A model generated the notes under the pieces. That model was not told where the DNA came from. It saw only the letters and a list, made by a program, of their open reading frames with translations, and made no database searches. Both the position numbers and the translations under genes were made by a program. Positions 1 through 64,000 of a DNA stretch of 64,000 nucleotides are shown one piece after another; positions within the stretch are counted from its first letter, which is position 1; each line of letters starts with the position of its first letter. Source of the stretch: Balamuthia mandrillaris (taxonomy: Eukaryota > Discosea > Longamoebia > Balamuthiidae); NCBI GenBank assembly GCA_031835245.1, contig JAVKOQ010000221.1:21328-85327 (forward strand), read 5' to 3'.

Positions 1-1129
1 ACTCATGCCAAGGCGAGGATCGCCAAGGCCAAGCAAGCCCTCTACAGCCTTAGGCAGCGAGGAGCCATTGCCTTGGTACACGCACTGCCCTGATTGCTGC
101 AGAGGCTATTGTCAAGTCTACCTTGTCATATAGACTATGCATGACAGAGCTTTCCAAATCATGGGGGAAGAAGATTGAAGCTGTGTGGAATGAGACAGCA
201 AGAAGTGTATTGCAAGTTTATCAAGGACTGTGGCGGGGGTTTGTAGAGCAGAATTGGGCTGGTTGACTATCAAGGCCTACTGTGAGTTGGAAAGACAAGC
301 AGTAATTCGTCATGCTGAGAGGCAAGATGGCCACTTTGAGCTACTTGAAGAGGTAAGCCAAGCAAGAGAAGAGGAAGGTGAGAAGAATGAAGGTGAAGGA
401 GGTGACGGGACGAATGTTGTTGAAAAGAAAGCCAAGAGGATGAGGGCCTTAACTCGAGTAGCCAAGGTGGAGTATGCAGCTGAAGGAAAAAGAGGAACAA
501 GAGCATGGCTATGGCATAACTTCTTGACAAATGGAAGATGTTTGGTTGGACAACAACGGAGCTTAGTGATTACCAACCCAAGGAAAGAACATTTGATGAA
601 TGCTATTCATTGTGGTGGACTGCTCATTGGAAAAAAGTGGAGAGCCATTCAGCAGTCTGAGGAGGATAGTAAGTGCCCTTGTTGGAAAACCAACTATTAT
701 GACTTCTTGTCGACACTCTCCCCGATACCTCCAAATTTTCTCGCCCTTTTTATTTTCCCCTTTTCCTCGCGACACATTCAAAGCACACACTTTGGTCCAC
801 ACCCCTTTTCTTGTGAATAAACCCAGAGTCACTTACGTGCCGTCCCTTTCTTGATCCGCAGGGTTATTCCCCATCAACACCCTGCATGTGATGCTGAGGA
901 AGAAACAGCAGAACTCTTCTTGTTAAGGTGTCCAAATCTTTGGGAAGATCACTTTAGAATCTGGAGTGTGGACAATGGAAATGAAGAACAAGTTAGAAGG
1001 CTGATTATAGAAGACTGTACAACAAAGCTCTTGTCAAGTGGAATGAAATGCAACAGAGCTCAAGAGATGGAACAATGTAAGCAAAGTTGTAAACGAGTCT
1101 GGAGATTATGGGCAGCAAGAGCAAGTTGA
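1..1129 (+). mobile_element. Non-LTR retrotransposon 3' remnant, copy A (broken)
   Basis: The 5' end lies outside the window. The translated pieces match the C-terminal end of a LINE-type reverse transcriptase polyprotein: the thumb-like stretch around 1-280, then a lysine/glutamate-rich stretch, then a zinc-knuckle-like motif of the form CPxC...ET..HFLLRCP (here the histidine is replaced: AELFLLRCP near 905-930). The copy is dead. A short deletion near 75 puts TGA in frame relative to copy B at 2.1 kb, and a 200-bp LTR-like element splits the zinc motif at 680-879. Outside the insertions it is close to identical to copy B, so both derive from one family. It diverges from copy B just after 1128. 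Confidence 0.75.
680..879 (+). mobile_element. LTR-like element, family A (solo LTR), in retrotransposon copy A
   Basis: This 200-bp insertion starts TGTTGG and ends CAACA, the TG...CA termini typical of LTRs. It is flanked by the 4-bp direct repeat CCCT (676-679 and 880-883). Copy B at about 2970 shows the empty site with a single CCCT. The element carries an AATAAA-type signal (GTGAATAAACCC, near 815). A second copy lies inverted at 3623-3831. There are no internal genes, so it is best read as a solo LTR, although a non-autonomous element with short inverted ends is not excluded. Confidence 0.7.
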
Positions 1130-2070
1130 GCTTAGAACCAAGACAAGAACAAAGAGAAAGAGGGGAGGGAGCCAAATGTATTTAATGAAAAGAAGAAAAA
1201 CAAGTGTGTTGTTGTCACTTTTTCTTTCTCTTCTGTTCTTGTTATAGGAAAGGTATTTATAGTTGAGAAGGCAACCAAGGAAGGGGTTGTGAAATGATGT
1301 TTTCTTCAAGAAGAGCATTTTGAAGAATGGCAAGAATATTTTTAAGTCTATTTCAAGGCTGTCCCAGGTGACAAAAGTTCTGAATGGCCCAGTGCTGAGC
1401 CAATGGTTTCTTGATCTGAAAAATCAAGGCATAATTTCAGAGGTTTTCCAGGTAAGATGTGCCACTAAGGATAAAGTATAAGGGAAAAATAAGAGGAATA
1501 TCTTTTCCTTTGATCATCAAGGTGAAATTGGGAAGATTTTGGAGGAACTTTGGATATTTCCTTGCTTTTTGTTGTAAGTTGAAAGTTCTAAGCTGTCCTG
1601 AGAAGAACCAAGATGAAACAAGGGGAAGGTATTTAAACTAAAAGAAAATAAACCATTGCGATAGACTGAGAGGTCAATTCCTTGGGTTGCGTGTTTTCGT
1701 TCTGGCTTGGTGCCGCTTCACCACCAGCAGCAGCATCAATGAACCGGCGGAGTCGTTCCATGTTCGAACAGTTCTTCGCTTTGCCTAACAAAAAAAAAAA
1801 AGAAAGCCCATATTTGATTAATATGATCAATAAAAAATCAAGGCATAAAATAAAAGAAAGAGAAAGAGAAAGAGAAACATCAAGAATGGAGAAGGGAATA
1901 AAGAGAGGTTTCCGCAAGTCAACAGTAGAAGGAGAATTTTTTAGAAAGAAGAGCTACTATGTTGGAGTTTTCCAACAAAGTTGAACTTTACTGTTTAAAA
2001 AGTATGCTAACTCAGTATATACAGCGCTTTTTTGAGAGTCAGCAGTTTGCATAGAACAAACCACAAATTT
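1130..2070. other. Intergenic, no gene seen
   Basis: There are only short chance open frames without recognisable domains. The sequence is A+T-rich with runs of A (about 1790-1800) and of AGAAAG repeats near 1855-1880. It ends at the T tract that precedes retrotransposon copy B. I see no supported gene or RNA here. Confidence 0.6.
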
Positions 2071-2086
2071 CTACTTCTGTTTTTTT

Positions 2087-3501
2087 TTTTTTTTTTTTTT
2101 TTTAGGCAGCGGGGAGCCATTGCCCAAGGCCTTGGTACACGCACTGCCCAGATTGCTGCAGAGGCTATTGTCAAGTCTACCTTGTCATATGGACTATGTA
2201 TGACAGAGCTTTCCAAATCATGGTGGAAGAAGATCGAAGCTGTGTGGAATGAGACAGCAAGAAGCGTATTGCAAGTTCATCGAAGGACTGTGGCGGGGGT
2301 TTGTAGAGCAGAATTGGGCTGGTTGACCATGTTGGCAAAATCACCAACACTTATCTCAAGACTCCTCATGTTGGATCCGTCCCGGACCCTCAGCTCTTCT
2401 TTCTTTTATATCCTCCCATCCTTCCTTTCTCCTCTTTCCCTTTTCTCTCGGTGTACTTTGAAGCAACGTCGGAGATTCACTCTCGTTGTCCTTCCTCTAT
2501 TCTCTTGAATACACTTCTTGTCTCGTCACCGACTCTTTTATTCCTAAGGTTGGATTCAACCAACAACCATCAAGGCCTACTGTGAGTTGGAAAGACAAGC
2601 AGTAATTCATCATGCTGAGAGGCAAGATGGCCACTTTGAGCTACTTGAAGAGGTAAGCCAAGCAAGTGAAGAGGAAGGGGAGAAGAATGAAGGTGAGGGA
2701 GGTGACAGGACGACTGTTGTTGAAAAGAAAGCCAAGAGGATGAGGACCTTAACTCGAGTAGCCAAGGTGGAGTATGCAGCTGAAGGAGAAAGAGGAACAA
2801 GAGCATGGCTATGGCATAACTTCTTGACAAATGGAAGATGTTTGGTTGGACAACAACGGAGCTTAGTGATTACCAACCCAAGGAAAGAACGTTTGATGAA
2901 TGCTATTCGTTGTGATGGACTGCCCATTGGAAAAAAGTGGGGAGCCATTCAGCAGTCTGAGGAGGATAGCAAGTGCCCTGCATGTGATGCTGAGGAAGAA
3001 ACAGCGGAACACTTCCTGTTAAGGTGTCCTAACCTTTGGGAAGATCGCTTTAGAATCTGGAGTGTGGACAATGGAAATGAAGAACAAGTCAGAAAGCTGA
3101 TTATAGAAGACTGTACAACAAAGCTCCTGTCAAGTGGAAAGAAATGTAACAGAGCTCAAGAGATGGAACAATGTAAGCAAAGTTGTAAACGAGTCTGGAG
3201 ATTATGGGCAGCAAGAGCAAGTTGGAAGCATGGAAGTTCTTCTGCATTTTATCAATCTTTGGAAGTAATGTAATAGCAAGGAAAAGAGAAGAAAGGAAAG
3301 GGAAAGAAAAGGATAGCTAGATGATACAAAGTTGGTCTGAAATCTCATTCAACACCTTTCACTTGTGAATTGAGTAACAATTGGGAAGGCATTGAGGATG
3401 AGGGAGTAAGAGAAGTAAGAGTACACTATGTATGTACAATGCTTACTTTTTATGTATAGATTGGTGTTGCTCTCAGAGCAAATAAACTTTTATTACTACT
3501 A
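2087..3501 (+). mobile_element. Non-LTR retrotransposon, 5'-truncated copy B
   Basis: This is a 5'-truncated copy of the same family as copy A. It encodes the end of the reverse transcriptase thumb region (from about 2104), a charged linker, and an intact C-terminal zinc motif (CPACDAEEETAEHFLLRCP, 2977-3033), ending in a stop near 3272. A 236-bp LTR-like element interrupts it at 2330-2565. The 3' end has an AATAAA-like signal followed by a (TAC)n tail. The sequence CTACTTCTG plus T run occurs on both sides (from 2071 and from 3502), which fits a target-site duplication made by target-primed reverse transcription. The long T tract (2080-2103) blurs the left boundary. Confidence 0.75.
2330..2565 (+). 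mobile_element. LTR-like element, family B (solo LTR), in retrotransposon copy B
   Basis: This 236-bp insertion has TGTTGG...CCAACA ends and is flanked by the 4-bp duplication ACCA (2326-2329 and 2566-2569). Copy A keeps the unoccupied site near 266. It contains a TTTTATATCC stretch that could be a TATA-like box and a pyrimidine-rich middle. A near-identical copy sits at 7014-7247. No coding capacity is seen. Confidence 0.75.
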
Positions 3502-3622
3502 CTACTTCTGTTTTTTTCAAAGACCTGTTTTTGGCAACTTTTTCACCATTGCCATGATGAATCAATGGGATAAAGGGAATGTAGGAGCAAAAACGACTAT
3601 AACAACAGTTTTTGATAGTGCT

Positions 3623-3831
3623 TATTGATAAGGGATAGATAAACCCTGCAGATCAAGAAAGGGACGACACTTATGTGACTTTGGGTTTATTCACATGAAA
3701 AGAGGTGTGGACCAAAGTGTGTGCTTTGAATGTGTTGTGAGGAAAAAGGGAAAATAAACAGGGGTAAAAAACTTGAGGTATCCAAGGAAAGTGTGGATAG
3801 GAAGTCATAATGAAACATTGATTTTCCAACA
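3623..3831 (-). mobile_element. LTR-like element, family A, inverted copy
   Basis: Read on the minus strand it begins TGTTGGAAAA and runs along the 680-879 element, including the AATAAACCCA block and the TTTCTTGATC block near the 3' end. The final CAACA has decayed (ends TCAATA). It is flanked by TGCT at 3619-3622 and 3832-3835, a perfect 4-bp duplication. It is more diverged than the family B pair, so probably older. Confidence 0.65.
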
Positions 3832-4837
3832 TGCTGTAAGGATCTGTTGAATGCCTTATTAAAGAGAGAAAAAGAGAAAGAGGAAACATACCTACAAGCA
3901 AGGTGACAAAGACAATGGTGCTAATGGCAATAATGATAGTAATTAGACAATCACAATATTCTGAATATACAATGATTTTTGGTAGTTTTTCTATTGATGA
4001 CAGAAAAATCACACTGATGAAAAATCGATTTTTGTCATTATAAATTTATTAAGATTGTTAATATGCAACTAAAAGAAAACAGACACAGTCTATGAGATAA
4101 ACTCTTCATTGTAAGTATTACTATTTAAGTGAAAGGAAATTCCAAGGCAAAACTTTCTTGGGCTTTGACATTAAGGACTATTTTAATCTAAGTAGAGAGT
4201 AAATGGAAATTCTGCTTTTGTTTTGTTTTGTATTATTGAGCCTCTTGGCTATAGTCTTTGTGGGATACATTTGTTTCAGTGGAGTTCCAAACCTTGGTTC
4301 TACTTTTTCAATGCATTAATATTTGAAACAATGATATTCTTCTTCTATTATAATAAACACCTTGTCACTATTTGCTGGGCCAGGTCACTTATAAGTGGGT
4401 GTAATTGAACACATTGTAATGTGCTATCATGCCTTTAGCCCAAAGGAACTAAGCAAGTTTCACTTAAAGTTTAAAGACTTGAACTGAGGAGAACCAGGAT
4501 GCCAACAGTTGAATAGACAGTGGATCCTCTAGGGAGTCGGGTTTCCTGCAGAATAAGGACATATAAAACTGATGGCTACATTCTTGTAATTATCAAAACC
4601 TTTCATTTTAAAGCATCCATTGAATTAGCTGCAATGAACACCTTCAGTATACTTCATTCACTGAAAGAGCTTGTACAGAACAATCAACCTTCTGTTACTC
4701 TTGGCCTATGACAACGACATGCAGACAGTGGAAAAACCACCTATATAAATTTAGCTGGGCAGAAAAACCACTGATTTCTGTCATATAAATCTACTAAGAC
4801 TAGAAGTTAACTGCAAAAGTAAACTTATTATCATGTT

Positions 4838-5095
4838 GTTGTATGTACTATCATTGTCATTGTCATTGTTGTTGCCCATGTCATCACCTTTGCTATTGCC
4901 ATTGCTGTTACCATTGCCATTGCCCTTGTTGGTGCTTTTGCTATTGCCCTTGCCCTTGCCCTGGTTGTTGCCCTTGTCCTTGTCATTGTCATTGTTGTGG
5001 CTATTGCTGTTGTTGTCATTGCTATTGCCATTGCCCTTGCCCTTGGCATTGTCATTGCCTTGCCATTGTCCTTGTTGTCCTTGTGGTAAATAAGA
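4838..5095. repeat. Degenerate TTGCCA/TTGTCA-type repeat
   Basis: About 250 bp consists of variants of a 6-nt unit (TTGTCA, TTGCCA, TTGCCC). Every frame stays open because of the repeat. One minus-strand frame reads as Asn/Gly/Lys/Asp-rich protein, the plus frames as Leu/Pro- or Cys/His-rich. This is the signature of a microsatellite rather than a gene. Confidence 0.75.
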
Positions 5096-6214
5096 AAAAC
5101 AATTCTCAGCAAGGGCAACCTTTGGAAAGAAACTAGAGGTTCCTGTTAGTATCAAGTGCTACAACACTAGTACTTCTTCCTGAAATGGCAGCCACAGGCT
5201 TGCAGCTGATGTTGCATGCTGATGTCTCTAATATGACTGGTCAAAATGAAGTGGCATATTACTGATTGCAGGAATATTTGGCTCATTACCTCAACTCAAA
5301 CATCACTTGAGTGAGTTCATAGATAACTGTCCAAAGCAGTGGCTATTGTTCATGAAGTGTCTGTTCCTCTTCAATCTTCTTTGCAGTTTGCTGTTCTCTT
5401 GAATTGATATGGTCCATATTGTTCATTGGTGATAAACGCCACACACAGCTCAACACCTACACATTAACCAGTGGCCACTATATGATGCCTGTTTAACTGC
5501 CTGCTAGTTCCTTAGATGATATCATAAAGGTGTGGTTGTATCCTGTTAGCAACAGAATGCAAGGAGCTAGTCTGTTCAAGGACAGTAAAAGCCACTTAGA
5601 AGTCTTTCTTTCTATCCTCTATAGTCTCGGGATAAAGAACTACCGTCGCCTTGACCAGAGAGATAAGGTATAACCATTCACCTTTGCTTTGTTTCAGAAA
5701 GGTTCTGTGTCCTTTCCGGGTGCCAAAGGGTTTTTGCCCTTCAAAATGATTATTTTCAGATTATTGAACCTGGGATTGGCTTTTGGTAAAAGCCAATGTG
5801 GCTTGCTCCTCTTTCTACTAGAACTTCAAATGAGCAAGGTTAAGGCTTTGCACAAGCTTGGCCTTTTCCTCTTTTCTCCTTGGCCTTCCACATCAACTCC
5901 TTCTTCCTCTTTTCTTTCCTACTGTTCTCTTTGTGAGCAACAGTGAGAGGGAAAGGTGAGGTAGTGAGGGTATTTGCATATTGTTAAACACTCAGTCAAA
6001 AGAAAGGCTCAAGGGAGTGCAGCCATCTGCCACTTCCTCCCTCCTTTTGTTTTTTTAGTACACAACAGGTGGGACAAAATGAACCAGAGTGAAGTGGTTC
6101 AGGGGGACTGCCTTTTGCTCAACACACCTTGTTCATGTTTTGTTGGAAGAAGTTGGAAAAGTGCAAAGCTGAAATGATGGCTCCGCTTTACTTACCATCT
6201 TCCATTACTATAGT

Positions 6215-6405
6215 AGGAACTCTCTCTTTCTCTCTCTTTTTTTCTCTTTTTCTCTCTCTCTCTCAGAGAGCAATAGGGTATTATCACTAAGTTCTCTCTC
6301 TTTTCTTACTATTGGTACATTCTCTATCTCCCTCTTTCCTTCTCTCCCTCTCTCCCTTTTTTCCTCTCTCTCTTTCCCTCTTTCCCTTTCTCCTTCTCTC
6401 CCACT
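6215..6405. repeat. Pyrimidine (CTCT/CTTT) microsatellite tracts
   Basis: Several runs of CT- and CTTT-type repeats are separated by short unique pieces that themselves recur (TATTATCACTAAGTTCTC-like and TACTATTGG-like fragments). They are low complexity with no coding potential. Confidence 0.6.
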
Positions 6406-7013
6406 AATAAGACATTCAGTAGCAGACTTCTTCTGATGGTTAGCTGTTATTATGGTTTATTTCACTGGGACATTCTCTTTCATTCCTCTTAAATCCGCAG
6501 TATGTCCAATGTACTGCCAACCAACAAAAACTGCCAAGTGTACAGGAAGTGCAAATCCTCAAAGCTAGTAGCTCTGGCACATGTGCAAGAGTCTTTCTCA
6601 AAAGAAAGAACGAAAGCTCTTATCAACGACTTTTGGAGTCCTTGGACATAATAAGGTCCTCATCCAGGAAGAGTTATTTTTATGGCAATCCAAGAGGCAA
6701 ATACCATGTGTGAGTTGAATTTGGGTTTTGAAAAAAATAATCTTTCAACATAAAAAAATTAAAAACCAGTGGAGCAACTGTGACATTGGAGCTATTTCAA
6801 TTACTTTTGGGTAAAGCTACTTTGCTTATTTAGATGCATACTTATTTATATTTCTTTCTACTTTGGTTGATTTTGTGTTCAGTTAGAGCTCTTAAGAGGA
6901 GTTTTATCATAACATCACTGGCGTAAGTCTTATTCAATGATTAAAAACAGTGATAATTTCTTACCTTTTTGATAGATACTTAACAACTTAAAAAAAACGG
7001 AATTTATTGTGTT

Positions 7014-7247
7014 TGTTGGCAAAATCACCAACACTTATCTCAAGACTCCTCATGTGGGATCCGTCCCGACCCTCAGCTCTTCTTTCTTTTATATCCCCCC
7101 ATCCTTCCTTTCTCCTCTTTCCCTTTCTCTCGGTGTACTTTGAAGCAACGTCGGAGATTCACTCTCGTTGTCCTTCCTCTATTCTCTTGAATACACTTCT
7201 TGTCTCGTCACCGACTCTTTTATTCCTAAGGTTGGATTCAACCAACA
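7014..7247 (+). mobile_element. LTR-like element, family B, second copy
   Basis: This 234-bp copy is almost identical to 2330-2565, with TGTTGG...CCAACA ends and flanking 4-bp duplication TGTT (7010-7013 and 7248-7251). The high similarity of the two copies and their intact target-site duplications suggest recent movement or recent LTR-LTR recombination. Confidence 0.75.
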
Positions 7248-7340
7248 TGTTGAGTTTAATTATTGTTTATACTTAGAGAAAAAAGACAAGGAAAACCAAG
7301 TTGTTTGCTTTGGTCTTAATTGTTCAACACATAAAATTGT

Positions 7341-8505
7341 TTATTTGTTCATGAATATAACACTTGGTCGTAAATCTGGAATTGGCCAGCACTCTTGATG
7401 TGGTTGTGAATTTGGTTTTTCAGTGAGTATTGGCAAGCATTGCACTGCCTCTTCCCACCAGTTCATACTTCGCCAAAACTGAGCTAGGTCATCAGGTAAA
7501 GGACAGACAACACGCAACCGAAGAGTGTTAGTCAATTCCTGATGTGCAGTGGCCTTTTCATTGTTAAGATGATCTACAGGAAGATAGGAGGTCAAAAGGG
7601 GAATGTCAATTGCTAAACAGTGAAGAGCCAAACGTGGTAGCCCAAGTTCAGCCCAGTATCGATTTACATGGCTGTCACCATGCTGTCCGTCACCAAGGAT
7701 GGGGTGAGAAAGATGTCTACAATGCCTTCGGACCTGGTGGTAGCGTCCGGTCCTGGGTTGTATTAGAAAAAGAGAGGACCCCTTGTTGATCCTCCCTGCT
7801 TCAACAGGCACAACGGCACCATCCGCAGGCGCTGCAGCAGGTCGAATGGGTGCTACACAACGTATAACAGATGTTGACTCCTTAGACTTGTTTTTTGGAC
7901 CAGAGGAAAGAGGCTTATGCAGCTCCACACAGTCGTTTCCCTTTGTAATACCCCGCACCTGGGCTAAACAACAACAACACAAAACAATTGAGCATTGGAA
8001 TTAAAAAAGTTCAATAACGACAGGCTTCTATTGTTACCTATGTAAGTTTTGCGAGCAGAGCTGCACCTCATGCCTTGGTGCAAAATATGGGCCCAGGTGG
8101 GATCAAGGGCGAATAGGAAACATCCAGAAACAAAGAAGTCCAAACGATGGACAGGGTATATTTTCCGGCGCAATTGTTGTTGCAAAAGACTAACCAAGAA
8201 TACTTTCTCTTGGGCCATTTTCGAAAACTTGGAGGGGTGCACAAAAAGCCCTGCAGGAGAAGCGCATTGAAAAATGCGTTAACTTACTTCATTTCATTTC
8301 GAACAGCAGAGCATACGTGGAGGCTTTGCAGCCACACCGTAGTGTTCATTGAGAAACAGAATAGGAATTGTTGTTCCAAAAATACAAAAAAAAGCAAACA
8401 AGACACCTTCAAGCAATTGAGATGAATGGTGGAAAAACTTGAATGCTGGGTAATATGGTGTACTAACTCTTTTTTCTCCTGCTACAAACACAAGTGGAAC
8501 ATTCT
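7341..8505 (-). CDS. TruC/RluA-like RNA pseudouridine synthase
   Basis: This enzyme would isomerise a uridine to pseudouridine in RNA; bacterial TruC acts on tRNA U65. Three exons can be read: one ending about 8317 with NEHYGVAAKPP (the PILYED..VVINKPAG region of the family), one about 8250-8038 with the catalytic motif YPVHRLD and the following SG, and one about 7963-7341 with GRYHQVRRHCRHLSHPILGD and HGD..VNRYWAELGLPRL, very like bacterial TruC. The catalytic Asp is the D of HRLD. No in-frame ATG precedes the first motif. Its frame begins right at the stop of the RA-domain gene upstream on the same strand, so the N-terminus is unresolved: either a fusion through a missed intron or an unseen first exon. 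Confidence 0.8.
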
Positions 8506-9992
8506 TCAAAAAGCTCCACCATAAATAGCTGCCCTGAACTTAAGCTGAGCCTGCTCAGGGGTGCCTCTCTTTAAGTCTACAATAAACCTGCAATGAAGGT
8601 GAGTTTCGTTGCCTGTCTGTCCAAAGATTAGGGGCCATTTTGCCTTGAGTTGAAACAGATTAGCATTGGGATCAAGTCTGCGCTCCAAGTACCGATCGCC
8701 TTGTTTAACCCGTTCCAGCACCTCAAAGTAACGCGTAAAGTCTGCTCCGAGGTTAAGCTTTTCAGCCATCTGGTGAGCAATTAGCTGAGCGGTGGTATTA
8801 TTGCTTACAATAAGGCTCTTGTAGGCGTCATTCTTAAGAAAAATTTTCATGATTTCCTGTTTCGGTGCGATGGTTTGTGTTAATTGATAGCAAAGACAAA
8901 AAGGCGGTGATGCTGACTAGCAAGCATCTACAGGAACAACCAATAGACAATAGAGTGGAAAGTGTTACCTTCTCCTCTCGCGCTACTGCCTGCTCTGAAG
9001 TGGGTAGAGTGGTTGAGCCACTGCGTTCGTTTTTGATGACTTTGGGGAGCTCTGGAGGCTGGAGTTGTTGCTCTGCAAGCCATAAAACGAGGGTGAGTTA
9101 TGTTTGAAGCGGCATCACTGGAAAATATAATAATAATGGCATCTTTTAAAAGAATGATGTGCAAAAAAATATATACCTGACAGTGCACCACTTCGCACTT
9201 GCTCGTAGAGATTCCTCATTTCGGACTGTGTCCAAGGAAGAGCCAGGTCGACAGGGGTATGGCCTTCATTGTTGGTGATATAAATGTCAGCCCCTTTCTT
9301 AATAAGCCAAAGGGCTAAAGGCTCCACCCGGTTGATGATAAGGGAGTGCAAAGGGGTCAAACCCCGCTTATTCTGAGCGTTAATATTAGCACCCCGTTCC
9401 ACCAGCAGGCGAATGGCGTGTTGTTGTGATTTGGCACACGCCCAATGCAATGGACTGGAACCGGTATCAAAGTCAATACAATTCACATCCGCCCCTATTC
9501 ATGGTAGGCAACAAGAGAGAAAGCAGCCGTCACTGGGGTGAGAAAAAAAAACCTTACTTTCGTGAGCACTACTACTTACCCAAGTCTAGCAGCCGTTTGA
9601 TGGTCTTGATGTCGTTGCTTTGAGCTGCCTTGAACAGCTCAAAGTTGGTTTTGTTTGTGCCCCTCGTTTGTAAGACCTCCGTGTTATCCCGTATGCGCGT
9701 TTGTTGCAGCAAGGCCAAGGCATTGGTGGAGGTGGGACGAAGGGACTCCATTGTGGCCAACCTCTGCGCTTCCAGCTGTTTGCTGCTGGGTCGGTTGGTA
9801 GGATCTACCGTATAAAAACAACTCTCACAGCGAGAATAACCTTGGTTGCCGAAACAAGAAGAAGGACATGATGAAAATTACAGAAGCAAATCAAGCTATG
9901 ATTAGCGCTAAAGCAAAGCCGGTAGAGAACCTGTAACACGCACCGCGCGCCCTATTTGTTGAAACATCGTCGGAACCACAATTAGGACACAT
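8506..9992 (-). CDS. Zinc-ribbon, ankyrin-repeat and RA-domain protein
   Basis: Five exons were placed by hand (about 9992-9938, 9840-9580, 9494-9177, 9072-8969, 8856-8506). The start MCPNCGSDDV and the spliced CYSRCESC give an N-terminal zinc-ribbon-like cluster. Two to three ankyrin repeats follow (SSPLHWACAKSQQHAIRLLV, RGLTPLHSLI, GHTPVDLAL). The last exon folds like a Ras-association or FERM-F1 ubiquitin-like domain (MKIFLKNDAYKSL...WPLIFG...CRFIVDLKRG). Such proteins usually act as adaptors, with ankyrins binding a partner and the RA domain a small GTPase. That role is inferred from domains only. The RA domain ends at a TGA only a few bases before the TruC-like reading frame begins. Whether this is a separate gene or the front half of a fusion is open. 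Confidence 0.7.
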
Positions 9993-10519
9993 TTTGAAGT
10001 ATTGAGATTGGATGAAAGGCCGCGAGTTCCCCGGCGAGAGCTGGCCCGGTGCTTGTGCGGATCTTGGTCCGACGCCAGGGGCGGGTCCGCGTGCAGGCTG
10101 GGGACGCCTGGCTTTAGGATTGAAAAGAAAAGAAAAGAAAAAAGCAAATTAAGTACCGAACAGAAAGACATACCCTTCAGCAACAAACAAACCTACCTCC
10201 CACTTCCATCTCCTGCAGTAAAGAGTCCAATTCCTCCATCTCAGAACAAAAGGGAGGGGAATGCCAATGGAGTCGTCTTAGTTTGCTTTTGTTGTTGTTG
10301 GAAATTAGAAAAAATGGGGATGGGTTGGTTGGTTGTCGGGGTGGGGTGCGTAGTAGGGGGGGGATGAGGGGTCCCGGCACAAAGAAATCGGTCGACATAA
10401 CACAGGAGTGGGCGGAGGAGGAGGAAACGAGAGAAGAGAAATCTTGTTGTTGGTTGTTGCTGTTGTTGTTGTTGTTGTTCGGTTACGTATACGTATTTGT
10501 CGCCTCTAAGCTTGCTTGG
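9993..10519. promoter_or_regulatory. Divergent intergenic region
   Basis: This roughly 530-bp gap separates the start codons of the minus-strand ankyrin/RA gene and the plus-strand AASDH gene, so it must contain both promoters and 5' UTRs. It includes a GC-rich part (about 10010-10110), an AAAAG run, and a TTG-trinucleotide run (about 10440-10480). No TATA box or other defined element is convincing. Confidence 0.4.
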
Positions 10520-13500
10520 ATGTTGCACCAGTTGTTTCTGGAACAAGCTAGCCGGCTACCACAGCAACCTGCAGTCATTTCTTATGAGAATGTAACATTA
10601 GACCGAGTACTTGAAGCTCAAGAGAACCCTTCCTCTTTGGTACACGAGCTTCCGCTTCGTTCCTGCTCCTATGCTGAGCTAGAACGACGCTCCGCCGTAC
10701 TTGCGGTTAGAATTCTCTTCATCAGTGGTTGGACAACAAGCCTGCGCATAGACTGACCACCACCTCTTCTCACAGGGTCGCCTGCGAAGCTCGTGGGCAA
10801 ACCTCGTTGAGGAATCAATTGGTTCCTCAAGCCAGCCCTTGGTGGCAGTGCAGCTGCAGCCCTCTCTCGATTTGATAGTGGCCATTCTCGCTGTGATGAG
10901 GGCTGGCGCCGTTTATGTGCCGCTAGAACCTTCCCTGCCTTGGAGAAGAAAAAAAGAAATGCTTCGTATGCTTCCTATCACGCTTCTACTCACCGAACCA
11001 ACCATATGGCGGAAGGAAAGGCAACACTGGCTTCTCTCCTCCACTTCTTCCCACGGTCGCCCTACATTAGAAGAAGAAGAGGAGGAGGAGGAGGAGAAGG
11101 AGGAGGAGAAGGAGGAGGAGGAAACAAACCCCAGTCTCCAGTTTATTCAGGAGGTAGTATTCATTGGCCACTATGATGCTGATGATGACCATGTACAGCC
11201 CAGAGAAAAAGCACAAAAGGAGGCGGTTCCTACCTCTGATTGCGGCCAAAGCAGCAACAATAACAGCGAGGACGTTTTGAATCAACAGCAAAGGCAAACA
11301 CTGGGGTTCAACAACCCGAAAACTAATGACAACATGCTTGCCTACGTTATGTTCACATCGGGTACAACAGGTTCACCTTGTCCTGTCCGCGTCTTTCATA
11401 CTTGGTGCGTTATGTCTTGTCTTCATCGATGGTAGAAGGATGGGGGATGATAGCTATATTTGGTATCATTGTACATTGGAGAAAAGCTGCTAACCTGATG
11501 GTAGCGCAGCGTCGTTGAACCAAATATCAAAGCACTCGGCACTCTTTGGAAAGTAAGCACTGAAGATACAGTCTTTATGGCTTCTCCTATCACTTTCGAC
11601 CCGTCGGTACAGTTTCCGATCTACTAGCTTCCTCTGTTTAATTCGCTGATCGGAGGCATGCTTTCTTCAACTCCTTTCCATAGATTGTGGAGATATTTAT
11701 GGCACTAGCATACGGTGCCTGTCTTTTGGTGGTGCCACAACAAATTAAGCTGGCCCCACAGGCTCTAACGTATCTGTTTCGTCGTCATTCTGCAAGCAAC
11801 CCCCTCTTTCTTACGTACACTTGACGTCTCCTCGCTTTGCCGGCTTAAAGTATTGGCTTCTGGCGGAGAGCCATTTCCCGTCGATGTAGCCAGGCGTATG
11901 CAACAACGGGACTCTGCCAGTGACGTTCGCCCTCGTTTGTTCAATTTATATGGTATTTTTGCTATTTCTTGTCTAGATGTCGTGATAAGCAAGAGTTTAA
12001 TCAACTTATTATCTACGCTAACCGTGCACGAACTGCTTCATAAGGAACAACGGAATGCTCTGTGGTATTATGTCCTTCATGACCATTATTTTCTTGCCCG
12101 AACTAATATTACGTCTGGTGGTAGTGGGCGACAGTGGCAGAACTTTCAAATTGGGGTAAGAAGGAGGCATTTGTAAAACAGGAGAGAATTCCGCTAGGCA
12201 AGCCCTTCCCGGGAACTCAACTCGAGCTGCGTTCCCTTTGTAATGGACATATACTTCAACAATGGGAACCGGGTACCGTTGCGGAAATATGCATTGGAGG
12301 GCCAACCAGAGTGTGCCTTGTTAACAACGAGGATCATGGGCAGAGGTAAGCTACTGTCTTATGTTTATCCTTTGTTTGTTTTTGTTATCCTAAATGTACT
12401 TGAGTTGCTTAGGCTGCGTGATACGGGCGATTTGGTTAGAGTATTAGGCGATTTGCAGCTTGTATATGTTGGGCGAAGGTTACTCACCCCTGACTTTGCC
12501 TACTGCTCCACTCTACTCTTTACTGACGGAAGCACAGCGATAACCAGGTCAAAATCCTAGGACAGCGTCTGCAATTAGAAGAAATAGAGCATGTTATCTC
12601 TCATATTCCTTGCGTTCAAGGATGCAAGTAAGTAATCTCAAAAACGCATTGCAGTTTTTTATTAATACGTGCGGCTGCCTGTTCTTTTGAGGGTTCTATC
12701 TTTGAAAACAGGAGGATACAATCCTTCCTTGCTAGCCTTTATCGCCGCTGATGTTTATTATCCAGAGCAAACAGAAGGTAGTTTTGTTTGCTCCAAGTTT
12801 GACAGTTTTATGATTACTGATATCGCGCAGATATCTTGCTATCAGTAAGGCAACAATGCAACCAACGCTTACCTGGGTATATGTCTCCAACGTCTATCTA
12901 TGTATTACCCACGCTTCCGCTTGGAACGCATGACAAAGTAGATGCATCGCTCCTTCTCAACCATCATTTGCATTTGAGCAAATGGCGTTTGCAAACATGT
13001 TCACGACAGGACGTTACCCTCAGAGCACTCGAAACTGCCCTATTGCGTTTTGTTGAAGCAAGGTTTGGAGAAGATGCTATTCACCAAAATTTTTGGAGAC
13101 ACAAACACCTGCTATCCCTAGGGGCAACGTCAATCGATATTGCTAAGGTAAGGTTGAATCATTGTAAAAATTATGCTAAGCAAATCTAGTTGTTGACAGG
13201 TCTGGGGGATGCTCTGCACTCAGCTGGCGTAGGCGTAAGGGAAGACACTGCCTTCCGCAATGAAGCATTAAATATTTTGCTACATAAACCTATCATAGAT
13301 GCACTCCCCCTTTTGATGGATACACTATCCTCACTCAAGCGTTCATCACCCACGAGCACCAAAGAGCTCAACCAACCACCAACAAGATTCCGCTTTGCTA
13401 ATACCGAAGCCCGGTACGATAAGGCTACCACCCTCTTCATCATAGCCCTTTCGCTTACTATCATCTCCTCCTTCGTCTTTCTCGAAAATTCTTTTCTCTT

Positions 13501-15393
13501 TTCTCTTTTCTCTTTTCTCTTTTCTCTTTTCTCTTTGCTCTTTGACTTGAAGCGGAAAGGAAATGTCATCCTTTATCCCAACTTGGGCCATCAGCAAACG
13601 AAACTCCTTTAGCAAATTTGGAGAAAATCCGATAACCTGGAATCCTTTTGAACACACGAAAGTACCTGGCTACTTTGGATTGCGATGGAAGGTCTTTCTA
13701 GAAAAGGTCTCTATTTCTCATCTCATCTCATCTCTCTCTCCCTCTCACTCTCTCAGGGCCAACGCTTCCTATCCTGTAATCCACTTTAGTGCATTGATTC
13801 TTCACCCTTGATCGTCGGCCAGAAGGACAGTGGAGACCCAGTACGTACTTGCGTCATGCACGATATTCGTCCTTATTAATCCTTTTCTCAGAGAATCTTC
13901 ATTGGTTCTCATTCTGGCCTATTTGTGGCGTTGTCAGTTTCAACTGGGAACATTATATGGAAACAACGCCTTGGTGGCCGGATCGAGAGTACTGCAGCAG
14001 TTGTTAGAAAAGGTACCACTCCTGCTGCATTTGATCTTGGTGTAACTTTTTGTTGTGAACAGAAATTGTTGTGGGGTGCTATGATAAAAGACTCTATTTC
14101 CTTGACGCTGAAACTGGCACTATAAACTGGAGTTTCGCAACAGGCGGGGAGGTCAAATGGTAGCACCAACGGGTTTTTTTGATAAAATTTATGTTGTTTA
14201 TGAGATAAAGATTAGCTAACTTGGCTTTTATACGTACGCAGCACCCCGTGTGTTGATGGTGACACTTGTTTTGTTTGGTGTGGTAGTCATGATCACTATC
14301 TTTATTGTTTGGATAGCAAGGCACGAACTTGTTATTGGAAGCTTGATTGCTCAGGCGCAGTATGTATTTACCGAAATTTGTTTCTTTTGGTTCCTCCGTT
14401 TTTTTTTCTTATCATTATTTTCATTGCTTTCTTCTTTCCGTTTATACCCTTCTTTCTTTATTGTTGTTACAATCCTGTTTCTGTTTACGTTTGCTGTCCT
14501 AACTGGGGTTGCAACAGGTCTTTTCATCACCGACAATATCTGGGGGATGTTTATACGTGGGTTCACATTCAGGCAAGTTTTTTTGCATTAACTTAGTGCC
14601 ATCATCAGGTATTTATGTTATTTTAGAACCTTGCACCTACTCCACTACAACAACACATCTCGAACGAATAACGCAGGTAGTAACTCGTACGCCGTTGCTT
14701 GGGAACGTTCGTTTGTAGCACCTATCTTTTCCTCCCCAGTCGTTGATGCAAGACAAGAGGTCGTTGCATTTGGTTGTTGTGACGGAAAACTTTATGCTCT
14801 CAACTGCAGGACTGGTGAAATGGTAAATATACAAAGAAGAAAAATAGCGAGAGAATGTTCTCGACACTGAATGAAATGATTTACCCGTGCAGATATGGAG
14901 CTTTACAACATGTGCGCCTGTATTCTCATCTCCATCCTTGTGGCACGGTACTCTTTGGTTTGGTGCCCATGACCACAAGCTTTACTGTTGTGAGCTCTCT
15001 AGTGGTAGTCTACTGGCCGAGATCGAGACTCCAGATGCCGTGAATGCTACACCCTGCTTGGTTTCAGTTCCTTGTGCTGGTGCGTATCTGTTTAACATTC
15101 GTAACTAGTGGGTGCTGCTCGTGGCACTGACCAAACACATCACAGATGTAGACTTGCTTGTTAGTTGCTCCGTAAATGGATCCCTGTTGCTGATGTCAGT
15201 ACCCAGAAAGTCTTCTGCAGAGCCTTCTTCCCCAAATCACCCAAGGGACACACAGGAAGGCGTGACATGTTCCCCACACGTGCTTTCCCAAGTCTTACTT
15301 CCTGGCAAATTGTTTGCCTCCCCAGTGATTCTTAGTGGGTCGATGTTTGTGCCGTGCAGGGATGACTACCTTTACTGCTTTGGTTTAGTGTAA
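10520..15393 (+). CDS. AASDH: AASDH-like adenylation/carrier/PQQ-repeat protein (ACSF4)
   Basis: This matches the animal AASDH (acyl-CoA synthetase family member 4) layout: an AMP-forming adenylation domain, a phosphopantetheine carrier domain, and a C-terminal beta-propeller of PQQ-like repeats. Readable landmarks in order are [13 protein letters not shown] (start), [12 protein letters not shown] (P-loop), [45 protein letters not shown] (carrier Ser), then repeats [77 protein letters not shown], and the final [12 protein letters not shown]. Human AASDH has been implicated in beta-alanine or lysine-related metabolism, but its substrate is unsettled. About 17 exons. A Glu-rich insertion (GAG repeats near 11075-11130) lies before the P-loop. 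Oddity: the frame shifts near 11779-11795, between LF and VILQATP, without a usable intron. Confidence 0.88.
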
Positions 15394-15436
15394 GGATGGA
15401 TTGGATTATTACAATACTCCATCATCTTCTTCTTTG

Positions 15437-15627
15437 CAACACTTTTTGGCCCCCTCTTTTACCCCACTTCACAACACTTGTTGCCAAGCACAACTCCTCC
15501 AGCAAGGAATTTTCTGGAATGAGCACCCCCGCAAGGCGAAGATTGATGCGTGATTTCAAGAGGCTTCAAGAAGACCCTCCTTCTGGCTTGTGACAACAAC
15601 ATAATGGTGTGGCATGCTGTCATCTTT
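15437..15627 (+). pseudogene. Truncated duplicate of RAD6/UBC2 5' UTR and exon 1
   Basis: This block is nearly identical to 48006-48210, which covers the 5' UTR and first exon of the RAD6-type E2 gene, in the same orientation. Its ATG (15519) opens [20 protein letters not shown], but a 14-nt deletion after PPSG brings an immediate TGA at 15591-15593. Similarity stops about two bases before the end of the parental exon, and nothing resembling exon 2 follows. It sits in the gap between AASDH and the P4-ATPase. The only other differences I see are one or two substitutions, so the duplication is recent (or an assembly artefact). Confidence 0.85.
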
Positions 15628-15846
15628 TTTTGTCGCCAAAAAACTCGTTAGAATAGTATTAGTTGGGTATTTCGATAATTGTATAATATTTTGTAATTAT
15701 TGTCTACATATATCAATAGTTTCGATTTGGGTTATCTTTGCAATTGTGCCTTCCTACCGCGGAGCAGGACTTCCCGCGGGAGAACGCTTAGCCCTTTGCT
15801 GCTGGTGCTGGTCCTGCTGGCTGCCAAAGTTTTTTCGTGCAGCGGC

Positions 15847-16559
15847 ATGAAAGAACAGAGCCAGCACCAAGCTCCCTCTCAATCCGCAGCTACTCGTTGG
15901 CTGACACGCTTTAGGACGGTGGCACTGCGAAAGAAGAGCGAGAGAACAGGATGGAAACAGAGGAAAATACAGTTCAACAGAGATGCCCAACGCTTTGGGT
16001 TTCTGTGGACAGCAAGGCAGCGACTCGGACAGCGGGTCCTTGCTGCATTTCCTTTGTGGAAACGAAGCTACGAAACAGGGCCAGTGCGTACTATCCATTG
16101 CAATCTTGAGAACAAGCTGTTCCGCACAAACTCCATAAGTACCACCAAATACACTCCCTTGACCTTCATTCCTAAGAACCTTGCCGAACAATTTGGCAGG
16201 TTTGCAAACATTTGGTTTTTGGTCATTGCTATCTTGCAGGTTCTTGTTCTTCTTCTTCTTCTTCTTCTTCTTGTTCTTCTTCTTCTTGTTCTTCTTGTTC
16301 TTCTTCTTCTTCTTCTTCTTCTTCTTCTTCTTCTTGTTCTTCTTCTCTTTCTTCTCCTCCTGCTCCTGCTCCTCTTCCTCTTCCTCTGTTTTGTTTATTG
16401 CAATGCCAGAGAGCCGGATTGTGCTTACTGATACTCCTTGCGTTGTTCCCCTCCAAGTTTATACCGCAAATAACTCCCCTCAATCCTGCAGCAAGCGTCG
16501 TCCCTCTTGTTCTCGTCTTACTTGTCACGGGCATCAAAGAAGCCTATGAGGACATGGTA

Positions 16560-16606
<47 letters not shown>

Positions 16607-19600
16607 TCTCTTTGTTGCTTGTCTAACAACCAAAGCAGAAACGCAGGCAGAGTGACAGAAGTGTGAATAACAGGCAGGTTGAGGTGCTGGTGGATGGAAG
16701 GCTGCAACTGGTGCCATGGCGCAAGGTAGCGATACTTTTAAAAGATGTTTTACTCCTCCACCCTCCTCATCAAGGGACCTTACCCGTCGCGACCACATAA
16801 AAAAGGTACGAGTGGGACAGGTCTTGCGGATAAAATGTGATGAAGACATTCCTGCCGATGTTATTTTGTTGAACTCCAGCAACGCAGATGGACTGGCATA
16901 TTTGGAAACTGCAAACTTGGATGGGTATTTATTTTTTCTTCTGCCTCTTGACTGCGGCAATACAGATCTGAAATTGATTGATGACAGGGAGACCAACCTC
17001 AAAGTAAGGCAAGCTTTGCCAGACACCGTAGGCTTTAGTGTTGAGGATGTCACCAACAATCCACTGGTCATCCAATGCGAGCACCCTAATCCCGAATTGT
17101 ACAACTTTGAAGGAACCATTAAGCTACCAACTCAAGCAACAGATTTACCTTTAAATTTAGAACAAACCCTTTGGAGGGTACCTACGTTGTTCCACCCACA
17201 CCCTCCCTATTGTCTTTATCTCTTAAGTGTTGGTTACTTGTGGAATAGGGGTGCGTTTTGAGAAATACAAAGTGGGTTCTAGCAGTGGTGGTGTATGCTG
17301 GTATGGATAGTAAAATAATGAAAAACGCCAGGTTTAGCACTTTCTCCTTATTATTTCAATCATTTTTTTTTAAAAAACTTTCATTTCGTTCTCTCCTACA
17401 GGCCACCTCCATACAAACGGAGTTCGTTGGAAAAAGATATGAATAGGACAATATTAACTGTATTTGCCTTCATCCTTTCAGTAGACCTGCTGGGCGGCAT
17501 CTTTGCTGCTGTTTGGTTTGCTGCAGAAGGACGTAATCAAACGTATGGTGTTTTATTTGATTTTATTATTTATATTTGGTGTTTCTTTGTTGTATGTTGC
17601 TTACTTCAATATGGGCAATTAAAATGAAGCTATTTGAGACTGGAAGACATGGACGAAAACGCTGGCGTAGTTGGCGTCTTGGCTTTTTTTTCTTACGTCA
17701 TTCTATTGCACTCCATGGTCCCGATCTCACTTTATATGTACCTCGAGCTGATAAAGGTCATAACAGCTAGTCACATAAATTCTGACCTTGATATGTACCA
17801 CAGTGAAACGGATACACCAGCAAAGGCAAACACTTCAAACCTGGCTGAGGAATTAGGCCAAGTAGTAACCTTTCTCTTTTGTTGCTATCTCTTTTTTGTT
17901 AGATTTAACAAGATTATTTCATAGATTGAATTTATATTTTCGGACAAAACGGGGACCCTTACGAGTAATGAGATGTTTTTCAAATGTTGCAGCATTAATG
18001 GAAAATCTTATGGAATCGCTCCACAAGACTCCGAGATCGGTCAATCTAGCGACACAGAACGTAACATGGAAGGTATGGAGCCTTCAGATGAGGTAGGTAC
18101 CTCTTTATGCCATTGTTACCATTTAGCATGTCCTTCTAAACAACTGTAGGCTTATATCTTCAGAGATCCCAAACTGTTTGAAGATATCGACAATGATTCC
18201 AGCGACATGATCCGTATGTTCTTCAAACTGCTGGCCCTCTGCCACTCTGTCATCATTGCAAATTCGAGCGACGATGGTTTCTACTCCTCTTTTACCTCTC
18301 TATTCTTCTTTCTTGCCTGTTCTCTCATGATAACAAATAGATGTCTGCGAGGATGCCGGTCATTTTCGTGCAGAGGATGACGAAGTTGCTAGAAGAACCA
18401 TCGTATATCAGGCCTCGTCACCAGACGAAGCTGCTCTTGTTGCAGGCGCCCAGCGCTTTGGCTTTGAGTTTATTGTATTTGTTATGTTTGTTGAAAAGCA
18501 CTATGAACCTTCACTCACGCGTTTTTTTTTTCACCCAAATAGGCACGAACTCCTGCTCAGCTATGCTTAAGGGTTGATGAAACAGAGGAAGAATGGGAGC
18601 TGTTGAATATTCTTGAATTTAACAGTGACCGAAAGCGTATGTCTGTATTAGTTAGACGTCCCGAAGATGGTTGGTTATTAGCTGATTTTGCTTTTTGTTT
18701 CTGTCCGTAGATGTTTTACTTGCTAATACGTAATGCGTTTATGCGTCTTTCAGGTCAAATCATTTTGCTTTGCAAGGGAGCAGACTCTGTCATTTATAAT
18801 CGTTTAGCGAAGAAGCAAAAGCTAGAGGATATCGAGGACAAAACGTATCAGCACTTAAAGCAATTCGCTAACCTTGGTCTACGTACCCTGTGCATGGCCT
18901 TTCGGGAAATACCAGAAGAAGAGTATGAATCATGGGCCGAGCAGTACGCAGTTGCTGCCCTGCAGATTAAAGGCCGAGATGATGCGGTGTGTAATCAAGA
19001 ACTGCGTCTTGCTTTTATGTTAACATTTATCTTCATGTGTAATTACAGATTGATGCTGTGGCAGAACAAATTGAAACCGACTTACAGCTGCTCGGGGCTA
19101 CCGCCGTTGAGGATCGCTTGCAGGAAGGAGTGCCTGAAGCAATAGACACCTTGTTAAGGGTAAACGCCAATCATTAGCAACTCACCATTTTGACGTGCTA
19201 ATCTGAATCTTATAGGCCGGCATCAAAATGTGGGTGTTGACAGGAGATAAAATGGAAACAGCAATTAACATAGGCTTTTCATGTTCTCTGTTGGAAGAGG
19301 ATATGCAACTCCTCATATTTTCCTCTGAACCAACAGAGAACGGTAGAGTTCCTATCAGAAACCACAGAGACGCCATGGCTCAGTTACGGGCTTATGCTAA
19401 TTCCTACTTCTCCGATATTGATTGTAGTAATTGGCAAGACGAATATGCTGCTGCCCCAGGAGAAAGCTCTTCTAGCGTGCAGTGTGCAGACACAGCCAAC
19501 GAAGACTTACACTCGTTTTACCGTGAGGACGACAGCGACGTCGAAATGATCTCCAGCTCCACATCAATTCGCACATCTACAAAAAATAAAACCGGGAACG

Positions 19601-21862
19601 CTGAGAGACAGGTTTGTAAATTGTCTAACTCTTCTTGGTTTTCATTTACCTAACTCAATTCTATGGCACCCTGCTCCTGGTAAGCAATCCTATGCAGTGA
19701 TAATTGACGGTGACTCCCTCGGCCACTTTGTTCCTCACGACGGCACGTTTAATGCATCGAGTGCCCAATTTCTTCAACTTGCCATGAGGTGTAAAGTGCT
19801 CATATGTTGCCGAGTTTCTCCTCTTCAAAAATCGCTTGTGGTTTCCTTGGTGAAACAAGGCATCAGAGCCACCACGCTAGCTATCGGTGACGGCGCTAAC
19901 GATGTACCTATGATCCAATCGTCGCACGTTGGTACGTAGCGCGTCGCTCCTCTTCCTCACACACGCACACACAATAATGTCAATATATATTCACCCCTTA
20001 ATGTTTCATAGGTGTGGGCATTAGTGGCAAAGAAGGGAGGCAAGCTGTATTGGCTGCTGACTATGCGATAGCGCAATTTCGCTTTTTGGTCCCGTTACTG
20101 TTGGTGCATGGACACTGGTCCTATAGGCGTATGGCTGTACTCCTGCTTTATTCATTCTATAAGAATGTAGTATTCGGGCTGTCGAACTTTTGGTTTGGCG
20201 TGCTTAACGGCTTTTCATCACAGGTACCTTCATTCAATTTATTGTTTGCACTTTATTCGTTTTACATGGCTAATTTTATTCAATGGGGTCTGTGTGCAGA
20301 CCTTGTATGAAAGTTGGGCCGTGAGTATGTACAACGTTTTATTTACAGGATTGCCCATTCTAGCTGTTGCCATTTTTGATAGGGTTAGTTTTTCTCTACG
20401 CTCTAGCCTTTTCGTTAAACATACCCATTTCTTTATGTTCTTAATCGATTTTATTGCCACTGTCCTGTTGGTTTGTATTTGAATATTTGAAGGCAAATTC
20501 AAAACAGGTGCGTGAAATTTGTATTTCTCCTCTTTTTCAAAACAAAAAAGCCACACATTCTCCACGAACGACGCCGCTCCTGCCAATGCATAAGGAGTTT
20601 AACGTTGCCCGATGGAGCCAGGGATGTGGTGGGCGATGGGCGGGCGATTAAAAGCCTCATAGTCCTGTCGCTCGACCACACTCTCTGCTAAAACATTCAT
20701 TGTGTGGGATTTCTCACCTGTGTTATTTTGAATCTATAAGGAGTTATTGGCCTATCCCCAACTATACCAACGTGGCTTACGCAAACAAGAGGTGCTTCCT
20801 ATCCTTTCCATTCTCAGCTACCTGCCTCTTACAATGCTTAAATTTAAAGTTTTCAACCATCAAATATTGGAAATGGCAACTGTTAGGCGTATACCAGTCA
20901 GTGGTTGCCTTTTTCTTTGGTATGGGAGCCTTCAGCAACGGCAACGTTTCTAGTAGTGGACGAGTATTGGACCTTTTTGGTATGGGACACACAATTATGC
21001 TGACCGTTATCCTCATTGTTACTGCACGTGTGTCCTTACTCACAAGGTACGTTGAATGGCTTTGTGTGGCGATGAAATGCATTTTTTTTTTGACATGTTT
21101 ACATCCAATTCTCCTAGTACATGGACGCTTTACAACCATGGGGCTATAACCTTCAGTCTTCTCCTTTGGTTTTTATTTATTATTGCCTTTTCATTCATTC
21201 CTGACAATCCATTGGCTCATCCGGATGAGATTGCCCGCGATCCTTTCAACTGGATGAGCACCGCTGCGTTTTGGTTGACTCCTTTCGTAGCCACGGCGGT
21301 GGCCTGTCTACCCGACATCCTGTATAAATTGTAAGTGATTTTCTCCTTTCCTACCTATTATTCGTGAAACGCACTAATCCTTAGTGAAATATCTTGGGCT
21401 ATGACAGTATAAAGCGCACCTACTTCCCAGAAAACTATCACATTGTGCAAGAGCTGTCTTTGATTGGTCCTACTCCGAGCTCGCCCACAACGGCGCGAAT
21501 AAAAAAGTGCTCATTCGTCTCCAAGCTTCCCCGTATTAACATGTTGCATGGCAAACGCAGATCTGCTGTTGATCTTGACCGTACGATCCTTTTCTTGTCC
21601 CGTGTGAGTTGTTGTTTGAATTCAACCCCGTTCTTGCTCTATGCTCTTAGACACAGGTTTTGCTTTTGCTGAAGATGCTGGCGCCGTTGACCGTCTCAAA
21701 GTTCTTGGCCTTCTTCCTCCCGTGAACGCAACGCCAGGATTAACCCCACAAGAGCTGCTTCCCATCGTCAAAGAAGCTGCCACAATCGAGAAAGACAAAC
21801 AGAAAGAAAAGACAAAAGAAACCGAAACTGAAAGTGATACGGATACAGAAACTGAAACTTGA
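15847..21862 (+). CDS. P4-type phospholipid-transporting ATPase (flippase)
   Basis: This flippase would move aminophospholipids to the cytosolic leaflet of plasma or endomembranes, normally with a CDC50 partner (not in this window). About 22 exons join into a full-length protein. Landmarks: [20 protein letters not shown] (first exon), [36 protein letters not shown] (actuator, the DGET motif), [27 protein letters not shown] (membrane helix 4 with the P4-specific PISL), [13 protein letters not shown] (phosphorylated Asp), [61 protein letters not shown], and the C-terminal membrane region with [18 protein letters not shown] and [17 protein letters not shown] chose the ATG at 15847; the frame is open further upstream but not conserved. 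A (TTC)n tract fills the first intron and a (TC)n tract the second. A short exon of the usual FDxDV segment may be hidden in the 350-nt intron near 20393-20744. The C-terminus is Glu/Thr-rich. Confidence 0.92.
16242..16385. repeat. (TTC)n microsatellite in P4-ATPase intron 1
   Basis: This is an imperfect TTC/TTG-C trinucleotide run inside the intron that begins at about 16240. It keeps all frames open (Ser, Leu or Phe runs on plus, Glu runs on minus), which explains the apparent long open frames here. Confidence 0.85.
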
Positions 21863-22202
21863 ACATTTAAAGTCCCAAGGACAAGGCAAAACAAAAAACA
21901 AAAAACAAGGACAAGTGTACTGTGGAAGAGACAAGACTTCTACGAAGGTTTGGTAACGGGATAATTGGTAATGGTGTATTTGGTGGAAAATGTGGTGGTT
22001 TTTAGTTCAGTGGGTGGGTCCACCCTATTTTTCTTGAAGACTAGTATGAGCACTAAGAAAAAGGCAAACCAGGCAAGGCCGCTACAGTTTGTGAGGGCTG
22101 CCTTCCCTTCAACTTCTTTTGTGTTTGGTTGGGCTAGTTACCATTATATAAATAACAGCGCTTGTTTGCCGCTTATCCTCTCCCGAGCAAAAGGATACGG
22201 AA
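21863..22202. other. Intergenic gap after the flippase gene
   Basis: This roughly 340-bp gap holds the flippase 3' UTR (A-rich, with AAAACAAAAAACAAGG-like sequence near 21885-21910) and the promoter of the GRF zinc-finger gene, with ATTATATAAATAAC (about 22142-22155) as a TATA-like candidate roughly 50 bp before the start codon. Confidence 0.4.
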
Positions 22203-22877
22203 ATGACTGCCAATCTTGCGGAGGCAAATAGGAGCTGCGGCGCTCCGCCACCGTGTTGGTGCCCAATGGCTCGGCCTAGTACTATCGCACAGATCAACCA
22301 AACAGATGGGCTTCATCCAGGCAAGAAGTACTGGCGCTGTGCTAGATGGAGCTGCGCTTTCTTCCAGTGGGCAGGTGCCGTCCAACTTGATGGCATGCAA
22401 CCCGCCAATAACTCCGCACAAAGAAGGGCGAAAGGCTGCCTCCCCTCCCTTCACACTAGAGCTGACAATAGTTGCCAAGGATTGCCTTTCGTTAAAGTGG
22501 CTCCTTGCGTAACTGCACGAACCTCATCCCTTGGTCTGCTCCTTCTTCAACAAATCAACGCAGCAGCCGCAGTCCCTCCTATCACCACCTCTCACCACAA
22601 GCAGCTCCCTACAACACCAACCACCCCGCATTACCAGCAGCAGCTGCAAACACACACAGCACAAGGAGGGCGATCTGCTCTTCTTTGTTCAGAAAAAACG
22701 TGTGGCGCTAACATAAAGAACCCTCAGACGGCCTTCCAGAACAACAACAAGAAGGAGGCTGCTGTTGACAATGAAGGAGAAATTCCTGAGCTAGCCTTTG
22801 CTTGCTCCCCTCCCATTCCCATACCCACAGTAGAAAGAGGGAAGAAGCCCCAACGACTAGTCGGCGAGTTGTCGTAA
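22203..22877 (+). CDS. Small GRF-type zinc-finger protein
   Basis: The N-terminal part fits the GRF zinc finger: CGAPPPCWCPMARPSTIAQ, then HPGKKYWRC and WSCAFFQWAGA, giving the spaced Cys residues and the aromatic FFQW end of the family. GRF fingers bind single-stranded nucleic acid and occur in DNA repair and topoisomerase proteins. They are also common in transposon-encoded proteins. The remaining 150 residues are Gln/Thr/Pro-rich with no recognised domain. As read, it is one exon of 224 residues. Two other frames downstream of the finger also look protein-like (22390-22510 and 22505-22710), so an intron starting just after FFQWA is possible. A TATA-like sequence lies about 50 bp upstream. 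Confidence 0.6.
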   Translation: MTANLAEANRSCGAPPPCWCPMARPSTIAQINQTDGLHPGKKYWRCARWSCAFFQWAGAVQLDGMQPANNSAQRRAKGCLPSLHTRADNSCQGLPFVKVAPCVTARTSSLGLLLLQQINAAAAVPPITTSHHKQLPTTPTTPHYQQQLQTHTAQGGRSALLCSEKTCGANIKNPQTAFQNNNKKEAAVDNEGEIPELAFACSPPIPIPTVERGKKPQRLVGELS

Positions 22878-22988
22878 AAATCCCCCCCTCTTCTTGCTTG
22901 GGCAGGAGAGGCCCTTTCCTGATCCAACGAAAAATGCCCATAATCCACAACCTTGTTATTTTGTTCCCTTTTTCTAATTTTGCTTTAA

Positions 22989-24865
22989 GGGGGCGTGCTC
23001 GGATCATAAGGATCAGTCGTGTCGTCTTGAAAAAAAGTCAAGTGTTCCGGTCACGCTTGATCTGCGTGTGTTTTCCTGCTTTTGTGACATTTTACAGATC
23101 ACGGGGATTTTTTTTTGTCGAGCAGGAATTTTTTTTGTCGAGCAGAGGGAATGGGTTTTGTCCGCGTGGACAAGGTTTTGTATGGGTTTCCCTGCTAATG
23201 GTCCCACCCTCCAAACGTCCCCATTTTTTCGTGACGAAAACAAAATAAAAAAGCAAACATGAAGCGAGACCGAGCTGCATACAAACGTGAGTGGCGAGCA
23301 AAAAAGAAAAGAGAAAGGGAGGAGAAGGAACAGGAGGAACAGGAGCAACTTAAAAAAAGGCGAGAACAAAAGAATGCTTCAGCCCGTCATTGCCGAGCAC
23401 GGTTATCCAAAGCACCTTCCACCCAAGACCAACAACAGGAGGAGGCTGAAAATGAACACAGGCTGGGTTTTCCTTCAGGTTTGTCTTTATCTTTGCCTTG
23501 CCCTTCCTTGCTTTCTCCTCTGCTCTTTAACCTCACCCTCTTTACCCTCAGTTTCACCTTCGTCCTCGCCCTCGCCCTCGCCCTCGCCCTCGCCCTCGCC
23601 CTTGACCTCAAAGGAACAGTGCCAGCTCCAGAAAGAAAAACGATGTAAGCAGATGGCAAAGAGCCAAAGGCGTCTTCGAGCGCAGCAACAACAAGAAAAG
23701 GAGGAACAAGAAGCCAAGACACGGCGAAAAAGGGAGCTCCAGAAAGAAAGAAAGCAACGCCACCGAAACAAGTGTCGAAAAGAAGAGGAGGAAAAGAAAG
23801 CTCAGCAAAAGGAAGCTGCTGAGTCACTGAGCTCTTTGCTTACCCCATCCTCTTCTTTAACCATACCTTCGTTTGCACTCCCTGCCTTGCTTCGTCACTC
23901 ACCAGCAGGCTCCTTGAGCATCCCAGCATGTATGGTACCCTCCTTCTTGAGCCACTTGCCAACAACTTTTTTGTCAACCTCTTCACTGACCTCTTTGACA
24001 ACCTCTTTGCCGACCTCCTCTTCACCGACCTCCTCTTCGCCGACCTCCTCTTCGCCGACCTCCTCTTCACCAACCTCCTCTTTGCTGACCTCCTCTTCGC
24101 CGACCTCCTCTTCACCAACCTCCTCTTCACTGACCTCCTCTTCACCAACCTCCTCTTCACTGACCTCCTCTTCGCCGACCTCCTCTTCGCCAATCTCCTC
24201 TTCGCCAATCTCCTCTTCGCCAATCTCCTCTTCGCCAACCTCCTCTTCGTCGCCTTCCTCTTCACCAAGCTCCTCATCAAGGCCTACACCAAAAATCAAG
24301 TTGAATGGGAACAGATTGATAGTAGATAGCAAGTGTTGGATAGAGGCGGTACAAAAGCGGTGTGAGGAGAAAGAAGGGAAGTGTAGTGGAACCCACACAG
24401 CCATAAAAGTAAAGCAAGTGGGGGAATATGTGATTATAATTACAGAATGTACAGTGTGTTCAAGCAAAACAACTTACTCGAATGTGGTCTGTAACTCTAT
24501 TCGATCACCAGAGAAGCAACAAACAGGTCCTGGTATAAAGAGTATCAACCTGGAAGTAGTTGCATCAGTGGTGCTTTCTGGAGGTACATGGGGAAGTTAT
24601 TCAACACTACTTGCGGCCTCACAAGCCACGAGCCACTGCGCCTCACTGCTCTTCCCCTTTGCCCTCGGCTCCTTTTTCTGCGGTTGTTGTGGCCCGCTCC
24701 CGCTCCTCTGCAGTGTGAGAGCACAAAAGCTGCAGCTCAATAAAACACTGCTCAACATCCATTGCTCAGTTCGTGCACTTCCTCAGCACATATCAAATCC
24801 CATAATTTTTGCTAAAATGCCCTGCAGTAGCCCTTCGAGTATGGGACGAACCCGAGCACGCCCCC
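22989..24865 (+). mobile_element. DNA transposon with 14-bp terminal inverted repeats at TTAA
   Basis: The sequence GGGGGCGTGCTCGG (22989-23002) recurs as its exact reverse complement at 24852-24865. Each end is directly bordered by TTAA (22985-22988 and 24866-24869), so the inverted repeat is 18 bp if TTAA is included, or TTAA is the target-site duplication. The 1,877-bp interior carries one two-exon gene with a charged N-terminus and a transposase-like C-terminal part. The TTAA site recalls piggyBac, but the inverted-repeat sequence and the protein do not. Just inside the left end is a tandem pair of a TTTTTTTGTCGAGCAG-like unit (about 23108-23146). Family assignment is open. Confidence 0.7.
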
Positions 24866-24972
24866 TTAATTTCGTTCGTCCCACTGATCGGCTTGATCTT
24901 GGCACCGCTGTGGCCCTTCGTCCGTTGGTATTAATATCCCTCAAACTCGCCCCAAAACACTCCACAGGGTGA
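23259..24972 (+). CDS. Transposon-encoded protein (transposase-like fragment)
   Basis: Exon 1 (23259-23478) encodes a basic start, MKRDRAAYKREWRAKKKR, and continues as a Lys/Glu/Arg-rich helix, a style common at the N-terminus of transposon proteins. An intron of 73 nt (23479-23551) restores frame exactly. Exon 2 has a second charged helix, then about 18 tandem TSSSP-type pentapeptides, then a globular part: VDSKCWIEAVQKRCEEKEGK, VIIITECTVCSSK, and INLEVVASVVLSGGTW. The latter pattern (CxxC followed by an N..vV...l.sGg.ys segment) resembles the N-terminal region of Mutator-like or related transposases found in invertebrates. That match is from memory and tentative. No DDE-type catalytic core is visible, so the element looks non-autonomous. 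The frame runs through the right inverted repeat to 24972, so the true 3' end (probably another intron or an earlier end) is unsure. Confidence 0.5.
23994..24275. repeat. Coding minisatellite, 15-bp unit (TSSSP)
   Basis: Tandem variants of ACCTCCTCTTCGCCG, 15 bp each, encode TSSSP-type pentapeptides on the plus strand. Other frames read Phe/Leu/Asp or Glu/Val-rich repeats. Units differ mainly at one or two positions (G/A in CGCCG versus CACCA), which argues for recent unequal exchange within the transposon gene. Confidence 0.85.
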
Positions 24973-24988
24973 TAGAGTCTATCGAACA

Positions 24989-26331
24989 ATGGGGCGCATG
25001 TCCAAGAACAAAGGCAAAGACCGAGGGAGCGTGGCCGCTGCCCCCTCCCGTTCCAAAAATGTTAAAGCCAAAGCGTCAACAAAGGGAGCTGCCGTAAGGG
25101 CCAAGACCTCAACAAGACACGGCAAAAAGGGAACCACCTCCCACAGCGGCGCTACTGCTCTTGTTGGAGTTGTTGCCTGTTCCACGGACCTATCCGAGTG
25201 TTTATTGTTGGAAAGGGAGAGCTCGCTGGAGTTTAAGGAGTTCATGCAAGGCACTGTCAGTTCTTTAACCTCTTCAAAATACGCTTTGTCTCACAGCCCC
25301 CCCTTCTCCTCTCTACAGATGCCGTTGATAAAAGTGCTTCTACCGTTGCACAGAAGGCTGCTGGTGGACCCCCTAAGCTTCCTAAGGCCCTCTCATTCCT
25401 TGAGCGTAAGTTCTACTTTATGACCACCGACGAGTTGGAGGCACTGTTGGCCCACTCTTCCAGCCCAACTGACTGGGAGAACTTCTGGCAGCACCACTGG
25501 AAGCCTCTCTCCTCTCCCCCTCACTCTTCGAAATCTTCCACCATTTCCGCGGCCGACGCAGCCTATTCTTCTTGTTCTTCTTCTTCTCCTCCTCCTCCCA
25601 CAACCACAACTTTGGCAGCAACAATCACAGAGGCGGAAGGGGAAGATGGTGGGAATGAGGGGGGGGAATCTATGCCGCTCCCGCCGCTTAGAAAGGACCT
25701 ATTTGAATGGCTGAACAAGGATGCTCAACAAAAGATAGAACGTTTGCTGGCTTATCGCAAACAAACCCAATTGGCAATGACATTGGGCTGCACCTGGGAC
25801 CTACCCACTTACTACGTACCTAAGTCATCTAACTCTGATGCTAAGTGGCAGGCTGTGTTGCGTGGGTTCAGCCGTGACCTCGGCCTTGCCCATGCAGCAC
25901 CTTCTGTACGACGGATGGGCGGCGGCGAAGTTGTCACCACCAGCACTGGCGCTACTTTCTTCTTGGCAACTTGTGATGCTGTTGTTGCCGCCGATGCAAG
26001 CGGCAGTTGCGATACCGCTGATGGGGGTGGCAATGGCCATGACGGTAATGGCAACAGTGAACTAAGAGAGGAGCAAACGGCTAGCAGTAGCCCCCCTTTG
26101 CTGAGCGCCACCGCCAAGTATTTGCCTGTGGATGCTGCACTACAGTTTTTCGAGACCTACGTGCAAGCCCTTGATCGCATGACTCTCCATTGGGAACAAT
26201 CGTGGAAACAGCATGGCCTTCAACTGGAGGAAGTAGACATCACCCGTAAGCGGGAGTGGGCTTCTGCAAGAATGGACGTACTCCAAAAGACAAAAACCCA
26301 ACTGGCTATCAAAAACCACAGCGTTCAATAA
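24989..26331 (+). CDS. Unrecognised protein, Lys-rich N-terminus
   Basis: There are two exons with one intron near 25258-25319. I do not recognise the family. The first 50 residues are basic and Ala/Thr-rich (MGRMSKNKGKDRGS), suggesting nuclear or nucleic-acid association. Exon 2 holds FLERKFYFMTTDELEALLA and a W-rich stretch (DWENFWQHHWKP), a Ser/Pro/Thr linker, a helical part (DLFEWLNKDAQQKIERLLAY), a Gly/Asp/Asn-rich linker, and a final helical segment (AALQFFETYVQALDRMTLHW). Conserved-looking helices separated by low-complexity linkers suggest a real folded protein. It starts just downstream of the transposon right end, so the transposon inserted close to its promoter. The exact splice pair is uncertain (two donors possible). 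Confidence 0.65.
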
Positions 26332-26585
26332 TAATGGTTCTACTTGGCCGCCCAAGGGGCCAAGAAACAGCACCCACACTCATAGCAAGTGCACCATTAG
26401 TATATTAATTGCAGCCGCCGAAAAGGAAATGAAATGATGCAGAGCCAACCACCTTATGTGAGGTTACGTTACTGCCTGACCGACTGACCGTTTCTTCGGA
26501 AGCAACCGCAAAGCCAGTAGTTGCGGCCGCTCCTGACTAAGGAGAAGGCCCCCTTCCCCTAACCCACCAAAAGAAAATTTAAAGA

Positions 26586-29500
26586 ATGTTTTCGCCAAGG
26601 CTTCGAAAACGAGGTAGAAGTGCGTCCACCTCTCCCCCTGCAAGACCACATGCTACCCCCGCCTCTCCCTCCTCTTCTTCTTGCTCTTCTGTGGAAGTAG
26701 CCTTCAGGCGGCACGCCTCCTCCTCTGGGGAAGGGATCCTCCCACTCCACCCGTTATCCAAAACCTCGCCAACCACACTTAACACCAAAGCACGTACCGG
26801 CAAAAAGAACCGGACGAAAACGGAACCTCCTCCTCTTCTCGGCAATAGCACAAAGGGAGGGAGCTTCCGCCTCCGCAAAAATGTTTCAATTGACCCCAGC
26901 TGCTTGGTAGAACCGCCAGCGCAACCTGGCGGCGATGCTCCCCTTCTCATCGCCGCTACACCACCGCCCAAGAGACCGCCTCTCACCATCTCACAACAAC
27001 GGCAACAGCAACCTGCGCAGCAGCGGCCGAAGCAGAGTACCGTTCCCATGCCCCAGAGCCCGACTACACCTGTACTACTACCACCACTGTCACTACCCTC
27101 ACAAACACCACCACAAACACCATCACCACTCTCTTCAAGAAAGGGGTTTGTGCGAGACACGTTGCCTGGCACCGTTCGACCTCATTCCATGGGCAACTTG
27201 CACAAGCTCAAATTCCAAGAAGTGCTGCATAGCGTAGCCACCAGCCCTCAGGTTGTTACCAATTCAGCTCAGTCGGTTTCTCTCTCTTCTGTAAGACAGG
27301 AGCAACAGCAAACATCTTCGCGTAAAGCTGCCACCAACAAGAAAAAGAAGAAGAAGAAGTCGGGCAGTAAGATTCTTCCCGCTGGCCAATACGCCATGCA
27401 ACGCAATCCTACAACCGGTAAATAATGCTTCGCTTTATGTTGCTCTTACTTTACCATGTCACTGACCTTCATCTTCTTCTATTTTTTTTTCTTGTCTATC
27501 TTTACTACCCAATAGGCGATCTGTACTACGTATACTCACCATCACCACTTCTACCTCTTGCTTCTGATGCCTTCCAGGCGTCTAGCACAGAGCCAAGGGA
27601 TGTCCCAAAAGACCGTCTGAGTTACAGTGGGATTTTGCAGAGTGCCACAAGCCAGTTTATTTCTGCTGAGGAAGGGATTGAGCCAATACCTTCGAATGCC
27701 AATGAGCTCTGCGAAGAGACTGCCCTACATCTGCCCTTAACTGAATCGTTTGCCTCGGTACTGACCTCCTATGCCCTTTCGGTCAACAGTTCCGAACCCG
27801 CATCTGCTCGCTCTTCCAAGAGAGGCAGCATTAAGAGGCAATCCTCGTCTTTCTTTTATGATGCTTGGTCCTCACCTTCGGAAAATACCTCTTCTTCGTC
27901 TGAAACTGACTCAGGTGAGCAGTTTTATGTTTATTTTTTGTTTATTTTTTACCCTTTTTTTTGTTCCTACCAACCCAAATGTAATACAAACCTAGATGAA
28001 GACTTCATGCTGGATCCATCGTGGGTTGTTGACGAAGACGAACTTGCCTTTCGCCGTGCGTGGGAAGAAAAGAGGAGAAAAAGGAAACACAAACAACAAC
28101 ACAAACACAAACAAGAACAGTCACGGAACGAACAAATGAAAGAGCAGCCACATTTTAAACCGTTAACGAAACCTAAAATAACAACAGAGCTTCAAGAGCA
28201 AGAAAAGGAAAGAGAAATTGAAAAAGAACGAGAACTACAACGCCTTTTGCGGTTGAGCGTAGGCCTAAAGCCAAAGCTTGACAAGCAAAAGACAGTCGAA
28301 GAGGAAAACAAAGCACAGCGTGGAAAGCATAGTGCCAGCAACGAAGTGAAAGTTGTGAATCCGTTGTATGCAAAAAACCTGCACAAGCGTGTTGCTTCTA
28401 TGGACACTCATAACTCGCATTCGAGCGATGCGGATCTTGAGCACTCTTCTCGCTCCTCATCTTCTGACACACGGCACGTCAGGGTTTGTATTGAGGAGGT
28501 ATCAAGAGGACGGTCCCGTACGCGAAATGAGATAGGAAAATATGGAAGTCTCAGAGAGCGAGGCTTTTCAACTGTAAAATGTGAGCCCGAGGAAGAACGA
28601 AGAATTGACAGGGAAGAATATAACGCACTCTTCAGTGCTAGTAGCCATGTAACAAGCCTAACACGAACGAACACTGGAAGAAGCCGAAGTTTATCTCCAG
28701 GGAGGAAGCGTGATAAGATTCCGAGGCAAGAAAATGAACAACAAAAGTGGGGAAAAAAGAAGAAGAAGAAGAAGAAGAACAGAACACCTCACGGTATACA
28801 GCACAAGAGTTACAACTACAAGGAACCAAGGAACAGTTGGAAGGAGGCTGCGACTTCACTTTGGCTCATAGAACACGAACCTCCCTTAGCTGGAGTTAAA
28901 ACGCATGATGGAGTGTTTGTGGACCAACAAATTAATAGAGAATGGAAGGGAACGCGGAAAGAGAAGATACGGAAACAGGAATACGTGGAAAATGAGGAAG
29001 AAAAAATCAAGGAAGAAGAGGAGGAAGAAGAGGAAGAAAAAGAAGAGGAAGGGGAAGACGATTTTGTCAGTGCGGCCATTTTATTGAAGAAATACTTCCC
29101 CAGCAACTCACCGAGACAGCACCTTGTCAACAACAGTTCGGATGGAGTTGATGTAACGAAGAGGGACACTAAAAGTGACGCAGTAACAAAGCAAGACCAC
29201 AGCTGTAGGAAAGAGGCGGACCAAGAGCTGTCCCTAGAAGTTAGTGGCAGAAGTGAAAGTGCTTGTATCTCAATAACTTGCTCTTCCGTCACAGTGGACC
29301 ATTCCGGCAACCTTAATGAATACACAAACCACAGCAGAAACACCCAAAGTCTCTTTTCGGTAAGTTCAGCCCTTGCGCTTTCCTGGAGTAGCTAATTGAA
29401 CCATTACTCACTTTTATCGATTATAGGAAACACTCACCCACGCACAAATAGAACTCGGGGCAGAGCAATTGGCAGACTGGCGACAAAAAGAACAACAGTG

Positions 29501-29819
29501 GCATAAAGAAAAAAAAGAGATGGAGGCCCGAATCAGTAAGATACGGCTAAAATACTTGGCGTTAAAAGAAAAGTGTAGGGAAATGAAAGACACCGACGAC
29601 GACACCCGCCCAACAACAGTAGTCATGCAAGAAGATTGCACTGTGGTGATTAGCAATGGGCATTCAGAGAAAGAGCTCTCCAAGCCTGACTGCTCCCACT
29701 GTCAAGAAAAAGATGAGACAATCCAAAAACTGTTGGCTCTTTTCGCGGAGTTAAACTGCATCAATGCCAAGGCTCAGGAGCTTGTGCGAAACAAAGATAG
29801 TGAACATAGTTGTGAATAA
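26586..29819 (+). CDS. Large low-complexity and coiled-coil protein, unrecognised
   Basis: Four exons: 26586 to about 27418, about 27515-27914, about 27995-29360, and about 29428-29819. The first exon is basic, Ser/Pro/Gln-rich (MFSPRLRKRGRSASTSPPAR). The middle has an acidic block DEDFMLDPSWVVDEDELAFR followed by a long Lys/Glu/Gln-rich stretch predicted to be helical. Glu-rich runs appear near 28990-29060. The last exon is a coiled coil (LADWRQKEQQWHKEKKEMEA) with a CSHCQEKDETIQKLLALF end. No catalytic domain is visible. A structural or scaffold role is possible but not shown. Frame continuity across three good GT-AG introns supports one gene. Confidence 0.75.
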
Positions 29820-30075
29820 AATCTGAATTCAGTGCCAATTAATTTTTTGTTGTTGTTGTTGCCTCGAACTCCCCGCCCTTTTATTCCTTGGCGGAATAAT
29901 TTTTGTCGACGCCACAGGCAGCGGGGGGTCCTCCTCAACCAAAAAAAAAACATAAGAGGAGGGGCAAAAAATAAGAGGAGGAGGACGTCCTAATATTTGC
30001 TCACCCAAAACAAACCACCACCACCCCCACCACCCTTGTTGCCGCTGACGTACTTAGTGTCGTAGTTTTACGGTC

Positions 30076-31151
30076 ATGGATATTACCGAAGGGGATCCCG
30101 AAGAGATTTTTGACATGCTGGACAAAATAGGAGAGGGGTAACTCCACACTACCGCCAAGAATGAGCTCCCTCTCCCTCTCTCTCTCCCTCTCCATTTGTA
30201 CCATCAATCAACTTACATTCGGTACGAAAAGGTCTTATGGCATTGTGTGTAAATGCAAGAGGAAGTCAGACGGTAAGCTTTTTGCCATAAAGTTGATAGA
30301 ATTAGAAGGAGAAGATGATACAGCCATTCGGAAGGAGATAGACATCCTCAAGGCCTGTGACTCAGACCTGGTAGTGAGGTATGGTGGTTGCTATAAAAAA
30401 GGCAGTACCTTGTTGGTGAGTATTACCGTCGTAATCCTTGAGGAGGCACGGCGCAGGACTTCCTCTTTTCGTCCTTCATTTGGTGGCTAACTTGGTGTTG
30501 CTGCTATGTCTTGCGTGTCAGATTGCCATGGAGTTTTGTGATGGCGGCTCCGTTCAGGACCTCTTGAGAATAGCAAAACTCAAGATGACCGAAGAGCAAA
30601 TAGCCTGTATTTGCGGCCAAATCTTGGAAGGTCTTGTCTACCTCCACTCCCACCACATTATGCACAGAGACATAAAATCTGGCAACATATTGCTTACCCA
30701 AAGTGGCGCCGCTAAACTAGGTACCTGTATCGTCACCGTTTTAATGGCCTCTTCCTCTTCTCCTAGTCTTCTAGTGCAATATTGTTAACATGTCCTTCTT
30801 TGCCTGCACTACCATCTCTCTGTTACAGCTGACTTTGGTGTATCAGCGAGGCTGCAGAGCACTTTTCAGAAGCGGGCTACTGTTATTGGAAGTCCCTACT
30901 GGATGGCCCCTGAGTACGCCTTTCTTGGTGTTATTCTCTTTTTGTTCTGTTGTTATCTTATTTGTTGCTCCTTTCACATATTACAGAATCATAGCCAAAT
31001 CAAACGAGGGATACGACTCACGGGCTGATATCTGGTCTCTTGGTATAACCGCCATTGAGATGGCAGATGGTGTACCTCCTAGATATGACATCCATTTTGC
31101 TAGGGTATGCCCTTTTATATCTCCCCTTACTTTCCTATTTCAATTTTTCAA

Positions 31152-31192
<41 letters not shown>

Positions 31193-31816
31193 GATAAAAC
31201 CCATTCCGCCTACCACAGGTTATCTTTATCATTCCTCAGCGAGAACCACCGACTTTCAAAGAGGAAGATAAATGGTCTAGCGAGTTTAGAGACTTCACAA
31301 GCAAGTGTTTGCAAAAGGATTGCACAAAAAGGCCAACAGCCAAAGAATTGTTGCAGGTAGGACCTTCATCACATCACAGGCAGTACTTGGGCTTTGTTAT
31401 TAAGTTTATTAATATGTCTTTTTTTTTTTTTTTTTTTTTTTTTCATTGTCTTGCGACCGTTAGCACCCTTTTATCAAAAAAGGGCGTGGCAAAAACCAGC
31501 TTATTGCCAGTCTCGTGACGCAGGCTCTTCCTGTAATAGAGGAGCATCGGGCCATGGTCGCCGCCAAGGAAAGTGCCGAAGATGATGACGACTCCGGAAC
31601 TATCGTAAAGCGCGTAAGCACTGTAGAAATAAGAGGCGGCGAAGGCTCCTCTGATACTCTAGTCACGAATGATAAAGCAGGCCCTAATCATATCAAAGGT
31701 AGGTTGCTGCCCTCCAGATGTGCATCTACTCCCGCGCACTCACACTCTCCCACCACTCTTTGTTCGTTATCTTCCCATTAGGCCTCGATCTAAGCAATGT
31801 GCAAACGTACATGTAA
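30076..31816 (+). CDS. Ste20-family kinase, MST/Hippo-like
   Basis: This serine/threonine kinase spans about eight exons. Landmarks: [20 protein letters not shown], glycine loop GEGSYGIVCK, catalytic Lys in [34 protein letters not shown], catalytic loop [20 protein letters not shown], activation-loop signature [26 protein letters not shown], and [20 protein letters not shown] then HPFIKK. The EMADGVPP and GSVQDLL wording is closest to MST/Hippo and related germinal-centre kinases. The tail after the kinase is only about 100 residues and ends [11 protein letters not shown]. No SARAH dimerisation domain is seen, unlike animal MST1/2. A (TC)n tract lies in one intron (about 31156-31190) and a T run in another. 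The role would be growth, polarity or cytoskeleton signalling by analogy. Confidence 0.88.
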
Positions 31817-32468
31817 CTAACTAACTTTAAAATGGATGGTGATGCTGGGGATGGAGGGTGGTGGAAACATAAAACAAAAGAAAAAACCTACGGCAGAACC
31901 AACGTTGTGTTTTTTGTAACATTTTGGAGGCCTAGTGGTGGCAGTGTTGCTGCAGCTGTGGCTGGTTGCCTGAGTTGTATGAGAAGAAAAAAAAATGTGT
32001 CGCAGCAGCAGCAGCAGCAGCAGCAGCAGGCATTCGTTCCGTTGCGCACCGAAAAAGGCGGGGCCTCAATGGGTGAACCCTCAGCCAAGGGGGGGGTCTC
32101 CGCTGCTTGCTGGGCAGGCAGCTGTCGGACAGGCCAGGTTGTTATCCGTTGCCGCTGCTCCTTCACCACCCTGGAAACCCGAGGCAGGCATCGGCAAAGA
32201 AGAAAAACAATCAACCAACCGCCAGGACCCCCGCCCAAAGAAGCAACACCTGTCCTTGAAACGCTTGGTGGAACCGCCCTCTTGTCTCTTCCCTCCCATA
32301 CCTCAACACTTGCATTGCTTCGTAGCTAAGCCCCGCTAATCCGCTGGGGAGAGGAGCGGCGTCCACCCAAGAAGAGACTCTTTGGCTCTATCTCCGCCAA
32401 GCAGTCCTCATCTTCCCCATCTTTTAAATAATTGTGAGCTAAACAGAGCACCACCAGAGAAGCATCAA
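31817..32468. other. Intergenic 650 bp with (CAG)n and open frames
   Basis: This gap lies between the kinase stop and the AlkB-family gene start. It contains a pure CAG run (about 32004-32028). Several frames stay open for 300-500 bp, including one ending LFGSISAKQSSSSPSFK just before 32430 that looks like a protein C-terminus, but I could not link it to any start or splice pattern. It may hold kinase 3' UTR, the next gene's 5' UTR, or a missed exon. Confidence 0.4.
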
Positions 32469-35400
32469 ATGAGAAACGAAAGTAGCACTTGGGCAGCGTT
32501 GGAGGCTTGCCCTGCAGCCAATGGAGTAGACACCAGAAGTGGTTCCCTCTATCTCCATCCTACCGACGCTATGCTACTGCAGTGCACGACGACACCCCAA
32601 CCCCAACCCCAACCCCAACCTCAACCTCAATCTCAACCTCAACCCCAGCCACAGCAACTACTAATGGCCGGCAGCACATTTACAAGAAGGCTGGACGGCA
32701 ACATCCCTGAACAACAGGCCAACCACAACTCCGGAGGTTCTCTTGCCGCAGCAGCTGGCTCCTCCCCTTTCTCTCCTCCCTTCCACTCCTCTTCGCAAGA
32801 GACAAGCGTTGGCAGCTCACAAGAAAACAAGAGGGCATGCGATCTTTGCGACAAGTGGCTAGAAGAAAGGTCGTTGGGACGACCAGCCTATGACTTTCAC
32901 TCGGTACTCCCACTTAAGTGCGGGGAGTGCTCCAAGGCACGTATTTTCCAGGGTTGGTTGCTGGAGGTCATTGTACCTTCCCCGCCCGCCCGCCCTCTTG
33001 CCGTACTTTTTTTAAAACATATTTATGCTAACTTTAACCTGGACATTTGTATTCCTTACATGTCACAAACCGTCCGGTCGCACACTAGAAAGGCTATGGA
33101 GGCGTGTCCTACGTGGTAGAATCGGAATGTCAGCAGGGAGAGACAGTGCGAGGCAAGAGTTTGCAATATCGTTCGTTGCCACATCCTGTCTATCGGCCGT
33201 GCAACCTCAAAGCTTCCCCCTCTCAGTACTTGACGGACCGGTTTGCACAGGTGATAAAGGATGGACCGGCTGTCCTCACTTCAATGAGCGGGGAGGTCCA
33301 CACTGTCAATGAAGTGAGAACTTATCTGCTACGCCGAGCAGCCAGAAAGCATCTCTACGAAACCATTCAGGTAGTAACTGGCCTAGCTGAGATTCGCAGC
33401 CAAATCAACGACAAACGTGAAATATTTTTGCATTACAAATACCACTCGGAGCTGGTGATCGTTCCTTGCTTCTCCCCTCACACCCCTCCACAGTGTAGCC
33501 CTATGGTTGCGGAGTCTGTCATGGAGGACACCGACGCCTATTTGCGCCAATGCATCGAGGAAAGCGACATTCAGATTGCTCTGCTGATCCGGAAAGGAAC
33601 AAATAAGCCCTATGGCTACACTTGGAACTGCCGGCTCGAATTGTACGTGACTTCCAAACGTCTTTGGGAGTCGCTCACCCCTCAAAGGCGAAACGAACTC
33701 AAGTATCTCCAGGAGTGTATTGAAAGCACAATGCTTATGTACTTTAAACGCTGGAATCGTTCGATAGATTGCAGCCCCTCTGCCCCCGAATGCCCGAAAC
33801 ATCAACAACCACAACAAGAGGCTTCTCCTCTCGGTAAAAGCAAGAAACAATATCGGCTGTGCATGGTTGGCATGAGCGACATATTCCGCATAGAGCTGAT
33901 TCCTGTGACCACAACGGTATTTGCCACAACATCACTTCCCACAGAGGAAGCGTTGCTAGACGCCGAAGCAAAACTTAAGGAGATTATTGTTGACAATGAT
34001 GATGCTCCTGTAACTGCCCAAGAGATGCGGTGCGTTTTCTTTCCTCCCGGCCTTCCCTTTCACCCCTTTCTCCTTTTTTCCTTCCTATTCCTCTCATCGC
34101 GCTGCACGTGTTGCTGACTGGCATTGCATTTTAGACCCAAATCTTCTTTATTAAGGGAACAAACCCGAGTGCGCAAATATACAAAAACGGAGTGGCACTT
34201 CCCTGTAGATAACATACCCAAAAATTTCAACAAGAAGCTTCACCATGCAAACCTCACTGCGTCTACTAGCAACGAGCACGCAGTGCCCTTGGGCCCTCCT
34301 GTTGGTGTTACTACGTATAACGACTTTTTTAGCGAGGAAGAGCTGAACGCAATCGAGGTACGGGCAACCACACTTTCCTCACCCTAGCTTTTATTTTTTT
34401 TGTCGTTTGTTTTTTTGTTTCTCAAATATTTGGCAGATGGAAGCCGATGTGACCGACTCGGATGCCAAAGATGGCAAATATGCAAGCATGCCCAATACCC
34501 ACCAATCTACCCATAAAGGCAAAGCCAATCGCCTCTGTCGCACCAAGTTTTTCTTTGCTGCACGCTACCTGTGGACCAAAGAGCAAATGGAACAGCCAGA
34601 TTCTCACGTCAGTGAAGGTGTAAATAATCTATGAGATCCAAGTGTTGTCCCACATTGTTAACAATTGTTTCCTGTTTATGATGCAGGCATTAGAGCTGAT
34701 GTTGCTGCTCCTCCCACTTGGATGAAAAACCTGGTAGAGAAGCCTCTCACAGAGGCTGCTCTGATCCCCGAAAATTGGGTAAATGAATACGCAATGAACA
34801 TTTACCATGATGGAACAGAAGGCCTTGGGCAACACTACGATGACAAGAAAAGGTTTGTGGGATATATTGCTTACGCTAAGTGGAAAAAACCCCGCACATA
34901 CAACTGACCCTAGGCCGTTTTGATGCCATAGATTCCAGCGCCCAATTTACTCCTTACGGCTGTTCTCCTCTTCTCGTCTTGCCTTTGGTAGCAAAGATTT
35001 TTCTATGACCAACTCGCTGTTTTTTATCCCAATGCCACGAGGCTGCATCACAATTCTTGAAAAGGATAGCTACGCAGCAGATGGAGTAAAGCACTGCATT
35101 AGACCTGTAGACATGGGTATGCGCCCTTCCTTTGCCCCTGTTGTTTGGTTTCCTTTTTGCTTAAGATGTCGGTCAATCATAGGAGGAAAATGTGGTGTCG
35201 TTATCCTTCGGCAAATTCACACCGACTTATTCAAAGAAGCTAAGGAACGAGAGCTACGTCAATGGTTTAGTCGGTGGTTTAAATATCTTGTGGACACCGA
35301 GGGGCTCTGGAGTTGCATGCGCAGCCCAGAAGCAATTCAGTTGACAACCAATAGTGTTATCGAAGCTTTCCTTCGAGAGGAGATTACAGAGCGTTCCTTA

Positions 35401-36863
35401 GCTAATCTTAACGAGTGTGATCTGAAGATGCTAGGATTCACGAAGATGGGGCCTCGTAAAATTGTTTTGGCTGCTATTCATAAGCTCAAAGGTTTGTAAA
35501 GGAATTCTTTTATTAGGAGCCTTGCTGTCCTCAGTACACCAACTTTGCGCGTTTCTCAGAGCAACTCACAGGGGTGCCTTTACCCGTCCACATGCCATGC
35601 AACTGCGCCTGTTCTGATTCGTTAGATCAGAGACACCAAGCGGCAATAATCGCCCCAGTGGAGGTGGATAGACGCAGGCAGCAATCGCGCGGGAATTCCA
35701 TACTGTCCCATCAACTTTTACAAGACACCGAGGAAGTTTTGGAGTCAGGACATGCATCTCAACCTCCTTCATTCGATTCTTCTCCTTCACCTTCCTCTTC
35801 CTCTTCCTCTTCTTCCTCTGCTTCTACGTCTTTGCAGCAAGCAACCCTTTTCTCACCGACGACTCCTCCGGGCAACAAGCGACGAGATTTGCGAAAGAGT
35901 GCTCGGAGACGTTCGGGAGCCTCCGAAAAGAGCGCCACAAAAATCGTATACTCCTTTCCTTCTCCATTTTCCTCAACCACCGGCTTTCCTCTTCCGACAT
36001 CATCTTCCGGTGTAACTGTGACACCTTCCTCATGTTCAAAAGAGCATGAGGCAAAGCTCTTAACACCACCCATAAAACAGGCCACTCCCAAAGAACTTGA
36101 TTCGGCCCATCAATACTCAAGCACGTCCTTTTCTTCAACAGTTCCGTCGTCTATCACCAATCTAATGCTGCCTGCCTTTTCTGCTTTTCCGTCCCGAAGT
36201 TCCTCTTCTTCAGCCTCCAATATTCCACTTAAAGAGAATGATTTGCGCTCATTGCCTTCGTTGCCTGGTGCCCCTTCAGTTTACTCAACTTATCGGAATA
36301 GCAGTGGCAGCAGCTCAGTTCCCTCTCCTTTGGCCAAGTCATTGCCCTCAACTCAACGCACACCTCTGGCCACGCTTCAATATGCAAACAGCGCTACCAG
36401 TGCTCCGACCCACCACACACAAACTCCCTCTACGTCAACTTCCATAGCAAGCCACCAGCCACCTACTCTTCCTCCTCCTACCTCAAGCCACCCCCTTCAC
36501 CGTGGTCCCATCAGTCACTCCCATTCCCACCTCCAACATCATCCCTCTTCTTATGCGCATGCCTCTCCTATTGGTCCTGTCCATGCTGTTTCCTCTGAGG
36601 GTCCTACTTCCTGGTCTTCTTCTTTCTCAACAATCCCATATGCCTCTACAAGCCCACAAGGGAGCTTATTTCCCTTACCCTATCCCCCTCGATCCTCATT
36701 TGCTTCTTCTCCCCTACCATTCCCCCCAATGTCTTTACCCCCCTCCCCAGCTCTTTATTCTTCCTTCCAACCTCCATCATCACATGCCTACCCCTCTGCT
36801 CCTGTATCCCTTAACACCTCTGGGCATCACCCGAATCAGCAACGCAAACGACAGAAACTTTAA
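32469..36863 (+). CDS. AlkB-type Fe(II)/2OG dioxygenase with SAM domain
   Basis: About eight exons. From the N-terminus: a Pro/Gln repeat (PQ)n, two CxxC pairs (RACDLCDKW and PLKCGECSKA) that could bind zinc, a 300-residue region unique to this protein (SYVVESECQQGE...), then the oxygenase. Oxygenase landmarks are NEYAMNIYHDG, GQHYDDKKRF (HxD iron ligands), PIYSLRLFSSSRLAFG, FFIPMPRGCITILE and the distal His/Arg in KHCIRPVD. It would oxidatively demethylate nucleic acid or protein using 2-oxoglutarate and Fe(II). A SAM domain follows (VIEAFLREEITERSLANLNE through LGFTKMGPRKIVLAAIHKL), then a roughly 430-residue Ser/Pro/Thr-rich tail. The start ATG was chosen because it opens the first conserved block; the frame is open 87 nt further upstream. 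Substrate unknown. Confidence 0.82.
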
Positions 36864-37171
36864 ATCGTTTGGCTGTTATTTTAAATGGAGTGCTTTTGGG
36901 ATGGGTGTAGTATGCGCCACACATTTTTGCTGCGCTACTATTCTACCGTTAAAAAAAAGGAAGGTTAATCATTAAAAATGAATGAATAAATGACGCTTCA
37001 TATCACGAGCCCAAAAATGAGGGCAGCCAGCAGCAACAACAGTAACAAGAGCTCCCCCTTCTATTTTCGTAACGTCCTCCCTACTCCCCAAAACCCTGGG
37101 GGTACTGCAACAACAACACAAGTGGATAGAAGAAACCCAGTCCAAGGTTTGTTCGTTGGTGCCCACCACTT
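36864..37171. other. Intergenic gap
   Basis: About 310 bp between two plus-strand genes, with AATGAATGAATAAATG (about 36977-36992) as a likely polyadenylation region of the AlkB-family gene. No additional gene is seen. Confidence 0.4.
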
Positions 37172-37459
37172 ATGGCTGACAGAGAGGAAGTAAAGGCCGT
37201 CAGCGAATCTGACTCGGAGGATGTAGGAGCAAGCCCTCAGGGCCAACTGGTTCGAAAATCAAAGAAAATACTCCCAAATTCGCGTACGCAGCCTCTCTTT
37301 AGTGTTCTCCCTCTTCCTTCATCTCTCCTCTTCACTTCAACAGAACATGTAACCTTTTCTAGCAGAGTCATTGCGTACACTCTCCCCCGTGGTTGCGCGC
37401 AAAAAGAAGAAAGACGTGTTACGTCACCTCTTCCACTCTACGGAACAGCCTACCCGTGA

Positions 37460-37510
<51 letters not shown>

Positions 37511-39348
37511 CATCTCTTTTTACTTCCCCACCTTCTTCTTTGTTGTGTCTCTAATATTGATTGTGGTATTTAGCTCCAAAGGTGGAGGCCACTTCGCAGT
37601 GGCGTTCAACAAGAACTGAGAGTTCTCGTCCACCTTCGCTTGTGCGGACGTTAAATGAGGTGGCCGCTCAAATAGAAGGAGGCAGAATATTATATGAACA
37701 AGATAGACGGTTGCAAGGGGGGAGGTCCGGCAGCAGCCCTCCTCCGGCTACCATCGCTGTTCGTCGCTATCACAAAAGAAGTGGCTCGATGGACCACACC
37801 CAAAACAACATGGGGTTAAATGGAAGGCACAAACATGTGGCTAGTGCCCCGGTTGTGGAAGAGAGACCACACGCAGTCCCGGTACGAGGAAATATGGGAC
37901 GACCGCTACCTGTGCCAATGCAACCCAGACCCGAGGGTCCCATTGCTCCTCCCTCTCGCCAACAATCTGTTGCTTTTGAAGACCCCTCTGGTTTGAGCCG
38001 TGCTCTTGAATGTGGTCTCGAGCACAGCCCTCTCTTCAGCCAGTTGGCCAAGTATAGTCAGCTACAGCAGGAACAACTGGAACCGGAAGAAAGCGAAGAA
38101 GATGGTCATGACAACGGGGAGGATGAGGATGAAGAAGAAGAAGAAGAAGAAGAAGAAGAAGAAGAAGAACAAGAAGAGGAAGACGCAGATGACGAAAGTA
38201 ACGAAGCAGACGGGTTTAAAACTGCAATACATTTGGAAACGGACAAAATCCAATCAAGCAAGGAATCGGGTATTACGAAGACTACGCTGATCAAACCCTC
38301 TGCCGCTGCCCTGCAAGGTTAGTCTATTTGGCAATTAGAAAGCAGGTCTTTTTACTCACCTTACATACTTGCCAAATCCAGTCGTGATTGCCCATAACGG
38401 AACATCTGGTAGTCCTCCCGGTTGTGTGGTGAAAGCCTCCTCCCCAACAAGCAGCCAAAGGACTTTGCGAAAAGGAAACAAGAAAGTCCCTCCAACCCCG
38501 CTTAAAGCTCGACCTGTGGACCCTCCAGCACCTCCTTCCCTCACCGACGAAATGCAAGGACAGGGTGGCCATCTGCCTATTACCAACTCTCCACACGGTG
38601 GTGGTTCCGTAGGGGTTTGTTGCTACAACACCATATCTCATTTATTGTTTTGCATAACCCTATGCCTCTCTTTCGCTACAATAGAAACCAATTCCACCTC
38701 CTCGCCGAAGAACTAATCTCGTGATGGACGCAATCAATGCTGCAAGCCACGAATTTGACAGCAAGCGAAGCGCCCTTAAACATGCCATTCCATCTCCCAC
38801 TGGTTTGCCCTCCCTTGCTCTCCTCTACTCTTTTGCTGGGAAAATGAAGCGCCCTATCGTAGTATTCACCTAATCTTTAACTTTCTGTCCTCCTTTTACA
38901 TTCCGCAGGGGTTCGGCCAGATGCTCCCCCTGCTCCCCCTTCCTTGACAGAAACGAACGACTTTGCTTCTTCTTCCCCTTCCTCCTCTTTTGCTGCTGCC
39001 TCTTCTATACCTTCATCTTCACCACACGTTCCTCCGCCGCCACCTACAGTGTGGACACAACCAAATGGTTCTTTGTCCACCACTTCATCATCGTACCCAC
39101 CACGTCTACCCGGGGCACCTCTGTCCCCCGAAGATGAGAGAAGGATAGAAAAAGCTAACAGGCATCGTGGCTTAGTGCTTCATACCCCCGAGTCATGGAG
39201 TCAGCAACCGAGAAAGGCAAGAGGGACCACTGGGGTCGATTTTGATGCCATAAACAATCGTCGCTTGTTTTGGCAAAACATGTCAGCCATGAATTCTGAG
39301 GCGAACGGCGGCACAACCACACAAGCGGCCGCCAACGATAGTTGTTGA
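37172..39348 (+). CDS. Proline-rich, acidic protein (possible SH3 ligand)
   Basis: About six exons with consistent frames. I do not recognise the family. The start MADREEVKAVSESDSEDVG is acidic. A basic piece VARKKKKDVLRHLF follows, then RTLNEVAAQIEGG and LYEQDRRLQGG, Pro/Arg stretches such as PLPVPMQPRPEGPIAPPS, a long poly-Glu run (GAA repeats about 38130-38170), and repeated PxxP modules (KVPPTPLKARPVDPPAPPS, KPIPPPRRRTNL, RPDAPPAPPS) that match SH3-binding consensus. The C-terminus has a helical ESWSQQPRKARGTTGVDFDA segment. An intron carries (TC)n then (GC)n (about 37457-37512). The three SH3 domains of the gene at 62.5-64 kb are possible partners by motif, but nothing links them directly. 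Confidence 0.7.
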
Positions 39349-39916
39349 TGGTTGGCTCAAAAAACGAGTTTTTGCAGTGCTGCCAGCCAGCTCCTATCCT
39401 CAGCGTTATGATAAGATGACGGAAATACCTTGCATCTGCCAACTGGCCCCTTCTCCACCATTATGCCTTTTTTACTTTGTAAAGTGTACAGTTTCACTGT
39501 AAAGGAAAAGAACAGAACGAACAGAAGAGAAAACAAAAGTGTTTGGAGGGTTGGTTGGTTAAATGCCTGGAGAGGAGAGGAAGGGGAAAGGAAGCTTCCG
39601 GTGATGGTGGTTTGGGGGGGGGAGCATGCTCCCGCATTTTGCAATCAAAATTTTTATTGTAATATAGCCCTAACCCCCTGACCTGAAAAACTCTCTCCCC
39701 TAATTTGGCGCAAGAAGAAAAAGAAAGGGGCATTAAGCCAGAAGGAAGGAGGGAGGCGTAACGAAGGGAAGTGGCTGCTTGTCGTGCTACGGGGCCTGGG
39801 TTGGAGGTAGTTCGTTGCTGGTTTATGGACACAAGCACTACTGCGGTGTGAGGACCAACCCAGCAGGCAAGCCAGCTACTCAACCAAGTACACAATTACA
39901 GGGCTCAGCAAACAAC
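39349..39916. other. Intergenic gap
   Basis: About 570 bp between plus-strand genes. It contains G-rich and purine-rich stretches (39560-39625) and T/A-rich sequence near 39640-39665. Open frames here have no supporting domain. The upstream frame of the next gene is open from 39779, but the first good ATG is 39917. Confidence 0.4.
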
Positions 39917-41972
39917 ATGGCGGAGGCCACGCTATTGCAAGGCAAAGCTCAAGTGGGTGATCAAGCAAAAGACTCGCAGGAGGAGGGGGAAGAGCATGCA
40001 GCTGCAACACAGCAGCTAACAGAGGACTGGCTTAGCAATTTTGATCACGCCTTGCTGGAGGCCGAGAAACGGAGACAAAACCTCATGAAAGGGAGCGGTT
40101 GCGAGGAAGAGGAGGACGCTTTGCAGCACTATGCTGACAAGGAGCAGGAGAAAGAAGGTCCGTTCAACGGTCTCGAGTATGCCCCCACCAAGAAAGATAC
40201 TTTTTACCTCAAGGTACAACAAGCACTTCCTCTACCCTTTTGTTCTCTTTCCTCCTCCTCTTCCTCCTCCTCCTCCTTCTCCTCCTCCTCCTCTTCTTCT
40301 TCTTCTTCTTCTTCTTCTTCTTCTTCTTCTCCTTGTTCTTGTTCTTGTTCTTCTTCTTGTTCTTCTTCTTCTTCTTCTTCTTCTTCTTCTTCTTCTTCTT
40401 GTTCCTGTTCTTGTTCTGGTTCTTCTTGTTCTTCTTCTGGTTCTTCTGGTTCTTCTTCTTGTTCTTCTTGTTCTTCTTCTCCTCTTCCTCCTCTCTTGCG
40501 ATATATGTTTTTTTGTTTAACAGCGACGGGTGACCTGGCAGGTTCTACCAAAGAACTTCCTGGAGAAGCAATTGCAAAAGTACAAAGAAGCGTTGGAAGT
40601 GGAAAAAGAGACATCGAAACTTCGCCTGGAAGAAAAGTTGCAACTGGAGGAGGAGCTCATCGAGGCCAAACTTCAATTAGAAGATGAGCGCCGGAAGGTT
40701 GCAGCACTGAGAAGCGAGAAGGAGGCTCTGGAGGACTATGTAGTTGTACTGGCCGATGAAATGGAGAGAGAAACTTCACAAATGATGACCATGAAAGAAC
40801 AGTTCGTGGAAGAGTTTGGAGATGAGGCTGTCTACGCCAGCGGCAGCAGCCACAGCAAGGGGGAGGGTGCAGCGGGGGGCGGCTATACGGGAGGAGGAGG
40901 CGGGACATGTGGTGGTGGAGATGAAGGAAAAAGAGGGGGAGGGGAAGCGGGGAACGAGATGCCCGCAGCTGCGGCGGTACGAGGACGATTTCGGCGAAGG
41001 AGGAACTCTTCCTTTCTACGTAGCAAGCTGGAGGAGGATGGCAAAGAGAGAGAAGTTCTTATTGGTTTATTGCAAGAGCATGTCATGAAAGTGAAAGAGT
41101 ACGGAAAAGAGCAGCAACAGGAACTTTACGAGATTACCGCTATTGTAAATAACATCGCTGGCGAGGTGGACAAACTCAAAGATTGGCAGCAGGAAATGAT
41201 GGCAGGGCAGCGGCTGATGCTCCAACAACAGCGGCAGTTGCTTCAATTGTGCTTTCAACAAGAGGATGGGCGGAGAGAGCTACAGTGCGAAGAAGATGAT
41301 GATTACGAAATGCCACGATCGAGTCACCAAACTGTGGGTGGCAGAGAAGGCCGATCGGGCACCCTCCTGCCTAAACCAATATATAGGGTTGGCTCCTCTT
41401 CATATGACACCCCCTATCACTATGGCCTTGCGCGGGTAGCTGCTTATGCAAGCAACTCCTCGCAAGAAGAAGCAGAGCGGGGGAACCTTGTACAAAATCT
41501 CAATTCCCTACTCTTCTCTTCTCCTTCATCCTCCGACCTCAGACGAAGATCTACACTGGAGTTTTTAGAGCGAGCCTCTAAAGTGGAAGAAGCGACCTTG
41601 CCCTATTTCTCTCCCAATCGGCAAGCCACGACTTTCCCAGCCACTGCTGGCCTTCTTCAAGGAGAGCACCCACCGAAAAGCAGGAGCCCAGGCAAGAGTG
41701 GTGCACCTTCCACAGCTCTTACATCGGGTAAAGGTAAATCCTTGCACAGCCACATTAGAGAAGCCTTTGCTGAGCGGCGGCTCTCCTTGTTGCACAATTT
41801 TCGGAGTGAGGGCAGCGAGAACTGCACAGAGGCTGGATTGCGTCGCTCTTCTTCTTCTTGTTCTTCTTATTCTTCTTCTTCTTTTTCTTCTTCTTCTTCT
41901 TCCTCTTCTCCCTCTTCCTCTTCTTCCTCTTCTTCTTCCTCTTCGCTGTCCATGAACATAGCAGACCTGTAG
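39917..41972 (+). CDS. Coiled-coil protein with Ser-rich C-terminus
   Basis: Two exons are separated by an intron of about 310 nt that is mostly a (TTC)n-type microsatellite (about 40213-40523). Exon 1 has LTEDWLSNFDHALLEAEKRR and YAPTKKDTFYLK. Exon 2 begins RRVTWQVLPKNFLEKQLQ and is a long coiled coil (EVEKETSKLRLEEKLQLEEE through ERETSQMMTMKEQF), a Gly-rich linker, a second helical block (LIGLLQEHVMKVKEYGKEQQ through QQEMMAGQRLMLQQQ), and a Ser run encoded by TTC repeats before the end LSMNIADL. No enzymatic domain is seen. Likely a scaffold or cytoskeleton-associated protein, by composition only. Confidence 0.75.
40240..40495. repeat. (TTC)n/(TCC)n microsatellite in an intron
   Basis: This imperfect trinucleotide tract fills most of the intron of the coiled-coil gene and keeps both strands open, producing false Ser/Leu/Phe (plus) and Glu (minus) frames. 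Confidence 0.85.
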
Positions 41973-42082
41973 TAGGCCTACGAGAGGGCCTCCCGTAAAT
42001 AAACCTCCGCAAGTAATTTTTTCGAATTTCCAATAAAAAAAAAAAGTCCTCATCGTGTCGACACAGGAGCAAAGAAGAAAGA

Positions 42083-42085
<3 letters not shown>

Positions 42086-42122
<37 letters not shown>
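42086..42122. repeat. (AG)n tract just upstream of the TCERG1 start
   Basis: A run of about 17 AG units ends about 8 bases before the ATG at 42130. It lies in the presumed 5' UTR or core promoter. A very similar tract precedes the katanin gene. Confidence 0.8.
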
Positions 42123-42123
<1 letters not shown>

Positions 42124-42129
42124 AGAAGA

Positions 42130-44951
42130 ATGGAGACAAACGGCCAACCACAAGAAAGCTCTCCGCAGAAGCACGAGGAGGACGTGGTAGGCTCGTTTTG
42201 GGCATGCTACACAACGCCTGGAGGCGCCAGCTACTACTATAACTACAGGAGTCGCGAATCAACTTGGCAGCAACCCGTTGGGGTTGTGATTCACGCCAAG
42301 CCAGCAAGGCCAGGGCCACCTATTGCTTGGTTAGTATGGAAGGCACCGCTCCCTCACCTGCCCCACGTTAGCTGAACAAATCTAATCTAAGGTGAGTGGT
42401 GGCACTGTGCAGGAAACGGTTGGGTCAAACGGAATGGAAAGTGGTACTCTCAGACAGCGGCGAAGAATATTTCTACAACAACGACACTAAAAAGTCAAGT
42501 TGGGTGCTGCCGCCAGAAGTCCAAGCTCAATTCCTTCCTTCAGACTTACACCCACCAACCGCGGCACGTCAACCCACACGTTATTCTTCTACCAAAAGCG
42601 TGTCAGCCTCCGGCCTTCATCCTTCAGCGCAGCCAAGCGAAGCCCACTGCCTGTCACCCTCACTGCAAAGCTCACTTGCCTCCTCCTTCTCCTCCTCCTC
42701 GCCCCCTTCCTCTTCTGCAACACAAACTGCTTATGCGATAGAAGGTGGAGGCTCTGTCTTGGCCTCCGTAAAAAGAAAGCTTGGAGAAGAGCCTAATGCA
42801 GAAGAAGCATCAAGTCCATCTTTCGAGATTCAGTCCGATGGTGGCCCTTCGCTGGAAGCAGCCTACAGGGAGAACGAGAGTGATTCAACTGGGCAGCATG
42901 CAGAAGATATGGAACGAGACTACCAGCAACGTGTTGCAACTTTCACGGTACGCGGTTTCTTTTCCGCACACATTTTTCTTTATCTTTGCTTGCTTACTTG
43001 TCTGCTATGCTTGTTTGGTTCATCATGTTCGTTACCCTTTGCCCTGACCTTTTTATGCCATACCGCAGCAATTGTTGCGAGAACAAAACCTCACCCCATT
43101 CTCTTCTTGGGATAAAGAGCTTCCTAAACTCTGTTTCGATCCACGGTTCAAAGGTAGCATTTGCACAGCCCCCAGAAGCCCTGCTGTTCTAATATTTCGC
43201 ACTTACATTGTCAATCTCCAGTGCTACCCAAGCATTCTGATAGGAGAGCTATATTTGAAAACTATGTAAAGAATATTAAACATGAAGAACGATCAGCCAA
43301 AAGACAACGGATTGAGGTTTGTGGTGTCCTGGTCTCTCCTGTGTTTTTGTGGTTATTTGCTTGTTCTTTAGTAGTTTTGTTTTGTTTATTTTTCTTGGGT
43401 TCTTGAATTGCTGACTTGGACGTCTCCATCTTTAAAGACTGGAAAACAGCAATTCCAGGGCTTATTAGAAGAGCACATTTCACTCCTTAAGGAGGGCATA
43501 TCTTTTGAACAATTTTGTAGAGAGGTGGGGGAACAGAACGCCACTCTGCCTTTGGCAAAACGAAAAAAAATGTTCAATGCTAAAATTGCTTATCTTCAAG
43601 CAAAGAAAGAGGAAGGTGAGCGACGAAAACCCCACAAAATAACAGTTCTAATAATTCTTTCTTTTGCTAAAGAAAAACGAGTACAACAAGAGACTACCAG
43701 GACCGATTTTATCAATATGTTAAAAGGGTGCTCTTTCATAGAATCGTGGTCTAGTTGGAATGACGTGAAAGAAAGGCTTCGTGGCGATTCTAGATATGAG
43801 GCTGTTCGCTCATCAAGGGAACGAGAAGAATTGTTCCTACAGTATATTCGAAGCATTTCAAAGGATTACGAAAAGAAAGAACGAAAACAAAGGTATTTCT
43901 GTCAGTAATACCCACAGTGGTTTCTGATTGTTAATGGCATTCTCAGGGAGGAAGCAAGTAAGAGGGAACGGGAGCGACAGGTACAACGACGACGTGACCA
44001 GGAACTCAGAGAAATTAACAGCAGAAAAGCCGAATTTACCAAGGAAGAAGCCATTGCCCGTTTCCAAACCTTGTTGTCAGAGCGAGTACGAGACTACAAT
44101 GTGCGTAAGAAATTAATTAACGGATTTATTATGGATGCGTGCTTTGATGTGTGCACTGACCATCCAGTCTTTCTACCACACGTGCAGGCAAGCTGGAGAA
44201 AAAGCAGGTCTACTCTGGAATCTGATTCTAGATTTTCCCATTCATTGCTCTCTTTGCCGGAAAAAGAACAATTGTTCCGGGCACACACTGCTAGCCTATT
44301 AGAAGTAGGCGCCGCGCCTTTTTTTCTCTTCTTCTTCCTCTTCCTCTAAATCTACCTGCATTTCCCTCAACATAAAGTTGCTTGCTCACTTTCCACATCT
44401 TGTAAGAACATATACAGTGACTTTGATAAACTGTTGATAGAGATGGACCTGATTAACTTCACAACCAAATGGGAAGAAGCTGTACCACTCTTAGAAAAGG
44501 ATGCTCGATTCAAGCGTGTGCCCTCTGACGAGACCAGACAGCGGCGATTTGCACAGCACTGTAACGTTCTCCATAGCACTGCCAGGAAAGAATTTTTGGT
44601 AAATATCACGTGTACTGCATCGTCATATCAATTCTCATCTCCTCTCTCCACCCAGCAATTACTTTCAGAAACGAAATCTATCACATCAGACACTTCAACC
44701 CATGGACCGAAATATGAAGCGCTTATTTCACAAATCAGGGTATGAATCTCCTCAAACTCAGTCCTTTTTGATACGACGTTGACCTTTATCTCCCCTTGTA
44801 GAGTGACAAACGGTACAAGCAAATGGAGTGCAGCCCGGAAGAAAGACAGCAGCTGTTGGTAAGTGTCATTTTTTCCGTAGCTTACTTGCGATACTCACTC
44901 ATGGTATTACCATACCAGCATGCATACCTTTCAAGGCTTACGCAACATTAG
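42130..44951 (+). CDS. TCERG1: TCERG1/CA150-like WW and FF domain protein
   Basis: This nuclear protein would couple RNA polymerase II elongation to splicing. About 12 exons. Two WW domains: FWACYTTPGGASYYYNYRSR ending in STWQQP, and TEWKVVLSDSGEEYFYNN ending in SSWVLPP. A Ser/Pro linker follows, then a series of FF domains that track human TCERG1: FSSWDKELPKLCFDPRFK, FEQFCREVGEQNATLPLAKR, FIESWSSWNDVKERLRGDSR, SWRKSRSTLESDSRFS, FTTKWEEAVPLLEKDARF, and the last with SDKRYKQMECSPEERQQLL. Charged helices between FF3 and FF4 (EEASKRERERQVQRRRDQEL) are also like TCERG1. The gene ends HAYLSRLTQH. PRPF40 also has WW and FF repeats, but the FF wording and the long linker fit TCERG1 better. The N-terminus is short compared with animals, with no first WW domain or Gln/Ala repeats. 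Confidence 0.9.
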
Positions 44952-45155
44952 AAAACCAAACATTGGATTCAGAACCTGCACAAAAACTGACCCTTTGTTT
45001 ACTCATTTTTTTTTAAGTTTTAGTTCCATGAAAAAAATGTGTGGGTTAGGGTGTTAGGTTCGTGTTTTCTCGCTGAGGGGTCATGTGTGTTTAATCAGGC
45101 GTTTCCCGCCATTTTTGAACGCCTTCAAAGTTTTTTTTGAATCACTACAACCACC

Positions 45156-45198
<43 letters not shown>
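44952..45198. promoter_or_regulatory. Short intergenic region with (AG)n before the katanin start
   Basis: About 250 bp between TCERG1 and katanin p60. A (GA)n run of about 18 units (45160-45196) ends at the base before GATG of the katanin start codon (45199). It must contain the katanin promoter and 5' UTR. No TATA box is obvious. Confidence 0.5.
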
Positions 45199-47655
<2,457 letters not shown>

Positions 47656-48087
47656 TGGCCACCCCCTCTCAATTTGGCAATAGTGTTCGGGAGCTGTTCA
47701 CTGCAGTTATGTTACCCATAAGATCCCTGTGCACACCCTTATTGCCTTTTTTTTTTTTCGTTGTAGTGTTGGCTGCTGCTGCTGCTGCTTCTCCAGCACT
47801 GCTTGGCCCTTTTTTTTTTTTCTTCTGGGAAGAAAAGTTGATCGGCTTGATCTCAATGCAAGTGCATTATGGGAGAGTACTTTTCCGATAAATAGTTTTT
47901 TGGTTTTTTTGGCCCCTTCCCCCCACCACACCACACCCCACCACACCAAAAAAAAAACTAAAGTGAAAAAAGGCCTTGGGAGGAACAAGAAACACACAAG
48001 CCCCCCAACACTTTTTGTCCCCCTCTTTTACCCCACTTCACAACACTTGTTGCCAAGCACAACTCCTCCAGCAAGGAATTTTCTGGA
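47656..48087. other. Intergenic gap: katanin 3' end and RAD6 promoter/5' UTR
   Basis: About 430 bp. It holds T runs (about 47748-47760 and 47811-47822), a CACCACACC-rich segment (about 47918-47947) and an A run. The last 80 bp (from 48006) are the part copied at 15437, so they include RAD6 5' UTR. No other gene is seen. Confidence 0.5.
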
Positions 48088-48716
48088 ATGAGCACCCCCG
48101 CAAGGCGAAGATTGATGCGTGATTTCAAGAGGCTTCAAGAAGACCCTCCTTCTGGCATTAGCGGAGCTCCTTGTGATAACAACATAATGGTGTGGCATGC
48201 TGTCATCTTTGGGTGAGTAAGAAGGTCGGCGTGTTATTCGTTGGCGTTTCTCACTTTTAATGTGTGTTCATAAAATAGGCCAGACGACACACCATGGGAA
48301 GGTGGTACTTTTAAATTGAAACTGCAGTTCGAAGAGGAGTATCCCAACAAACCTCCCAAGGTCACCTTCTTATCCAAGATGTTTCACCCAAATGTGTATG
48401 CAGACGGATCTATCTGTTTGGATATTCTGCAAAATCAGTGGAGCCCCATCTACGACATCGCGGCTATACTTACTTCCATCCAGGTTGGTTTGAGTTGTTT
48501 GTGTTGTTTGTTTGGTGTGCTTTCCATTGTGTTGGCTCTTCCGCTTTAACGTTTTCTGACGTGGAATCTAACCACCACCGCCGCCAGTCTTTGTTATGTG
48601 ACCCAAATCCCAATTCACCAGCTAATGGAGAGGCCGCCCGACTTTTTCAAGAAAACAAACGGGAGTACAACCGCAAAGTAAAGGAAATTGTAGAGAAGAG
48701 CTGGGTTTCGGAGTAA
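48088..48716 (+). CDS. RAD6: RAD6/UBC2-type ubiquitin-conjugating enzyme E2
   Basis: This E2 enzyme accepts ubiquitin from E1 and, with RAD18- or BRE1-type E3 ligases, modifies PCNA and histone H2B. Three exons: 48088-48212, about 48279-48483, and about 48589-48716. Landmarks match UBE2[60 protein letters not shown], the active-site Cys in [17 protein letters not shown], and [18 protein letters not shown]. It ends VEKSWVSE without the acidic tail of yeast Rad6. A damaged copy of exon 1 lies at 15437-15627. Confidence 0.95.
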
Positions 48717-48883
48717 AACGATAACAACATTTGGTTTTGTTCCCTTTTTGATCTTGTCGATCAATGTAGGTAGTATTATACTTTAGTAATTGTTATAACG
48801 AAACCTTGTTTTCGCTAATCACCACTCTTCCGTGGTGGGTAAAACCTGAGCACCACAGTTTGTTCCTTTAAATTCTAAAATAA

Positions 48884-51354
48884 TCACCAACCCCACGAAC
48901 TTACGCCCTTTGACTTGTTGCGCTTATGACCACTGCCACTAAAACCTGCCCGAAAGCTCATCCCGGTGGAAAGCGGTCCGCTGTACCCATCCTCTTCCCT
49001 TTCCTTCTCTTCAGATAAGGGTACGCCATTACCTGCCTCCGGGTGAGGAGACATTTGCGCCCTGTTCGTTGGTTGCGTTTGCTGTTGCCTGTATGTCGAG
49101 GCCCACCGATTTGGAGTGGCAGGAGGAGTGGAAGCTGCAGTGGCGGAGGCACGCGTAGAGAGAGAAGTGGATCTGGTGCCAGCCTCGCTGCTGACGCGGG
49201 TTGGAGAGGCTGCCTGCCTTGTTTTCGCAGCAGGGGTTTGGCGAGCAATTGTGTGCTGCTTGTTGGAAGTGGTGGGAGAGGCAGGGCCAACAAGAACGGG
49301 GTCGTCTGTGTAAAATAATACACCGTCCAGTACGAAGTGGGCGCCACCAGGGTTGATGATCTCAACTTTATGCTGGCCAGCAGTCAGCGGAGGGCTTTGC
49401 ATCTGGATCACGCATGAATTGCTGCTAGTGGCACGTTCCAAGAGCTGCACTTGGGTGGCTTCTTTTCCGCCCACTAACACCCTTGAGCCGCTACTAAAGT
49501 TGTCTCCAGTGAGGCGGATTTGGGTGCCTTGCAGTGGAGAGATTGCTGGATGAACCATGCGAATGTTTGGTGGTCCTGTTTTTCATGGAGGTTTTTGACA
49601 GACGCAGTCGCACTCTTGCATCAATGGCTACCCCAGATAAAGTGAAAGGAAGGAAAATCGACACTATACCTGGCAGTGAGCTGTCCTCTATAAAAGATCG
49701 TTGAGAAGGCTTGCCGCTAGCAACAGAACCTGCAGCAGTAGAAGTGGTATTTAGGAGAACTTCTGAATCCGGCATTGTGGCTACCAGCTCTTGCAAACTG
49801 TCATGCTCTTTACCCTCGATTCCTGCTAAAGATGATAGTGCTGAACCCGCCGTTTCTTTGCCTTTGTCGCTCATGCCCGTCCGACCCTGCCCTTCTGGAT
49901 TTGTCTGCACTTTGCTTTGTTTGGAAAATAGCTCTTTATCTTGCGAGTAGAACAATACACGGCTCAGCTTGTAGGACCTTTTATCTGGTTATCACAAATA
50001 TTGTGCAAATAATATTGAAAGGAAAAAGTGAGAAGAAAGGAATAAAACGTGGTGTGGAAGGATTAAGGAAAAAGAAACCCGGGTTGATGACTTCTATGTC
50101 TTTTAGTCCTTCTTCAAAGAGGATAGGACTCTGACAAATAAGATTATCTTTGGCCACAAACTTGGTCTTACACTTGGCTCCATCGATCAACACTACAGTA
50201 TCTTTGAAAAAGTTCTCCCCATGAATAGAAATGATAGTGCCTGCCATTGGAGACATTGCAGGTTCAAAGCTGATTATGAAAGGCTCTCCTGCAGATGAGA
50301 CAGAACATAAGAGATGTGAAACACAAGCAAACAGATTGACTCCATCGGTCAGCACGACAGTATCTTTGAAAAAGTTCTCCCATGAATAGAAATGGTAGGG
50401 TAATACATACTTTCAGTATCTCCCACCCCTTTATCATTCTTCGAAGAAATCTTTTTCTTGCCACTGCGTTCGTCCTCCATGGCTTGCGCTAAAAGTTCTT
50501 TTCGTTGCTGTCAATGTCAGCTTTATTAGTGGCGTTTGCGAGAAATACTGTGAGCTTAACAAAAATGCAACAAACCTTTTGCAAAGCCTTAAACTTCATG
50601 AGGTTTTCTTGCAAGAAATTAACAAGAGAAAGCTTGATATTAGCTTGTATCCGTTTATCACGGGGATCATCCAGAGGAATCGCCACCACTTTCTTCACTC
50701 CAATGTCAAAGTTTCGAAATAGTTCTAAGAGATGCACCTCCAGCTTCCCAGCAGCCTTTAGCCATAATAAAATATAATATAATTGGTAAGCAAATGGTAA
50801 GCAAGAGGAAAGAGAAACGAGAAATGAGAAATGAAACCTTTAGATTTTCAACAGAGACGTCTTCCGCAAGTACCATATCTGTAAACTTGGGGAGAAGTGT
50901 AGACAGTAATTGAAGAATCTCGCTAAGGATACCGTGATAATAGACGAGTGGGTGATTGTCAGCGCGCTCGAGAGCTTCCTCGAATTGTTGCTTCTCCTCT
51001 CCTTGCTGTACATATAGTTTACAATTTTTACATACCATTATTGTGACTGTACATTGAACAAAGCAAAGTCAGTATGTACTATCGACTTTTGCCAAATTGT
51101 TGGAAGGTACCAGCTTCTTCGTTAAAGAATACAGGATCGAGCTCAACCCGCTCCGTGACGCAGCTCGAGCAAACGTAGCGCTCACAGAGAGGGCATTGAT
51201 ACTTTTTTCGTATCAGCATCTTAAAAGGAGCACTGTATCAACAAAAATATTCTTAGTCTCCTCTCACTTGGGCTCTCACTTCTATCTTTCTCTGTTGCTC
51301 GCGCACTCTCACATCTCTCTCTGTCTTCCCTCCCTGCCCTGCCTTCCTTCCTCC

Positions 51355-51393
<39 letters not shown>

Positions 51394-52116
51394 TCTCTTT
51401 CTGAAGAAAAGAAAAAGAGATGCATACGCGCACAGCGAACACTTGTACACATATTTGGCAGAGTCTTGTTCGTCAACGCTGCCATTGTAAGAAGGGTCGT
51501 CGCCTTTTCCAATCCAAGAACCCGTCTTCCAGAGTAACCCGTAAGAAGACCTATTGCGAGCTTCCTCTTCCTTTGCTTTACGGTCATACGACAGCTAGAT
51601 TAATAAAACAAAAAAAAAATGTCAGAACGAAACGAAGAAAGTTAGAACTAGGCATGAAGACGCACAACAACGAGCTCTTCACCTTTGTCTTTTTGTTCAT
51701 GATGAGCTCCAGCTGCTTGTTACCTCTAGTGCGATAGCTCCTTCTCATGTGTTCGAACACAGCTGTAACGTCCCTGGTGTGTGGCTCTGCACAAAGTTTA
51801 TCAGGAAGGACAAGTGTTTAGTCCTGAGAAGGAGAACATACCGCGTTGAAGGTCGTTGTTTGTGCTGTTCTTCACAGAGCTCCTTCGTCTGCGGGGGCCA
51901 CCTTTGCCCTCTGAATTGCCCTCATCGGGTTGGTGCGAAGGGGCCCCGCCACCCCCTCCATTATTGTTCTTTATTGGAGCGGACTAAGAAATGGTGCCTC
52001 CCCAAAATCACAGTGGTGGACATGAAGAAGGCGGTACATACCCATAGCGCGCCAGAGGACCAGTACTTGACAACATCCTTGAGCATAAGGCTCATGCGTT
52101 TGCCTTGCTCTTCCAT
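48884..52116 (-). CDS. FYVE-like zinc-finger protein with two TIG/IPT domains
   Basis: About 11 exons on the minus strand, start MEEQGKRMSLMLKDVVKY (ATG at 52116). After a basic, Gly-rich N-terminus, a FYVE-like finger is spread over three exons: YKCSLCAAPFKMLIRKKY, QCPLCERYVCSSC, and MVCKNCKLY, giving eight Cys with FYVE spacing. The RHHCR phosphoinositide-binding motif is replaced by RKKYQCP, so lipid binding is doubtful. A helical region follows (AAGKLEVHLLELFRNFDIGV). Two Ig-like TIG domains come last: FEPAMSPMAGTIISIHGENF (about 50275-50090) and VHPAISPLQGTQIRLTGDNF (about 49570-49310). The C-terminal tail is Thr/Ser/Ala-rich and ends KGVSSWGW. Role unknown; endosomal adaptor is a guess from the finger type. 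A decayed exon copy lies in one intron, and a (CT)n tract in another (about 51358-51391). Confidence 0.78.
50337..50395 (-). repeat. Decayed duplicate of part of the TIG-1 exon, inside an intron
   Basis: About 59 bp closely match 50180-50240 in the adjacent exon, which encodes IISIHGENFFKDTVVLIDG. One G is missing from the GGGG run, which breaks the frame, and flanking sequence does not match. It is a partial tandem copy, not a used exon. Confidence 0.75.
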
Positions 52117-52378
52117 TTCTTTGTTTTTGTATTTGTTTATTTTGTGTGTGGTGTGGATTATTATGTCCTGCTCCAACCTATTAGCGGCAGGTGTGCGGGG
52201 CAATAATTGGGCTTGTGTCGACATACTAGGCCATAATATGTTGTGCCTTCGGTGCCTTGGCTGTTGTGGGGCGGGCAACATGGGGGGCCACAACCAGAAC
52301 GACGCCTGCGAATTATGCCCTGCTTACCCCGCCACTGAGCGAACAAAAAAAAAAAGTCAAAATAAAATAATAATAATA
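52117..52378. promoter_or_regulatory. Divergent intergenic region
   Basis: About 260 bp between the minus-strand FYVE/TIG gene and the plus-strand MsrA gene, so it serves both promoters. It ends in an A-rich stretch with (TAA)n right at the MsrA start codon (52362-52380). No defined element is recognised. Confidence 0.4.
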
Positions 52379-53147
52379 ATGGAAGCGCACGACCAACGGC
52401 TTGCGACGGCCACCTTTGCTACTGGCGTAAGGCTGGCTTCGCCCTTCTTCTTTCCTTCCTTCATTCTAACCCTTTTTCCACCTTGTTCTTATTCTATCTT
52501 TGTTGCAACAAACAAACCAGTGATTTTGGACCCCTGATGCCATATTCGGCATCAGGGAAGGCGTGATACGCACCCGCGTTGGCTATTTCGGTGGTAAAAT
52601 GGCCGATCCCTCCTACGACGACCTCTGTGTGGGCCGCTGCGACCACACGGAGAGCCTCCAGCTGGACTACGACCCCCAGGAGGTGAGCTACGAGGAGCTG
52701 CTGGAGATCTTTTGGGAGAGCCACTCCCCGAGCCGGCCCGCCGGCTGCGCGCAGTACATGTCTGCCATCTTCTACCACGACAAGGCTCAGAAGAAGGCAG
52801 CCAAGAGCTCCAAGACAGCCGTGGAGAAGAAGTACGGCAAGCCCCTCCACACCAAGCTTCTTCCTGCCAAGGGCACCTTTTGGGTGGCCGAGGACTATCA
52901 CCAGAAGTTCTACTTGAGGAGACACAACGGAGGCGCCCTGCTGGACATGTTGGGCTTCACGTCCGAGGCGGAGCTGAGGGATTCCCCAGTGGCCACCAAG
53001 CTCAACGCTTACGTTCAAAACAAGGGCTCTCTGGCGCAGTTGCAACGGGAAATGGGCTCGTTTAATCTTTCCAATGAGGCCAGGGACTACCTCCTTGACT
53101 TTGTGCAGCGCATGGAGGCAACCAAGTGTAAGTTGCAGGCTGCGTAA
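52379..53147 (+). CDS. msrA: Peptide methionine sulfoxide reductase MsrA, selenoprotein
   Basis: It reduces methionine-S-sulfoxide in proteins. Exon 1 (52379-52426) reads MEAHDQRLATATFATG. A GT-AG intron (52427-52520) follows. Exon 2 opens TGA TTT TGG, so the joined motif is ATFATG-U-FW, the MsrA active site GCFW with TGA at the catalytic Cys position. Reading on, DAIFGIREGVIRTRVGYFGG, DPSYDDLC, YDPQEVSYEELLEIFWESHS, QYMSAIF and TFWVAEDYHQKFYLRRH are all classic MsrA. A Cys near the end (KCKLQAA) could be the resolving residue. A SECIS-like structure lies in the 3' UTR, as needed to decode TGA as selenocysteine. The frame downstream of TGA has no other stop for 207 codons; the predicted protein is 224 residues. 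Without the TGA readthrough, the only later start would be a GTG at 52563, which would lack the active site. Exon 2 is more G+C-rich than neighbouring genes. Confidence 0.88.
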
Positions 53148-53717
53148 AGGCTAGCTTGTAGAGAGACAACTGACACGAGGGTGGAACTTTACGCCTTGGA
53201 AGAGGCAATGAAGTGAAGTGGAGAAAACAAACCATGTTTGTATCCATTTGACTGAGACGAGCAACAGAACACAAGGACCTTCCTATCACCACCAGCTTAG
53301 GTCCTTATCTTCCTCGCTCTTCCTTGTGTGTATCATTCCCGTTCTCTCACAAGTGTTGGTTGCATCAGTAATAATCTCTCCTCTTGTTTTCTTTTTTTTC
53401 TTTGTGGAGTGAAGAAAAATTGAACTTTTTGCGTTTTTGGCAAAGGGGAGTGTAGAGCGCCGACGATAGGGGTCAGTGGTGAGAAATATCAATTAAGTAG
53501 ACAGACCAAGCCCTTTGTAATATTGGCAACCCGCGCTGCTCTCACCACCCGTTGACACCCCTTGTGCCATGGGTTTGGATTGTTTTTTTTTCGTTAAGAA
53601 AAAAAACATGCCCATGTGAGGTAACACTTCGATGTGGTTTGCCGCTAATGCGGCGCTACAAAGAAGCAAGGTTGTAGGCAACCCACTATTTATTGCTCCG
53701 GTAAGAAAGGCCCGCCA
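53148..53717. other. MsrA 3' UTR and intergenic region between convergent genes
   Basis: About 570 bp between the MsrA stop and the stop of the minus-strand FMC1 gene. The first part is MsrA 3' UTR with the SECIS element. Further on there are pyrimidine- and T-rich stretches (53380-53402, 53581-53591). No additional gene is seen. Confidence 0.5.
53194..53276 (+). promoter_or_regulatory. SECIS element (form 2-like) in MsrA 3' UTR
   Basis: ATGA at 53208-53211 is followed by AGTGAAGTGGA (53212-53222). This pairs with TCCATTTGACT (53243-53253) as an 11-position helix with one mismatch and one G-U, and GA follows directly (53254-53255) to complete the ATGA/GA non-Watson-Crick quartet. The apical part starts GAAA (unpaired As where the SECIS consensus requires AA) and then forms a mini-stem, ACAAAC with GTTTGT, as in form 2 SECIS. 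An outer stem CCTTG/CAAGG (53194-53198 with 53272-53276) can close helix I. It lies 61 nt after the MsrA stop codon. Pairing was done by eye. Confidence 0.82.
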
Positions 53718-54068
53718 TTATGGGTTGTTGGTTCCAGGCAGCCGCATGCCCACCCGCTTCGCCACACGCTCCAGCTCCTCCCGCGAAGAGGTTTGAGGCC
53801 CGCCGATGCCATAGTACTGCCACAGCCTCTGTTGCTCCTGCATGCTGCGCAAAAGGTTGACGCTGGTGACGGCCACTCGGTAGAGCTTCAGCCGTTCCTT
53901 ATCGCTGGTTACCTCACGGTTCCGTCGGAACTCTGACATCACTTTGTTCCGCCATAGCGTGTTGTTTGAAACCGGCGTGATGTGCTTGTTGACCTCTCCG
54001 AGGAGGGCCTTGTAGACTCCCAATATCTGCTTTTTGTCCAACTTTTGCCAAGATGGTGCTGCACTCAT
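53718..54068 (-). CDS. FMC1: FMC1-like mitochondrial ATP synthase assembly factor
   Basis: This single-exon gene of 116 residues starts MSAAPSWQKLDKKQILGVYK. The family (yeast Fmc1, human C7orf55) is a LYR-like small helical protein that helps assemble the F1 part of mitochondrial ATP synthase. Matching features are REVTSDKERLKLYRVA, VNLLRSMQEQQRLWQYYGIG, and the end REELERVAKRVGMRLPG, which aligns with human VTSEKL..., LLRS and GLVGLKLP. The open frame continues 23 codons upstream, but the ATG at 54068 fits the family start. Confidence 0.85.
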   Translation of the reverse strand: MSAAPSWQKLDKKQILGVYKALLGEVNKHITPVSNNTLWRNKVMSEFRRNREVTSDKERLKLYRVAVTSVNLLRSMQEQQRLWQYYGIGGPQTSSREELERVAKRVGMRLPGTNNP

Positions 54069-54425
54069 CGTTTTTGTTTGTTTGCGACCGACTGCTCCCC
54101 TTTCTTTTGTGCGCGATGTCACGATTTGGCTCCTCATCCTGCCTTCCTATTCAAGCAAATACCCGCTCACATGATCCCAAATTTCCAGGGGTTTGCTGAG
54201 CTCCCCCCCATGACGACTTTGGTGATGACGATGATGCTACTGACCATGTTTGGGTCTTGTTGTTTTTTCTTTCTTAATATCACCGACAACAACAACAACA
54301 ACAACAATACCCCCCCACCACCACCCAAACTGACAAGCGGACGCCATTGCCTTGGTTTTTTAAAAGAAAATCTTTGTTGAGCCCAACGAGACGTAGCAGA
54401 CGCATACATACACCAACAAACGACG
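54069..54425. promoter_or_regulatory. Divergent intergenic region
   Basis: About 360 bp between the FMC1 and GNA1 start codons, so it holds both promoters. It includes an ACAACAACAACA run (about 54283-54305), a run of C, and GAAAATCTTTG. No TATA box or known element is evident. Confidence 0.4.
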
Positions 54426-55178
54426 ATGTTCATAGAGAAGCTAGACAACCATTTGGTGATGCGCCCGCTGAGCATCACCGATTATGATAAGGGTATTTGT
54501 TTTTTTTTTAAAAAAACTTGCTTTCTTTCGTATTTTGTGAGTGTATTGATGCAGGTTTTCCTGCCATCTTGGGCCAGCTGACGGAAGTTGGAGACGTCAG
54601 CAAGGAACAGTTCGAGGAGCGGTTCGCGCAACTGAGAAGGACCAAGAACACCTACTTTGTGTTTGTGATCGAAGACATCACCAAACAGCGTATCATCGGC
54701 GCTGCTACCCTTTTGGTGGAGCGAAAGTTCCTCCGCAACTGTGGCAAAGTAATTCTGCTATGTTCTTCTTTTGCCTGAGTGAAGTGGAGCACTGTTGCTC
54801 CCTATTTGTGCTAACCTTTCTTGTTTTTTGCTTTTTTCTCCGCAGTGTGGTCACATCGAGGACGTTGTGGTGGACTCGTCCTATCGAGGAAAACAACTGG
54901 GCCTTCGACTGGTGGAGCTATTGAAGGGAGTGGCCAAGACACTTGGCTGCTATAAGGTGGTGCTGAACTGCTCCCCCAAAAACATTCCATTCTACGAGAA
55001 GTGCGGCTTTGAGAAGCACGAAGTGCAGATGGCCATGTACTTTCCCAAGCAAGAAGTGGCGGAGCGAGCCTCCGCAGCGCCTTCTACCTCCACCGCCCTA
55101 CCAACGCACATCGCTCGTTACGTGGAAGCGCAAGTGGTAGAACCGACTTCTCCTTCGAAGCACGCAGCTAGGCTATGA
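54426..55178 (+). CDS. GNA1: Glucosamine 6-phosphate N-acetyltransferase
   Basis: It makes N-acetylglucosamine 6-phosphate from glucosamine 6-phosphate and acetyl-CoA in the UDP-GlcNAc pathway. Three exons: 54426 to about 54494, about 54555-54747, and about 54846-55178. It begins MFIEKLDNHLVMRPLSITDY, and has QLTEVGDVSKEQFEERFAQL, IGAATLLVERKFLRNCGKCG, the GNAT signature HIEDVVVDSSYRGKQLGLRL (acetyl-CoA loop RGKQLG), LGCYKVVLNCSPKNIPFYEK and CGFEKHEVQMAMYF. These agree closely with fungal and animal GNA1/GNPNAT1. The 45-residue Ala/Ser/Thr-rich C-terminal extension is extra relative to the family. Confidence 0.94.
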
Positions 55179-55462
55179 TAATTGAATAATAACGGAACGA
55201 AGAGCTGCTGCGGGTACTACTAAGGCCGTAGTCGCTGCAATGTACTGGTGGCAAACTGAGCTGATGACTGTACGATTACTTCGTGTTCGCGTTTATATGA
55301 ATGTGGGGCTTCTGCCGACCAACCATCAGCTTTTATCGCTGCTGCTTTGCAAGTCCGACCGCTTTCTGTTCGGCATTGAAAAAAAAAAAAAGTCTCGTTG
55401 AGACAAGTGCTTTAGTACTTAATACAGAGCAGAAAAACAAAACCGGCTTTTGTCTTTCCACT

Positions 55463-58042
55463 TTAAATCTTCCTCAAAGAAGACCTCCACTGAGGAACGG
55501 GATAGCGCTCCTCCAAGGAATTCAAACGCAACGCACCGTTCCTTGCGTCCTTCAACCACTCCTCAAACTCAACCCGGCTAATCCCTCTCTTGCTTCTGTC
55601 TTCCCTTCTTGCTGCTGTATCTTCTCCCCAGGAAGATCCTCCATAGCCGTCGTCCGGTTGGTCGCGAGGGCGATAGGTGGTGGCCGCCTTGATCTCAAAA
55701 GGGAATCGCTCTGACAAGACGAGATAGGACAAGCCGTTGAGGTCTCCTCGTCGCCATGCTCGCTTGAATGTACGGTGTCTCGCCATACCGTTCATGGCTT
55801 CTATCCGCCGTACCAAGTTCTCCTTCTGCTCCTTCATATCTGCCACCATCGCTATCTCTTTGTTGCTACTATCATCATCTTCACTTCCAACGACCGTTCC
55901 ATCATCTTTTCCGTTTTGGGAATGGTTCTCTAAGACGAGAGCTGGCTCCACAGCAACATCTAGGCCCCGCTTGGCGTACTTTAGCAACCGTTTCTCGTGG
56001 TCAGGGCAGCCGCGGATGCTGTAGGAGCGATCATAGAAGAGGCTCCAGCGATGGTTAATGGCCATGAATGCCCTGGTGCTCATCCACACATCTTGTCCAT
56101 CAAAGGCAACGCAACAACCGTCAACATCACCGTTAGTCAGCAGATCTACAGGCTGGCCCCACAAGCCCAGCACCAGCTGTAAAGGTCTTGCCAACGAAGC
56201 ATCTGCCTTCTTTTCGTGACACGCTTGCAAGTATCCACCACCACGACCACTCCGACCACCTCGACCCCCGCGACCATTCCTTCTGCCACGTCCCCACGAC
56301 GCCGGAGAAGAATGGGAACAAGCATCATTCCCACAAGAGCGCTTCAGGGTAAGAGTGTGGGGTGTTGTGAAGGCGGTTACTTGGGAGAAGGAGGTGTTTC
56401 CTTGTTGATGTTGGAGGAGGAGGTGGCGCTTAACAAGAGTGTGAATGCGTTGAATCTTGTCAAGGAGGCGTTGTGGGGAGAGGCCATAGAAGAAGAAATC
56501 AACATCAGCATCACGGTAGGACGCCTCGCTCTCGGCCAAAGCCTCTTTCGAAGCAAAGGAATTGGGAGGTAAGAGAGAGGCGACGACGCTTCCTCCCACG
56601 ACTAACACGTTGGCCCAGTCCTCTTCCGTCCAGTCTTCAAAGAGTCCGCCCGTAAAGGCATGAAACCGGCGTAGAAAGGTGGCTCTATCCACAATGGAAG
56701 GAGAACCATCGGTAGGCCTTCGTGGCGCCTCTTCTTTTGCATTACGCTGAACTACAAAGTACAGCCTCTCTTTTTCGAACTGAGTGAGAGGGCCAAACAC
56801 AAAGCTGGGCGCGGGGCTTCCATCCTCTTGTCGATGAGCACGCAATATATGATTGCCGCACAGCAGGTGCGGCGGAAAGGGTAGACTGGCCTTTTGAGCC
56901 AAGTCCCACAGGTGCTCTTGTATGCGAATGGCGTCCAGCATCTTCCTCGTAACGGCTACCTCCTCTTCTTTTTCAGTCTTGGTGTTACGGTTGCGAAGAC
57001 GATCGTAAAGATAACTCACTGCAGCGAAGTGATAAGGGTGCACCTGTTGGAATATTGACTCTTCCGTCAGCGGAAGTTTCTCTATCGCGGACTGAATCGT
57101 GTGGTGTCGTTGTACTTGTTTTGCTTCCTTTCCAACTGCTGCTGCCTCTGCTTCTCCTCCTTCTCCAAGGTCACCTGCGATTTTCCGCATCCTGAATTCC
57201 ACAAGGTCCCTCGCACAGAGTTGCATGAGGCTAAGCGGCTCTTTAGTGAGAGTGCATGAGGTCCCTTCCGGCCGACTGCGCAGTAACAATGACGATGGTG
57301 AGGGTCGCCAACTACGGGTAAGTGCGGTGTCATAGGTACGAAGAAACGGAAACGGTTGAAAGGGGTCCAAACGAGAAGAGAACAGAGAGCTGGGCATAGC
57401 TGCCCATAGAAGCCCCAGCATGTTGGAGGCGCAACGGCTCCAAAGCCCTCTAAGCGCCAAAAACTGGGGAGCGTAACAGGGCCTCTCTTTCACTTCCCTC
57501 GCCCCATCCTTCTTTTCTGGGTAATTGTCTGCGGTCGCGGCTTGTTCTCTTCCAAATATTTCTTGTTGGCACACCCTCCACAGAAAAGAGAGCACGGCTT
57601 CGGGATGGAAGCCCAACGCCGCCAACTCCAACGTCCTTGCTCTCAGCTGGCTCGACACCAGCTTTTGCGTGCTTCTTGCTTCTTCGCTGATGGAAGAGGG
57701 GTGAGGAGGATTTGTTGGTGGGGAGAAGAGGACCTCTTGCAGCAGCGTTACGTCGCCGAGGAAACAGAGAAAGTCGACGACGTGGGTCGGTTCGCTCTGC
57801 GGGGCTTCTCTACGATGAAGCTTCAGCGGCGTTTTGTGGTGATGAAGCGTTTTGAGAGCGGCAGCAGGGTCACCATCCGACCCACTTTTGCCCGCCCTCC
57901 AGCGAGCGAGCGTCTCCTCTCTGGTGGCCTCGCCGTAGATGAGCCTGGCTATGGCCAGCTGTTCTTGTCGCAGGGACTCGTCATTACTTTTGTTGTTGTT
58001 TTTGGCTCCTCTCCTTCGTCTCCTCTTTCCGGCTTGCAACAT
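55463..58042 (-). CDS. Intronless nucleotidyltransferase-like protein (859 aa)
   Basis: One uninterrupted exon, unlike most genes in this window. The N-terminal 370 residues have no recognised domain and are Arg/Pro/Ser-rich. The C-terminal half has NVLVVGGSVVASLLP, the acidic motif YRDADVDFFFYGLSPQRLLD, HTLTLKRSCG, LQLVLGLWGQPVDLLTNGDV followed by DGCCVAFDGQDVWMSTRAFM, and RGCPDHEKRLLKYAKRGLDV. This series is like a family I recall from fungi and amoebae, often beside ankyrin repeats: a GGS...DxD nucleotidyltransferase-type core, then VQIVLRLY...FDVDC, and RLxKYxxRGF. Catalysis is inferred from GGS and the DxD alone. The region between motifs carries an Arg/Gly-rich insertion (GRGRRNGRGGRGG). 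Confidence 0.65.
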   Translation of the reverse strand: MLQAGKRRRRRGAKNNNKSNDESLRQEQLAIARLIYGEATREETLARWRAGKSGSDGDPAAALKTLHHHKTPLKLHRREAPQSEPTHVVDFLCFLGDVTLLQEVLFSPPTNPPHPSSISEEARSTQKLVSSQLRARTLELAALGFHPEAVLSFLWRVCQQEIFGREQAATADNYPEKKDGAREVKERPCYAPQFLALRGLWSRCASNMLGLLWAAMPSSLFSSRLDPFQPFPFLRTYDTALTRSWRPSPSSLLLRSRPEGTSCTLTKEPLSLMQLCARDLVEFRMRKIAGDLGEGGEAEAAAVGKEAKQVQRHHTIQSAIEKLPLTEESIFQQVHPYHFAAVSYLYDRLRNRNTKTEKEEEVAVTRKMLDAIRIQEHLWDLAQKASLPFPPHLLCGNHILRAHRQEDGSPAPSFVFGPLTQFEKERLYFVVQRNAKEEAPRRPTDGSPSIVDRATFLRRFHAFTGGLFEDWTEEDWANVLVVGGSVVASLLPPNSFASKEALAESEASYRDADVDFFFYGLSPQRLLDKIQRIHTLVKRHLLLQHQQGNTSFSQVTAFTTPHTLTLKRSCGNDACSHSSPASWGRGRRNGRGGRGGRSGRGGGYLQACHEKKADASLARPLQLVLGLWGQPVDLLTNGDVDGCCVAFDGQDVWMSTRAFMAINHRWSLFYDRSYSIRGCPDHEKRLLKYAKRGLDVAVEPALVLENHSQNGKDDGTVVGSEDDDSSNKEIAMVADMKEQKENLVRRIEAMNGMARHRTFKRAWRRGDLNGLSYLVLSERFPFEIKAATTYRPRDQPDDGYGGSSWGEDTAARREDRSKRGISRVEFEEWLKDARNGALRLNSLEERYPVPQWRSSLRKI

Positions 58043-58525
58043 CTCTTCTTGGTTTCATGAAACTAAAGGGTTTGGGCGGACGCGGGCAGGCCACCGCTAA
58101 AGCAGGGAGCCTCTCTTTTGCGTTCTTCTGCGAAAGGTCTCCCTGGCTTTATCGATTAAAGGCCTTGTTGTGCCCGCCCGCCGCCAACTTCTTCTCGGAT
58201 TTTTATGGATTTCCCCGTGGTTTCCGGAACATCGCCCCTCATGCACAATTTACCAAATATAGATAAGTCCTGATGTCATAATGACCTAATATGGAAAAAA
58301 GCAACTTCACCGAAGTTGTCCTCCGTGGCACCACCCCTAAATTTACGGGAAGCAGCAAGGAAGGACACACCGCAAAGCCACTTTTTTAACTTTAAACAAA
58401 ACCTCTCACCACCTCCCCAGTCTCCTCTCTTGCCAAGGCGCTGTATAGTTTATTGTGCCTGCTGCTTCATCATTTTTTTTTTTGGTTTGGTTGTTGTTCA
58501 GAAGAACCTCCCTCTTCCAGCCAAG
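58043..58525. promoter_or_regulatory. Divergent intergenic region
   Basis: About 480 bp between the nucleotidyltransferase-like gene (minus) and the CUE-PB1 gene (plus); it must hold both promoters. The frame of the CUE-PB1 gene is open from 58316, but no conserved sequence precedes its ATG. A T run lies at about 58471-58480. Confidence 0.4.
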
Positions 58526-59926
58526 ATGTCAGCCAATATAACGACCAAACGTAAGCTGGACACGCTGGCGGAGATGTTCCCCGCCTTGGACTTTGTCATC
58601 TTGCAGTCCGTCTTGGACTCCCAAAAGGGCGATCTGGACGAGGCCATCGTGGCCCTCCTCCAAATGAACGAGACCACCTTGTCCGCGGAGGGGGAGGAGG
58701 TGGAACATGGGGTTCCTGCGCAGCCCTCCAGGCCAACCCTTCAGAACTACTACCCTGTAAATAGCCTTACCTCTTCTGCTTCTTCCTCCTACCGTATTCC
58801 CACCAACTTTAACAAGCACATCCGCAAACAAAAGTTGGGCACAACGGGCAAGCAACGACGTCGTCGCAACAGCAACAACAACGGTAATAACAACAACCTC
58901 AACCTCCACTCTAACAGCAACAGCAGAAAGGAGAAGAGGAAGAGAGAGCACCGCCATACCCCGGTTGCTGCTGGCGGGTCCCTCTTGGACAGTGCCACGG
59001 CTTCTGCGGGCAGGGACCCTCGCCCTGTGCTGCAGCCCCTACCGGAGGATCTCAACGACAGCTTCCCAGCACTTCGCCTCGACGACTCTGTTGACTTTCC
59101 TCGTCTGGTCTCCCCTCCTACCACTGCGGAGCAGCTACCTACCGCTGCCGCCTCCTCTTCGGGTGGTACTATTGCCTCTTCTGGCAGCAGCTTGAGCAGC
59201 GCTGAGGCGATGCCAGCACCACCAGTGCTTTCTTGGAGGGATGTGCTGAAGGACATGGCTGAGTCTCCTGCTCAACAACAGGGAGCGGAGAGAGAAGAGG
59301 AGCAGAGTGACCATATTCCCTGCAATGGCCTGTCACTTTCAGAAGAAGACCGGGCAGTCGTTCCTTTCAGCAGCAGCAGTTGCGATGATGCGGAAGGAAC
59401 GGATGACTTTGTGATGCTATACGAAGCAAAGAACGTCGAAGAAGAGCAGCCGGAGGAAGAAGATAAGCAGGAAGAGGAGCAAGAGAAGGAGAAAGAAAAG
59501 CAACCAGAAGAGGAGCCAGAGCCTGCAAAAGAGCAGGAAGTGGTGTTGCCTTTGCATCCCTCTCTCACCACTTCCTACAACAAGGAAGAGGAAGAGGAGG
59601 CAGAGGAGGTTGCTGTCAAGCTCTGCTACGAGAATCCCAACAAGCAGAGCAAGGACATCCACCGCTTCCGTTTGCTGAACCATAAGAAGGATGGTTGGGC
59701 GCAGCTGCTTGCCCACATTCACAACAAGCACCCAAACTGCCAAAGCGAGTTTGTGGTGCAGTACGTGGATGATGAGGAGGACCTCATTACAGTGCGTTCC
59801 CAGGAAGAGCTGGAGGAGGCCGTTCGGGTTGCTCGTGCGCTCTCCCTCTCCCTTCCTGGGGGCAGTTGCGGTGCTGCTCTTGTTGCCCCGTTCCTCCTTC
59901 GCTTGTCTGTATCTTTCTGTAGTTAA
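58526..59926 (+). CDS. CUE and PB1 domain protein
   Basis: Single exon of 466 residues. The start MSANITTKRKLDTLAEMFPA, followed by SVLDSQKGDLDEAIVALLQM, is a CUE-type ubiquitin-binding domain (three helices, with the MFP signature and the LL end). The middle is low-complexity: an Arg/Asn/Ser-rich basic stretch (near 58855-58960), then Ser/Pro/Ala, and a Glu/Gln-rich run (59430-59550). The C-terminus is a PB1 domain (VAVKLCYENPNKQSKDIHRF, HPNCQSEFVVQYVDDEEDLI, RSQEELEEAVR). CUE plus PB1 suggests a ubiquitin- or autophagy-linked adaptor. The last 30 residues after the PB1 are hydrophobic and may result from a missed 3' intron. Confidence 0.82.
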   Translation: MSANITTKRKLDTLAEMFPALDFVILQSVLDSQKGDLDEAIVALLQMNETTLSAEGEEVEHGVPAQPSRPTLQNYYPVNSLTSSASSSYRIPTNFNKHIRKQKLGTTGKQRRRRNSNNNGNNNNLNLHSNSNSRKEKRKREHRHTPVAAGGSLLDSATASAGRDPRPVLQPLPEDLNDSFPALRLDDSVDFPRLVSPPTTAEQLPTAAASSSGGTIASSGSSLSSAEAMPAPPVLSWRDVLKDMAESPAQQQGAEREEEQSDHIPCNGLSLSEEDRAVVPFSSSSCDDAEGTDDFVMLYEAKNVEEEQPEEEDKQEEEQEKEKEKQPEEEPEPAKEQEVVLPLHPSLTTSYNKEEEEEAEEVAVKLCYENPNKQSKDIHRFRLLNHKKDGWAQLLAHIHNKHPNCQSEFVVQYVDDEEDLITVRSQEELEEAVRVARALSLSLPGGSCGAALVAPFLLRLSVSFCS

Positions 59927-60401
59927 AAGTATTGCCCCATCATGGAGCAATGAACAGGCTGAAGTACCCTCTGCCTGTCCTGTGAATATGTTTCCGCTTT
60001 GCTTGGTTGTTTTCCCCCTTAGTTTGTATCTATGATCAACCACCTTTCTTTTGGTTTTGGTCCATAAAAAAAACACAACAACAAGAAGCGCTCTCTCCTC
60101 TCTCCTCTCTCCTCTCTCTCTCTCCTCTCTCCTCCTCTCCTCTCTCCTCTCTCTCTCCTCTCTCCTCCTCCTCTCCTCCCTCCTCCCTCCTCTCTCCTCT
60201 CTCCTCTCTCCTCTCTCCTCTCTCCTCCCTCCCTCCCTCCTCCTCCCTCTCTCCTCTCCCCTCTCCCCTCCCTCCTCTCTCCTCTCTCCTCTCTCCTCTC
60301 CCCTCTCTGCGCTCTCCTCTCTTGTAACCGCGACTACTACTACCTATTAGGTTGGTGCCACACAAACAAAAAGAACAAAGGAGAAAGGAGAGAAGAAGGG
60401 G
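59927..60401. other. Intergenic gap with (CTCTCCT)n minisatellite
   Basis: About 475 bp between two plus-strand genes, containing CUE-PB1 3' UTR and the promoter of the radical SAM gene. A pyrimidine tract of CTCT/CTCC units fills about 60092-60325. It keeps frames open on both strands but is not coding. Confidence 0.55.
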
Positions 60402-62386
60402 ATGGGAAGAAGACTGTCGCTCTCTCTGTTGCTTCGTTCTGGACAGGGTCAAGCACCTACAGCGTGGCAGAAGCTGAGGACCCAGCCTTTTGGGAAGTGG
60501 TGGGTACCGCGAGCATCGACCCTGCTACCTCACCAGCAGCCTTCCAGGAATGTTCGCAGCTACTCCGTGCATAGCTCCGAGGAGGAGAAAGAGCTGCAGC
60601 GGCGCGAAGAAAAGAGAGAAAAGAAACGACAACGCCACCAAAAGTCTGCACGGTCTGAACAGACGGGGGCAGCGGAGTCTGCCAACACAAAGACTAAATC
60701 CACGACAGCGCTCTCCCTGCCAAAGAACCACAACCACAACCGAAAACCAGCCAAAGACTTGAGTTATTCCAGCGACAAGCCGGTGATGGTCTACTCGGAT
60801 GAGCGCGGCCAAGTGGTGGACTATCCATTCATGCAAATGGCAGGGATGGTGGCAGGGCGAGAAGGCATGCAATTCCAACAGGTGGAAGAGTGGATCCCGC
60901 TGCCGGAGGGCAGCCAGCTCTTCACGCTGCAGGGCAGAGCACCCATCGGCTACAACCCTCACACCTCTGAGTTTGAAATTCTGGACAGAGACCCCTCTCA
61001 ACCGAGGGATACACCCCGACGCAAGAGGACTTGGCCTCCAGAGGCTGTTGCTGCCTTTGTGGCTCCCGCTTATACCCATACACACTTGTCTGCCTACGAG
61101 AGCCTGCCTGGTTCTCCTATCCTTCCTCTTTATGCCTATACTGCTGTGTACCGAGCCCTTCTCTCTTTTTTTTGTTTCTTCATTCTCTTACTCTGACATT
61201 TGCTGCAAAAAATGTGTTGAACAGAGGCCTTCATCGCGGGAAGTTTGTAGTGGCAGCCACGCGAACAGATGCGGACGAAAGGCAAGACGCAAAACACTTT
61301 GACGACGAGGTGGTGGCTAGCAAGGCAGAGGCCAAAGCCAAAAGCATGAAGGACAATAGGCTGGTATGGCACTTGGCTCGCTGCGCGCTGGAATATAACT
61401 GCGCTTGCAGCAAGAATTACTTTTTGGGTCGATGGGAAGCTCCTATTCCTGTATCCTCTGAGTGCAACGCGCGGTGTGTGGGCTGCATCAGTTTGCAGGA
61501 TGAAGGCGACCAAACTCAGTTTCCTTCTTCTCAAGAGCGAATCGATTTCACACCGACTCCAGAGGAGATAGCCGAGATAGCGATTGAACATCTTTCGAAA
61601 GCACCTGGAGCCGTTGTTAGCTTTGGTCAAGGTCTGTTTGTTTCTTTCTTTTTGTGAAAATGCAGTTCCTGGTATTCATATTTATGTACAATTACAGGAT
61701 GTGAAGGAGAGCCTCTATTGCAAGCGATGCTCATTGCTGATGCTATAACCCGCATTAGAAAAGCTACATCCCGTGGCACCATCAACATCAATACCAATGG
61801 CATGTGTACGTAGCATTTCTATTTTCTTTCTTGTCGTTTCTTTCTTTCTTTCTTTCTTTGCTTTCTTGCAACCATACATACCATTCTCTCTGGTTACTGC
61901 AACCATTAATTAGTACCAAGGAGGCTAGCACTGTTACGAGATGCAGGGTTGGATAGCGCACGCATCAGCCTTAACAGTGTTCGCCCGCGTTTCTACAACG
62001 CGTACTACCGCCCTACTGGCGGAACGGAGAGCGCCCTCGATAAGATCAAAGAGTCTCTTATCGTCATGAAAGAGAAAGGAGGCCACACAGCCATCAATTA
62101 CCTCGTGATGGCCGGCTTCACCGACGAGATGGAAGAGTTCGAGGAGCTGTGTCGCTTCATAGAGGAGACCAAAGTGGACCTCATTCAGTGGCGTAACCTT
62201 AACATAGATCCAGAGTACTACCTCCAAAAACTGGACTATAATAGCCAAGCACCTTCCTCCATTGCTTTTTCTGAGAAGCTGGGCATGCGGCGTCTCCTTG
62301 CTGAGCTCAAGCAACGGTTCCCTCATCTCTCCTACGGTTACTTCAATCCCTGTCTTGACAATAAGGCCACCAAGTTCGCCTTTTGA
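60402..62386 (+). CDS. Radical SAM protein, bacterial-type, with mitochondrial-like leader
   Basis: Four exons with introns about 61148-61225, 61632-61698 and 61807-61914. The N-terminus MGRRLSLSLLLRSGQGQAP then Arg/Ser/Gln-rich residues is a plausible mitochondrial targeting peptide. The body then has VEEWIPLPEGSQLFTLQGRA, RAPIGYNPHT, YAYTAVGLHRGKFVVAATRT, LVWHLARCALEYNC, the radical SAM cluster CNARCVGC (CxxxCxxC), RIDFTPTPEEIAEIAIEHLS, VVSFGQGCEGEPLL, GTINININTNG-like GTINININ..GM region, AGLDSARISLNSVRPRFYNA and FIEETKVDLIQWRNLNIDPE. The CNAxCxGCIS, SFGQGCEGEP and RNLNIDPE phrases recall an uncharacterised bacterial radical SAM family, so transfer or organellar descent is possible. Product unknown. 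Confidence 0.8.
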
Positions 62387-62471
62387 CCTCTAAAATATTT
62401 ATTACAAAAGCTTCCTATTTACAAACTTTATGTGCTTCTTCTAGACGTTGTGGAATGCCTAAGGATGCGAT

Positions 62472-63999
62472 TTAAATCAGGCAATAGGAGGCCGGAAAGA
62501 TGCCTTCCCTTCCATCAATTTCGCCCCTCCACCACTCCTCTTCCTCCTCACACTCCAATAAGTTGATTACATCTCCTTTCTTGAAGCTTAGCTCGTTTTC
62601 GTTCTCGGCCACGAAGTCGTAGAGAGCCACTGCCGCATAGGCTCCTTCGTTCCCTTCTTCATAATAGTCATAGTCGTCCCACCCGTCTTCCTCTCCTCCC
62701 ACAAAACCATCGTTTGTAGTGTTGGAAGTTTGTGCAGTGTCGGTGCTGGGAGATGAGGACGACGTTGAAAGTACATGGACGTAGGAGGAAGGTATGATGC
62801 CCTCCCTTCCGTTGTTCTCCGCCTTTAACCATTCGCTGCCATAGAGGGCGGACTCAGCCGCTGTGGGAAGCAAGATGGTGATGACGTCTCCTTTCTTTGC
62901 CTCCAATTCTTGCTCGCTCTGGGCAGCAAAGTCGTAGAGAACTTCGGCTGTTCCAAGCTCGAATCTCTGGGGAGAAGGACGAGCGGTTGGGTGGGCAGCG
63001 CTATTATCCTTCGGGGTGCTCGTGGGGACAGGTGCGGTGGTTTTTGCAACGGAAGGCTCTTGTTCTGGCTGCAGCTTCACATAAGCGGAGGGGAAGGCTC
63101 CTTCACTGCCGTCTGCCAGTTGGCCTTGCCACCAGTCTGCACCGTCCTCGCACTCTAGCAAATACACTGTGTCACCAGCCTTCAGTTGTAATTCGGCATC
63201 ACTGGCTGCCTCAAAGTCGTACAAAGCAACAGCCTGTAGCTGCCCTGTTTGGTTAGGGGAATATGGTAGGGAGTGTATTTCTGTTGCGGTTGGTGGTTTT
63301 GTTGAGGTAGACCGAGGAGCTGATGGAACAGGAGAAGAGATACGGGCTTGGGGGTTTGCAGTTGGGAGTGGAGATGGTGACTTAGGTTGTTCGGAAGGTG
63401 GATTGAGTTTTTGCAAAGCAATGTTCACCGTCTCCTTTCTTTCTTCCAACCCGTCCAACTTCTTTTTAATGGCATCCAATTCAACCTGTGACTTCTTCTG
63501 CTGTACTGGGTCGGATGCGTAAAAGTGGACCAACTTCTCCAATCCTGCAGCAACCGTCCTAGTCTTCTTGATGTCTTCTCGTATTTTCTTTGCTTCTTGC
63601 TTCAGTTCTTCTGCGCTCATCTTCTCGGGTTCTATCTTGGCTGCGTTTGCGGATGGAGAAGAAGGGCTTGCTGCAGAGCGAGCACTGGGAACTGGTGAAG
63701 ACGGAGCACCAGTCATGGAACGTTTAATAAGGGTAGAGTTTCGTTTGTAGTGAAGGTAGGCCGCCCAAGTCCGCAAGCTGTGTACCCAAAGGTCGTGCTC
63801 CTGTTGGCTGTTGGTACCGCACACTAACTCTCGTTTGGGCATCAGAATAGAGAACACATGTTTGTGCCACGTTGTGTTGGGCTACAAACCGGCGCTCATT
63901 ATTAGCATGCAGAGGGAAGAAGGGAGGAAAAAAAAACGATGGAAAGAAGAGCGTACCTTCACGTCTAGGATTTGAGTGAGATCAATAAACCCTCTGAGC
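62472..63999 (-). CDS. PH domain protein with three SH3 domains (5' partial)
   Basis: The gene continues beyond the right edge. The last visible exons are about 63957 to the window end and 62472-63881. The first encodes LRGFIDLTQILDVK, and the next starts PNTTWHKHVFSILMPKRELV and continues EHDLWVHSLRTWAAYL, together the C-terminal half of a PH domain. A coiled-coil segment follows (EKMSAEELKQEAKKIREDIK, LDAIKKKLDGLEERKETVN), then three SH3 domains: AVALYDFEAASDAELQLKAG...WWQGQL, VLYDFAAQSEQELEAKKGDV, and AVALYDFVAENENELSFKKG with EWWRGEIDGREGIFPASY at the very end. PH plus coiled coil plus SH3 suggests a membrane-linked adaptor, as in sorting or actin regulators. Confidence 0.9.
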
Positions 64000-64000
64000 T

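Follow-up and report, generated by a model that had tools for sequence, protein, structure and literature searches.

Balamuthia mandrillaris, an amoebozoan of the Centramoebida, is a soil amoeba able to infect the brain. The stretch of its DNA analysed here, called the window, comprises 64,000 nucleotides (contig C220:21328-85327) of a genome assembly of 64,792,369 bases in 775 contigs. The question raised by this locus is whether a TGA codon, lying within a frame that resembles methionine-S-sulfoxide reductase (MsrA), specifies selenocysteine (Sec) or ends translation. The evidence points to the former, and a probability of roughly 95% is assigned to the reading that the window gene encodes a selenoprotein MsrA. 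Far from this gene, at 2587-3273, the window also contains an open reading frame with a CPACDAEEETAEHFLLRCP motif, which resembles the zinc-binding terminus of proteins encoded by non-LTR retroelements.

An earlier note on this DNA had proposed a splice joining 52426 to 52521, and these coordinates proved exact, delimiting a GT-AG intron and leaving the frame open through exon 2 (Table 1). The predicted spliced product has 224 amino acids, and the TGA falls precisely on its catalytic residue (ATFATG-U-FW). The downstream frame, described earlier as uninterrupted and MsrA-like, is indeed both, and the product matches the Pfam family PMSR (PF01625) with 148.6 bits (2.2e-43, cut-off 23.7). Moreover, 30 distinct solved MsrA sequences match the product, the best of them being 4lwj, which covers query residues 5-214 of 224. 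In the solved chains the TGA codon aligns with the Cys of the GCFW motif, in agreement with the active-site position claimed for it. Cys residues of the window protein are located at positions 52, 56, 92 and 219.

Table 1. Features of the MsrA gene in the window (positions counted from the first letter of the window).
Feature	Position	Strand	Remarks
MsrA exon 1 (coding part)	52379..52426	+	ATG at 52379-52381, 16 codons, MEAHDQRLATATFATG; 47/48 bases the same in copy 2
MsrA intron	52427..52520	+	94 nt, GTAAGG...AACCAG, ends directly before TGA; borders and position the same in copy 2; splicing predicted
TGA, predicted Sec codon, residue 17	52521..52523	+	on the catalytic Cys of solved MsrA chains; kept in copy 2
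MsrA exon 2	52521..53147	+	Sec codon, 207 sense codons, TAA at 53145-53147; MsrA domain and C-terminal part
SECIS-like element, 3'UTR of MsrA	53208..53257	+	own pattern scan and folding; kept in copy 2

A second copy of the gene, located on contig C234 (L002), shares its start, TGA, reading frame, stop and intron position with the window gene, its intron being 103 nt long versus 94 nt in the window. Aligned over 675 columns, the two coding sequences agree in 647, and a single gap accounts for 9 of the other columns, whereas similarity is far lower across the 300 nt upstream (identity in 151 of 343 columns). The recurrence of the TGA, the frame and the intron position on C234 indicates that the TGA in MsrA is more than chance. 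Indications of hyperploidy were described for another published Balamuthia assembly (PMC4582570), and thus the two copies may be allele-like. When 9 nt inserted in copy 1 close to the C terminus are left out of the comparison, 17 of 221 codons differ (dS 0.051, dN 0.023), and the dN/dS of 0.45 over these 17 codons is only a weak sign of constraint.

The strongest competing explanation, though a quite improbable one, is a decayed Cys-MsrA, in which the TGA is a true stop and the remnant is either a pseudogene or a truncated protein whose start lies further downstream. The public protein of copy 2, P0001, which is the best protein match to the window MsrA (96% identity across 55% of the query), begins at position 96 of the complete frame, past the active site, as might be expected of such a remnant, and the dN/dS value lies only moderately below 1. 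Nevertheless, both copies retain the exon before the TGA, the residues separating the TGA from the following Met, and the frame in its entirety, and the first in-frame ATG after the TGA in the window reads ATT in copy 2, which speaks against a shorter protein begun there. A dead gene would also leave unexplained the SECIS-like element and the Sec genes described below. The public annotation of the Balamuthia Sec-MsrA is wrong, because P0001 starts after the active site.

Replacement of the TGA by a Cys codon through another splice is less probable still. The intron ends directly before the TGA, hence the choice of splice site matters; the intron borders, however, are identical in both copies. 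Alternative splices were enumerated from the ATG at 52379 (GT/GC...AG, introns of at least 30 nt, donors to 52600, acceptors to 52700), and all 68 open-frame options avoiding the TGA need an acceptor at 52555 or beyond and lose the FW, in agreement with the 12 of them that were inspected. The sole AG between the TGA and 52555 is that at 52554-52555, so every such splice also removes the FW that follows the catalytic residue.

The strongest local evidence for Sec-MsrA is a SECIS-like element beginning 61 nt past the MsrA stop codon, which the earlier note did not contain. It opens with an ATGA core, followed by 10 pairs that include one G-G mismatch, then by GAAAA, the mini-stem CAAAC/GTTTG and a return strand before GA, a layout that appears type-2-like. 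The elements of the two MsrA copies differ solely by a 7-nt indel in the apical loop, and the z values of their folds are -3.37 and -2.64, equalled by 0 and 2 of 200 shuffles, respectively. With a scanner that was corrected after its first form had missed the window element, which weakens the statistics, the element ranks first of 22 pattern matches on both window strands (-11.4 kcal/mol). The runner-up, on the minus strand at 38641, reaches -11.3, and therefore the score alone does not single out the MsrA element. Scanning of 10 single-strand dinucleotide shuffles gave no match at or below -11, one at or below -9 and nine at or below -7.

The first form of the scanner required the TGA outside the helix; apart from a weaker register in copy 2, it found SPS2 only. 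The same pattern occurs downstream of TrxR (-12.4), SPS2 (-17.1) and a SelW-like gene (-7.9, with a 3' strand in the corrected scan that differs from the strand read by eye), and for SPS2 the element is present in all three copies, one of them with a one-base deletion. The Rfam model RF00031 detected no SECIS in the window, nor in the MsrA 3'UTR at E up to 5. Its search of the genome likewise returned no SECIS, but the model was silent in the controls too and is hence uninformative.

Beyond the locus itself, the Sec-insertion gene set in Balamuthia is nearly complete. The search suggested earlier, for tRNA-Sec, SBP2, EFSec and SPS, found all of them, together with SepSecS. A total lack of Sec-insertion genes, which the earlier note named as refuting its reading, is therefore not the case here. 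A tRNA-Sec lies at C111:21854-21939 (70.9 bits, cut-off 47), being the only one of six matches above the cut-off, and its anticodon loop carries TCA (UCA anticodon); ARAGORN did not report a tRNA-Sec. SepSecS is represented on C38 by five exon matches to PF05889. SPS2 occurs on C37, C403 and C438 (L020-L027) with an in-frame TGA in all three copies, each reading LLTRFAELKG-TGA, G, intron, GCKVPQ, which gives the Sec site KG-U-GCKVPQ. The EFSec exons on C95 match eEFSec (7zjw, 5izk) with 296.7 bits, compared with 127.6 for a SelB chain and 95.7 for EF-Tu, and a later exon matches the euk_SelB_III domain (71.7 bits). Exons on C138 match SBP2 with 96.3 bits, the next protein reaching 29.8, and a similar gene is found on C165. 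The PSTK candidate, on C13, has TIGR03575 as its best family, with 77.8 bits from joined partial exons against a whole-protein cut-off of 382.

Several other matches in these searches were set aside. The top selB matches were recognised by their motifs as eEF1A and mitochondrial EF-Tu, the true EFSec being a lower-ranked split match. KTI12-family matches were rejected as PSTK, as their motifs resemble those of KTI12 itself. Two loci (L053/L054) were rejected as SBP2 because their motifs look RPP38-like.

Further genes with in-frame TGA at Sec sites were found in the same genome. A large TrxR at C208:68879-69016 on the minus strand (L076) ends in KKGC-TGA-G-TAA (GC-U-G) and is followed by a SECIS-like element, while a SelW-like gene at C336:23736-23858 on the minus strand (L084) reads CTS-TGA-GY and has a SECIS-like 3' region. 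The segment C84:18236-18340, also on the minus strand, may be another copy of the latter gene. Among the 10 glutathione peroxidase matches, none has an internal TGA and two have TAA. A match with one TGA inside it (L074/L075) was rejected as a selenoprotein, since it belongs to a glutathione-reductase-like gene ending in TGA. An intron adjoins the Sec codon in two of the four genes, located after TGA-G in SPS2 and directly before the TGA in MsrA. Such introns may matter for mRNA surveillance.

These frames also bear on the genetic code. The glutathione-reductase-like gene ends in TGA in both of its copies, and TGA closes one of the 8 gene ends read, that of an RPP38-like gene, the other 7 being TAA or TAG; both gene names are our presumption. 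As TGA still terminates ordinary genes, the Balamuthia code is standard and TGA is recoded locally. That TGA would be a sense codon for Cys or Trp genome-wide can thus be dismissed as extremely improbable: several frames here do contain TGA, and the mycoplasma contig C3 does read it as Trp, but the in-frame TGAs found in the host occupy known Sec sites with SECIS-like elements downstream, TGA terminates the genes just named, and the tRNA-Sec has a TCA anticodon.

Contig C3 (569,775 bases; L001, L013, L014, L032, L072, L073) is of bacterial origin although part of the amoeba's assembly, and probably represents a culture contaminant or associate. Its signs are a mycoplasma-like MsrA, frames with in-frame TGA and bacterial-looking tRNAs. 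The MsrA frame on it (L001), containing two TGA codons, was rejected as a further Sec-MsrA because it is mycoplasmal, being 82% identical to Mycoplasma sp. 1654_15. P0121, a 99% identical protein, comes from a metagenome set.

If the window gene is a Sec-MsrA, its product would arise as follows. Sec would be made on its tRNA by PSTK and SepSecS, with selenophosphate provided by SPS2, itself a selenoprotein. UGA would then be read as Sec, guided by the signal in the RNA tail, and the protein would contain selenium. In the predicted enzyme, U17 would attack methionine-S-sulfoxide with release of methionine, and the oxidised selenium would be re-reduced by thioredoxin or other thiols. The route from UGA, SECIS and the machinery to Sec follows what is established for Sec insertion in eukaryotes, and the catalytic steps are those established for MsrA. 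Close to its C terminus, copy 1 carries the in-frame insertion of 9 nt that adds Cys 219; copy 2 lacks both. The absence of Cys 219 from copy 2 indicates that this residue is not generally required as a resolving thiol, and Cys 52, 56 and 92 are the remaining candidates for this role.

The closest solved structures, 4lwj, 4u66 and 7c13, are taken by us to be the MsrA of Clostridium oremlandii, a natural bacterial selenoprotein. They align almost end to end (query residues 5-214), including the C-terminal part beyond PMSR. In contrast to the amoeba protein with its four Cys residues, the aligned part of the bacterial enzyme has no Cys besides the catalytic one; bacterial Sec insertion, moreover, relies on another SECIS type. 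Within the Balamuthia genome, Cys-MsrA genes are found on C135 (two), C35 and C630 (L004, L005, L006, L007). They belong to the PMSR family like the Sec-MsrA, but all four loci have a GCFW active site; an in-frame TAG occurs in one of the two genes on C135.

Among known systems, the occurrence of Sec-MsrA in green algae and some other protists, stated in the earlier note, is borne out by relevant passages of two papers. One lists Sec-MsrA for Ostreococcus and the diatom Thalassiosira, with Chlamydomonas MsrA as the query (PMC2375036), and the other names MsrA as one of the selenoproteins widespread in algae (PMC7539508). As far as these passages go, the algal and diatom proteins resemble that of Balamuthia in having Sec at the catalytic position and a eukaryotic SECIS-based system. 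The Balamuthia protein, unlike them, is amoebozoan; in a tree with no identified algal row, it branches with the environmental proteins P0002 and P0004.

Within Amoebozoa, the corresponding passage on Dictyostelium gives five selenoproteins, with MsrA not among them (PMC2375036). SPS2 is reported from Amoebozoa in part of another paper (PMC4561486). The sections of PMC8038987 on Acanthamoeba describe TrxR-L as a predicted selenoprotein with SECIS, and an MsrA of 163 aa, with a fungal best match, that was assayed after expression in E. coli. The excerpts thus describe the same Sec system, with SPS2 common to Balamuthia and Dictyostelium and a large Sec-TrxR to Balamuthia and Acanthamoeba. The suggestion that this Sec-MsrA would be notable in its lineage therefore needs dividing: Sec use as such was already known in Amoebozoa (Dictyostelium, Acanthamoeba), whereas Sec-MsrA there seems unreported. 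Searches of the open-licence literature turned up no description of Sec-MsrA from Balamuthia or any other amoebozoan. Term searches met no words starting with "selen" in the main text of the Balamuthia papers PMC10471605 and PMC8569187, and yielded no mention of selenoproteins in Balamuthia, or of Sec-MsrA in amoebozoans, in PMC11459619, PMC9083255, PMC5376697, PMC3281104, PMC6155587 and PMC9252135.

The relatives of the window protein add an evolutionary aspect. In an alignment of the query with the best 120 of 472 homologous proteins, the catalytic column contains Cys in 26 rows, Trp in 17, Thr in one and a gap in 76, beside the Sec of the query. Trp at the catalytic position of MsrA makes no chemical sense; it probably reflects TGA translated by gene callers under another code. 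Three further proteins (P0012, P0014, P0023) begin just past the catalytic site. A tree was built from 66 rows, namely the query plus 65 of those 120 relatives; 18 of its 63 inner branches are open, and no algal row was identified. It places the query together with P0002 and P0004 (95/82), both with Trp at the site, and P0012, P0014, P0023 and P0037 join next (98/92), while animal and Desulfosarcina rows stand apart. The tree thus supports a grouping of the query with these six rows, which are presumably eukaryotic and Sec-using. Old inheritance and transfer of Sec-MsrA fit this tree equally. A tentative proposal, which we would not favour over its alternatives, is that Balamuthia and the environmental organisms behind P0002, P0004 and the four adjoining rows form a separate old eukaryotic Sec-MsrA lineage, lost or replaced by Cys forms in the other studied amoebozoans, with methionine repair being partly selenium-dependent.

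For Balamuthia, described in part of PMC8569187 as having few validated drug targets, the analysis adds four selenoprotein gene families (MsrA, SPS2, TrxR and SelW-like) along with the Sec-insertion genes, and extends Sec-MsrA to Amoebozoa. The presence of Sec-MsrA and Cys-MsrA genes in one genome provides a natural Sec/Cys pair within one cell. If the tentative proposal is true, part of methionine repair in this amoeba would hinge on selenium supply.
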